DNA of 34,111 nt from a virus. The stretch is from IMG/VR virus record IMGVR_UViG_3300047478_000032, positions 1-34,111 of that record, one strand, 5' to 3'. Within the stretch, counting starts at the first letter, position 1. The number at the start of each line of letters is the position of its first letter. The notes under the pieces were generated by a model. That model was not told where the DNA came from. It searched no databases and worked only from the letters and a program-made list of their open reading frames with translations. Positions 1-34,111 of this stretch are shown piece after piece. Position numbers and translations under genes: made by a program.

Positions 1-66
1 GAACCAGAAAAAATAGACAATACTAAGAAAGGGAAGATTTGCCCAAATTGTGGCTTATCTTTGTGA
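1..66 (+). CDS. 3' end of the ParB-like gene (second copy of its last 66 bases)
   Basis: The frame reads the final residues of the ParB-like protein, including the CPNCG zinc-knuckle-like end, and stops at TGA 64-66. The full gene is at 33616-34050. On the 33,984-bp circle there is only one copy, and it lies directly upstream of the TerS-like gene. This is not a separate gene. Confidence 0.9.
   Translation, partial: EPEKIDNTKKGKICPNCGLSL
56..63 (+). promoter_or_regulatory. Weak -7-like element TATCTTTG before the TerS-like gene
   Basis: TATCTTTG fits the Bacteroidota TAnnTTTG element and overlaps the ParB-like stop codon. The nearest TTG upstream (39-41) leaves only 14 bases of spacer, so a full promoter is not convincing. 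It lies 25 bases before the ATG at 89. Confidence 0.3.
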
Positions 67-88
67 TTCAATGAAAATACAGTGAGAT

Positions 89-436
89 ATGGCAAATGAA
101 CAAAACTTAAAGCCATTCCCTAAAGGTGTAAGTGGAAACCCAGCTGGGAAACCGAAGGGAACGGAACATAGTAAGACAAGACTTAAAAGATTACTTGAAT
201 TAGTACAAAAGAAACGTAACCCAATAACTGGTGAAGAAGAAGAATTTACAGTTCTTGAGTTAATGGATATGCAGATGATAGCAAAAGCATTAAAAGGAGA
301 CCAAAAAGCATATCAAGAGGTAATTGACCGATTAGAAGGTAAGCCTAAGCAATCGACCGAGTTAGAGGTAAGCGGTGGGTTAAATGTTACTTGGGAGGAG
401 AAAAAAACTTATGTAGGAAACACAAGTCCAATTTAA
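89..436 (+). CDS. Terminase small subunit-like protein (DUF5681-type N-terminus)
   Basis: This 115-residue protein has an N-terminal motif, FPKGVSGNPAGKPKG (residues 10-24), typical of the DUF5681 family, which is often found just before phage large terminases. The rest is charged and probably helical (roughly 30-85), as expected for a DNA-binding small terminase subunit that would recognise viral DNA and hand it to TerL. The role is inferred mainly from its position directly upstream of terL. No Shine-Dalgarno sequence precedes the ATG. The 104 bases that follow are non-coding and can form a folded structure (441-528). An alternative is an accessory DNA-binding protein unrelated to packaging. 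Confidence 0.7.
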   Translation: MANEQNLKPFPKGVSGNPAGKPKGTEHSKTRLKRLLELVQKKRNPITGEEEEFTVLELMDMQMIAKALKGDQKAYQEVIDRLEGKPKQSTELEVSGGLNVTWEEKKTYVGNTSPI

Positions 437-440
437 ATAT

Positions 441-528
441 ATTATCCGAAAAAATAGGCAATAGATAGAAAGCTAAACTATAAAAACGTCATAACGCACA
501 CCTACTTTGGGAATCCAAAGCGGATAAT
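441..528 (+). ncRNA. Putative structured RNA or DNA element between terS and terL
   Basis: The gap between the terminase genes holds nested inverted repeats. ATTATCCG (441-448) is perfectly complementary to CGGATAAT (521-528) and would close the structure. Inside are a hairpin CTTTGG-GAAT-CCAAAG (505-520) and a weaker one at 461-481 (ATAG/CTAT and TAG/CTA around AAAG). The fold looks like a small branched RNA, or a packaging or recognition site in DNA. It ends 12 bases before the terL ATG, so it could also control terL translation. It is not a convincing tRNA: the 3' hairpin loop is only 4 bases. The function is unknown. Confidence 0.45.
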
Positions 529-540
529 TTTAATTTTATA

Positions 541-1851
541 ATGGAACTATCAATAAAACAAACTATAGCATTAGACCTTTTAGAAGACAAGACTACAAAT
601 GAGGTCTTATTTGGAGGCGGTGCTGGTGGAGGTAAGACGGCTTTAGGTTGTTACTGGCAACTCAAACAAAGATTAAAATATCCCAATACAAGAGGCTTGA
701 TAGGTCGTGCCGTACTAAAGACACTTAAAGAAACTACATTAGTTTCATTCTTTCAAGTAGCTAAGATGCAAGGCTTAACGGCTGGGGTACACTATAAGTA
801 CAACGGACAAATGAGCCAAATAGAATTATTTAACGGCTCAGTAATTCTACTCAAAGACCTTTACGCTTATCCAAGCGACCCTAACTTTGACGAGTTGGGT
901 TCATTAGAGATTACCGATGCGTTTATAGACGAGGCAAACCAGATAGAAGATAAGGCAAGGAATATTATCAAGTCAAGGATAAGATACCAACTTGACGAAA
1001 ACGACTTAGTACCTAAAATACTTTATACGTGCAACCCAGCAAAAAATTGGACGTACCAAGAGTTTTATAAGCCACAAATAGACGGCTCTATTTCCGAAAA
1101 CAAAAGATTTATTGCATCACTTATTGATGATAATCCTTTTATCTCTAAACACTACAAACAAAACCTTTTAACTTTAGATACAGTTTCAAAGGAGCGTTTG
1201 CTATTTGGTAACTGGGAATATTCCAACGACCCATCAACTTTAATAGATTATGATAAGATTCTTGACGCTTTTAGTAGCAGCTATTTACCTACTGGTCCAC
1301 ACTACATTACTTGTGATGTTGCTCGTTTTGGCTCTGACTCTACTGTCATTGGGGTTTGGGATGGTTATCGTGTTAAGCTACATCAATACAAAGGCAAGTC
1401 AGTTGTTGAAGTGGCTGATATCATCAAAGCATTCCAAGTAGAGCTTCAAGTACCAAGTTCTCAAATAGTAGTAGATGAGGATGGCGTAGGCGGTGGCGTT
1501 GTAGATATACTTAGATGCAAAGGCTTTGTAAACAATAGTTCTCCATTAGAAAACCCTATTACAAGGCAAAAGGAAAACTTTGATAACCTTAAATCACAAT
1601 GTTATTACAAGTTAGCAGAGATGATAAATGATAGCAAATTGTATATCAATGCAAGTGGCACAATTAAAGAAAAGATAGTAGAGGAGTTAGAGCAAGTGAA
1701 ACAAAAGTCAGTAGATAATGACGGCAAAAAAGGAATTATACCTAAAGACAAAGTAAAAGCGTTGATAGGTCGTTCACCAGACTTTAGCGATGCCTTAGCA
1801 ATGCGAATGATTTTTGAATATACTCCTAAATTTCAAGTCAGCGTATTTTAA
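541..1851 (+). CDS. terL: Terminase large subunit (packaging ATPase and nuclease)
   Basis: TerL is the motor that pumps DNA into the prohead and cuts the concatemer. The 436-residue protein has a Walker A motif GGGAGGGKT (25-33), a Walker B ITDAFIDE (124-131, D130/E131) and a coupling motif TCNP (163-166). The C-terminal RNase H-like nuclease has its acidic residues in YITCDVA (D259), VVDEDGVGGG (D312, D314) and RSPDFSDAL (D414, D417). The length is normal for the family. It lies between a TerS-like protein and the portal, the usual packaging order. The ATG at 541 gives a full N-terminus before Walker A; it has no Shine-Dalgarno sequence and follows the structured element at 441-528. Confidence 0.95.
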   Translation: MELSIKQTIALDLLEDKTTNEVLFGGGAGGGKTALGCYWQLKQRLKYPNTRGLIGRAVLKTLKETTLVSFFQVAKMQGLTAGVHYKYNGQMSQIELFNGSVILLKDLYAYPSDPNFDELGSLEITDAFIDEANQIEDKARNIIKSRIRYQLDENDLVPKILYTCNPAKNWTYQEFYKPQIDGSISENKRFIASLIDDNPFISKHYKQNLLTLDTVSKERLLFGNWEYSNDPSTLIDYDKILDAFSSSYLPTGPHYITCDVARFGSDSTVIGVWDGYRVKLHQYKGKSVVEVADIIKAFQVELQVPSSQIVVDEDGVGGGVVDILRCKGFVNNSSPLENPITRQKENFDNLKSQCYYKLAEMINDSKLYINASGTIKEKIVEELEQVKQKSVDNDGKKGIIPKDKVKALIGRSPDFSDALAMRMIFEYTPKFQVSVF

Positions 1852-1862
1852 TACAAAATAAC

Positions 1863-1870
1863 TAACTTTG
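1863..1870 (+). promoter_or_regulatory. Promoter -7 element TAACTTTG before the portal gene
   Basis: TAACTTTG matches the Bacteroidota TAnnTTTG element exactly and lies in the 35-base gap between terL and the portal gene, 16 bases before the ATG. I see no good TTG about 20 bases upstream, so the promoter is only partly supported. Confidence 0.4.
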
Positions 1871-1886
1871 ACTAAAATATACACAA

Positions 1887-3263
1887 ATGGGATTATTTGA
1901 CTTCTTGAAAACAAAACAGAAGCTAAACACTATTTTGCCAAAAATACCTTTTAACGGACAAGTAGCAATACAACAAGGCATCGTAACATGGCAAGGTGGA
2001 GATAATATTAGTTTTGTAAATGACGGCTACCAAGCAAACGATATAGTTTATTCAATCGTAAAATTAATTACTGATAAAGCAAAGATTGCCCCGTGGCATG
2101 TTTACAAAGTAGTAGACGAAGTAGCAGCTAAGAAGTACAAGGCTTTGATGAGCCAACCAGATAAGATTGAGAACTGGAAAGAAGTACACAAACTACATAA
2201 GAAAGCATTTGAAATATATAACAACGATTTGCGTTTAAACGAGTTGTTAAAATACCCTAATGAACAAGACACTTGGGGTGATTTTATTGAGGCTTGGGCT
2301 GGTTTTAAATTAGTAACTGGAAACTCTTTCGTTTACGCTAAGATGATTGAAGGTGGTAATAATAACGGCAAACCTTATGAGTTGTACGTACTACCCGCTC
2401 AATATATGTACATCATAGCTGACATTCAAAGATTCCCTCCTACTATTGCTGGTTACCAATTAAACTATGGACCGCTTTGGGATTTTAGCAAACAAGAGAT
2501 TCTTCAAGATAAATACTTTAACCCACAATGGAATACTACTGGAAATCAACTTTATGGTCAATCTCCTTTAATGGCTGCTGCGAAAAACTTGACTCGTTCG
2601 AACGAAGCGAAGACTGCAGCTGTTGCCTCCTTCCAGAATGGTGGTCCAGCTGGAGTTCTTTTTATGAACGATGATAGATTTGACCCTATAAGTGGTAACC
2701 AACAAGCACAAGCACTTAAAAGAGCGGTTAGTGAAAAAGGCGGTTCAACTAACTTCAATTCAATTGCAGTAAGTGGTTATAAAGTAGATTGGAAACAAAT
2801 AGGATTAAGTCCGGTAGAACTTGACATTATTGAGAGTGAGAAATGGGATATGAAGGCACTTTGCAATATTTACGGAGTACCGGCACAACTTTTGAACGAT
2901 AGCGACAACAAAACATACAATAACCAAAGAGAAGGTGAGAAGGCATTAACTTTAAGATGTGCTTTACCGTTGCTTACTGGTATTAGAGATAACATCAATA
3001 GAAAGCTGCATAGTGATTGGGGTTATAAAGGAACAGACATTTATGTAGACTATGATGCAAGTATATACGGTGAGTTAGAAGCTAATAAAAATGAGCAAGT
3101 AGAATGGTTAGATAAGGCTTGGTGGATTGCCCCTAAACAAAAGATGGAATTAATGGGATTAGAAATACCAGATTACATATCAGAGGAGGAAATGGAAAAA
3201 CTATACATCCCATCAAGTTTACAAACGCCAGATGACTTTCAACCTTTACAGATACCAGAATAA
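1887..3263 (+). CDS. Portal protein, HK97 type
   Basis: The portal forms the dodecameric ring at one capsid vertex through which DNA enters and leaves. This 458-residue protein starts with MGLFDFLK, a common opening in HK97-like portals. It continues with a helical clip/stem region, including NDIVYSIVKLITDKAK near residues 50-65, and family-like segments around LLKYPN (about 120), GNSFVYAKM (about 150) and YGVPAQLL (about 335). Length and position between TerL and the SPP1 gp7-like gene fit. The C-terminus is acidic. The stop codon is directly followed by the next ATG (TAAATG), indicating tight coupling. A 12-bp perfect palindrome lies inside the gene at 2594-2605. Confidence 0.92.
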   Translation: MGLFDFLKTKQKLNTILPKIPFNGQVAIQQGIVTWQGGDNISFVNDGYQANDIVYSIVKLITDKAKIAPWHVYKVVDEVAAKKYKALMSQPDKIENWKEVHKLHKKAFEIYNNDLRLNELLKYPNEQDTWGDFIEAWAGFKLVTGNSFVYAKMIEGGNNNGKPYELYVLPAQYMYIIADIQRFPPTIAGYQLNYGPLWDFSKQEILQDKYFNPQWNTTGNQLYGQSPLMAAAKNLTRSNEAKTAAVASFQNGGPAGVLFMNDDRFDPISGNQQAQALKRAVSEKGGSTNFNSIAVSGYKVDWKQIGLSPVELDIIESEKWDMKALCNIYGVPAQLLNDSDNKTYNNQREGEKALTLRCALPLLTGIRDNINRKLHSDWGYKGTDIYVDYDASIYGELEANKNEQVEWLDKAWWIAPKQKMELMGLEIPDYISEEEMEKLYIPSSLQTPDDFQPLQIPE

Positions 3264-4139
3264 ATGATTTGGCAAGATTATAAGAAACTCTATGCTAACG
3301 CAATTAAGACTTACTCGCCTAAGTTCAAAAAAGAACTGCAAAAGCAAGTAGATACATATTGCCGTACACAAGACTATGACGCAATCAGCGACAAAGCCCT
3401 AAAAAAGACCATTAAGCAGCTTCATGTTGCATTAGGTACAAAGATGGCTCTAATAGCAGAGAAAGACGTTAAAAAGGGTGTTAAAGGCTATACTGGACCA
3501 TTTGAGCAAAAGTCTGCTAAGACCGATTTATTTGCTTATGTGATTTTGCAATACTTAGAAACTAAAGGATTAGACCAATTAGCCGCTGATATTACCGATA
3601 CTACAAAAAGCCAAATAAGAAGTTTCTTAATGCAAGGCGTTGAGAAGAATTTATCTATTAGTGAATTAATCCCATTGCTTAGACAATCTGGAATTACTGA
3701 TTACAGAGCAGAGTTAATATCAAGAACAGAAACATCAAGAGCGGCTAATGTTGGCTCAATGGTAGGTGCTATGTCTACTGGCTTGGTAACTGTAAAAGAA
3801 TGGATAGCAACAAAAGACAACAGAACAAGAAGAATACCAAGAGATAGTGCTGACCATTTACATATGGACGGAGTTACAGTTCCTATGGATGCAAAGTTTC
3901 AAGTAGATGGCAAAGGCTTTATAGATTTTATGTTACATCCAGGAGATTCAACTGCTCGTGCTGCTAACGTATGTAATTGCCGTTGCACATTAGGATATGA
4001 AGCGTTAAGAGGTAGCGATGGTAAATTACAAACACTACAAAACAACCCACCAAAAGGTGATGCTGGAGTAATTTGGGGTTTACTTGGAAACGTAATAGGA
4101 ATGACAATTGGAAACTTAGTAGCCGAAGCGTTACAATAA
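3264..4139 (+). CDS. Head morphogenesis protein, SPP1 gp7 / Mu F family
   Basis: Proteins of this family associate with the portal and are carried in small copy number in the head, where they assist assembly or DNA ejection. The 291-residue protein shows the family core in its second half: RTETSRAANVGSMVGA (about 153-168), KEWIATKDNRTRRIPRDSA (about 178-196), the HMDG segment, and a cysteine-containing end, ARAANVCNCRCTLGYEAL (about 232-249), which probably binds metal. The N-terminal half is helical and variable. The C-terminus has a glycine-rich hydrophobic tail. It begins immediately after the portal stop codon with no spacer. Confidence 0.85.
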   Translation: MIWQDYKKLYANAIKTYSPKFKKELQKQVDTYCRTQDYDAISDKALKKTIKQLHVALGTKMALIAEKDVKKGVKGYTGPFEQKSAKTDLFAYVILQYLETKGLDQLAADITDTTKSQIRSFLMQGVEKNLSISELIPLLRQSGITDYRAELISRTETSRAANVGSMVGAMSTGLVTVKEWIATKDNRTRRIPRDSADHLHMDGVTVPMDAKFQVDGKGFIDFMLHPGDSTARAANVCNCRCTLGYEALRGSDGKLQTLQNNPPKGDAGVIWGLLGNVIGMTIGNLVAEALQ

Positions 4140-4151
4140 TAAAAAATATAA

Positions 4152-4159
4152 TAACTTTG
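4152..4159 (+). promoter_or_regulatory. -7 element TAACTTTG immediately before the protease gene
   Basis: TAACTTTG ends 4 bases before the ATG at 4164. This is the same spacing as at 13103 and 33119, and would place the transcript start at or next to the start codon, giving a leaderless mRNA. Upstream there is TTA rather than TTG at 4131-4133 with an 18-base spacer, so the -33 box is imperfect. Confidence 0.5.
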
Positions 4160-4163
4160 TTTT

Positions 4164-4910
4164 ATGAGTAAAATTGAGCAAAAGGGTTATGACGAAATGA
4201 TATTAGACATAACTCCAGAAACAAGAACAGTTAAAGCGTGTTGGTCTCGTTTAGGTAACGTAGATTTAGATGGCGATATTATCGTTGCCGAAGCGTTTAC
4301 AAAAACAATTAAAGAGCGTGGACCAGAGGGCAAGAATATGATTTGGTCTTTAGTAGACCATAAAGCCGATATGGCACATACTTTAGGTAAGCCTAAAGAA
4401 TTGTATATTGAAGGTGATATGCTTGTTGCAGTTACTGACTTAATTGAAACAGAGTGCGGCGAAGATGCAATCAAATTGTATGAAGCTGGTTTAATCAATC
4501 AACACTCAATTGGCTTTACTACATTGAAAAGTACAGTAGACCAAAAGTCTGGTGTAAGGACAATTACTGAATTGAAGTTATATGAAGGCTCTGCAGTATT
4601 ATGGGGTGCTAACCCAGAAACTCCAACTTTAGGATTTAAAGGTGAATTTAAGGAGAATAAAGAAGCATTATCTTTGCGTTTAGAAAACTTAATTAAGGCA
4701 TTTAGAGGTGGCACTTTTACAGATGACACTTTTGCTTTAATGGAGATTCAGATAAAACAAATACAAGCTGCATTATTAGAACTTGAAGTTGTGGAGACTA
4801 TCACTCAACCCGCACCAGCAGTTGAGCCGACTGAAACAATCGTAGAGGAGAAAAGTAATGAAGATGTATTAAAAGCAATCAAACATTTTAACAATCTATT
4901 TAAAAAGTAA
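4164..4910 (+). CDS. HK97-family prohead maturation protease (U35/S78)
   Basis: This serine protease cleaves the capsid delta domain and itself during head maturation. The 248-residue protein has the expected catalytic elements: His66 in LVDHKADM, Ser115 in NQHSIGFTT, and the strand LYEGSAVLWGANPETPT (139-155) typical of the herpesvirus-protease-like fold. Residues from about 165 to the end are helical and acidic and lie outside the protease core; such tails often act as scaffold or targeting segments. It sits directly before the major capsid gene with 3 bases between stop and start, as usual for HK97-like heads. A TAACTTTG element abuts its start. Confidence 0.9.
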   Translation: MSKIEQKGYDEMILDITPETRTVKACWSRLGNVDLDGDIIVAEAFTKTIKERGPEGKNMIWSLVDHKADMAHTLGKPKELYIEGDMLVAVTDLIETECGEDAIKLYEAGLINQHSIGFTTLKSTVDQKSGVRTITELKLYEGSAVLWGANPETPTLGFKGEFKENKEALSLRLENLIKAFRGGTFTDDTFALMEIQIKQIQAALLELEVVETITQPAPAVEPTETIVEEKSNEDVLKAIKHFNNLFKK

Positions 4911-4913
4911 AAA

Positions 4914-6008
4914 ATGGAAAATTTAATTAACGAAATGGCTGAGAATCTTAAAGGTTTTCAAGCTGACACAACTTCTGCTATTGAAGAAGCAAAAGCAGAG
5001 ATTAGAGTTGTAAAAGACGAAATGCAAAAGCAATTCGATGCACAAGCTGCTGCACAAAAGAAAGCTGCTAAAAGAGAAGTAAAGCACATTGACGAAGTTA
5101 TCTTAGAGAAACTTGACGGCAATATGGATGCTATGGAGAAGTCTTTAAAGTCTAACGGTAAGTTCCGTTTAGATTTGTCTGATGTTAAGACAATGACTTT
5201 GAGTGGTAACTTAACTGGTGATTCAGTAGCTACATACGCTCCTAACCCAGCTATCCAACCAGCACAAGCAATCAACTTTAGAGATTTAATCCCTACTGTT
5301 CGTTCAACAACTGGTTTATATGTTTACTATCGTGAGAACGCTGGTTTAACTAACAACATCGCTAACCAAACAGAAGGTTCTGATAAAGGTGAGAACAACT
5401 ACTCTTTAACTGAAGTTAAAGTTGTAAACGACTACTTAGCTGGTTTCTCTACTTTCTCTAAGCAAATGTTGAAGTCATTACCTTTCATGACTCAAACATT
5501 ACCAAGAATGTTACAAAGAGATTTCTTTAAGGCTGAGAACGCTGCATTCTTTACATCTGTATCTGGTGCTGCAACTGGTTCTACTACAACTGCAGAAACT
5601 AACGATTTAAAGCAATTAGTTGATTACATCGGTAACCAAAAGGCTGCTAACTTCGTACCTTCTTATGCTTTAGTATCTCAACAACAAATGGGTCGTTTAT
5701 TGAAAGCTACTATCGATGCTGGTTACTATGCTGGTAACGGTAGTGTTATCGTAAACCCTAACGGTGGTATGACAATCTGGGGTGTTCCAGTTGTATCTGC
5801 ATCTTGGGTAACTGATGACAAAGTATTAATCTTAGATAACAACTATGTAGAAAGAGTTGAAGTTGAAGGTTTAGCAATCGAGTTCTCTTATGAGAATGGC
5901 GAAAACTTCCAAAAGAACTTAGTAACTGCTCGTATTGAGTGTTACGAAGATATCAACTTAATGTTGACTACTTCTGCTATCTATGCTGACTTAGGAAACG
6001 TTGGATAA
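4914..6008 (+). CDS. Major capsid protein, HK97 fold
   Basis: This is the main shell protein. It has 364 residues. Residues 1 to about 95 form a charged alanine- and lysine-rich coiled coil, the delta domain that acts as internal scaffold and is removed by the protease. The HK97 core follows, with family-like segments such as FRDLIPTVRSTTGLYVYYRE (near 120-140), the E-loop/spine region around FSKQMLKSLPFM, and the C-terminal NLVTARIECYEDINLM. Beyond the delta domain, codon choice shifts to C-ending codons (AAC, ATC, TAC, TTC) compared with the AT-ending codons of neighbours, as expected for a very highly expressed gene. A rho-independent terminator follows 24 bases after the stop. Confidence 0.93.
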   Translation: MENLINEMAENLKGFQADTTSAIEEAKAEIRVVKDEMQKQFDAQAAAQKKAAKREVKHIDEVILEKLDGNMDAMEKSLKSNGKFRLDLSDVKTMTLSGNLTGDSVATYAPNPAIQPAQAINFRDLIPTVRSTTGLYVYYRENAGLTNNIANQTEGSDKGENNYSLTEVKVVNDYLAGFSTFSKQMLKSLPFMTQTLPRMLQRDFFKAENAAFFTSVSGAATGSTTTAETNDLKQLVDYIGNQKAANFVPSYALVSQQQMGRLLKATIDAGYYAGNGSVIVNPNGGMTIWGVPVVSASWVTDDKVLILDNNYVERVEVEGLAIEFSYENGENFQKNLVTARIECYEDINLMLTTSAIYADLGNVG

Positions 6009-6031
6009 TATCAACCTATCTAAAATAAAGA

Positions 6032-6057
6032 CCCTACCTTAATCGGTGGGGTTTTTT
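6032..6057 (+). terminator. Rho-independent terminator after the capsid gene
   Basis: CCCTACC (6032-6038) pairs with GGTGGGG (6045-6051), with one G-T pair and a six-base loop, and is followed by a run of six T. It separates the head operon from the joining and tail genes and would limit or shape capsid-level transcription. Confidence 0.85.
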
Positions 6058-6070
6058 ATTATAATTAATG

Positions 6071-6078
6071 TAAATTTG
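6071..6078 (+). promoter_or_regulatory. -7 element TAAATTTG before the connector gene
   Basis: TAAATTTG matches TAnnTTTG and lies 13 bases before the ATG at 6092, just after the capsid terminator, where a new transcript would need to start. The -33 region overlaps the T-run of the terminator and shows no clear TTG. Confidence 0.45.
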
Positions 6079-6091
6079 TAAAAAAGGGAAT

Positions 6092-6619
6092 ATGTACACT
6101 TACATAAATGACTATCAGTTTTCAAATAATGCACCAGTTACAGAACCAGTTACTTTAGCAGAGGCTAAATTGTATTGCAGAGTAACTACTAATGCAGACG
6201 ATGCTTTGATAGAAACAATGATTACACAAGCAAGAGAAGCTATTGAAGCGGCTACAAATCTTAGCTTAATTCCAAGAGAGGTGATAGTATGGTTTAATAA
6301 TGCTGGTGCTAATTTTGAGTTGCCATTTGGTCCAGTTACTTATTTTCTTTCTTTGTATGGAAGTGATGAGCAAGAGATAGCGTCAAACGATTATAAGATT
6401 GTAGGTGGCAACTATCCAAAAGTTAAATTTCCAGCACAAGAAGATATGAAGGCGGTTTATAACGCTGGTTTTGACTGCATACCAAAAGATTTAAAAATAG
6501 CTATTTTAGACCAAGTAAGCTATGACTATGAAAATAGAGGCTTAGATGCAAATACTGGTATTTGTGAGAAGACTTGGAGAGCGTGTCAAAGATGGTCTAA
6601 AGTAAGTCCAATATTATAA
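6092..6619 (+). CDS. Head-tail connector, HK97 gp6-like
   Basis: Adaptor proteins of this family bind under the portal and begin the head-tail connector. The 175-residue protein has the family's N-terminal signature, PVTLAEAKLYCRV (about 19-31), followed by DDALIETMITQAREAIEAAT (about 36-55), the helical pair that makes the ring. A beta-rich middle holds the YKIVGGNYPKVKF segment. The C-terminus has a helix, LKIAILDQVSYDYENRG. Length and order (after the capsid gene, before head closure) fit the usual layout. It is the first gene after the terminator and the 6071 promoter element. Confidence 0.85.
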   Translation: MYTYINDYQFSNNAPVTEPVTLAEAKLYCRVTTNADDALIETMITQAREAIEAATNLSLIPREVIVWFNNAGANFELPFGPVTYFLSLYGSDEQEIASNDYKIVGGNYPKVKFPAQEDMKAVYNAGFDCIPKDLKIAILDQVSYDYENRGLDANTGICEKTWRACQRWSKVSPIL

Positions 6620-6620
6620 T

Positions 6621-6962
6621 ATGAAATTAGGCAAAGCAAAGGCAAACTATGTAGACGCTAACACTATGACTCGTCAAGTGTTGGTTTACGCTCCTACTCG
6701 TACAAGTGATGGGCAAGGTGGCTATACTACTACATTTGCCCTACAAAGCACCGTTTGGGGCGATTTAAGACCAGATAACAAGGCAAGAGAAGTAGATGAG
6801 TCAGAATTAGCATTTGACCAAAGAGCGTTGCTTTATATTCGTTACGGACTTACGATAAACGAAAATTATGAAGTAGATGTAGAGGGTTCAAGATATACAA
6901 TACACTCTGTTAAGGATGTAGAGAATCAGCATAGATTTTACGAACTTGTAATATATAGATAA
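6621..6962 (+). CDS. Head closure / head-tail joining protein (PF05521-like)
   Basis: Members of this family plug the portal channel and form the second ring of the connector. This 113-residue protein has the typical pattern: an early beta strand (RQVLVYAPTRTSDGQGGY, about 18-35), VWGDLRP (about 46-52), then YEVDVEGSRYTIHSVKDV and the terminal RFYELVIYR. The length is normal. It begins one base after the connector stop and shares its final A with the start of the next gene (TAATG), indicating translational coupling. Confidence 0.82.
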   Translation: MKLGKAKANYVDANTMTRQVLVYAPTRTSDGQGGYTTTFALQSTVWGDLRPDNKAREVDESELAFDQRALLYIRYGLTINENYEVDVEGSRYTIHSVKDVENQHRFYELVIYR

Positions 6963-7534
6963 TGGCATTTGGAATGGACTTATCTGGCATCCCAAGACTT
7001 GAAAAAAAGTTAGAACAAATTAAAAACAATGTAAGTACAGAGTTGGCTAAAGAAATATCTGCATCTACATTAAGAATAGAAAAGGCTGCCAAGCGTCTTG
7101 CACCAGTTAATATGGGTACATTACGCCAAAGCATACACGCTACATCAAAAAATAAATTAACTCATTACGTTGAAGTTGGTGCATCTTATGGTGCTTATGT
7201 AGAGTTTGGTACTGGAGGCAAGGTTTCTATTCCAGCTGGGTACGAAGACTATGCTGCAACATTTAGAGGTAGTAAAGGTGGAAGTTTGGATGATATGATA
7301 AAGGCATTAACTTTGTGGGTTAAAAGAAAAGGGTTAGCTGGAACATATAGCCCAACTACTGGTAGAAGACAAGGTGGGAGTAAACTAAAAACATCACAAG
7401 ATGAGAAATTAGCAAGGTTCTTAGCTATTAAAATACTTAGAAATGGCATTAGACCGCAACCTTTTCTTATACCAGCATATGAAGCCGAAAAGCCAAAATT
7501 GATAGAAAAAATAAAAAAGATATTAAATGCTTAA
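6962..7534 (+). CDS. HK97 gp10-like head-tail joining / tail component
   Basis: Proteins of this family act at the head-tail joint or tail top. The 190-residue protein carries the characteristic AAKRLAPVNMGTLRQSI segment (about 42-58), followed by YGAYVEFGTGG (about 77-87) and, near the C-terminus, PQPFLIPAYEAEKPKL (about 166-181). The middle has a long insert (SKGGSLDDMIKALTLWVKRKG) found in longer members of the family. It overlaps the previous stop by one base and the next gene by 8 bases, so the joining genes form a single tight operon. Confidence 0.85.
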   Translation: MAFGMDLSGIPRLEKKLEQIKNNVSTELAKEISASTLRIEKAAKRLAPVNMGTLRQSIHATSKNKLTHYVEVGASYGAYVEFGTGGKVSIPAGYEDYAATFRGSKGGSLDDMIKALTLWVKRKGLAGTYSPTTGRRQGGSKLKTSQDEKLARFLAIKILRNGIRPQPFLIPAYEAEKPKLIEKIKKILNA

Positions 7535-7934
7535 CCCTAATATAGAAATAAAGAAATGGTTTTATACCAACTTGACAAGTGCAAGTGGATTGACTGTTTA
7601 TGATGGTATTGCACCAGATGGTGCTGGGGAAGAATATATTGTAATGACTGGTCGTACATCAACTCAAGAACAAGGAAAATCTGGTTATACTAATGGCGTA
7701 ACTATTGATGTTGACATTGTTACAAAAAATGCTAACTTTGGCTATAAACGTGCTGAAACGATTAGCAATTTGATTTTAACGGCTATCAATTCAGATACTA
7801 ATATAACATTGGCGAACGGCTTTTATAGTTCTACTTTGTTTGTAGCAAGTATCAGAAACTTAGACGGAATAAACCCTTTGGATAACGTATTTAGAACGAT
7901 TATAACATATAATATAACAATAACTCAAAATTAA
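7527..7934 (+). CDS. Tail completion / terminator protein (DUF3168-like)
   Basis: This is probably the protein that caps the head-proximal end of the tail tube before head joining. It has 135 residues. The pattern WFYTNLTSASGLTVYDGIAP (about 11-30), then EEYIVMTGRT, an alternating beta region and AETISNLILTAI resembles DUF3168/tail completion proteins. Its position between the gp10-like protein and the tail tube gene supports this. Recognition rests mostly on order and general pattern, so confidence is moderate. Confidence 0.65.
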   Translation: MLNPNIEIKKWFYTNLTSASGLTVYDGIAPDGAGEEYIVMTGRTSTQEQGKSGYTNGVTIDVDIVTKNANFGYKRAETISNLILTAINSDTNITLANGFYSSTLFVASIRNLDGINPLDNVFRTIITYNITITQN

Positions 7935-7939
7935 ATAAA

Positions 7940-8383
7940 ATGGCAGAAACTAAAGTATCAGCAAGAGATTACATCCTACTTGCAGACATAGATGGTAACG
8001 CAACTTACAAACCAGTAGCTTGTCTTACATCTAACTCATTCACATCAACTCTTAACACAATTGATGCAACTTCTAAATGTGGAGACCAATTTCAACCTGG
8101 TCCATCTTTTACTCAATCTTTCACTTGTGAAGGTTTTGCAATTGACGAAACTGGAAGCCCAGCTAAAGATAGCTATCAACAATTATATACTGCTCACGCT
8201 GCTGGTACAGTATTTGGTATGAAGATGGGTAAAGCAAGTCCAGCTACTGGAGATATTACTTACACTGGTTCTGTTTGGATTTCTACATTTGATGTAAACG
8301 CAGATGATAAAGATGACGTTAAGTTTTCTGCAACATTTGTAGTATATGCACCACCAGTAACACAAACTGAACAAGGAGCTTAA
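7940..8383 (+). CDS. Major tail (tube) protein
   Basis: This is the likely tube subunit that polymerises around the tape measure. The 147-residue, beta-rich protein resembles TP901-1-type tail tube proteins. It has a central PVACLTSNSFTSTLNT (about 26-41) and a TFDVNADDKDDVKFSATFVV end (about 117-136), where tube proteins have their last strands. It lies just before the G/GT tail chaperones, the normal place. The proteins at 12695 and the N-terminus of 13115 share a weaker version of the same pattern (xxACxxNxF ... CEG), suggesting three tube-like modules in this phage. Confidence 0.8.
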   Translation: MAETKVSARDYILLADIDGNATYKPVACLTSNSFTSTLNTIDATSKCGDQFQPGPSFTQSFTCEGFAIDETGSPAKDSYQQLYTAHAAGTVFGMKMGKASPATGDITYTGSVWISTFDVNADDKDDVKFSATFVVYAPPVTQTEQGA

Positions 8384-8399
8384 TCAATAAAAACCAACT

Positions 8400-8756
8400 A
8401 TGCATAAATTTGAAACAAACAACAAAACAATAGATTTAAAATGGGGTACTTGGGCAATGAGAGAGTTCTGTAAGGACAAAGGCGTAACCATAGACCAATA
8501 TTTTGAATTAATCGGAGGAAAAATATTAGACATTGATACTGTTATTAAGTTAATTTATGCTGGTTATAAATCAGCTTGTAACAGTAATAAAGAGCCAGTT
8601 GAATACACTGAAAATGATGTATGCGATTGGATAGATGAAATAGGAGGTATATTTAACACTGATGGTCAAGTAATGGAGTATTTTAAATACATTATTACAA
8701 ACACTGTTATAGCGGTAAGTGGAACTCCTAAAGAAGAAAAAAAAAAGTCTAATTAA
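8400..8756 (+). CDS. Tail assembly chaperone, G-type (upstream part of G/GT)
   Basis: This 118-residue protein lies between the tail tube and tape measure genes, the place of the lambda G/T-type tail chaperones, which coat the tape measure during assembly. It is mostly helical (WAMREFCKDKG, the VIKLIYAGYKSA segment) and resembles phage tail assembly chaperones. Its last codons are in a run of ten A (8737-8746) and it stops at 8754-8756. A second frame continues across this run to 9069 and encodes the T-type part, so a minority of product is expected to be a fused GT protein. Confidence 0.78.
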   Translation: MHKFETNNKTIDLKWGTWAMREFCKDKGVTIDQYFELIGGKILDIDTVIKLIYAGYKSACNSNKEPVEYTENDVCDWIDEIGGIFNTDGQVMEYFKYIITNTVIAVSGTPKEEKKKSN

Positions 8757-9069
8757 GTTAAGCTGGGATGATATTTTAGTTAAGGCTGCTGAATGTAATA
8801 TACGCCCAAGCGAGTTTTGGGAGATGACTTGGAAAGACTTTTCTATAATTGTTATGGGAAAGGAAAAACAAGAATTAAACGAATGGGCGAGGACACGAAA
8901 CCTCGCCTATATTGTATATTTAAGTAGCACTTCCGAAAAGTCGCCTAAAACACTTAAAGCGTTTTGGCACATACCAGAGATTGACGACAATGAACCAGCA
9001 GAGGAAAAGGTTATGCTAACAAACGAACAGTTAGCAAGGACTTTAAAAATGTACGGAGTTAAAAAATAA
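8719..9069 (+). CDS. Tail assembly chaperone, T-type part, expressed by frameshift from the G gene
   Basis: The downstream frame is open from 8719 (a GTG) to 9069. No ATG exists near its beginning, so it is best read as the C-terminal half of a GT fusion entered at the A10 run, from about SLIKLSWDDIL onward. The segment NIRPSEFWEMTWKDFS closely matches the W-x-M-T pattern of T-type tail assembly chaperones. Relative to the G frame it lies in the +1 (equivalently -2) frame. The -1 frame ends at once in TAA (8750-8752). It ends 2 bases before the tape measure gene. Confidence 0.72.
   Translation: MELLKKKKKSLIKLSWDDILVKAAECNIRPSEFWEMTWKDFSIIVMGKEKQELNEWARTRNLAYIVYLSSTSEKSPKTLKAFWHIPEIDDNEPAEEKVMLTNEQLARTLKMYGVKK
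8737..8746 (+). other. A10 slippery run for the G/GT frameshift
   Basis: Ten consecutive A sit at the end of the G-type gene where the G and T frames overlap. Moving from the G frame to the T frame requires +1 or -2. That could come from ribosome slippage on AAA codons, or from RNA polymerase slippage making transcripts one A shorter or two A longer. A sequencing error in the homopolymer would also give this appearance. Confidence 0.6.
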
Positions 9070-9071
9070 AG

Positions 9072-10802
9072 ATGGCACAAGAAACATTAAAACTCACTAT
9101 AACTGCTGATACCCAAGAAGCGTTAGACAATCTGAATAACTTTATTAAGGCATCTAAAGGTCTTAAAACAGAGATGCAGAACTTTGGTAAGGTAGGGAAT
9201 CAAGCAACACAAGCGTTATCTAACTTATCAAGAGTTGCACAAGATGCTCCGTATGGGTTTATGGGTATTGCCAATAACATTAACCCTTTACTTGAATCAT
9301 TCCAAAGACTACAAAAAGAATCTGGTGGTAGTTCACAAGCGTTAAAGGCAATGGCTGGTGCTTTAACTGGTCCAGCTGGTATAGGTCTTGCAATTGGTGT
9401 TGCAACATCATTAATAGTTGCATTTGGTGATGAGATAAGTGATTTTTTTGATAAAGTAACTGGTGGCTCACAAATATTAAAAGAAACAAATAACGCATTT
9501 AGTGCGTCAAAAAAGGCATTTGCTGATGCGTATGTAGAAGTCGAGAATTTAAATAATGCATTTGATAAATTTAGAAATGGAACTCTATCAAAGAAAGATG
9601 CATTAGACCAATATAACAATAGTTTAGGTAAGGTTTACGGTACAACAAAAGATATAGCCGAAGCAGAGAAGGTATTTATAGATAATAAGGAAAGTTATGT
9701 AAAAGCTGCATTGTATAGAGCGGCATCACAAATTGCATTACAAAAAGCAGCAGAACAAGCATTTAAACAATTAGAGGCACAAAACGCACCACAAAATGCT
9801 AACAAGGCATCTTTATTTATGGGCGAAGGTTTAGGTGCATTTGCTTTATCTAAATTAACTGGTGCTCCAGCTATTACTGGTACGGACGTTTTAGGAGCAG
9901 AGGCAATAGGTAAAAAAGCTGCAACCTTAGAAGAAGTATTTAAGGGTATATCTAAGCAGTTTAATGAATTAGCAAATGAGCAAGATAAATATGCTACTCG
10001 TACAAAAAACTTTAACGCTGATACAAATAAATCATTTGATGATTTTTCAGCTAATCTAAGAAAAGAAAACAACCTTTTATTAGAGGCAATTAGAATAAGA
10101 AAAGAATTAGGTAAAAATAAAAATATATTAACTGTTGGTAGTGAAGAAGAAAAGAGACAAAGAGCATTTAATGTTAAAGAAGCAGAAAGACAACAAGGCA
10201 GTACAGAAAGTGGATTAGGTAAGTTTTTAGCAGACCAAGCAAAAGGATTTGCAGAAGTTGCTTATGGTGCAGATAGTGCAAGAGAATCAATAGAAGCATT
10301 TAATCAAAAAAGTTTAGAAACTGCTGACGTATTATCAAACTATGCTACTAATGCTATTATGGGATTATGGTCATCTATGGAACAAGGGATGAGTCTTGGT
10401 CAAGCCATTGGTCAAATGTTTATGGATTTAGCAAAGCAAATTGCCGCTGCTGCAATTAAAGCTGCTTTATTCCAAGCTATATTATCAGCAATACCGGGTA
10501 TCGGTGGTGCTGCTGGTGCAACTAAACTAACTGGAGGATTTGGGTCTATGTTTAAAGGGCTTTTAGGTCTTGCATCTGGTGGTATTGTAACTGGTCCAAC
10601 TTTAGCTATGGTTGGTGAAGGTAACGAAAGTGAAGCGGTTATGCCTTTAAGTAAATTAGGAAACTTAATGAACAATACATTTAACGCTGGTGCAGTATCT
10701 GGAAATGGCGGTGGAGGTAACGGTGAGTTTGTATTAAGAGGCACAGACTTAGTTTTAGCAATGAATAGAAGTGAAACATCTTTAAAATATAGACGAGGAT
10801 AA
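9072..10802 (+). CDS. Tape measure protein
   Basis: This protein sets tail length and is ejected ahead of the DNA. It has 576 residues. The N-terminal part is helical, followed by hydrophobic glycine/alanine segments (about 95-119, and about 455-485). Long charged helices (about 140-420) follow, and a C-terminal motif LASGGIVTGPTLAMVGEGNE (about 501-520) is very common near the end of phage tape measures. At this length it is short for a siphovirus; by the usual proportionality the tail should be roughly 80-90 nm. It follows the chaperones and ends sharing one base with the next ATG. Confidence 0.9.
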   Translation: MAQETLKLTITADTQEALDNLNNFIKASKGLKTEMQNFGKVGNQATQALSNLSRVAQDAPYGFMGIANNINPLLESFQRLQKESGGSSQALKAMAGALTGPAGIGLAIGVATSLIVAFGDEISDFFDKVTGGSQILKETNNAFSASKKAFADAYVEVENLNNAFDKFRNGTLSKKDALDQYNNSLGKVYGTTKDIAEAEKVFIDNKESYVKAALYRAASQIALQKAAEQAFKQLEAQNAPQNANKASLFMGEGLGAFALSKLTGAPAITGTDVLGAEAIGKKAATLEEVFKGISKQFNELANEQDKYATRTKNFNADTNKSFDDFSANLRKENNLLLEAIRIRKELGKNKNILTVGSEEEKRQRAFNVKEAERQQGSTESGLGKFLADQAKGFAEVAYGADSARESIEAFNQKSLETADVLSNYATNAIMGLWSSMEQGMSLGQAIGQMFMDLAKQIAAAAIKAALFQAILSAIPGIGGAAGATKLTGGFGSMFKGLLGLASGGIVTGPTLAMVGEGNESEAVMPLSKLGNLMNNTFNAGAVSGNGGGGNGEFVLRGTDLVLAMNRSETSLKYRRG

Positions 10803-12688
10803 TGGCATACTACGATAAATATAAAATTACCTATGCTACAAAGACAAGTAAAACTGCTTACTTGTATTTACAAGAAGATTTACCATCTGCACCTACTTTA
10901 ATTGAATTTATTGGAGTAAATATATCTCTACAATACATCCCAAGCGGTGATGAGATATATGAGGCAATGTATGCAAGTGAATTGTCTTGTACAATTGACG
11001 TAACTGATAACTTAGCCAATATACCAGACTTTGTTACTTTAAACGATAGAAAATACTTTGCTAAATTATATTTAGGCACTGATTTAGAATGGACTGGTTA
11101 TACATTAAGCGACAATATATCAATAGGCTATTCAACTGGGAGAAAGCAATTATCTTTTACTTGTGTAGACGGCTTAGGAATGTTAAGGAATATACCTTTA
11201 AATATCAGCAGTGTAGGCAACAGAACAAATACTCCTTTAACTGTACTTAGTTATATTTTAACTTGTTTAAACTCGTTAAACTTCCCTACTACTCCTAACT
11301 TAATGACATCTTGTTCATATTATTCAGTTGGTATGAACGATAGAGAAGATGGCTACCAATATGAGCCATTTAGTCAAACTTACCTTCCGTTAAGAACTTT
11401 TAAGAACGAAGATTATACATACGAGTCAAGCTATGATGTATTAGAAAAAATTGTAAAATCTTTTGGATGTAGATTGTTCCAAGCTGGTGGCAAATGGTGG
11501 ATAGTAGCTATTAATGAGTTTGCAAATGAAAACAACTATTTTACTCAATATAACTATTTAGGCACAGTAGTTTCAAGTGGAAATAATTTAAATACATTAA
11601 GTTCAATACAAGGATACACTGGAAATACAAGCGGTTTATATTTTATAAATAACGAGCAGTTTAAGTTAATATTAAAAGGATTTAATAGAGTAGAAACAAG
11701 TAAACAAATTGACTACTCAAAGAATTTAGTAGACAATGGCAATTTAAAAATATATCCTAACCTTAGTTCTGCTCCACAATCTTGGACAGTAATTAACGTT
11801 GGTTCTGGTTCATCTTTTTATTTAGTAGATAATGCAACTGATTCATATGCTCAATTAACAATGGTTAGGGCTGCTGGTGGTGGCTATACAAGAATGGTCA
11901 ATAACTTTATGCCTAAGATTAGTTCTTATGGAGTTGTAAAATTTTCTATGTTATTTTTAAATGGTGGCGGTGGTACAAGGGGTTATGTATCTATGACAAT
12001 ATTTGACGGCACTACAACATATTATTTAAATAATAGTAAAGATTGGCAAAGTAGTGTAAGTTCTGGTTATATTATTCCAGAGGGAGACGATGGAGTATTT
12101 GATTTAACAACATTGCCTTGCCCAGTTGGAGGACAATTGACAATAGAGTTCAATAATCAAGTAGGTAACACTTGTACAGTAACTAACTTTACTACAACAG
12201 TAGATTATACTTATTACGCTATAGATTACTTTGCTTATATAAACAATAACAAAGAGTATGTAAAAGAAGTAGATATTCCTTTTGGTTATCAAGGTATAGC
12301 TGGTTTCCCTACATCTGTTGGAGTATTCTTAAACGCAAGTAGTGCTCCTTTATTAAACTGGTACAGATTTGGCAAAGAAGGGGCTTATGATAGTATGACT
12401 CAATTACTTATGAGACAATACATAAACTCATATGGTAACAACGTAATTAATATAGATTGTTCTGTTAGTAGTTTTGAAACTGCAAACGCAAACTACCCTT
12501 ACTTGAATGCATCAAAAATGATTAAATCATACGATACAGACCCAGCACAAATAAATGTTTCTAATAACTCATATATGTTAGGTAACTCATCTATTGATTA
12601 TGCTGCAAACTCAATGAGTGGTACTTTATTAGAAATTAGCAATACAGACATAACTGCAACTATAAATTATATAAATTATTTTAAATAA
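10802..12688 (+). CDS. Tail tip / baseplate hub-like protein
   Basis: This 628-residue protein follows the tape measure, the normal place for distal tail and hub proteins. The first part (1 to about 135) is beta-rich, like a distal tail protein. A middle section contains SSYDVLEKIVKSFGCRLFQ and GGKWWIVAINEF (about 205-245), a pattern I associate with hub-like tail proteins of Bacteroidota phages. From about 300 to 480 a jelly-roll-like region (APQSWTVINVGSGSSFYL, then FSMLFLNGGGG) resembles carbohydrate-binding modules and could contact the host surface. The exact role (Dit, Tal or a fusion) cannot be decided from sequence alone. Confidence 0.65.
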   Translation: MAYYDKYKITYATKTSKTAYLYLQEDLPSAPTLIEFIGVNISLQYIPSGDEIYEAMYASELSCTIDVTDNLANIPDFVTLNDRKYFAKLYLGTDLEWTGYTLSDNISIGYSTGRKQLSFTCVDGLGMLRNIPLNISSVGNRTNTPLTVLSYILTCLNSLNFPTTPNLMTSCSYYSVGMNDREDGYQYEPFSQTYLPLRTFKNEDYTYESSYDVLEKIVKSFGCRLFQAGGKWWIVAINEFANENNYFTQYNYLGTVVSSGNNLNTLSSIQGYTGNTSGLYFINNEQFKLILKGFNRVETSKQIDYSKNLVDNGNLKIYPNLSSAPQSWTVINVGSGSSFYLVDNATDSYAQLTMVRAAGGGYTRMVNNFMPKISSYGVVKFSMLFLNGGGGTRGYVSMTIFDGTTTYYLNNSKDWQSSVSSGYIIPEGDDGVFDLTTLPCPVGGQLTIEFNNQVGNTCTVTNFTTTVDYTYYAIDYFAYINNNKEYVKEVDIPFGYQGIAGFPTSVGVFLNASSAPLLNWYRFGKEGAYDSMTQLLMRQYINSYGNNVINIDCSVSSFETANANYPYLNASKMIKSYDTDPAQINVSNNSYMLGNSSIDYAANSMSGTLLEISNTDITATINYINYFK

Positions 12689-12694
12689 TAGACA

Positions 12695-13102
12695 ATGGCT
12701 GATAAAGTACAAGGGAAAAACATAATCCTATATAAAACCGCTGGTGGAGTAGATACAGTCTTTGCTTGTTCTACTAATTGTACGTTTAGCGTAACGGTAG
12801 ACCAAGTAGATGTAACAAGTCAGTCCTCTGCATGGTTTGCGGAATATAAAATAGACAGAGCATCATGGACTGTTAGTTGTGAGGGTATTGTAACTCTTGA
12901 CGGTTATTCTTATGCTGATATGTTAGCCACTCAATTGGCTCGAACTCCAATAAATGTTAAGTTTAGCATTAACAATGGGTCAAGTTTTGTAATATTATCT
13001 GGTTCAGCTATTTTAACTTCTTTATCTATAAACGCACCATATAAAGAGATTGCTACTTATAGCGTAAACCTACAAGGAGTTGGTGCATATACAATATCTT
13101 AG
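12695..13102 (+). CDS. Tail-tube-like protein (second paralogue)
   Basis: This 135-residue beta-rich protein resembles phage major tail proteins of the TP901-1 type: TVFACSTNCTFSVTVDQVDV, then WTVSCEGIVTLDGYSYADM, and a closing YKEIATYSVNLQGVGAYT. It is clearly related to the N-terminal 138 residues of the next gene (shared VxGxNxILYK, VFAC, CTF, GIVTLDxxSYxD) and more distantly to the tail tube at 7940. A second tube-like gene after the tail tip is unusual. It might form a tip extension or a decoration ring. Its last 23 bases contain the -33 box and most of the spacer of the next promoter. Confidence 0.6.
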   Translation: MADKVQGKNIILYKTAGGVDTVFACSTNCTFSVTVDQVDVTSQSSAWFAEYKIDRASWTVSCEGIVTLDGYSYADMLATQLARTPINVKFSINNGSSFVILSGSAILTSLSINAPYKEIATYSVNLQGVGAYTIS

Positions 13103-13110
13103 TAACTTTG
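13080..13110 (+). promoter_or_regulatory. Strong Bacteroidota-type promoter for the adhesin and glycosyltransferase genes
   Basis: TTG (13080-13082), a 20-base spacer and TAACTTTG (13103-13110) give a full match to the Bacteroidota consensus. The ATG at 13115 is only 4 bases beyond the -7 element, so the transcript would be leaderless or nearly so. It would allow the Thr/Ser-rich protein and probably the three glycosyltransferases to be expressed separately from the upstream tail operon. Confidence 0.75.
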
Positions 13111-13114
13111 ACCT

Positions 13115-15016
13115 ATGGCAGTTAAAGTAAGCGGAGATAATGTTATCTTATATAAAATAGATACATCTACAATTCCAGCAACGGAGACTGTGTTTGCTTG
13201 TGCAAGGGGATGTACATTTGAAAGCCAAACAGATATATCAGAAACTACATCAGCAGTAAACGCTTGGTTTAAAGAAGATAAAGAGAATTTATCAGCATGG
13301 ACTATGTCATTAGATGGGATAGTTACATTAGATAATTTTTCATATGAGGATATTGCCCAAGCACAAAAAGATAGATTATTGCTTTTAACAAGATTTAGGT
13401 TTGATAATGGCATAGATGGTTATAGATACATTAGCGGTTATTGTTTTATAGGTGGTTATTCCATAAGCGGTGATTATAAGGACATAGGCAGTTATAATGT
13501 TACATTAACGGGAAGTGGAAAGTATTATACAGACGCAACTCCTACAACGACAAGTACTACAACGAGTACGACATCAACATCAACCTCAACTACAACAAGT
13601 ACAACGTCTACCTCTACGAGTACATCTACAACGACCTCTACGACTACGACAAGTACAACTACATCAACGACTACAACACAAGCCCCAGTATATTACAAAT
13701 TATTTAATTGTGCTACTGGTGCTACTGAATATTCAAGAGGATATATTAGCGGCTCATTTGCGGTAAATGACCGAGTTACTGCTATTGGGCAAACATTTAG
13801 AATTGACCAAGTATTAATATCAGACCCAGGCGGTTTGGCATTGTCATTAACGGCAACTGGGCTTACTGGGTGTCCAGCTACAACATCAACGACCACTACT
13901 TTGCCTCCATTAACATTAAGTTTAACAGTGCTTTGTAATAACGTTGGAACATATCAAGGAAAGGTGGTAGCGACATGGTCTGGTGGTAGCGGAAGCGGTT
14001 ATCAAATTAGAGCGGGTTATGGCTTCGCTTCTCTTAGTACTTATAGGTCAATGGGTATTACACAAACATTAACATTAACAAGTGATACTAACCCTTATGA
14101 TGGTACAAGTGGATTAAGAAATACAACTGGAGGTAGTGATGTATTTGTAGTTCAAGTAATAGACAATAACGGAGCTGGAGCATTTAATTCAACAACACAG
14201 ATTACTGCTATTGCTTGTGCTGGTACAACTACTACAACATCTACGAGTACAACAACAATGCCTCAAGTGTGGTATTTACTTTATAATTGTGCTACTGGAG
14301 CGACTACTACATCTACTAACTATGTAGATAATACATTTCAATTAAATGATAGAGTTACCTCAATAGGTAATACTTATAGAATAGACCAAGTTTATTATAG
14401 CAATCCAGGTGGAACACAATTACCAATTACTGCAACTGGTTTGACTGGATGTCCAGCGACTACAACAACTTCTACGACATTAGCACCAGTAAACTTTGAT
14501 ATTAGTTCTGTTTGTGATGGTATATATCAAGATGTTACTATTAATAATTTTACTGGAGGTAACGGAAGCTATCAAGCAAACACTACTACATATGATACGC
14601 CATCTGCTGCTATTGGCGGCTTATTTACTCCAGTGAGTGGTAGTAGATTATTTGATAACCAACCTGGTACAACTAACAGATATGTGGCAGTAAAAGATAG
14701 TGCTGGATTTGGTTTAGTTATTAAATTTGTAAATGCTAACTGTACTACTACTACAACTACAACAACAACATCTACAACAACAACTGCCGCTCCTCCAGCT
14801 TGTTCTTGTTGGACAGTAGTTAATGAAACAAGTTCGACTGGTAACTATACATATGATAGATGTGGTGCTGGTTCTACAACAAGAAGTATCCCAGCGTTTG
14901 TAACTCAAACAATATGCGTAACAGAAGGTACAACTCCTACTGCTAATACAGTTGGATTAACAATTTATCCTTGTGGAACTGCTTGTACTGTAAATTCAGA
15001 CTGTACGCCATGTTAA
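13115..15016 (+). CDS. Thr/Ser-rich tail-associated adhesin-like protein with a tail-tube-like N-terminus
   Basis: This 633-residue protein is modular. Residues 1-138 resemble the tail-tube-like protein of the preceding gene and probably anchor it in the virion. Residues 144-188 are 45 consecutive Thr or Ser. Two related domains (192-255 and 385-448; shared NCATGAT, NDRVT, YRIDQ/FRIDQ, TATGLTGCPATT) alternate with two Ig-like domains (about 265-370 and 459-543), separated by shorter Thr/Ser linkers (256-262, 371-381, 449-455, 544-557). The C-terminus (562-633) is cysteine-rich with eight Cys. The linkers look like mucin-type sites for O-glycosylation, and three glycosyltransferase genes follow directly. 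The function is inferred to be host-surface or matrix binding. It has its own strong promoter. Confidence 0.65.
   Translation: MAVKVSGDNVILYKIDTSTIPATETVFACARGCTFESQTDISETTSAVNAWFKEDKENLSAWTMSLDGIVTLDNFSYEDIAQAQKDRLLLLTRFRFDNGIDGYRYISGYCFIGGYSISGDYKDIGSYNVTLTGSGKYYTDATPTTTSTTTSTTSTSTSTTTSTTSTSTSTSTTTSTTTTSTTTSTTTTQAPVYYKLFNCATGATEYSRGYISGSFAVNDRVTAIGQTFRIDQVLISDPGGLALSLTATGLTGCPATTSTTTTLPPLTLSLTVLCNNVGTYQGKVVATWSGGSGSGYQIRAGYGFASLSTYRSMGITQTLTLTSDTNPYDGTSGLRNTTGGSDVFVVQVIDNNGAGAFNSTTQITAIACAGTTTTTSTSTTTMPQVWYLLYNCATGATTTSTNYVDNTFQLNDRVTSIGNTYRIDQVYYSNPGGTQLPITATGLTGCPATTTTSTTLAPVNFDISSVCDGIYQDVTINNFTGGNGSYQANTTTYDTPSAAIGGLFTPVSGSRLFDNQPGTTNRYVAVKDSAGFGLVIKFVNANCTTTTTTTTTSTTTTAAPPACSCWTVVNETSSTGNYTYDRCGAGSTTRSIPAFVTQTICVTEGTTPTANTVGLTIYPCGTACTVNSDCTPC
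13544..13678 (+). repeat. Low-complexity ACN/TCN/AGT codon tract encoding 45 Thr/Ser
   Basis: Every codon in this stretch is Thr or Ser. The codons vary freely (ACA, ACG, ACT, ACC, TCA, TCT, TCC, AGT), so selection acts on the amino acid content, not on a DNA repeat unit. Shorter tracts of the same kind occur at four other points in the gene. Confidence 0.9.
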
Positions 15017-15025
15017 AACCTAAAT

Positions 15026-15952
15026 ATGAAAATACGATTAATTTGTGCTCAACCAGCTACGCTATTTTATGCATGGCAAGTTGAAGTCATGCTCCAAAAC
15101 TTTATTAGTGTAGGAATAAACATTAATAACGTAGACATAGTTTGTAATATTGAAAGCAGTGTTCCAGAGGAATGGTCTAAACTTGCCAATGGTTATGCTG
15201 CAAGATTCTTTTTTTACTATGATAAAAGAGAAACTAAACACTATGTTTCATCTATACGACCTAACATTTTAAAGCAACACTTTGAGGCATACCCAGAACT
15301 TAAAGATGAAGCTATATTTTACCATGATTGCGACATAGTATTCACTAAGCCAATTGAATGGTACAAGTTTGTATTTGATAATAAATGGTATGGTTCAGAT
15401 ACAAGATTTTATATTAGCCATGATTACATAGTAAGTAAAGGCGAAGATATACTCGACAAGATGTGTGAGATAGTCAATATAGACAAGCAAGTAATTAAAG
15501 ATAATGAGTTAAACTGCATAGGAGCACAATATTTAATGAAAGGCATAGATGCAGAATTTTGGAATAACGTAGAAAAGGACAGTGAAAGGTTATTTAAGGA
15601 AATAACAGACATAAACATAGAAAAAAGATTAGCTAACCCATCCTATCACGAGTTACAAATATGGTGTGCTGATATGTGGGCTGTACTTTGGAACGGCTGG
15701 AAGTTAGGATATGAAACAGTAGTACATGATGATTTAAAGTTTGCATGGGCTACAAGCAATCAAAAGACATGGGATGAGTGCTATATTTACCATAATGCTG
15801 GAGCCGTAAATAATACAAGTGGAATATTTTATAAATCAGACTATAACCAAAGATTGCCCTATGATGACGATTTAGAGATAAAAGAAGATACTGCCTCATA
15901 TAATTACTGGAAACTAATTAAAAATACTGCTAAAAACACAGTTTTAAAATAA
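15026..15952 (+). CDS. Putative GT-A fold glycosyltransferase
   Basis: This 308-residue protein has an acidic DxD-type motif in IFYHDCDIVFTKPIEWY (97-113; D101 and D103), the nucleotide-sugar/metal site of GT-A glycosyltransferases, after an N-terminal Rossmann-like half. The D-x-D-x-x-F-x-x-P context is reminiscent of protein O-glycosyltransferases such as the hydroxyproline/serine types, but that resemblance is weak and I cannot name a family. No signal peptide or membrane segment is visible, so it should be cytoplasmic. It starts 9 bases after the Thr/Ser-rich gene and shares one base with the next glycosyltransferase. A likely substrate is that neighbour's Thr/Ser linkers; a host surface glycan is the alternative. 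Confidence 0.68.
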   Translation: MKIRLICAQPATLFYAWQVEVMLQNFISVGININNVDIVCNIESSVPEEWSKLANGYAARFFFYYDKRETKHYVSSIRPNILKQHFEAYPELKDEAIFYHDCDIVFTKPIEWYKFVFDNKWYGSDTRFYISHDYIVSKGEDILDKMCEIVNIDKQVIKDNELNCIGAQYLMKGIDAEFWNNVEKDSERLFKEITDINIEKRLANPSYHELQIWCADMWAVLWNGWKLGYETVVHDDLKFAWATSNQKTWDECYIYHNAGAVNNTSGIFYKSDYNQRLPYDDDLEIKEDTASYNYWKLIKNTAKNTVLK

Positions 15953-16596
15953 TGGAAAAAATAATACATCAAATCTGGGTAGGTCCATATGAAATGCCCG
16001 ATAGAGAAAAACGCTTTATAGATAAAGTAAAAGAAAAGAATAAAACCTATAAGCACATTTTATGGACTAATGATAACTTGCCAGAGTTACCAGAAAACAT
16101 CAAGGAGTTATACGATAAGTTTGAATTAGCCGAAGACTACGCACATCAAGCAGATATATTAAGGATATTTTTAATAGCTGAATATGGTGGTATTTATATG
16201 GATGTAGACTTTGATTGTGTAGGTAGCATAGACAATACCGATTTAAGCGAATCTAAGGGCTTTTTTTGCTATCATGGGGGAAATGATTATACAATGCCCA
16301 ACGGAGTATTTGGGCTCTGTAAATCGTCTGATATGGCTAATTTCTTATTAGAAAGCGTAAACCCAAATAACGGATGGTATGGTCCAAGCTGGTTAGGTGA
16401 TAGGGTTAAAGAATTTATAGGCTATGAAAGGGAGGTAAGCCATGAAATAGTTAAAAGTGGATTAGCAGATATTGGGATAAAGTATATATTGTTCCCACAT
16501 TGGGAAGTGAAATATTTTAAACATCATGCCTTGTACTCTTGGAGTCCAGAGAACAAAGCCAATTTCAAAAACGGAAACATCAACTATTTATGGTAA
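15952..16596 (+). CDS. GT32-type glycosyltransferase (OCH1-like, DxD)
   Basis: This 214-residue protein matches the glycosyltransferase sugar-binding DxD family (PF04488). It begins MEKIIHQIWVGPYEMP, the usual IPKIIHQIW start. It continues with YAHQADILRIFLIAEYGGIY (63-82), then MDVDFDC, with D84 and D86 as the DxD metal/nucleotide-sugar site. Such enzymes transfer hexoses in capsule or protein glycan synthesis. The length is on the short side but includes the core. It is cytoplasmic, with no signal. It overlaps its upstream neighbour by one base and the next glycosyltransferase by 7 bases, so the three are surely co-translated. Confidence 0.85.
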   Translation: MEKIIHQIWVGPYEMPDREKRFIDKVKEKNKTYKHILWTNDNLPELPENIKELYDKFELAEDYAHQADILRIFLIAEYGGIYMDVDFDCVGSIDNTDLSESKGFFCYHGGNDYTMPNGVFGLCKSSDMANFLLESVNPNNGWYGPSWLGDRVKEFIGYEREVSHEIVKSGLADIGIKYILFPHWEVKYFKHHALYSWSPENKANFKNGNINYLW

Positions 16597-17378
16597 GTTT
16601 TATTTGCACTACATATAGAAGGTTTTATTGTGTTAGAAGAATTTTAGCCCAATTTTACGCCCAGACATATCCTCACAAAGAATTAATCATATTTAATACT
16701 GATATGGAGTTTCCGTATGAAATGCTGGTTAATGTTTCTAATGTTATCATAGTAAATAACGACAAAGACTATCAGACTGGGTTGCCTTATAAAAACAGAG
16801 GGCAAATTTGTAGGGATGCAGTAAGCCACGCATCTGGTGAGTATTTTATGTTAGCAGATGATGACGATATATATATGCCTTATCATATTGAACAAGCGGT
16901 TAATGGGATAAAAGAAAATGGCAAAGATGCATGGAAGCCAGAAAAGAGTTTATTTGCTACAAGAGAAGAATTAAAGTTAGTGCAAAACACGCTTGAGGCA
17001 AGTGTAATAGTTAAAATGAATAGAATAAAAGAGATTGGTTTTAGGTCAGACATTACTGGGTACGAGGGATTAAGCTGGTACACTCAATTAAGAGATGAAG
17101 GCGAACTTGACGAGAATAATGTATTTTATGTACCATCCTATTGTTTTAACTGGAGCGACCCAACGGAAGTAGCTGGACATAAGCAAAGCGGAGACATAGA
17201 CAATCCAGATAACTTTGATAATCATAAAGAGCAAAGCAAGGACATAGCAAAAGAAAAATTAACGCCAATTACTCAACAAGAGTTAGATATTGAATACTCA
17301 AAGTATTATGAGTTTATAAATAACCATAAAGACGAATTTGATGCTAAAAGTTACGAAAGGTATATTTTGCGTAACTAA
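16590..17378 (+). CDS. GT2-family glycosyltransferase
   Basis: I chose ATG 16590, inside the end of the GT32 gene (ATGGTAA), because the family core begins there: MVSFICTTYRRFYCVRRILA. The frame is open further upstream to 16539, but those residues are only a shadow of the GT32 gene. The resulting 262-residue enzyme has the GT2 nucleotide-binding start, a KNRGQICRDAVSHASGEYFM segment (69-87) and DDDD (90-93) as the DxD site. The C-terminal third is less conserved and charged. It would extend or begin a glycan using a nucleotide sugar from the host. It closes the cassette behind the Thr/Ser-rich tail protein. Confidence 0.82.
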   Translation: MVSFICTTYRRFYCVRRILAQFYAQTYPHKELIIFNTDMEFPYEMLVNVSNVIIVNNDKDYQTGLPYKNRGQICRDAVSHASGEYFMLADDDDIYMPYHIEQAVNGIKENGKDAWKPEKSLFATREELKLVQNTLEASVIVKMNRIKEIGFRSDITGYEGLSWYTQLRDEGELDENNVFYVPSYCFNWSDPTEVAGHKQSGDIDNPDNFDNHKEQSKDIAKEKLTPITQQELDIEYSKYYEFINNHKDEFDAKSYERYILRN

Positions 17379-17401
17379 GCCTTTAATTGTTTAAAATTGA
17401 G

Positions 17402-17409
17402 TAATTTTG
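17402..17409 (+). promoter_or_regulatory. -7 element TAATTTTG before the BppU-like gene
   Basis: TAATTTTG fits TAnnTTTG and lies in the 48-base gap after the glycosyltransferases, 17 bases before the ATG at 17427. The closest TTG upstream (17387-17389) leaves only 12 bases, so the -33 element is missing or unusual. Confidence 0.4.
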
Positions 17410-17426
17410 ACTAAATACTCTATAAT

Positions 17427-17792
17427 ATGGCTTGTAATAATAGTGCTGATTTAAGACCAGCGACCTACAATATTCAAATCTGGAAAGATGATAACTGGGC
17501 TCAAACATTTGCTTTATTTGCTAATGATGTGCCTATTGACTTAAGTGGTGCTTATGCTGAAATCCAAATAAGACCAAGCATTAAATCTACAACTGTTTCT
17601 GCAACTTTAGATAGTGATGGGAACGGCATTTCAATAGGTGGGGTAAATGATAACCTTATTACAGTAGACTATCCTATTACAATTGCGGCTGGTAATTATG
17701 TTTACGACTTAACAGTAGTATTCCCAAGCGACTTTACAAAGACATATATTTGGGGAACATTCGTAGTTTATCAAGATATAACACAAATCTAA
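17427..17792 (+). CDS. BppU-like N-terminal domain protein (baseplate or fibre adaptor)
   Basis: This 121-residue, beta-rich protein resembles a very common small phage tail protein: WAQTFALFANDVPIDLSGAY (25-44), then AEIQIRPS, a central NGISIGG, and NYVYDLTVVFPS before a final strand, WGTFVVYQDITQ. The fold is probably the same as the N-terminal domain of baseplate upper proteins, which attach fibres to the tail. It directly precedes the large fibre gene and shares one base with its ATG, supporting a role as fibre adaptor. Confidence 0.6.
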   Translation: MACNNSADLRPATYNIQIWKDDNWAQTFALFANDVPIDLSGAYAEIQIRPSIKSTTVSATLDSDGNGISIGGVNDNLITVDYPITIAAGNYVYDLTVVFPSDFTKTYIWGTFVVYQDITQI

Positions 17793-20700
17793 TGAGCACT
17801 GAAATAACAATAAACCAAGACCAAATCGACATAAACGTAGACACAACGGTAGTAACCATTGAAGCACCGCAAGGTGGTTACCCATTGCCTAATAACGTTT
17901 ATTCAGTTTTCGGTAGAGTAGGAAACGTAGTAGCACAAGAGGGAGACTATACTTTGACTCAATTAGGCGGTGTAACTATTACAAGTCCAACTGCTGGTCA
18001 AGCCTTAGTATATAACGGAACAAGCTGGGTGAATAATACCGAGACTTATGTGGGTACGGTTACGAGTGTAAATATGAGTGTGCCTACTGGTCTTACGATT
18101 AGCGGAAATCCTATTACAACTGCTGGAACTTTAGCATTAGGTTTGGCAAGTGGGTATTCTATTCCTACCGATGCTAACCAAACTACTTGGACAACTGCTT
18201 ACAATGATTCAATTGTTAGTGCAGCGGTTACTGGTAGCACAAGCAAGACTTTAACTTTAAACCAACAAGATGGAGGCACCATAACTGCATCTTGGAGTGA
18301 TTTACAACCAGTAACATCTGTTTTTGGTAGAACTGGAGATGTGGTAGCACAAAGCGGTGATTATAACACTTTACAAGTAACAGAGAATACTAACTTATAT
18401 TTTACTGACCAAAGAGCAAGATACGCTATAAGTGGCGATGCTACAAGTGGTGTGGTTTATTCTAACACTACTGGTATTATTGCTTTAGATGATATTCCTA
18501 ATACTTCATTGTTACACGATTCAGTAACAGTAAACGGAAGCACAGTTGCTTTAGGTGGTTCAACATCTTTTACAACAAGTGCGGTTGCTGAAGGCTCAAA
18601 CCTTTATTATACCGATGCGAGAGCAAGAGCAGCTATAACTGGTACTGCTCCGATTAGCGTAACAAGTGGTGTGGTTTCTATTTCTCAATCTGGTCCATCA
18701 ACAAACGGATTTCTTTCAAGTGCAGATTGGAATACATTTAACGGGAAACAATCAGCTTTAACATTTGGCAACTTAACAAGTTCTGACATAACTGTAACTG
18801 GTGGTACTGGTGCGGTGGTTGGTAGTGGTTCTACAATGACATTGGCTACTGTGAATAGCAACGTAGGTACTTATGGTTCTTCTACGGCTATTCCAGTAAT
18901 AACTGTGAATGGAAAAGGTTTAGTTACTGCGGTTACAACCGATGCGGTGTTTATTCCAAGTGGTGCTTTAAGTTTTATAGGTGATGTAACTGGAACTGGT
19001 AATACTGGTTCTGATACAACATTAACTTTAGCAACTGTAAACTCTAATGTGGGTGCTTATGGTTCATCAACTTCAGTTCCTACAATAACAGTAAACGCTA
19101 AAGGTTTAGTAACTGCTGCATCTCAAACGGCAATACCAACTTCAAGTGGTTCAACAACTGGTTTATTGACTTCAACTGATTGGACTACGTTCAATGCTAA
19201 ACAAGCACAATTAAACGGAACTGGATTTGTTAAAGTAAGTGGTACAACTGTTTCTTACGATAACTCTACATATTTAACAACAATAGAAGGCATAGCTGCT
19301 GGTGGTGAATTAAGTGGAACATACGCATCACCATCTTTAGTAAACTCTGCGGTTACTGGTAAAGTCTTAACTGGCTTAAACGTAACTGGAGGTGCAGTTA
19401 CTGCGACTGATTCTATCTTAGGTGCTTTTGGTAAGGTACAAAACCAAATCAATGGCTTGTTAGGTGGTTCTCAATATCAAGGAACTTGGAACGCATCAAC
19501 TAACACTCCTACTTTAGCGAGTGGTGTAGGTACTAAAGGTTATTACTACATTGTTAGTGTAGCTGGTACAACAAACATAGATGGCATTACTGATTGGAAC
19601 TTGGGAGACTGGATTATCTTTGATGGTACTGCTTGGCAACAAGTAGATAACACCGATGCGGTTGTTAGTGTGAACGGATATACTGGTGCGGTTAATTTAA
19701 CTACTTCAGATATTGCAGAAGGCACAAACGAATACTTTACTACATCAAGAGCAAGAAGTTCTGTAAGTGCTGGAACTGGCATTAGCTATAACTCAACAAC
19801 TGGGGTTATTACTAACTCTGCTCCAGACCAAACAGTTAGCTTAACGGCATCAACTGGTATCTCAACAAGTGGAACATATCCTAACTTCACAATAACAAAT
19901 ACTGCTCCAGACCAGACTGTAAGTTTAACTGCAAGTACTGGAATTTCTACGAGTGGTACTTACCCTAACTTTACGATTACGAATACCGCACCTGACCAAA
20001 CTGTGTCTTTAACTGGTGGTGGTACAACAAGTATAACTGGAACTTATCCAAACTTTACAGTAACAAGTAACGACCAATATGTAGGAACTGTAACATCGGT
20101 AGGAATTACAGAATCTGCTGCTGCATTAACAATAACTGGAAGTCCAGTAACTACAAGCGGTAATATAAATATAGGTTTCGCTGGTGCATCAACTGATTAT
20201 GTAGCTGGAGATGGTTCATTAGTTCCATTCCCAACTGTGGTTACTCAAGCACAAAACTTGGTAACTGAAGTTTACAACTCAACTGGTGCTACTTTAACAA
20301 AAGGAACTGTTGTTTACATCAATGGTGGTCAAGGTAACTTACCAACTGTAACTAAGGCACAAGCTAATAGTGATGCAACATCTGCACAAACTTATGGTGT
20401 AGTTAGAGCAGACATTACCAATATGAACAATGGTTATATAACTGTAATTGGTAATTTAGACAATATAGACACTCAAGCATACGCTGCTGGAACACAACTT
20501 TATTTAAGTGGAACTACTGCTGGTGCTTGGACATCAACTAAACCTTACGCACCTATTCACTTGGTGTATGTAGGTATTGTTGTACGTTCACATCCAACTC
20601 AAGGTGTTGTAGAGATTAGAATACAGAACGGCTACGAAATGGATGAACTTCATAACGTATCTGCTCAAAGTCCTAACAACGGAGATATTTTACAATATGT

Positions 20701-22603
20701 ATCAAGCACAAGTCTTTGGACAAGTGTTTCTGGTTCTACATCTAATATCTCAGAAGGCAGTAACTTATACTTTACAGATGCTCGTGCAAGAGGTGCGATT
20801 AGCTTAACGACTACTGGCAATAACGGAGCAAGTACTTACAATAGCACAACTGGTGTATTAAACGTACCTACTTACACCTTAGCTGGTTTAGGTGGTATTA
20901 ACTTAACATCTTTAAGTGCAACAAGTCCTTTATTATACGATAACACGACTGGTGTATTCTCAATACAACAAGCTAACGGTTCACAAGCTGGTTTCTTATC
21001 TGCTGCTGATTGGACAACCTTTAACAACAAACAAGCTGCTTTAGGTTACACTCCAGTTCCACAAACAAGAACATTAACAATTAATGGTGTAGGATATGAT
21101 TTAAGTGCTGATAGAAGCTGGACAATCACTCCTAATGTAAACGCAACAAACACTCAAGACTATACTGCAACTGCTGCTCAAACAACTTTCACAGTTACTG
21201 GTGGTTACACAGTAGGTCAATTAGCTGTTTATTATAATGGCTCTAAATTAGCTGCTGCTGAATACACTGCTACTAACGGCACTACATTTGTTTTAGCAAC
21301 TGCTTGTCAAGCTAATGATATCGTTCAAGCGGTAGTAGAGATTACTGGTGGTGGTATTGGAGGTAGTGGTACAACTAACTATCTATCTAAGTGGACTGCA
21401 AGTGGAGTGCTTAACAATAGTGTTTTATATGATAATGGAACTAATGTGGGTATTGGTACTACAAGCCCAAATAGTATTTTAGAACTTAAAACAAGTACCG
21501 CAACTAATAGTATTAGATTTGGTGTAATTGCAGATGACAATAGATTTAATATGATTTCATTAAATGGTTTAAATACTGAAGGAAATTATATTGGTTTAGC
21601 AGGTGGTGGTAGTACAGATACTAATTTATTCTATCAATCAGGTAATGGGGGTGACCATAGGTTCAGAACTGGTAATGGTTCTTCTTTTACCGAAAGAATG
21701 CGTATTACATCTACTGGTAATGTAGGTATTGGAACAACCACTACATCTGCAAAAACAGAAGTTAGAGGAAATGGGGATACTGCAATAAATTCTGCTGGTA
21801 CTTTATTTGTTACAACTGGTGGTACTGCAACACAAGCGGCTGGAGCTGGTGGACAACTGACCTTTGGTGCTTGGTTAAATGGAGATTTAAGTGTACCATA
21901 TCCAGTTGCAGCAATTAAGGGGGTTTCAGAATCTTCAACTACAGATACTAATAAGGGTGCATTGATTTTTGCTACAATGAACAATACCACCAATGCCGAA
22001 AGAATGAGAATCACAAGTGCTGGATATGTTACTCAAAAATCAAATGGAGGAAGTTATTTTTCTGGCCCTTATAGTCAGTTTAGTAATTTTAATAATGTTA
22101 GTGGAGATATAAATATGGTATATGGGTTAGGCTCAAATACACAAAACGCATCTTCATATTTTTTAATTTGTGCTACTTATGGCGTAGGTGATAAAATGTA
22201 TGTTTTAGGTAATGGTAACTTACAAAATTTATATGGTACTTATGGTACTATGTCATCTGACTTTAGATTAAAAGAAAATATTACAGAAGCTACATCTAAA
22301 CTTGATGATTTAATGGCTTTAAGAGTAGTAAATTTTAATTTAACAGATGATACTGATAAGAAAAAGCAAATTGGATTCATTGCTCAAGAATTTAAAGAGG
22401 TATTCCCATCATTAGTTTACGAGAAAGATACAAGAGAATATGATGAGGATGGAAATGTAACTAAAGGTCTTGAAGATGCATTAGGCTTAAATGTGGGCAT
22501 GGAGTTTGCTATTTTAGTAAAAGCAATGCAAGAGCAACAAGCTATAATCAACGAACTAACAGATAAAGTAAATAGATTATATACAAATCATTATGGCGAG
22601 TAA
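17792..22603 (+). CDS. Long tail fibre with C-terminal peptidase-S74 chaperone
   Basis: I start the protein at ATG 17792 (MSTEITINQ), which overlaps the previous stop by one base; upstream codons in the frame belong to the shadow of that gene. The 1603-residue fibre consists of beta-rich repeats: FGRxGxVVAQxGDY twice, (S/T)N-x-Y-(F/Y)-T-x-x-RAR four times, three 28-residue DQTVSLT repeats, and NVGIGTT-type modules followed by ERMRIT near the end. The last 117 residues are a peptidase S74 domain starting at SSDFRLKENI (S1489), which trimerises the fibre and cleaves itself off. Such proteins are the main receptor-binding fibres. It was probably built by repeat expansion. Confidence 0.88.
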   Translation: MSTEITINQDQIDINVDTTVVTIEAPQGGYPLPNNVYSVFGRVGNVVAQEGDYTLTQLGGVTITSPTAGQALVYNGTSWVNNTETYVGTVTSVNMSVPTGLTISGNPITTAGTLALGLASGYSIPTDANQTTWTTAYNDSIVSAAVTGSTSKTLTLNQQDGGTITASWSDLQPVTSVFGRTGDVVAQSGDYNTLQVTENTNLYFTDQRARYAISGDATSGVVYSNTTGIIALDDIPNTSLLHDSVTVNGSTVALGGSTSFTTSAVAEGSNLYYTDARARAAITGTAPISVTSGVVSISQSGPSTNGFLSSADWNTFNGKQSALTFGNLTSSDITVTGGTGAVVGSGSTMTLATVNSNVGTYGSSTAIPVITVNGKGLVTAVTTDAVFIPSGALSFIGDVTGTGNTGSDTTLTLATVNSNVGAYGSSTSVPTITVNAKGLVTAASQTAIPTSSGSTTGLLTSTDWTTFNAKQAQLNGTGFVKVSGTTVSYDNSTYLTTIEGIAAGGELSGTYASPSLVNSAVTGKVLTGLNVTGGAVTATDSILGAFGKVQNQINGLLGGSQYQGTWNASTNTPTLASGVGTKGYYYIVSVAGTTNIDGITDWNLGDWIIFDGTAWQQVDNTDAVVSVNGYTGAVNLTTSDIAEGTNEYFTTSRARSSVSAGTGISYNSTTGVITNSAPDQTVSLTASTGISTSGTYPNFTITNTAPDQTVSLTASTGISTSGTYPNFTITNTAPDQTVSLTGGGTTSITGTYPNFTVTSNDQYVGTVTSVGITESAAALTITGSPVTTSGNINIGFAGASTDYVAGDGSLVPFPTVVTQAQNLVTEVYNSTGATLTKGTVVYINGGQGNLPTVTKAQANSDATSAQTYGVVRADITNMNNGYITVIGNLDNIDTQAYAAGTQLYLSGTTAGAWTSTKPYAPIHLVYVGIVVRSHPTQGVVEIRIQNGYEMDELHNVSAQSPNNGDILQYVSSTSLWTSVSGSTSNISEGSNLYFTDARARGAISLTTTGNNGASTYNSTTGVLNVPTYTLAGLGGINLTSLSATSPLLYDNTTGVFSIQQANGSQAGFLSAADWTTFNNKQAALGYTPVPQTRTLTINGVGYDLSADRSWTITPNVNATNTQDYTATAAQTTFTVTGGYTVGQLAVYYNGSKLAAAEYTATNGTTFVLATACQANDIVQAVVEITGGGIGGSGTTNYLSKWTASGVLNNSVLYDNGTNVGIGTTSPNSILELKTSTATNSIRFGVIADDNRFNMISLNGLNTEGNYIGLAGGGSTDTNLFYQSGNGGDHRFRTGNGSSFTERMRITSTGNVGIGTTTTSAKTEVRGNGDTAINSAGTLFVTTGGTATQAAGAGGQLTFGAWLNGDLSVPYPVAAIKGVSESSTTDTNKGALIFATMNNTTNAERMRITSAGYVTQKSNGGSYFSGPYSQFSNFNNVSGDINMVYGLGSNTQNASSYFLICATYGVGDKMYVLGNGNLQNLYGTYGTMSSDFRLKENITEATSKLDDLMALRVVNFNLTDDTDKKKQIGFIAQEFKEVFPSLVYEKDTREYDEDGNVTKGLEDALGLNVGMEFAILVKAMQEQQAIINELTDKVNRLYTNHYGE
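19820..20071 (+). repeat. Three in-frame 84-bp repeats in the long fibre, strongly diverged at synonymous sites
   Basis: The units are 19820-19903, 19904-19987 and 19988-20071, each 28 codons. Units 1 and 2 encode the same 28 residues but differ in 18 of 28 codons, all synonymous. Unit 3 keeps the start (APDQTVSLT) and the GTYPNFTVT end but differs in the middle. Confidence 0.9.
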
Positions 22604-22646
22604 CACAACAACAAGAACAAATCAATCAACTTATTAATAAATAAAT

Positions 22647-23639
22647 ATGGGATTAACACAGAAGTTAGGGGCTATCCCTTTAGCAATTCAAACAGACTCA
22701 TCTAATAATGTTGGTATAGGTGGAGCAGCTAATGCATCCTATAAATTAGCAGTAACTGGTGCAAGTTTATTTAGTGGTGCTACTGCATTTGGAAGTAGTT
22801 TAACTACTCCAAGTGTAACAGATGGAGGGCAGTATAAATTAAATTTTGGAGGTAATGCTGCATCAAGAAGTTGGAGATTAATTTCAGATTCATATAATTT
22901 TGGTGATTTTAGCATTCAGCAATCTACTACACAAACAGGAAGTACTTATGCAGATAGATTTATAATTTCTGCTAATGGTAATGTAGGTATAGGTATAAGT
23001 GTTCCTTTATTTAAATTAGATGTTATTGGTGGAATAAGAGTAAACGAGGATGGTGCTGGTACAAAAGTAATTCAAATTAGGTCTGATTTTGCAGGAGTAG
23101 ACCCAGCTATTAATGTTAGTACAAACAATGCTTTATTGTTACAAACTAACAATACCGAAAGAATGAGGATAACAAGTGGTGGTTATGTATTAATGGGTAC
23201 AACTGGTAATAGTTTTAATTCAAGATTGGTGTTATATTCAGATGTAAGTTATACTTTACATTGTGTTAGAACTGGAACTGGTTCTGAAGGACAAGTTGTA
23301 TTTTCAAATGGTAATGGTGCAGTAGGTTCAATTTTTACAAGTGGAACATCTACATCATATAATACGTCATCAGATTATCGTCTTAAAGAAGATTTAAAAG
23401 AAATTAAAGGACTCGAAAAAGTATCTGCAATTAAAGTTTATGATTTCAAATGGAAAGCTGATGAATCAAGAATGGATGGTGTTATTGCACACGAACTTCA
23501 AGAAATATTGCCTTATGCAGTAGTAGGAGAGAAAGATGGCGAACAAATGCAAGGTGTAGACTATTCTAAACTTGTACCAGTTTTAGTTAAAGCCATCCAA
23601 GAACTAAACGCTAAAGTAACTGCATTAGAGAATAAGTAA
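22647..23639 (+). CDS. Short tail fibre with C-terminal peptidase-S74 chaperone
   Basis: This 330-residue protein has NVGIG modules at the N-terminus and middle, with ERMRITSGGYVLMGTTGN (about 170-187) much like modules in the large fibre. The C-terminal S74 domain begins at SDYRLKEDLKEIKG (S242), then GVIAHELQEILPYAVVG and a final coiled coil. The Ser and Lys of the self-cleavage dyad are kept. It could be a second receptor-binding fibre or a fibre attached to the first. The 43 bases between the two fibres contain no gene. A TATATTTG element starts at the end of the gene. Confidence 0.82.
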   Translation: MGLTQKLGAIPLAIQTDSSNNVGIGGAANASYKLAVTGASLFSGATAFGSSLTTPSVTDGGQYKLNFGGNAASRSWRLISDSYNFGDFSIQQSTTQTGSTYADRFIISANGNVGIGISVPLFKLDVIGGIRVNEDGAGTKVIQIRSDFAGVDPAINVSTNNALLLQTNNTERMRITSGGYVLMGTTGNSFNSRLVLYSDVSYTLHCVRTGTGSEGQVVFSNGNGAVGSIFTSGTSTSYNTSSDYRLKEDLKEIKGLEKVSAIKVYDFKWKADESRMDGVIAHELQEILPYAVVGEKDGEQMQGVDYSKLVPVLVKAIQELNAKVTALENK

Positions 23640-23647
23640 TATATTTG
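23640..23647 (+). promoter_or_regulatory. -7 element TATATTTG before the lysis region
   Basis: TATATTTG fits TAnnTTTG, starts directly after the short fibre stop and lies 15 bases before the ATG at 23663. No TTG is found about 20 bases upstream, so this is a partial match. Confidence 0.4.
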
Positions 23648-23662
23648 TAAAAACATAATACT

Positions 23663-23815
23663 ATGATACAATTAAACGAACAACAAGTAAAGGATTTATT
23701 AGTTTACATTGGTAAAATACCAACTGATTTTGGTTTACCATTAGTACAATTTTTTAATCAATTGAATGCGGAGCAAAACCCACAAGCTCCACAAGAAGAA
23801 GTAAAAGAAGACTAA
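23663..23815 (+). CDS. Small hypothetical protein, 50 residues
   Basis: The ORF begins MIQLNEQQVKDLLVYIGKIP and ends in an acidic QEEVKED tail. It is helical and soluble, without a signal peptide. It lies between the short fibre and a small membrane protein, one base from the latter, and has a -7-like element upstream. I do not recognise the family. Small proteins of this kind are common at the start of lysis regions in Bacteroidota phages. Confidence 0.6.
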   Translation: MIQLNEQQVKDLLVYIGKIPTDFGLPLVQFFNQLNAEQNPQAPQEEVKED

Positions 23816-23816
23816 A

Positions 23817-23984
23817 ATGCACCATCACGATAGTAACCAACCGATATTGAGTATTTTCTTGAGCATAGGAGCAACAATGCTTAGTTTTGGCAATTTTGTG
23901 CCAGTATTTCAACTTACGGCAGCATTGGTTGGTACTATCAGTGGATGTATAGCTATTTACAAGCAGACTAAAAAAAGGAAGTAA
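23817..23984 (+). CDS. Small membrane protein, holin candidate
   Basis: This 55-residue protein has a short polar start with three His (MHHHDSNQ), then two hydrophobic segments, ILSIFLSIGATMLSFGN (10-26) and FQLTAALVGTISGCIAIY (31-48), and a positively charged end, KQTKKRK. Two membrane segments plus a basic tail fit a small class II-like holin, which would form pores that release the endolysin. It overlaps the next ATG by one base. Another holin candidate lies at 25402, so which one triggers lysis is unclear. Confidence 0.55.
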   Translation: MHHHDSNQPILSIFLSIGATMLSFGNFVPVFQLTAALVGTISGCIAIYKQTKKRK

Positions 23985-24520
23985 TGAAGTCAGTTGTTAT
24001 TACATTGCTAATAGCAGTTCTGATTTTTTTCATCTTTGATAAGTCAAAGTATATAGGCGACAAGCCAATAATAGTAACGCAAATAGATACTATTTATTCT
24101 CACGATACATTAGTAAAATACAAAAAGGGTAAAGACATTCCTTTTGAGATTTACCGAGTTTTAACGGACACTTTCACAGATACGGTAACAATCGTACAAG
24201 ATTATTTAACGGCTAAGGTTTACACAGACACATTTACAATAGATAGTTCAAGATTTACAATAATTGACACTATTTCCAATAATACAATTCAAAGTAGGCA
24301 GTTTTTGGCTTATATCAAAGAAAAAACCATCTACCAAACAAGCACAATCTACCAACAAGAGAAAAATGCCATTTATTTGGGGTTATTAGGCGATTTAAGG
24401 CGATTTGACAATAAAGTGGGGTTAGGATTTGGCTTAGGTTATAATATGCCTAAAAAAGGCTTATTTTTGTTTTCAGCTACGACAAATCAATATAGTTTAG
24501 GTTATTATAAAAAGTTTTAA
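23984..24520 (+). CDS. Membrane-anchored periplasmic protein, unknown
   Basis: This 178-residue protein has an N-terminal signal anchor (KSVVITLLIAVLIFFIF, 2-18) followed by a long beta-rich domain with many Asp and Thr (DTFTDTVTIVQDY and DTFTIDSSRF). The C-terminal part, LGLGFGLGYNMPKKGLFLFS, has alternating glycine and aromatic residues like outer-membrane strands and ends in an aromatic Phe. It may bridge the inner and outer membranes during lysis, as a unimolecular spanin would, but this is inference. It is tightly coupled to its neighbours. Confidence 0.5.
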   Translation: MKSVVITLLIAVLIFFIFDKSKYIGDKPIIVTQIDTIYSHDTLVKYKKGKDIPFEIYRVLTDTFTDTVTIVQDYLTAKVYTDTFTIDSSRFTIIDTISNNTIQSRQFLAYIKEKTIYQTSTIYQQEKNAIYLGLLGDLRRFDNKVGLGFGLGYNMPKKGLFLFSATTNQYSLGYYKKF

Positions 24521-24521
24521 T

Positions 24522-24788
24522 ATGCTACCAATAAAGTTTAAAGAGTTCGCTAAAAATCCCGTAGTGGGAACTTTGTTTATCGTAATGGGTGCAATAGGTG
24601 CTTTGTATGTTGACATTCGCTCTACATTCCAAGACCAAGCTAAAAGCCAAGATGTTCGTATTGAGAAATTAGAACATAGAGTAGATGTGGTTAGTGATGC
24701 TTTAAGAAAGTCTGATAGTTTAAGTGCGGTTTCTACTACTAAACTTTCTACTTTGGCTGAATTAGGTGCTATTAAAAACTTAAAATAA
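24522..24788 (+). CDS. Membrane protein with a periplasmic coiled coil, i-spanin-like
   Basis: This 88-residue protein has one membrane helix (PVVGTLFIVMGAIGALYV, 13-30) and then a charged coiled coil (DQAKSQDVRIEKLEHRVDVV, 38-57). That architecture matches inner-membrane spanins or XhlA-type haemolysin-like lysis proteins. It shares one base with the next gene, a coiled-coil lipoprotein, so the pair could form an i-spanin/o-spanin system that fuses the two membranes in the last step of lysis. The assignment rests on architecture only. Confidence 0.5.
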   Translation: MLPIKFKEFAKNPVVGTLFIVMGAIGALYVDIRSTFQDQAKSQDVRIEKLEHRVDVVSDALRKSDSLSAVSTTKLSTLAELGAIKNLK

Positions 24789-25081
24789 TGAGATGGCTCT
24801 TTTTATTTTTTGTTGCTGGGTGTGGCGTAACTGCTCAAAGTCCAAGTCCAACAATTAAAGAAGACATTGAGTTAGAGCAACTTATGACTAAAGTAAACGG
24901 AACAATTACTAAGAGTTTAGAGGTTCAAGAGAAGGCTGACAAGGAACAAAAACAGATAGTAAGTAAAGCAGTAAAAACAATTTTAGAATTAAAAAAGGAG
25001 TTAAATGAAACAAAGGCAAAGCTGGATAGTGTTAGTGTTGATTCTATTGTGCCTTTCAAGTTACTCCCAGTTACCTATTAA
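24788..25081 (+). CDS. Lipoprotein with a coiled coil, o-spanin-like
   Basis: The 97-residue protein starts MRWLFLFFVAGCGVTAQ, with a lipobox VAGC (9-12), so the mature protein would be lipid-anchored at Cys12. The remainder is mostly charged helix and coiled coil (VQEKADKEQKQIVSKAVKTI). It follows the one-helix coiled-coil protein at 24522, a typical i-/o-spanin order. Its last 77 bases also encode the signal sequence of the next gene (25005) in another frame. Confidence 0.55.
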   Translation: MRWLFLFFVAGCGVTAQSPSPTIKEDIELEQLMTKVNGTITKSLEVQEKADKEQKQIVSKAVKTILELKKELNETKAKLDSVSVDSIVPFKLLPVTY

Positions 25082-25400
25082 AAGGTACTACAAAGGTGAT
25101 TCTGTTATTATAATGTCTGTTGAACAAGCTAAGGGAATAAATAAAGTATATAGCAATTATAACGATACAATAAGTTTACTAAAAGAAAACTTAAAGACTA
25201 AAACTATAAAATATGATTCAATTTTCAATACAATATCTGCTCAAAAAGATAGCTTCTATAATTGGAAGTACAAGTACACACATAACAAGTCTTTATACGA
25301 AGACTGGCAAGAAAGCCAAAAAAAAATAGATAAGTTACACGCTTTGAGTAAGTTATTATTAATAGCAATAATCATTTTTCAATTCAGTCAATTAAAGTAA
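25005..25400 (+). CDS. Exported protein with signal sequence and C-terminal membrane helix
   Basis: This 131-residue protein has an N-terminal hydrophobic signal (SWIVLVLILLCLSSYS, 6-21), a polar middle predicted to be helical (LLKENLKTKTIKYDSIFNT and following), and a C-terminal hydrophobic segment, LLLIAIIIFQF (117-127). Its ATG lies inside the o-spanin-like gene, overlapping it by 77 bases in a different frame, as in Rz/Rz1-type overlaps. It may take part in lysis or in the envelope. I do not recognise the family. Confidence 0.55.
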   Translation: MKQRQSWIVLVLILLCLSSYSQLPIKRYYKGDSVIIMSVEQAKGINKVYSNYNDTISLLKENLKTKTIKYDSIFNTISAQKDSFYNWKYKYTHNKSLYEDWQESQKKIDKLHALSKLLLIAIIIFQFSQLK

Positions 25401-25401
25401 T

Positions 25402-25626
25402 ATGAAACAATTTTTTACAGAAGATAACGGTAGATATAGTATGAAAAGACTTTGTGGTTTGTTATGTACAATTGCTTTATGTGCTACAATGTACCACAAC
25501 CAGTTTAGTGAAGAACATACGGCACCAAGTGCTATTTTAGTAGAGGCGGTTGCAATGTTAGCTTTTGGCACATTAGGTTTAACATCGGTAGAAAAAATAT
25601 TTAAAAAGAAAGAAGATGCCGAATAA
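25402..25626 (+). CDS. Holin-like membrane protein
   Basis: The 74-residue protein has two hydrophobic segments, LCGLLCTIALCATMY (17-31) and AILVEAVAMLAFGTLGL (44-60), and a basic/acidic tail, EKIFKKKEDAE. The opening, YSMKRLCGLLCTIAL, resembles holin-like proteins of Bacteroidota phages. It lies just before the endolysin gene, the usual holin position, and overlaps the tiny membrane peptide gene by 11 bases. Together with 23817 this gives two holin candidates; one may act as antiholin. Confidence 0.62.
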   Translation: MKQFFTEDNGRYSMKRLCGLLCTIALCATMYHNQFSEEHTAPSAILVEAVAMLAFGTLGLTSVEKIFKKKEDAE

Positions 25627-25702
25627 CGAAAAAAGAGCATTAGCTTTTGCTTTTGTTTTTTGGGTTGTTTGTATTTGTATCTTTGCAAAACATTTGTTAT
25701 GA
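25616..25702 (+). CDS. 28-residue single-helix membrane peptide
   Basis: ATG 25616 opens a short frame coding for a polar start (MPNNEKRA) and a continuous hydrophobic helix (LAFAFVFWVVCICIFAKHLL). It overlaps the end of the holin-like gene by 11 bases, and its TGA forms ATGA with the endolysin start at 25699, the usual sign of translational coupling. The size, helix and position suggest a lysis modulator. The promoter before the endolysin lies within it. It is short, so chance cannot be excluded. Confidence 0.5.
   Translation: MPNNEKRALAFAFVFWVVCICIFAKHLL
25653..25685 (+). promoter_or_regulatory. Promoter for the endolysin (TTG-N22-TATCTTTG)
   Basis: TTG (25653-25655) and TATCTTTG (25678-25685) are separated by 22 bases, within the range seen for Bacteroidota promoters. 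The endolysin ATG is 13 bases past the -7 element. It would allow the lysozyme to be transcribed apart from the genes before it. Confidence 0.55.
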
Positions 25703-26301
25703 TAAGTAAGAAAGCCATTGATTTAATTATCCAGCACGAAGTTGGAGGTAGAGCAGTTTATGAGAAACGCTATCAAAAGCCTATTTGGGCTGGTGGTGAG
25801 TCTGGGCTTACGATAGGCTTGGGGTATGATGTAGGCTATGCAAAAGAGGCTGATTTGTTTTCTGATTGGTCTGCTTTGAACTTAAACTTCTTAAATGCTA
25901 TGAAAAGATTTTGTGGCGTTAAAGGTGAAGTGGTTAAGTCAATGATGAAAGGCGAAGTGTTAAATGTTGTAATTCCGTACAATATAGCCTATGATGTTTT
26001 CGTTAAGAAGTCAATCCCTAAGTATTACGCAATGACTAAACGCATCTACCCACAATTAGATACTTTAAACGAAGATACAAGAGGTGCTTTAGTTTCTATG
26101 GTTTATAACAGAGGTTCTAAGATAGAAGGTGATAGCCGCAAAGAGATGAAGGCAATAGTAGACTTAGTGGCTAAGCAAGACTATGAAGGCATAGCAGAAC
26201 AAATTGAAAAGAGCAAAAGATTATGGGAAGGTAAAGGATTAGACGGCTTAGTGGTAAGAAGGGAGAGCGAGGCTGACTTGATAAGGTCAAGTATGGCATA
26301 A
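25699..26301 (+). CDS. Endolysin, lysozyme-like
   Basis: I take ATG 25699 (MISKKAIDLI) as the start, because the lysozyme core begins here and the frame upstream is only a shadow. The 200-residue enzyme has a catalytic Glu14 in IIQHEVGG and the conserved GLTIGLGYDVGY (36-47) with Thr38 and Asp44, the E...T/D arrangement of phage lysozyme-like muramidases. A later helix, RGALVSMVYNRGSKI, and the C-terminal VRRESEADLI fit the family. No signal peptide is present, so release needs the holin. It ends the lysis region. Confidence 0.82.
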   Translation: MISKKAIDLIIQHEVGGRAVYEKRYQKPIWAGGESGLTIGLGYDVGYAKEADLFSDWSALNLNFLNAMKRFCGVKGEVVKSMMKGEVLNVVIPYNIAYDVFVKKSIPKYYAMTKRIYPQLDTLNEDTRGALVSMVYNRGSKIEGDSRKEMKAIVDLVAKQDYEGIAEQIEKSKRLWEGKGLDGLVVRRESEADLIRSSMA

Positions 26302-26319
26302 CAACAAAAAACCTACATA

Positions 26320-27063
26320 ATGGCTGAAAGAACAACACGGAGAAGACTATTCTTTGATATAGAAACATCTCCAAACATTGGTTTATTTTGGGAAGCTGGT
26401 TATAAAAAGAACATAGACTACTCAAACATAATCAAGGAAAGAGCCATAATTTGCATTTGTTATAAATGGGAAGATGACAAAGATGTAATGTCTTTAAACT
26501 GGGATGCTAAGCAGAACGACAAAAAAATGCTTGAGCAGTTTGTTACAGTTGCAAACTCTGCAACGGAATTAGTAGGACACAATGGAGATAAATTTGATTT
26601 AGCTTGGATTAGGACAAGGTGCTTGTTTCACGGTATAGATATGTTTCCTAATTATATTACAATTGATACACTTAAAATAGCAAGGTCTAAGTTTAGATTT
26701 AACTCTAATAGACTTAATTACATTGCAGACTTTTTAGGCATTGGACAAAAGATTAAAACAGAGTTTAACCTTTGGAAAGATATTTTGTTACATAAAGATA
26801 AAAAAGCAATGGAGGATATGATTAAATATTGCAAAAAGGATGTAATATTGCTTGAGAAGGTATTTAAGCACTTGAACAATCATATACCATCAAAATCACA
26901 CTATGGGGTCTTGTATGGTAACTATCGTTCATCTTGTCCAGAGTGTGGTGCAGATAGAGAAAACTTAGTGAGAAATAATACGAGAACAACGGCTGCTGGA
27001 GTTGTTAAAGTTCAAATGAGATGCAAAGTTTGTGGTAAGTTTCATACAATAACTGATAAATAA
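26320..27063 (+). CDS. RNase H-like / DnaQ-like 3'-5' exonuclease with zinc ribbon
   Basis: The 247-residue protein carries exonuclease motifs: FFDIETSP (11-18, D13 and E15), LVGHNGDKFDLAWIRTR (84-100, D93) and YCKKDVILLEKV (170-181, D174), typical of the YprB-like ribonuclease H superfamily. The segment FNSNRLNYIADFLGIG (127-142) also fits. A C-terminal zinc ribbon has two CxxC pairs (C206/C209 and C235/C238) and may bind DNA or RNA. It could process ends during recombination or degrade host nucleic acid. It overlaps the next gene by one base. Confidence 0.82.
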   Translation: MAERTTRRRLFFDIETSPNIGLFWEAGYKKNIDYSNIIKERAIICICYKWEDDKDVMSLNWDAKQNDKKMLEQFVTVANSATELVGHNGDKFDLAWIRTRCLFHGIDMFPNYITIDTLKIARSKFRFNSNRLNYIADFLGIGQKIKTEFNLWKDILLHKDKKAMEDMIKYCKKDVILLEKVFKHLNNHIPSKSHYGVLYGNYRSSCPECGADRENLVRNNTRTTAAGVVKVQMRCKVCGKFHTITDK

Positions 27064-27254
27064 TGAGCCAAGTAACTGAACAAGTAATAAACGACATACA
27101 ACAAAGAGAACTCAAAGGCATTGAGACTTATGGTACAACAATGGACAGAAACGACCTAAGTCAAGATGAGTGGCTGCAACACGCCTACGAGGAGGCTTTA
27201 GACTTTTGCATCTATTTAAAGAAATTAATAATTATAAGAAATGGCAACATATAA
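27063..27254 (+). CDS. Small phage protein, possibly MazG-like
   Basis: The 63-residue protein has the pattern GIETYGTTMDRNDLSQDEWL followed by HAYEEALDFCIYLKKLI. This conserved small phage family has an E-x-x-D-type helix resembling the metal-binding helices of MazG-like NTP pyrophosphatases, though only half of that fold is present. A role in nucleotide metabolism is possible. It overlaps the exonuclease by one base and the next gene by 14 bases. Confidence 0.55.
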   Translation: MSQVTEQVINDIQQRELKGIETYGTTMDRNDLSQDEWLQHAYEEALDFCIYLKKLIIIRNGNI

Positions 27255-27441
27255 ACTACCAAAAAACTTTAGTAAAATGACTTTATTTGAGCAAGAGACA
27301 ATTTTAGTAAATAAGCTAAACGAGGTGTATGATATTGAAAATGAAATAAAAAAGGCTTTAGCTAAAGTAAGAGGAGGTGTAAAATACACACCTAAAGAAA
27401 TAGACCGCCCAGACTTGGCTATGTTAAAAGATGAAGATTAA
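27241..27441 (+). CDS. Hypothetical protein, 66 residues
   Basis: This is a small charged protein, mostly helical (LFEQETILVNKLNEVYDI), with a basic middle (KKALAKVRGGVKYTPKE) and an acidic end. There is no signal or membrane segment. It overlaps its neighbours by 14 and 11 bases, so it is part of the operon. I do not recognise a family. Confidence 0.5.
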   Translation: MATYKLPKNFSKMTLFEQETILVNKLNEVYDIENEIKKALAKVRGGVKYTPKEIDRPDLAMLKDED

Positions 27442-27700
27442 GATAACATATAAGAAACTCGGTAAAGAGAAGGCTCACGGCATTGCTTGTAGTGATGGCG
27501 AGGTGCTTATTGATGTTAGGTTAAAGGGTAAAAAACACCTTGAAATATTAATCCACGAGGTTATGCATTTGCTTAACCCAGAGGATGACGAAGATGATAT
27601 AGTTAAAAAAAGCGTTGCCCTAACCAAGATACTATGGAAAGAGGGGTACAGACGAGTAGATAACCACGACAAGGACTTGCTCCAAGATGGCTCTAAATAG
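27431..27700 (+). CDS. Mini zinc metalloprotease-like protein (HExxH)
   Basis: The 89-residue protein has a clear HExxH motif in LEILIHEVMHLLNPEDD (37-53; H42, E43, H46), set in a helix like that of small phage metallopeptidase-like proteins related to the ImmA/SprT type. The third zinc ligand is not obvious, and the protein is far shorter than a typical protease, so it may be a minimal enzyme or a metal-binding relic. It is the last gene before the large non-coding region; a strong terminator follows 42 bases later. Confidence 0.6.
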   Translation: MKIKITYKKLGKEKAHGIACSDGEVLIDVRLKGKKHLEILIHEVMHLLNPEDDEDDIVKKSVALTKILWKEGYRRVDNHDKDLLQDGSK

Positions 27701-27742
27701 AAGTCTTATCTTTGTAGTGTTGTTTTTTCATAGTTCAGGTTT

Positions 27743-27771
27743 CTCCCAGTGTAAAAAGCTGGGAGTTTTTT
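27743..27771 (+). terminator. Strong rho-independent terminator
   Basis: CTCCCAG (27743-27749) and CTGGGAG (27759-27765) form a perfect 7-bp stem with a 9-base loop, followed by six T. It ends the late operon after the metalloprotease-like gene. Confidence 0.92.
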
Positions 27772-27819
27772 ATTACCTTTGACTTTCATATAGCAATAAT
27801 TAAGGTTTAACAATCACGA

Positions 27820-27843
27820 GGGGCGTTTCTACGCTCCTTTTTT
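27820..27843 (+). terminator. Second rho-independent terminator
   Basis: GGGGCG (27820-27825) pairs with CGCTCC (27832-27837), with one G-T pair and a six-base loop, followed by six T. It lies only 49 bases after the first terminator and may end a short RNA starting near the TACCTTTG element at 27774. Confidence 0.7.
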
Positions 27844-27919
27844 GTGCCTATACTAAATGCTAAAATCTTTAGCAAAGTGTTAAAATTATGCTAAAGCCTA
27901 AAAATAAATGTAAATAAGT

Positions 27920-27950
27920 TTGGTGGATAACTTATGTGCATATATCTTTA
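27920..27950 (+). promoter_or_regulatory. Promoter for the replication genes (TTG-N20-TATCTTTA)
   Basis: TTG (27920-27922), a 20-base spacer and TATCTTTA (27943-27950) match the Bacteroidota pattern except for the last base. Two DnaA-box-like sites lie within the spacer, so a DnaA-type protein binding there would control transcription. It would drive the genes from 27974 on. Confidence 0.62.
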
Positions 27951-27973
27951 CTTCATAAACAAAAACCTTAATT

Positions 27974-28171
27974 ATGAATTGGCAAACAACCCTTTATTAC
28001 TCCGAGAATGGAGTAGACTATCAACAAATTTTTGACGGACCAGAAATACCAAGAGTAGGCGATAGTGTTATCGTTATGTTTGGGAAAGAAGTAAAGTCAA
28101 TAATGTTTACAGTAGAAAGCATTACATTTTCTACATTTACTAAATCTATTATTATACAAGTAAAACGCTAA
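27974..28171 (+). CDS. Hypothetical protein, 65 residues
   Basis: This is the first gene after the candidate origin and early promoter. It is a small beta-rich protein (TTLYYSENGVDYQQIFDG, then PRVGDSVIVMFGKEV and alternating strands at the end) that might form a small barrel. I do not recognise a family. Its position suggests an early function. Confidence 0.55.
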   Translation: MNWQTTLYYSENGVDYQQIFDGPEIPRVGDSVIVMFGKEVKSIMFTVESITFSTFTKSIIIQVKR

Positions 28172-28173
28172 TT

Positions 28174-28269
28174 ATGAACCAGTACGAAAAAGACTCAATT
28201 AAACCTATGTACGCATTTATTATCGTATTATTAGGATTTATTTTAACCGCTATTGTAGAAAACCTTTAA
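28174..28269 (+). CDS. 31-residue single-helix membrane peptide
   Basis: The frame starts MNQYEKDSIKPM and continues as a hydrophobic helix, YAFIIVLLGFILTAIVENL. It lies 2 bases after its upstream neighbour and 10 bases before the next gene. It could be an early membrane effector, for example one acting on the host envelope or on superinfection, but nothing in the sequence shows this. Its size makes it tentative. Confidence 0.45.
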   Translation: MNQYEKDSIKPMYAFIIVLLGFILTAIVENL

Positions 28270-28279
28270 ACCTTAAATT

Positions 28280-28582
28280 ATGACACTACCTTATCAAGGC
28301 AAACAACTTAAACTCCACAAAAGAGCAGCTTGTTTATTAGAGTTATTAAAGAAAGCTCAAGCCAGACAAGCAAGTATTGAAACTGATTTATACAAGTGGC
28401 GTGGTGCTACTTGGGATGAACCTATTAAACTAATGAATAAGTACGAGGATGACTACTTAATAAAGATTGCTCGAATGAACGACATCCAAAAACGCATCCT
28501 AAAATCATATCATTTTTTAATCTTGGATTTGTACGAAATCACCGAAGATTTTATGCTACCAGTAAACCTATTACACTTTTAA
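28280..28582 (+). CDS. Hypothetical helical protein, 100 residues
   Basis: The protein is largely helical (LLELLKKAQARQASIETDLY near 20-39) with a conserved-looking middle (WRGATWDEPIKLMNKYEDDY). It has no signal, membrane helix or recognisable motif. It lies among small early genes on the same strand. Confidence 0.55.
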   Translation: MTLPYQGKQLKLHKRAACLLELLKKAQARQASIETDLYKWRGATWDEPIKLMNKYEDDYLIKIARMNDIQKRILKSYHFLILDLYEITEDFMLPVNLLHF

Positions 28583-28583
28583 T

Positions 28584-28760
28584 ATGAGTTACATAGACAA
28601 CAAAAGCTACCTAATCAAGATGAACCAAATCTTAGAGTTAGAGAATGAATTATTAAGAAAACAAATTAAAGAACTAAAACAACAAGTAAATGAACTACTG
28701 GACCCAACCTATAATGACGGAAAAATCGGGGTTAAAAAGCCAAATCAAAATGGCGGATAG
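28584..28760 (+). CDS. Small coiled-coil protein, 58 residues
   Basis: The frame begins one base after its neighbour's stop and encodes a leucine-rich coiled coil (ILELENELLRKQIKELKQQV) and a polar tail. It overlaps the DnaA-domain gene (28690) by 71 bases in another frame, so one of the two starts may be further in. A coiled-coil partner next to a DnaA-type DNA-binding domain is suggestive, but not evidence of interaction. Confidence 0.5.
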   Translation: MSYIDNKSYLIKMNQILELENELLRKQIKELKQQVNELLDPTYNDGKIGVKKPNQNGG

Positions 28761-29028
28761 TATAATTGAGAAAGTAGCTGCTTTCTATGGTATATCAAAT
28801 GCTGACATTAGAGGCAAATGCCGAAAAAAAGACCTTGTTAAAGCACGTTGGATAGCAATGTACTTTATTAGGACAAAAACAGACTTTACCCTAAAGACTA
28901 TTGGAGATATGTTTGGGAGAGACCACACTACCGTAATACACGCTTTAGAAACTATCAAAGACATTATGTCTTTACGCTATGAGACCGACCTAAAAGAAGA
29001 TTTAATAAGGGTAAAAAATATTTTTTGA
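28690..29028 (+). CDS. Orphan DnaA domain IV-like DNA-binding protein
   Basis: The 112-residue protein matches the C-terminal DNA-binding domain of the initiator DnaA: IIEKVAAFYGISNADIRGKC (25-44), ARWIAMYFIRTKT (52-64), the helix-turn-helix TLKTIGDMFGRDHTTVIHAL (67-86) with the DHTTV signature, and a final helix. The AAA+ ATPase domain is absent, so it cannot load helicase itself. It may bind DnaA boxes to recruit, block or replace host DnaA. Two DnaA-box-like sites lie about 750 bases upstream. ATGs at codons 9 and 21 are alternative starts that reduce overlap with the previous gene. Confidence 0.82.
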   Translation: MNYWTQPIMTEKSGLKSQIKMADSIIEKVAAFYGISNADIRGKCRKKDLVKARWIAMYFIRTKTDFTLKTIGDMFGRDHTTVIHALETIKDIMSLRYETDLKEDLIRVKNIF

Positions 29029-29054
29029 TTATTCACAAATTAGTATTACTTTTA
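29025..29054 (+). promoter_or_regulatory. Candidate promoter before the annealing-protein candidate
   Basis: TTG (29025-29027), 19 bases and TACTTTTA (29047-29054) match the Bacteroidota pattern with the final G replaced by A. It lies 28 bases before the ATG at 29082, in the 53-base gap after the DnaA-like gene. Confidence 0.4.
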
Positions 29055-29081
29055 ATTATTAATTAACCTTAAATATGCATT

Positions 29082-29705
29082 ATGACTGAATTACAACAAG
29101 TTAAACCGACCTACGAACTTATCAACAAAGATAGTCTTTTGAGCCTATCAAATGAGTTGGCAAGTCTTATTAAAGAGAAGAAACTAAGCACTAACATTCA
29201 AGGCAAACAATTTGTAAACGTTGAAGGCTGGGGTTACGCTGGAGCAGCAATTGGACTTATCCCAATTATTACCGAAGTAAAAGACCTAAGCAAAGAAAAC
29301 GAAACAAAGTATTGGGCAACTTGTGAGGTGCGAAACATTGCAACTGGGCAAGTGGTATCAATTGGACACGCTATCTGCTCTAACAAAGAAAGAACTAAAC
29401 GTAGCTTTGATGAGTACGCAATATGCTCAATGGCACAAACAAGAGCCGAAGGTAAAGCGTATAGATTGCTTTTAGGTTGGCTTATGAAAGCGGCTGGGTT
29501 TGAGGCTACTCCAGCAGAGGAGATGGACTTTTCAAAGGAACAAGCACCTTACATCAAAAAGCACGATACCGAAGAAAATTTAACAGTAGCTATTGACTTT
29601 TGTGAAAGTTTAACAGAATTAAAGCAACTTTACGAATTAAATATAGCTATGATACAAGACAAGGAATTAAACCAATTATTTACCAACGCTAAAAAGAATT
29701 TATAA
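29082..29705 (+). CDS. Conserved phage protein, single-strand annealing protein candidate
   Basis: The 207-residue protein contains the segment NIQGKQFVNVEGWGYAGAA (38-56) and then YAICSMAQTRAEGKAYRLLL (116-135), followed by AGFEATPAEEMDF. This block recurs in phage genomes next to recombination genes. Its helix SMAQTRAEGKAYR recalls the SDAxKRA helix of Rad52/Sak-type annealing proteins. An SSB-like gene (30151) and NinG lie downstream, which supports a recombination role, but I cannot assign it firmly. The C-terminus is acidic and helical. Confidence 0.5.
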   Translation: MTELQQVKPTYELINKDSLLSLSNELASLIKEKKLSTNIQGKQFVNVEGWGYAGAAIGLIPIITEVKDLSKENETKYWATCEVRNIATGQVVSIGHAICSNKERTKRSFDEYAICSMAQTRAEGKAYRLLLGWLMKAAGFEATPAEEMDFSKEQAPYIKKHDTEENLTVAIDFCESLTELKQLYELNIAMIQDKELNQLFTNAKKNL

Positions 29706-29953
29706 TGAATCACTACTTAATCTTAGAAGGCTTACGAGAAAACGTAAAGTTTTGGCAGTATAAATTTGATACTTGTAACCCTAAAGATGCACGAGCAATG
29801 CAACAAAGACTATTAGATGCAAAGCAAACGCTAAAGGAATACAAACAAAAATTTATGCCACATTTATTAGTGCCACCAACTCCACCACAAAGACAAGCAA
29901 CAGTTAGAATGTCTGACTGGAGCGAAACATTTGAAGAATACTTAAATTATTAA
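29705..29953 (+). CDS. Hypothetical protein, 82 residues
   Basis: This small helical protein has an N-terminal coiled region (ENVKFWQYKFDTCNPKDARA), basic residues in the middle (KQTLKEYKQKFMPHLL), a proline-rich linker and an acidic aromatic C-terminus. No family is recognised. It overlaps the previous stop by one base, so it belongs to the recombination and replication operon. Confidence 0.5.
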   Translation: MNHYLILEGLRENVKFWQYKFDTCNPKDARAMQQRLLDAKQTLKEYKQKFMPHLLVPPTPPQRQATVRMSDWSETFEEYLNY

Positions 29954-29955
29954 AT

Positions 29956-30138
29956 ATGTATATAAACACTTGTTGCGGGTGGGAAAGTGATACCACCTAT
30001 GATTTATGCCCAGAATGTAAAGAACACTGCGACTGGGAATTATTAGACGAAGAAGAAATGGAAGAAGATACAAAAGCAAATGACCAAGTAGATGAAATAG
30101 CATTAAGAGAAGCCGAAGAAAAATTACATAACCAATAA
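29956..30138 (+). CDS. Small zinc-binding protein
   Basis: The 60-residue protein carries CCGWESDTTYDLCPECKEHC, with two cysteine pairs arranged like a zinc ribbon, followed by a strongly acidic tail (LLDEEEMEEDTKANDQ). Similar small zinc proteins of unknown function are common in T4-like and other phages. The acidic tail could mimic DNA or contact proteins. Confidence 0.6.
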   Translation: MYINTCCGWESDTTYDLCPECKEHCDWELLDEEEMEEDTKANDQVDEIALREAEEKLHNQ

Positions 30139-30150
30139 AAAAAAACAAAA

Positions 30151-30432
30151 ATGAAAGTATTAAACATTTGTCAAGAAGACATTAAATGGAAGCCAGTACA
30201 AACTAAGTCTGGAATTAAGCACTACGCTAACATTGCAGTAGATTATCTTAAAGAACCAGATGATAAAGGAAATGTGCTAACTGTATGGAATAACCAAACG
30301 CAAGACCAAAGAGCAGAGAAAGCTAAAAAGGAATATTGTGGTAGAGGTAAAGAATACAAGTTTGACGCTAAAAAAGAGTATGCAAATACTAATAAGCAAG
30401 AGCAAGAAGACCAAGATATAATGCCATTTTAA
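30151..30432 (+). CDS. SSB-like protein with an acidic C-terminal tip
   Basis: The 93-residue protein has a beta-rich first part (KWKPVQTKSGIKHYANIAVD), then charged residues, and ends DQDIMPF, matching the acidic D-x-I-P-F tip that single-stranded DNA-binding proteins use to recruit partners. The OB fold would be short, so the protein is a minimal or divergent SSB. It would coat single strands made during replication or recombination. It is followed within 22 bases by a direct repeat of ACTTTAACA before the next gene. Confidence 0.6.
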   Translation: MKVLNICQEDIKWKPVQTKSGIKHYANIAVDYLKEPDDKGNVLTVWNNQTQDQRAEKAKKEYCGRGKEYKFDAKKEYANTNKQEQEDQDIMPF

Positions 30433-30454
30433 ACTTTAACAAAACTTTAACACT

Positions 30455-30646
30455 ATGACACAAAACCAACAAATCAAGAGTTATTTAGAGAAAGGTAAAT
30501 CTATAACTCCTATTGACGCATTAAATAAATTTGGCTGCTTTAGATTAGCTGCAAGGATTAACGAATTACGAAAAGATGGGTTAAATATTGTAACTAAAAT
30601 TGTAACTAAAGAAGGTAAAACATATGCAAGTTATAAACTATGTTAA
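30455..30646 (+). CDS. Helix-turn-helix protein
   Basis: The 63-residue protein resembles a small winged-helix/HTH family of phages: QIKSYLEKGKSITPIDALNK (6-25), then FGCFRLAARINELRKDGLNI, and a wing-like YASYKLC at the end. It probably binds DNA as a dimer and could regulate early genes or assist replication. It overlaps the methyltransferase start by 7 bases (ATGTTAA), so the two are coupled. Confidence 0.7.
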   Translation: MTQNQQIKSYLEKGKSITPIDALNKFGCFRLAARINELRKDGLNIVTKIVTKEGKTYASYKLC

Positions 30647-31440
30647 CTCACGCATCCCTTTTTAGCGGCATTGGTGGATTTGACCTTGCCGCTGAATGGA
30701 TGGGTTGGGATAACCTATTCCATTGCGAATGGAATCCTTTTGGACAAAGGGTTTTAAAACATCATTTTCCTAATTCAATTTCATACAATGACATTACTAA
30801 AACAGACTTCTCTATTCACAAAGGAGCAGTCGACATCATTACTGGAGGTTTCCCTTGCCAACCATATTCAACCGCAGGTAAAAGACTTGGGAAAGCCGAC
30901 GAAAGACACCTCTTTCCAGAAATGCTTAGGGCAATTAAAGAAATCAAACCAAGATGGGTTATTGGGGAAAATGTTCGTGGACTTGTTAGTTGGAACGGCG
31001 GGTTGGTATTCGACGAGGTCTGTGCTGACTTGGAAGGCGAAGGGTATGAGGTACAACCGTTTATTATTCCTGCTGCAAGTGTCAACGCACCGCACCAAAG
31101 ATACAGAATTTGGTTTATCGGATTTAAAAACAATGATGTTAAAGACGCCAACAGTATCGGACAAAAATGGGGGTTGCACGAGGGGGAACCCGAAAATGCA
31201 AATGGGAAGCAGTTTAGTCAATCAGATGCATCAAATATGCAAAACAACGCCTGGAAAAACTTCACAACTGAATACCCGCTTTGTAATGGAAATAATGGGA
31301 TTTCCGAAAGATTGGACGGAATTACCTTTTCAAAATGGCGAAGCGAATCAATCAAAGCAGGTGGGAACGCAATAGTACCACAAGTGGCTTTACAAATATT
31401 TAAAGCTATAGAAGAATTTGAATTAATGGTAAATAAGTAG
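30640..31440 (+). CDS. DNA (cytosine-5) methyltransferase
   Basis: The 266-residue enzyme transfers a methyl group from S-adenosylmethionine to C5 of cytosine. All key motifs are visible: motif I SLFSGIGGFDLA (6-17), motif IV GGFPCQPYS (69-77) with catalytic Cys73, motif VI GENVRGL (109-115), motif VIII QRYRIWFIGF (153-162), a short target recognition region (about 165-230) and motif X GNAIVPQVA (242-250). No restriction enzyme is nearby, so it is an orphan, most likely protecting phage DNA from host restriction. A second long frame (30788-31375) runs inside it in the +1 frame. Confidence 0.93.
   Translation: MLTHASLFSGIGGFDLAAEWMGWDNLFHCEWNPFGQRVLKHHFPNSISYNDITKTDFSIHKGAVDIITGGFPCQPYSTAGKRLGKADERHLFPEMLRAIKEIKPRWVIGENVRGLVSWNGGLVFDEVCADLEGEGYEVQPFIIPAASVNAPHQRYRIWFIGFKNNDVKDANSIGQKWGLHEGEPENANGKQFSQSDASNMQNNAWKNFTTEYPLCNGNNGISERLDGITFSKWRSESIKAGGNAIVPQVALQIFKAIEEFELMVNK
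30788..31375 (+). CDS. Overlapping +1-frame gene inside the methyltransferase (putative)
   Basis: A 195-codon frame lies entirely within the methyltransferase gene, in the +1 frame. Its product contains AGWYSTRSVLTWKAKGMRYN, then KTPTVSD, and ends KTSQLNTRFVMEIMGFPKDW followed by TELPFQNGE. I recognise these as features of hypothetical proteins from Bacteroidota phages, often with repeated LPTPTA-like motifs. The motif here lies over DANSIG in the methyltransferase frame. The frame has its own ATG but no separate promoter. It could be a true dual-coding gene, or a shadow that looks conserved only because the methyltransferase is. Antisense frames here are also unusually open (up to 117 codons), which weakens the length argument. 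Confidence 0.5.
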   Translation: MTLLKQTSLFTKEQSTSLLEVSLANHIQPQVKDLGKPTKDTSFQKCLGQLKKSNQDGLLGKMFVDLLVGTAGWYSTRSVLTWKAKGMRYNRLLFLLQVSTHRTKDTEFGLSDLKTMMLKTPTVSDKNGGCTRGNPKMQMGSSLVNQMHQICKTTPGKTSQLNTRFVMEIMGFPKDWTELPFQNGEANQSKQVGTQ

Positions 31441-31448
31441 TATTTTTG
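31418..31448 (+). promoter_or_regulatory. Strong promoter TTG-N20-TATTTTTG before the replisome organiser
   Basis: TTG (31418-31420), exactly 20 bases, and TATTTTTG (31441-31448) match the Bacteroidota consensus. The expected start of transcription is near 31453-31456, close to two ATGs (31451 and 31455). Confidence 0.7.
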
Positions 31449-31450
31449 TA

Positions 31451-31545
31451 ATGGATGTCGCATATCCAGTATAAACTTATTAGGGAGGAGGATGAAAAGC
31501 AAATGCGACTTGCTTGGATTCCAAATCCCTTTTTTTATTTTATGA
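31451..31545 (+). promoter_or_regulatory. Structured leader with short upstream ORFs before the replisome organiser
   Basis: GTCGCAT (31457-31463) and ATGCGAC (31503-31509) are a perfect inverted repeat, extended inside by ATCC/GGAT (31464-31467 and 31490-31493). The purine-rich GGGAGGAGG, one of the few Shine-Dalgarno-like stretches in the genome, overlaps ATG 31492. That ATG opens a 17-codon frame whose TGA forms ATGA with ATG 31542. If the protein instead starts at 31455, this is coding sequence. Confidence 0.4.
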
Positions 31546-32219
31546 GCAAAGACCCAGCCGTGTTATTTTACACAAGTGATTTTCTTAGTGGCACTTTTAC
31601 AATGACAAATGAACAAGTTGGAATGTATATCCGTTTACTTTGTTTGCAGCACCAAAAAGGCAAATTAACTAATAAGGATATGTTAAGCATATGTAAAGCA
31701 TATGATGTTGACATTTGGAGCAAATTTGTAAAAGATGGCGAATTTTATTACAATGAGCGTATGTATAACGAGACTATTCGTAGGCAAAAATTTAGTGAAT
31801 CAAGGCGTAATAACGCTAAATCTACTAAAAGCACAAGCAAAGCATATGCTCAGCATATGGAAACTGAAACTGAAAATGGAACTATAACTATAAATAGAAC
31901 TAAAACTAAAACTGAAATACTGGACGAAAAGTTTGAAGATTGGTGGTTATGGTACGATTATAAGAAGTCAAAAGATAAGGCAAAAAAGTCTTGGAATACT
32001 TTGACTGAACAAGAAAAGGATTTAGCTTTACAATCTGTACAAGCCTATGTACAATCAACTCCAGATAAAACCTTTAGAAAACATCCTACAACATACTTGA
32101 ATCAAAAATGCTTTAACGATGAAATTATCACAAGAAATACAACAAGTCAAACAAGAGTTAGCCACGCTACCGAAGAACAGTTTATCCAGACTGCTTTTAA
32201 ACGTAATGGCGGTTGGTAG
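31542..32219 (+). CDS. Replisome organiser-like protein (DUF1376-type)
   Basis: I chose ATG 31542 (MSKDPAVLFYTSDFLSGTFT), where proteins of this family usually begin; the frame is also open from ATG 31455, which would add 29 residues and lies at a leaderless distance from the promoter. The 225-residue protein has an N-terminal winged-helix domain like phage replication organisers (SDFLSGT, EQVGMYIRLLCLQHQKGKL), a basic Ser/Thr/Lys linker (about 88-130) and a C-terminal helical domain (WWLWYDYKKSKDKAKKSW) resembling helicase-loader partners. It should bind the origin and recruit host helicase. It overlaps the next gene by 101 bases. Confidence 0.75.
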   Translation: MSKDPAVLFYTSDFLSGTFTMTNEQVGMYIRLLCLQHQKGKLTNKDMLSICKAYDVDIWSKFVKDGEFYYNERMYNETIRRQKFSESRRNNAKSTKSTSKAYAQHMETETENGTITINRTKTKTEILDEKFEDWWLWYDYKKSKDKAKKSWNTLTEQEKDLALQSVQAYVQSTPDKTFRKHPTTYLNQKCFNDEIITRNTTSQTRVSHATEEQFIQTAFKRNGGW

Positions 32220-32736
32220 TACTGGTGAGGTATATAATCAAATGTGCCAATACAAAGAGAAAGGCGAACCAAATCATTTAGCCGTAATGCAGAACATACC
32301 TAAAGACCAAAGGTTACCACAAATAGCTAAGTTATACGGCACAGATAAAATAGCCACTGTATTAGGTAAGCAAATAACAAGAACATTATCTAATTTTAAT
32401 CTTAGGGTTGGAATGAATACAGAGCAGATTTATGATTTAGCTTTAGCCATTATTGAAACTGCCGAAGAAGACAATTTAGCCGTTGAGGATATAATGCTTT
32501 TTTTAGATGGACTACCTAAGTTTAAATACGGCAAAGTCTATGATAGAATGGATATGCCTACCTTTTTTGAGATGTTAGAAGTTTATAGAGAACAAAGACA
32601 TCAAGCGTTTGTTAATGCAAGAGAAGAACAACACGCTCAATTTAAGTCAATGGGTGATAGTAACAGAATGACTACTGACACAGACAAAGAGGCTAACCGA
32701 AACGCAATGAAACAATACTTACAAAACCTTAAATAA
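32119..32736 (+). CDS. Replication-associated helical protein (DUF6633-like)
   Basis: The 205-residue protein is largely helical and ends with a pattern I associate with Bacteroidota phage replication regions: LPKFKYGKVYDRMDMPTFFE (132-151), then EVYREQRHQAFVNAREEQHA. No enzymatic motif is visible. It may be a helicase loader or cofactor of the preceding protein. The long 101-base overlap with that gene would shrink to 14 bases if ATG 32206 (MAVGSTGEVYNQM) were the true start; both are plausible. Confidence 0.6.
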   Translation: MKLSQEIQQVKQELATLPKNSLSRLLLNVMAVGSTGEVYNQMCQYKEKGEPNHLAVMQNIPKDQRLPQIAKLYGTDKIATVLGKQITRTLSNFNLRVGMNTEQIYDLALAIIETAEEDNLAVEDIMLFLDGLPKFKYGKVYDRMDMPTFFEMLEVYREQRHQAFVNAREEQHAQFKSMGDSNRMTTDTDKEANRNAMKQYLQNLK

Positions 32737-32740
32737 CATT

Positions 32741-32797
32741 ATCCCCTACCAATTATTAATAAACCAGTGGTGTGGGTTATATCGAAAGGTGGGGGAT
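32741..32797 (+). other. Long inverted repeat in the gap before the 35-residue membrane peptide
   Basis: ATCCCCTACC (32741-32750) pairs with GGTGGGGGAT (32788-32797) over 10 bp with one G-T pair. The 37-base loop can form a second small stem around ACCAGTGGT. No T-run follows, so it is not a normal terminator. Like 441-528 it is an extended stem filling an intergenic gap and starting ATTATCC. Confidence 0.5.
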
Positions 32798-32810
32798 TAA
32801 AACTTTAACT

Positions 32811-32918
32811 ATGAAAATATTAGACTTTATTAAATTTTTCTTTATTAGCGTTCCTTTAGCGTGTTTGCTATTTGTAACGGCTAATGTATATTTTGAACTT
32901 AAACGAATTATGAAATGA
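32811..32918 (+). CDS. 35-residue membrane peptide
   Basis: The frame encodes MKILDFIKFFFISVPLACLL, continues hydrophobic through FVTANVYFEL and ends basic (KRIMK). It is a single membrane helix with a positively charged tail. Its TGA overlaps the next ATG as ATGA, a sign of translational coupling. Its role is unknown; it may affect the host membrane. Confidence 0.5.
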   Translation: MKILDFIKFFFISVPLACLLFVTANVYFELKRIMK

Positions 32919-33121
32919 TAGTGAGTGGTGCAGAGAATGCAATACCAATAAAAATGATTGACATAGAAACAAAAGAAGTAACCATATTTAAAAGCATAGC
33001 GTATGCAGTTAGAACAACTGGACTTACTGAATATGGAATAAGACAAGGTTTAAATCCGTTAAAAAAGGCAAGATTCGTAGTAAATGGTAGAACTGTTGTT
33101 TTTAGAGTACATAAACCATAA
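32915..33121 (+). CDS. NUMOD1-like DNA-binding protein
   Basis: The 68-residue protein resembles the small DNA-binding module found in HNH homing endonucleases: IDIETKEVTIFKSIAYAVRT (15-34), TGLTEYGIRQGLN, then a beta hairpin, FVVNGRTVVFRVHKP. No nuclease domain is attached. It may be a regulator, or a leftover of a homing endonuclease. Its last bases carry the promoter of the NinG-like gene. Confidence 0.55.
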   Translation: MIVSGAENAIPIKMIDIETKEVTIFKSIAYAVRTTGLTEYGIRQGLNPLKKARFVVNGRTVVFRVHKP

Positions 33122-33126
33122 CTTTG
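33096..33126 (+). promoter_or_regulatory. Strong promoter TTG-N20-TAACTTTG before ninG, leaderless spacing
   Basis: TTG (33096-33098), 20 bases and TAACTTTG (33119-33126) are a full consensus match. The ATG of the next gene (33131) is 4 bases beyond the -7 element, as at 13103. Confidence 0.75.
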
Positions 33127-33130
33127 CATT

Positions 33131-33511
33131 ATGGCACTAATAACAATACCAAAATTAACCGCAAAGGCTCAAAAGGTATTCAACGCATATATAAGACGCA
33201 GAGATAGCCAAAATGGTTACTTTACTTGTATAAGTTGCTTAGAAACTAAAACAGTAGACTTAATGGATGCTGGACACTTTGTACCAGTAAAAAGGTCAAG
33301 TGCATTAAGATTTGATGAATACAATGTAAACGGAGAATGTAAAAGATGCAATGGGTTTGATGAGTTTCATTTAATAGGTTATAGACGCAATCTTTGTGAT
33401 AAAGTTGGTGAGGGTGTTGTATTGTTTTTAGAAAGCCAGTCAAGATTACTTAAGAAATGGTCAAGACAAGAACTTAACGAAATAATAGAAAAATATGGCG
33501 AAGGCAAATAA
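33131..33511 (+). CDS. ninG: NinG-like recombination protein
   Basis: The 126-residue protein matches the lambda NinG (Rap) family, which helps resolve recombination intermediates. It has KLTAKAQKVFNAYIRRRDSQ (8-27), CISCLETKTVDLMDAGHFVP (33-52), LRFDEYNVNGECKRCNGFDE (59-78) and the final KKWSRQELNEIIEKYG. Two cysteine pairs (CISC and CKRC) make an HNH-like metal-binding core. It is shorter than lambda NinG. It has a strong leaderless-type promoter of its own and fits with the SSB-like and annealing-protein candidates. Confidence 0.85.
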   Translation: MALITIPKLTAKAQKVFNAYIRRRDSQNGYFTCISCLETKTVDLMDAGHFVPVKRSSALRFDEYNVNGECKRCNGFDEFHLIGYRRNLCDKVGEGVVLFLESQSRLLKKWSRQELNEIIEKYGEGK

Positions 33512-33614
33512 CTCAAACAAAGTATCTTTTGGTAAGCGTAAATGCGGAAAGTACAAAAAGACATCTGGTCCAAAAGACAAGGCAGTAAAACCATATAACC
33601 GACAAGGTAGATAA
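33495..33614 (+). CDS. Small basic protein, 39 residues
   Basis: The frame begins MAKANNSNKVSFGKRKCGKY and ends VKPYNRQGR, a highly basic peptide. It overlaps the end of ninG by 17 bases. Similar short basic proteins ending in a QGR-like tail are, as far as I recall, common in Bacteroidota phages. It may bind DNA or RNA. Confidence 0.6.
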   Translation: MAKANNSNKVSFGKRKCGKYKKTSGPKDKAVKPYNRQGR

Positions 33615-33615
33615 T

Positions 33616-34050
33616 ATGAGAATAGCAGAATTAAAGCCAAATCCTAATAATCCAAGAAAGATTAGCAAAGATGAGTTTGAAAGATTGGTTAAATCAATTG
33701 AAGAAGACCCAAAACTACTTAACGCTAAACCTATTATAATTGATGAGCATAATGTTATATTAGGAGGGCATCAAAGATACCGAGCGTGTATTCAATTAGG
33801 AATACAAGATGTACCAGTAATTCTAATGCCTAACCTTACTGATAGAGAAAAGAAAAAACTACTTATCATAGACAATACCCATAACGGAGAATTTGACTTA
33901 GACGCTTTAGCAAATGACAATTGGGATTTACACGATTTAGCTGATTGGGGAGTTAATTTAGACTTCTTAATTCCAAGTATAGACGAACCAGAAAAAATAG
34001 ACAATACTAAGAAAGGGAAGATTTGCCCAAATTGTGGCTTATCTTTGTGA
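33616..34050 (+). CDS. ParB-like nuclease-domain protein
   Basis: The 144-residue protein has the ParB/Srx-type domain: RIAELKPNPNNPRKISKDEF (2-21), IVLxxGHQRxR-type motif in NVILGGHQRYRACIQLGIQ (46-64), then VPVILMPNLTDREKKKLLII. The C-terminus ends in CPNCG, half of a zinc knuckle. In phages such a domain often lies upstream of the terminase, sometimes fused to a methyltransferase; here no methyltransferase is attached. On the circular genome it lies directly before the TerS-like gene, so it may take part in packaging or regulation. The gene crosses the join of the linear sequence. Confidence 0.85.
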   Translation: MRIAELKPNPNNPRKISKDEFERLVKSIEEDPKLLNAKPIIIDEHNVILGGHQRYRACIQLGIQDVPVILMPNLTDREKKKLLIIDNTHNGEFDLDALANDNWDLHDLADWGVNLDFLIPSIDEPEKIDNTKKGKICPNCGLSL

Positions 34051-34111
34051 TTCAATGAAAATACAGTGAGATATGGCAAATGAACAAAACTTAAAGCCAT
34101 TCCCTAAAGGT
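33985..34111. repeat. Right copy of the 127-bp terminal direct repeat
   Basis: Identical to 1-127. It holds the last part of the ParB-like gene (to 34050) and the first 39 bases of the TerS-like gene (from 34073). Removing one copy gives a circle of 33,984 bp. Confidence 0.95.

Follow-up and report, generated by a model that had tools for sequence, protein, structure and literature searches.

To our knowledge, glycosylation of phage virions has been demonstrated mainly in mycobacteriophages. In two papers (PMC12619734, PMC12363180) that cite Freeman et al. 2023 (doi 10.1016/j.chom.2023.05.028), virion glycosylation is reported for the mycobacteriophages Che8 (gp108–110), Corndog, and Myrna, with the glycans at the C-termini of capsid and tail-tube subunits and with a phage-borne set of three overlapping glycosyltransferase (GT) genes. 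A second point of comparison is provided by streptococcal loci for serine-rich repeat adhesins (e.g. PsrP with GlyE), in which a Ser/Thr-rich acceptor gene stands beside a variable series of GT genes. Such adhesins are cellular proteins exported by a dedicated secretion system. Our literature search, which covered texts readable outside subscriptions, found no paper tying PHROG 4417-type genes or poly-Thr tails, the subjects of the present analysis, to virion glycosylation.

The locus described here resembles both systems. It lies in a window of 34,111 nucleotides, the whole stretch of DNA analysed (IMG/VR record IMGVR_UViG_3300047478_000032), from a virus of what are probably Bacteroidota bacteria, and combines three overlapping GT genes with a Ser/Thr-rich putative acceptor (Table 1). 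In contrast to the streptococcal loci, the acceptor belongs to a phage tail or capsid, and its assembly takes place in the cytoplasm. No accessory SecA2/SecY2 export genes were seen among the proteins covered by our general profile scans. PHROG 14775 is common to the GT2 domain of Che8 gp108 and, as a weak match (E 8.8e-5), to the GT2 enzyme of the window, and the Che8 set, like the corresponding blocks of relatives of the locus, includes a methyltransferase domain. However, the Che8 major capsid protein (MCP) and major tail protein (MTP) have no Thr tails, its GT genes are far from the structural genes, and the PHROG 4417 profile matches gp108–110 at E 0.17 or worse, i.e. without detectable relation. 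Judged from these profiles, mycobacteriophage virion glycosylation is a known analogue with non-homologous enzymes.

Table 1. Predicted features of the locus, with positions in the window.
Feature	Position	Strand	Basis
MTP2, tail-tube protein paralogue, 135 aa, just 5′ of acceptor	12695..13102	+	PHROG 1407 E 2.8e-20; Phage_tail_2 E 6.9e-13
Promoter-like TTG-N20-TAACTTTG, Bacteroidota type (predicted)	13080..13110	+	sequence motif
Acceptor, 633 aa: tail-tube domain, then beta-sandwich domains connected by Thr/Ser linkers	13115..15016	+	profile and model
Acceptor tail-tube (major tail protein) domain, aa 1–140	13115..13534	+	PHROG 1407, PF06199, Foldseek
45-residue Thr/Ser run, aa 144–188	13544..13678	+	sequence; pLDDT under 50
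Thr/Ser linker 2, aa 256–262	13880..13900	+	sequence
Thr/Ser linker 3, aa 371–381	14225..14257	+	sequence
Thr/Ser linker 4, aa 449–455	14459..14479	+	sequence
Thr/Ser linker 5, aa 544–557	14744..14785	+	sequence
Proposed initiating enzyme, a PHROG 4417 glycosyltransferase with GT-A fold (DCD aa 101–103, HN aa 256–257)	15026..15952	+	profile and model
GT32-like glycosyltransferase, proposed second step, replaceable	15952..16596	+	PF04488 Gly_transf_sug E 2.8e-15
GT2-family glycosyltransferase, proposed later step, replaceable, 262 aa	16590..17378	+	PF00535, PHROG 14775
Conserved flanking gene, closes exchangeable enzyme block	17427..17792	+	PHROG 1084 E 9.4e-14

A sequence-only reading of this DNA had described a mucin-like tail protein with 45 consecutive Thr/Ser residues and four shorter linkers. 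Both counts were confirmed in the acceptor, the shorter runs measuring 7, 11, 7, and 14 residues, and the protein is mucin-like in composition only (Mucin profile PF01456, 16.3 bits against a cut-off of 34.7). The adhesin identity implied for its N-terminal ~140 residues gave way to a tail-tube domain (PHROG 1407 E 1.8e-12, profile search; PF06199 E 6.3e-5, 0.3 bits under the Pfam cut-off), for which Foldseek returned the tube proteins monocin MttP, 80alpha, SPP1, and lambda gpV at probability 1.00 from a low-confidence part of the model. Given this domain, the acceptor is a virion protein. Because the confidence of the predicted structure is low (pLDDT 63, pTM 0.24 overall), the C-terminal domains are named beta-sandwich or Ig-like only loosely. 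Among 33 relatives (52–100% identity), the long Thr/Ser run is kept at 24–56 residues. In the window, the seven codons that this run uses for Thr and Ser follow one another in mixed order, and the run is therefore not a DNA microsatellite; the same codon usage rules out repeat slippage as the means of its upkeep. ACG codons seemed to be in excess in the Thr run of the window, but this failed to recur in relatives (p 0.25) and was dropped.

The ‘strong promoter’ of the earlier reading survives as a predicted Bacteroidota-type TTG-N20-TAACTTTG motif, with the correction that this motif ends only 4 nt 5′ of the acceptor ATG; a TANNTTTG box lies at most 30 nt from the ATG in 21 of the 33 relatives. 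The MTP2 gene is conserved at the same position in relatives.

The three overlapping GT genes behind the acceptor proved real, with the DCD motif in the first, a Gly_transf_sug (GT32-like) match in the second, and a Glycos_transf_2 match in the third. The first protein is covered over its whole length by PHROG 4417 (E 1.4e-68; residues 4–301 on profile positions 2–291 of 293), a family annotated so far as of ‘unknown function’, and its relatives from cultured phages likewise match that profile. A Pfam search at E ≤ 1 gave no match of any kind, GT8 included, and a sequence-profile search of solved structures gave nothing beyond chance matches (ElxO, E 0.9) and no relation to the GTs of serine-rich repeat loci; a fold search was therefore needed. 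The AF2 model (pLDDT 96.9) has a GT-A fold, and all of its fold matches (Foldseek, VIA-align) are GT-A enzymes, the closest being glycogenin (Z 15.1 over 226 residues), LgtC, and GlyE (Z 13.0), the last of which acts on a Ser-rich adhesin. With the GT8-type retaining enzymes glycogenin and LgtC, the model shares the DxD motif and a C-terminal invariant His (D101, D103, and H256 are invariant), but sequence identity to such enzymes is 6–12%. From the model, we are confident that PHROG 4417 is a GT-A fold glycosyltransferase with a DxD metal motif, and its predicted resemblance to GT8 is one of structure only, not of sequence.

Since a search with the N-terminal domain of the acceptor gave too few matches (no more than 8 close loci in IMG/VR and two records of Geobacillus phages), the reverse test was replaced by a blind scan for poly-Thr (Thr13) DNA in which GTs were ignored. 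PHROG 4417 was present at 11 of 119 poly-Thr13 loci versus none of 120 random loci (Fisher 3.7e-4), and was the immediate downstream neighbour of the poly-Thr ORF in 9/45 cases and the upstream neighbour in 0/55; other GT2 enzymes stood directly downstream in four more cases and upstream in none. The downstream neighbour was of another kind at 36 of the 45 ORFs, and poly-Thr runs are therefore not always paired with a PHROG 4417 enzyme. Conversely, a Thr/Ser-rich frame (at least 14/20) was found upstream of PHROG 4417 at 50 of 77 IMG/VR loci, many of them near relatives and therefore not 77 independent events, and in all nine of the cultured phages checked first; such a frame was never found downstream, and occurred in 4 of 351 random windows. 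Chance or a low-complexity artefact is ruled out by the mixed codons, the random-locus control, and the one-sided neighbour test. The PHROG 4417 gene lies apart from any Thr-rich gene in one clade (L037–L061), whose larger records have poly-Thr at another place, and the surroundings of cellular homologues in Bacteroidota are free of poly-Thr. We also looked for what the earlier reading had named as evidence against itself, namely GTs routinely present in relatives without a Thr/Ser-rich protein: at loci with a non-adjacent GT, all six searched records over 50 kb encode poly-Thr elsewhere, versus 1 of 40 random virus records, and the reading was not refuted.

In thirteen cultured PHROG 4417 phages, a poly-Thr tail is found on a virion protein or a neighbouring one, in most cases the MTP (phiFL1A, TPWB06, RQ1, bIL285) or the MCP (phiFL1A, 4995_1, and the Lacticaseibacillus phages R3.3 and iLp84); further examples are orf13 of 1706 and LpeD orf68. 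Thr tails are present in 13/13 phages with the gene versus, on homologous MTPs or MCPs, 0/13 phages that lack it (p 1.9e-7; 11/13 versus 0/13 at the strict 14/20 cut), the GT-negative homologues being a hand-picked sample of which about 4 kb each was inspected. In bIL285, a Thr-less capsid gene precedes the enzyme gene (orf45), with the Thr tail located five genes further on. In Planchet and VPE25, the tails lie out of frame behind the MCP (the predicted frameshift site of Planchet is C CCA AAA), reminiscent of Listeria phage PSA, whose MCP and MTP are annotated as C-terminally extended via ribosomal slippage; the PSA extension, however, is not Thr-rich, and the stretch of PSA that was read contains no PHROG 4417 gene. 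Sequence places the Thr tails of PHROG 4417 phages at the capsid and tail-tube C-termini, where glycans are reported in mycobacteriophages. In phages that infect different hosts, the PHROG 4417 gene is associated with virion proteins that have Thr tails.

The enzymes that follow PHROG 4417 are less constant. Among 74 IMG/VR loci, these are GT290 (36), a methyltransferase with GT290 (23), GT32 with GT2 (4), GT2 (4), GT290 with GT2 (4), or none (3), and the exchange takes place between fixed flanks, i.e. the PHROG 4417 side and the PHROG 1084 gene, whose position is kept in relatives. The predicted GT32-like and GT2 enzymes are interchangeable, most relatives having another family or a methyltransferase instead. 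The earlier view that the acceptor and a three-enzyme set travel together therefore holds for the acceptor and the first GT, well beyond this phage, and for the three-step set in this lineage only. The third GT matches PF00535 at E 3.8e-8 to 4.5e-8; its ORF opens at TTG 16539, but its start is most likely ATG 16590 (MVSFICTTYRR...), where relatives (e.g. L062) begin. Overlaps of 1 and 7 nt between the three GT genes suggest coupled translation.

We consider it quite probable that the locus is a self-contained module for O-glycosylation of the virion, in which PHROG 4417 starts on the Thr runs and the sugar is lengthened or capped by a changing set of enzymes. The tail-tube-type acceptor would anchor in the tail and hold out its beta-sandwich domains on Thr/Ser linkers; within the infected cell, PHROG 4417, as a soluble metal-dependent GT-A enzyme, would add the first sugar to runs of Thr (and Ser), and the GT32-like and GT2 enzymes would next extend or cap it. 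Related phages exchange this second part for another enzyme family or add a methyltransferase, so that the outer sugar would vary and the first step be kept. A dense row of sugars would keep the runs extended and protease-resistant and alter recognition of the particle. Sugar transfer to Thr, the step order, the sugar identity, and the biological benefit are the parts that we infer. Because the enzyme accompanies Thr-tailed capsid and tail proteins across unrelated cultured phages, PHROG 4417 very probably puts sugar on virus particles, and the self-glycosylating virion of the sequence-only reading is supported, with glycosylation itself as an inference.

Phage GTs often modify host surface glycans, as in O-antigen-converting phages, and the enzymes might likewise alter lipopolysaccharide, capsule, or teichoic acid, thereby excluding other phages or changing receptors, with their place behind a Thr-rich gene incidental. 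The Pfam matches to GT32/Gly_transf_sug and Caps_synth, typical of polysaccharide enzymes, fit that idea, but we consider it improbable: the PHROG 4417 gene forms part of the late structural block in Gram-positive and Bacteroidota phages alike, its hosts have quite different surface glycans, and no GtrA/GtrB-type Pfam match indicative of a gtrA-gtrB-gtr serotype-converting cluster adjoins it (neighbours 7527–17792); nor would this explanation predict that the gene tracks Thr tails on homologous capsid and tail proteins. Still less credible is that the runs are plain flexible linkers with a neighbourhood due to shared ancestry or chance. Fibre proteins often contain low-complexity linkers, and the 36 poly-Thr ORFs with other downstream neighbours are consistent with that account, but the association emerged from a scan made without the enzyme, is one-sided in position, and spans unrelated acceptors (MCP, MTP, and fibres) across host phyla.

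A division of labour, with PHROG 4417 glycosylating the Thr tails and the GT32-like and GT2 enzymes acting on a host glycan or another phage molecule from a shared, tolerant insertion site, is unlikely, if less so than the preceding two. It draws on the highly exchangeable block and on cultured Gram-positive phages in which no obvious second GT accompanies PHROG 4417; against it stand the further modifying enzyme (at least one) directly 3′ of PHROG 4417 at 71 of the 74 IMG/VR loci, the short overlaps, and the methyltransferases and GTs found fused to PHROG 4417 or behind it.

With about even chances, the module extends to a general system of Bacillota and Bacteroidota phages, in which poly-Thr would be a portable glyco-tag on capsid, tail tube, or fibre; in Planchet, VPE25, and possibly TPWB06, RQ1, and PT1-4, a frameshift would tag a fraction of subunits and so set the sugar dose, and exchangeable enzymes would vary the outer sugar. 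If the module reading is true, a family that bears the label ‘hypothetical’ in Lactobacillus, Lactococcus, Enterococcus, and Staphylococcus phages would be a virion-modifying enzyme with its substrate, the poly-Thr tail, readable from sequence. PHROG 4417 would gain a function, and glycosylated cultured phages and the target protein in each would become predictable. A possible by-product may be a short peptide tag glycosylated by a single soluble bacterial enzyme. Effects on adsorption, stability, and immune recognition would become testable in Lactococcus phages bIL285 and 1706.

The 34,111 bases of the window follow a siphophage-type gene order, and the Thr/Ser (T/S) runs of the 633-aa protein encoded behind the tail-tip candidate are exactly as the sequence-only reading had described them. 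The N-terminus of this protein, the putative acceptor, is the third copy of a tail-tube domain in the window, and the protein is therefore tied to the virion. According to its sequence, an alignment of 20 relatives, and a predicted model (domains ordered, T/S runs disordered), the layout is tube domain, T45 (the 45-residue run), domain A, T7, domain B, T11, domain A, T7, domain B, T14, and C-terminal domain. A DNA repeat is ruled out as the source of the runs by their codons, of seven kinds in mixed order, and by the length of the long run, kept at 24–56 residues in 33 relatives with tube domain identity falling to 52%; the sequences instead indicate maintenance at the protein level. Three tail-tube paralogues are present in this one small phage, the latter two behind the tail-tip gene. 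The TANNTTTG box (the Bacteroidota -7 box) occurs 45 times on the coding strand (+) and 13 times on the other (-); these counts and the relatives, which include a Chitinophagaceae contig and a Chryseobacterium phage, suggest that the host phylum is probably Bacteroidota. Four such boxes, predicted promoter elements, begin 12–14 nt ahead of an ATG, such that the 5' leader would be near zero.

Features of the window and of compared loci (L-numbers)
Feature	Position	Remark
Terminase	541
Portal	1887
Capsid	4914
Tail tube	7940-8383	first tail-tube paralogue
Tape measure	9072
Tail-tip candidate	10802	acceptor/glycosyltransferase block comes next
Second tail-tube paralogue	12695-13102
Acceptor	13115-15016	tail-tube domain 13115-13534
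PHROG 4417 enzyme	15026-15952
GT32-like enzyme	15952-16596
GT2 enzyme	16590-17378
Fibre-like proteins	17750 and 22647	beyond the block; S74 chaperone domain at end
TANNTTTG boxes	4152, 13103, 31441, 33119	genes at 4164, 13115, 31455, 33131
LEHDV-motif protein	L005:8921-9793	and similar
Planchet -1 frame	L332:3680-3960	Thr-rich
VPE25 -1 frame	L335:3660-3960	Thr-rich
PT1-4 stranded frame	L333:2956-3207	Thr-rich
TPWB06 poly-Thr end and overlapping ORF	L393:2220-2426
RQ1 poly-Thr end and overlapping ORF	L394:2126-2437
Radical SAM/SPASM fusion	L192:294-2291	with PHROG 4417
Methyltransferase fusion	L092:1-1117	with PHROG 4417
phiFL1A major tail protein		Thr tail ...GTTTTTSTTTTTTSSTTTTTTTQASSK
phiFL1A capsid-block protein		Thr tail ...TTTTTKPTTTTTKPTTTTTTTQG
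4995_1 capsid		Thr tail ...TTTTTTKPTTTTTTTQA
R3.3 probable capsid		Thr tail ...TTTTTTKAPTTTTTSSHA
R3.3 tail		Thr tail ...TTTTTTSHA
LpeD orf68		Thr tail
iLp84 orf8		Thr tail
1706 orf13		Thr tail ...TTTTTTTTTTHHD
bIL285 orf50		Thr tail ...TTTTTTTTTRHD
TPWB06 and RQ1 major tail proteins		Thr tail

The first enzyme behind the acceptor has no Pfam match and belongs to PHROG 4417 (‘unknown function’; E 1.4e-68). Its AlphaFold2 model, built with 34 relatives (pLDDT 96.9, pTM 0.93), retrieved exclusively GT-A enzymes in the top Foldseek rows, and VIA-align placed glycogenin best (Z 15.1, 3.4 A, 226 residues), with LgtC at Z 14.0 and GlyE at Z 13.0. The sugar donors of glycogenin and LgtC are UDP-glucose and UDP-galactose; GlyE acts on a serine-rich pneumococcal adhesin. 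Across alignments spanning the window phage to Gram-positive phages, residues D101, D103, and H256 never change. Because a DxD motif and a C-terminal His are the equipment of metal-dependent retaining GT-A enzymes, the modelled protein is almost certainly a glycosyltransferase.

That this enzyme and a Thr/Ser protein travel together, as had been proposed, is borne out by its relatives. We retrieved 80 IMG/VR loci with the enzyme and counted mechanically, within 1.6 kb on either side, frames in which 14 of 20 residues are T/S. Such a frame lies upstream in 50/77 loci (many of them close kin, so that the counts are not independent events) vs 4/351 random windows, and downstream in 0/77. In the close relatives, loci L002–L036 (without L015 and L035), the tape measure and tail-tip genes are followed by MTP2, by MTP3 bearing the T/S run (MTP2 and MTP3 being major tail protein paralogues), and then by PHROG 4417, and in the more distant L062–L081 the enzyme follows quite different T/S-rich proteins. 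The 27 loci lacking an upstream frame are mostly a single clade; of their records, poly-Thr was found elsewhere in 6/6 searched of >50 kb vs 1/40 random virus records. Additionally, a blind scan of IMG/VR for 13 consecutive Thr codons, made without use of PHROG 4417, yielded 119 new loci, 11 of which carry the enzyme (vs 0/120 loci chosen by an arbitrary 14-mer). It is the immediate same-strand neighbour of poly-Thr ORFs downstream in 9/45 cases and upstream in 0/55; four further downstream neighbours are GT2 enzymes. No upstream neighbour matched any glycosyltransferase family, and none appeared among the families listed (best 25 of 53) for 100 random ORFs.

Among cultured phages, 74 records also contain the family, with Lactobacillus, Enterococcus, Staphylococcus, and Lactococcus as the chief hosts; all the enzymes are <60% identical to that of the window. 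Reading of the genes adjoining it revealed Thr tails on virion or adjacent proteins, mostly capsid or tail proteins, in 13/13 enzyme-bearing vs 0/13 enzyme-free cultured phages (p 1.9e-7; controls hand-picked, ~4 kb per stretch), the homologous tail or capsid proteins of the latter having none. Under the strict 14/20 criterion the count is 11/13 vs 0/13, because the tails of 1706 and bIL285 are short. Bacillota prophages in genomes (L353–L363) follow the pattern of the cultured phages (9/11 over the strict cut, two just under). In the Enterococcus phages Planchet and VPE25, the Thr-rich frame lies in the -1 frame past the major capsid stop codon, accompanied in Planchet by the canonical slippery sequence C CCA AAA; from sequence, it looks like a tail that only some of the capsid subunits would receive, by frameshift. 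In TPWB06 and RQ1, the poly-Thr end of the major tail protein is prolonged by a short ORF that overlaps it out of frame, and PT1-4 likewise has a Thr-rich frame left stranded.

Chromosomal Bacteroidota homologues (L338–L352, L364) form one separate clade (support 100/97), are 530–590 aa long, and adjoin LanC-like and HlyD genes, which suggests peptide-modifying (RiPP-like) loci. No poly-Thr was found near these cellular homologues; the Thr-tail association therefore belongs to the phage branches. Fusions of PHROG 4417 to other domains were also seen.

The proposal that all three enzymes form a unit held only in part: PHROG 4417 is the constant partner, but few relatives have both the GT32-like and the GT2 gene. 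In 74 loci compared, the boundaries of the exchangeable block, PHROG 4417 on one side and the gene at 17427 on the other, stay fixed; the block holds a ~290-aa LEHDV-motif protein in 36 loci, that protein plus a small methyltransferase-like gene (weak matches) in 23 others, and GT2 combinations in some of the rest. The LEHDV protein, found in most Bacteroidota-type phages, has no Pfam or PHROG match and is probably a new glycosyltransferase family. The block pattern reads as a first step that is kept and an outer step that can be swapped, and we infer that the GT32-like and GT2 enzymes and their replacements share one glycan with PHROG 4417.

Mycobacteriophage virion glycans are located at capsid and tail-tube C-termini according to work cited in PMC12619734, and PMC12363180 discusses the enzymes of Mycobacterium phage Che8; by analogy, the window system would work alike. 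Che8 gp108–110 are GT2-methyltransferase, GT2-like, and GT25-like proteins, to which we found no relationship of PHROG 4417; moreover, unlike in the window, the Che8 glycosyltransferase genes are distant from structural genes, and its capsid and tail proteins have no Thr tails. Therefore, the phenomenon is of the same kind, with different enzymes, acceptor signal, and hosts. The third window enzyme weakly matches PHROG 14775, which covers the GT2 domain of gp108 of Che8 (L395, L396), a member of the known virion-glycosylating set. Serine-rich adhesin loci have a similar layout. We found no published description of the system in the openly readable literature.

The analysis shows a virion domain in the putative acceptor, its Thr runs, a GT-A enzyme predicted with confidence whose catalytic motif is intact, and their specific co-occurrence. 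In the cytoplasm of the host, the PHROG 4417 enzyme would place a sugar onto hydroxyl groups of Thr, either as the tail assembles or ahead of that, and the GT32-like and GT2 enzymes would lengthen it. The resulting glycans may stiffen the linkers, confer protease resistance, or change adhesion.

Follow-up and report, generated by a model that had tools for sequence, protein, structure and literature searches.

A viral cytosine-5 methyltransferase gene that very probably encodes both subunits of a two-polypeptide enzyme in nested frames

Background

Prokaryotes seldom have long conserved overlaps of two reading frames, and annotation pipelines dismiss most of those that occur. The cytosine-5 methyltransferase (C5-MTase) M.EcoHK31I has its small subunit encoded within the gene of the large subunit, in another frame. 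The motifs of this two-polypeptide enzyme (YGGCCR) are distributed over both chains, the large subunit carrying motifs I-VIII and X as well as the predicted target recognition domain, and the small subunit motif IX (PMC3404938). The same paper cites a 1995 study according to whose title in vitro methylation requires two proteins. M.AquI is another split C5-MTase made of two polypeptides, in which the small subunit carries motif X along with motif IX (PMC3404938).

We analysed a stretch of 34,111 bases from a virus (IMG/VR record IMGVR_UViG_3300047478_000032, positions 1 to 34,111), hereafter called the window, in which a C5-MTase gene contains a second long ORF in another frame. Judging from its sequence, this gene (30640-31440) very probably encodes both polypeptides of a two-subunit C5-methyltransferase of the M.EcoHK31I kind, one of them (beta) being nested in the other (alpha).

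Organization of the locus

The alpha ORF (frame 0, 266 codons) occupies positions 30640-31440 of the plus strand, on which all features described below also lie. Its start is overlapped by the stop of an upstream winged-helix (HTH_39) gene (30455-30646; Pfam PF14090, E 2.3e-13). The catalytic motifs can be followed along the frame: motif I SLFSGIGGF (30655-30681), evident in the sequence and in the PF00145 alignment; motif IV GGFPCQP with the catalytic Cys (30844-30864); motif VI ENV (30967-30975) and motif VIII QRYR (31096-31107), both read from the sequence; and, close to the end, motif X GNAIVP (31363-31380). The PCQ of motif IV, the whole of motif VI, R154 and R156 of motif VIII, and G242, N243 and P247 of motif X are invariant in 78 relatives. 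The gene has a G+C content of 41%, against 35% for the window, an excess that is perhaps the cost of coding in two frames or the sign of a recent transfer. Downstream, a DUF1376-like gene (31455-32219) and a DUF6633-like gene (32119-32736) share about 100 bases, which they read in different frames.

The nested ORF (beta, frame +1) runs from ATG to TAG over positions 30788-31375 and encodes 195 amino acids. Its start codon (30788-30790) falls at MTase codon 49-50, an ATG near codon 48 being conserved among relatives, and its stop codon (31373-31375) falls inside the codons of alpha motif X. The best-predicted part of beta in the AF2 model is a hairpin core, VLTWKAKGMRYNRLLFLLQVSTHR (residues 78-101; 31019-31090; block pLDDT 76-86), in which W82 and L96 are invariant. 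This ORF had been pointed out by an earlier reading made from the sequence alone (the sequence-only reading), and its coordinates and the sequence blocks quoted for it were recovered in the translation; the longest other same-strand out-of-frame ORF is indeed 83 codons long (13515-13766), and antisense ORFs in the nested segment do reach 117 codons.

Coding evidence for the nested frame

The +1 open run in the window gene is 205 codons long. When synonymous codons were redrawn 20,000 times from the codon usage of the window, this length was never reached (maximum 146), and synonymous shuffling within the gene itself reached it in 9 of 20,000 trials. No comparable +1 or +2 run was found in the 18 other genes of the window. 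The same holds for its relatives: in a set of 67 distinct viral CDS (the window gene and 66 relatives) the +1 frame is open over 185-379 codons, and in none of the 67 was the observed length attained by any of 300 synonymous permutations of the gene. The mean +1 run in this set is 240 codons, against 91 after permutation, and +2 runs average 37 codons. As a control, 53 of 57 other C5-MTases showed no excess +1 openness. The four that did are L293, L266, L269 and L306; L293 proved to be a further nested beta, its motif IX being degenerate, and L266 and L269 led to the second +1 family described below.

The +1 frame is also more similar between relatives than the MTase frame imposes. In 19 sequence pairs its similarity exceeded the expectation for a shadow of the MTase (z 2.6-12.8), and it exceeded the +2 control in all 19. 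Selection was assessed on 65 aligned CDS with an OLGenie-style count. The frequency of differences that change beta and leave the MTase unaltered was 0.56 and 0.68 in the two MTase stretches outside the nested ORF, at 0.39 inside it opposite the catalytic half, and at 0.26 in the part coding for motif IX (see below). Inside the nested ORF, dNN/dNS was 0.56 (0.45-0.70) for the +1 frame versus 1.25 (1.03-1.56) for the +2 frame; in the motif IX part the corresponding values were 0.27 (0.16-0.44) and 1.00. With an SN/NS of 0.69 (0.40-1.17) in this last part, the constraint on the +1 frame appears to be at least equal to that on the MTase frame. The variable middle of the nested ORF shows clear constraint in neither frame.

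Signals of translation initiation were counted over individual genes, relatedness being uncorrected in these and the following figures: NAT was used over NAC in 117 of 132 contexts able to make the beta ATG, versus 56% elsewhere in the same genes, and the beta start codon is thus kept by synonymous choice. By the same counting, 56 of 88 genes from outside the Bacteroidota have a Shine-Dalgarno (SD)-like site ahead of the beta ATG, versus 16% of other out-of-frame ATGs in the same genes. No such enrichment was seen before the beta start of Bacteroidota-type genes, that of the window included (8/131 versus 22% in controls, again uncorrected). Use of SD sites is generally weak in Bacteroidota, and the missing signal is consistent with this.

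A competing explanation is that beta is a shadow ORF, untranslated, and that its openness and similarity follow only from conservation of the MTase sequence and its composition. All homologues that we found do overlie MTase genes, and the beta profile does find shadow matches in canonical MTases; these are weak, however, interrupted by one to five stops, and confined to the part opposite the catalytic domain. Permutation, pair similarity, selection with its +2 control, start choice and SD sites all indicate constraint beyond that of frame 0. The shadow-only explanation was accordingly rejected on the permutation, similarity, selection and start-codon tests, and we regard it as very improbable.

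The 195-codon +1 frame is therefore real and under selection, and the proposal of the sequence-only reading that a second protein-coding frame is nested in the methyltransferase gene agrees with the open-frame, similarity, selection and start-codon tests. Among the findings that it had named as speaking against coding, the restriction of homologues to MTase genes was borne out, every homologue lying in or over such a gene, but does not refute coding, because relatives keep the frame open (with the exception of locus L026) and the frame shows excess constraint. Stop codons in close relatives proved limited to this single exception, and the last of these findings, a lack of excess constraint at synonymous sites of the MTase, is contradicted by the excess found inside the nested frame.

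Distribution of the nested arrangement

A tblastn search with the +1 protein matched 10 phage records, and in the nine loci fetched the match lay each time in the +1 frame of an MTase. These loci include Lactobacillus, Porphyromonas and marine phages, with an MTase identity near 35%. In all of the 80 viral MTase relatives fetched, the +1 frame is open over at least 185 codons. Among close relatives, a +1 stop ahead of motif IX occurs in L026 alone: it lies at L026:1902 (frame open 1299-1901, match continuing to 2102), and the MTase frame is intact. The nested layout was found in bacterial, plasmid and phage relatives of several phyla, including 80 bacterial loci from Bacteroidota, Bacillota, Pseudomonadota, Nitrospirales, Phycisphaerales and others. 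The nested arrangement occurs in hundreds of phage and bacterial genes. The sequence-only reading had pointed to a conserved family of Bacteroidota phages, some members having extra LPTPTA-like repeats; such a family exists, and its range extends well beyond Bacteroidota. Stand-alone relatives of beta were sought with single sequences and profiles, and none was present in the examined loci of phages, plasmids, viral contigs and bacterial genomes.

Some loci depart from the common layout. Single indels displace both frames together in L149 and L159, the frame-0 ORF of L102 is split close to its beginning, and three further loci (L141, L142 and L164) are truncated. In the Paenibacillus macquariensis locus (L149, 2182-3191) the indel lies in the variable region, so that the catalytic domain and motif IX share a frame and motif X falls in another; this may reflect a fusion of natural origin, a disrupted gene or an error in the sequence. 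Of 79 viral loci related to the more distant subfamily of Escherichia phage K1H, 76 have the nested layout, the frames being shifted in the other three. In three similar viral contigs (L255, L256 and L258) the MTase frame is broken around position 2016 and the beta frame has an unusual offset. Four loci of unrelated phages (L005, L006, L007 and L185) have a phosphoadenosine phosphosulfate reductase-like gene in the neighbourhood of the nested MTase.

The missing motif of alpha

Alpha has motifs I-VIII and X, a set that is kept in 78 relatives. PF00145 aligns to its residues 4-184 only (E 4.7e-46), the alignment to TIGR00675 ends at residue 183, and the motif IX pattern RxLTxxExxRLxGFP was not found in frame 0 of the window gene. 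In the AF2 model, residues 1-165 and the C-terminal helices are folded, and residues 169-223 (31144-31308) form a linker predicted to be disordered (pLDDT about 40), which occupies the place of the small domain of single-chain enzymes. The nearest PDB structures to alpha are M.HhaI and M.HaeIII, matched over about 165-176 columns. The hydrophobic fraction of frame 0 between motifs VIII and IX is 0.20; that of the catalytic part is 0.37, and that of the +1 frame in the same region 0.25.

A profile built from 147 beta sequences had its best match in 67 canonical MTases at motif IX (score 28.5, P 0.004), the maximum score of 40 column-shuffled profiles being 17.5. The alignment sets GktsqLNPxFVxEMMGFPxxWTe of beta against R-LTPREaaRLQGFPD of the canonical enzymes, and the segment identified in the window by this comparison is LNTRFVMEIMGFPKDWTEL (31268-31324). 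In the middle half of 132 genes, 19 codons separate the +1 motif IX from the frame-0 motif X, and the two motifs are 20 residues apart in the canonical enzymes L266 and L269. Since motif IX lies on beta, spaced from motif X about as in canonical enzymes, the part missing from alpha is found in the other frame; the +1 protein is thus not "unrelated" to the methyltransferase, as had been supposed from the sequence alone. Between motifs VIII and IX, beta contains zero to four PTP-like units, whose number tracks the length of the region (correlation 0.81); the window gene has one copy, TPTVSD (31145-31162).

We infer from these sequence features that the small domain, which reads the DNA, is for the most part made up by beta. 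Modelled by itself with AF2, beta is poorly resolved (pLDDT 60), too poorly for its fold to be judged; comparison of this model with the PDB by Foldseek and VIA-align gave no significant match and no C5-MTase small domain; nor did a PDB sequence search with the beta profile return a match.

The catalytic domain, the +1 motif IX and the frame-0 motif X are ordered and spaced as in a single-chain enzyme, and in L149 a single indel is enough to place the first two in one frame. Both observations could be accommodated by programmed frameshifting from frame 0 to +1, which would yield one fused chain with catalytic domain and motif IX. A complete enzyme, however, would need two opposite shifts, a single one ending at the beta stop without motif X. 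Moreover, the +1 ORF reaches some 100 codons upstream of the useful shift point, and beta has its own conserved ATG and often, outside Bacteroidota, an SD site. Frameshifting is thus highly unlikely, and separate translation of alpha and beta is the reading that we prefer.

Family databases and literature

The window beta matches PHROG 1008 (E 1.2e-14), as do all 86 beta sequences compared (best E 3.9e-72). This family is named 'DNA methyltransferase', which says nothing of a second-frame origin or of the subunit status of its members, and is apparently the beta family itself, with a borrowed name. Scans of the 86 sequences against Pfam and NCBIfam gave scattered single matches only, taken as chance, and the beta family is absent from both. 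Annotated pairs with the same +1 layout are present in the Escherichia phages K1H and K1ind3 (a 'C-specific methylase' with a nested 'Mte8-like protein') and in Paenibacillus phage Bloom (two nested CDS, both annotated 'DNA cytosine methyltransferase'). The nested proteins of these phages match the beta profile (E 8.6e-21 to 9.7e-65) and represent distant subfamilies, for which the annotation states no role of the nested frame. A literature search found no published description of the nested family in phages. The two-polypeptide nested kind of C5-MTase is already known; its breadth seems to be under-recognised, as do the absence of beta from Pfam and NCBIfam and its placement in PHROG 1008 as a 'DNA methyltransferase'.

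A second family of +1 ORFs

Clostridial phages, among others, have single-chain C5-MTases in which we identified a second +1 ORF family, with a tail of the form SLSDILE..V.EKYFLS. The MTases L266 (1501-2607) and L269 (1486-2724) have motifs IX and X in frame 0, yet carry a long conserved +1 ORF of this type, which spans about 147-216 codons in full-length genes (L266, L269, L347-L426). In 26 of 27 fetched non-redundant genes its length was never matched in 200 permutations, and the remaining gene gave p 0.01. The family corresponds to PHROG 16143, which is also named 'DNA methyltransferase', and matches were found in 207 phage records, mostly of Streptococcus. Deposited annotation contains nested pairs of this second type in the Streptococcus phages P0092 and MM1. 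The control MTase L306, from Firmicutes, has a 175-codon +1 run beyond permutation that shows no similarity to either +1 family.

The explanation by a missing part does not cover this second family, because it has no motif IX, and +1 ORFs of C5-MTases may have roles besides the supply of this motif. Beta itself could be an overlapping gene of separate function (for example in anti-restriction or regulation) nested in the MTase by chance. The half of beta opposite the catalytic domain has no assigned role, PHROG 1008 is its only family annotation, and the MTases beside which the second family occurs already possess motif IX. This alternative is nevertheless unlikely, as beta has precisely the motif IX that is missing from alpha, separated from motif X by roughly the canonical spacing, and no beta homologue was found apart from an MTase. 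More broadly, out-of-frame nesting of beta might be a general and ancient coding mode of C5-MTases in phages and mobile elements, the +1 frame carrying a sequence-reading domain with duplicated TPTxxD units, frameshifts having split motif IX from a single-chain ancestor, and the second family lying beside MTases that seem complete in frame 0. We put this wider scenario forward tentatively, and are inclined to doubt it more than to favour it. The second family merits separate study.

A putative two-subunit enzyme

According to the reading that we prefer, that of a nested two-subunit enzyme, alpha would be translated from 30640 and provide the AdoMet-binding catalytic domain (motifs I-VIII) and motif X, and beta would be initiated separately at the internal ATG (30788) and end inside the codons of motif X. 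Beta would supply motif IX and the variable TPTxSD-containing stretch, and most likely acts as the DNA-recognising small domain. The two chains are predicted to assemble into an active C5-methyltransferase, and this heterodimer would methylate phage DNA, probably against host restriction. No restriction enzyme was found by a Pfam scan among ten nearby genes, so that an orphan protective methyltransferase is the simplest role.

The nested pair is a long out-of-frame overlap kept across phages and bacteria of several phyla, and offers a clear case in which to study the sharing of constraint between two frames. Should activity depend on beta, the single-protein annotation of many phage C5-MTases would describe a chain that is inactive on its own, and target specificity would be looked for in the wrong frame.

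Comparison with known enzymes

M.HhaI and M.HaeIII share the catalytic fold of alpha, but have their motif IX and small domain in the same chain. M.AquI resembles the window pair in that two polypeptides make one enzyme, and differs in the position of motif X, which is on alpha in the window. In Streptococcus phage MM1, a 'C5 methyltransferase alpha subunit' and a nested 'beta subunit' have been deposited, likewise an alpha gene with a beta in another frame; this pair belongs to the second +1 family and not to that of the window. The closest likeness, compared by description, is with M.EcoHK31I: in both, motifs I-VIII and X are on the large polypeptide and motif IX on the small one. The window gene shows both the motif distribution and the nested frame that characterize this kind. 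The two differ at the place of target recognition, where alpha of the window has only a disordered linker, the variable TPT-containing stretch being in beta.
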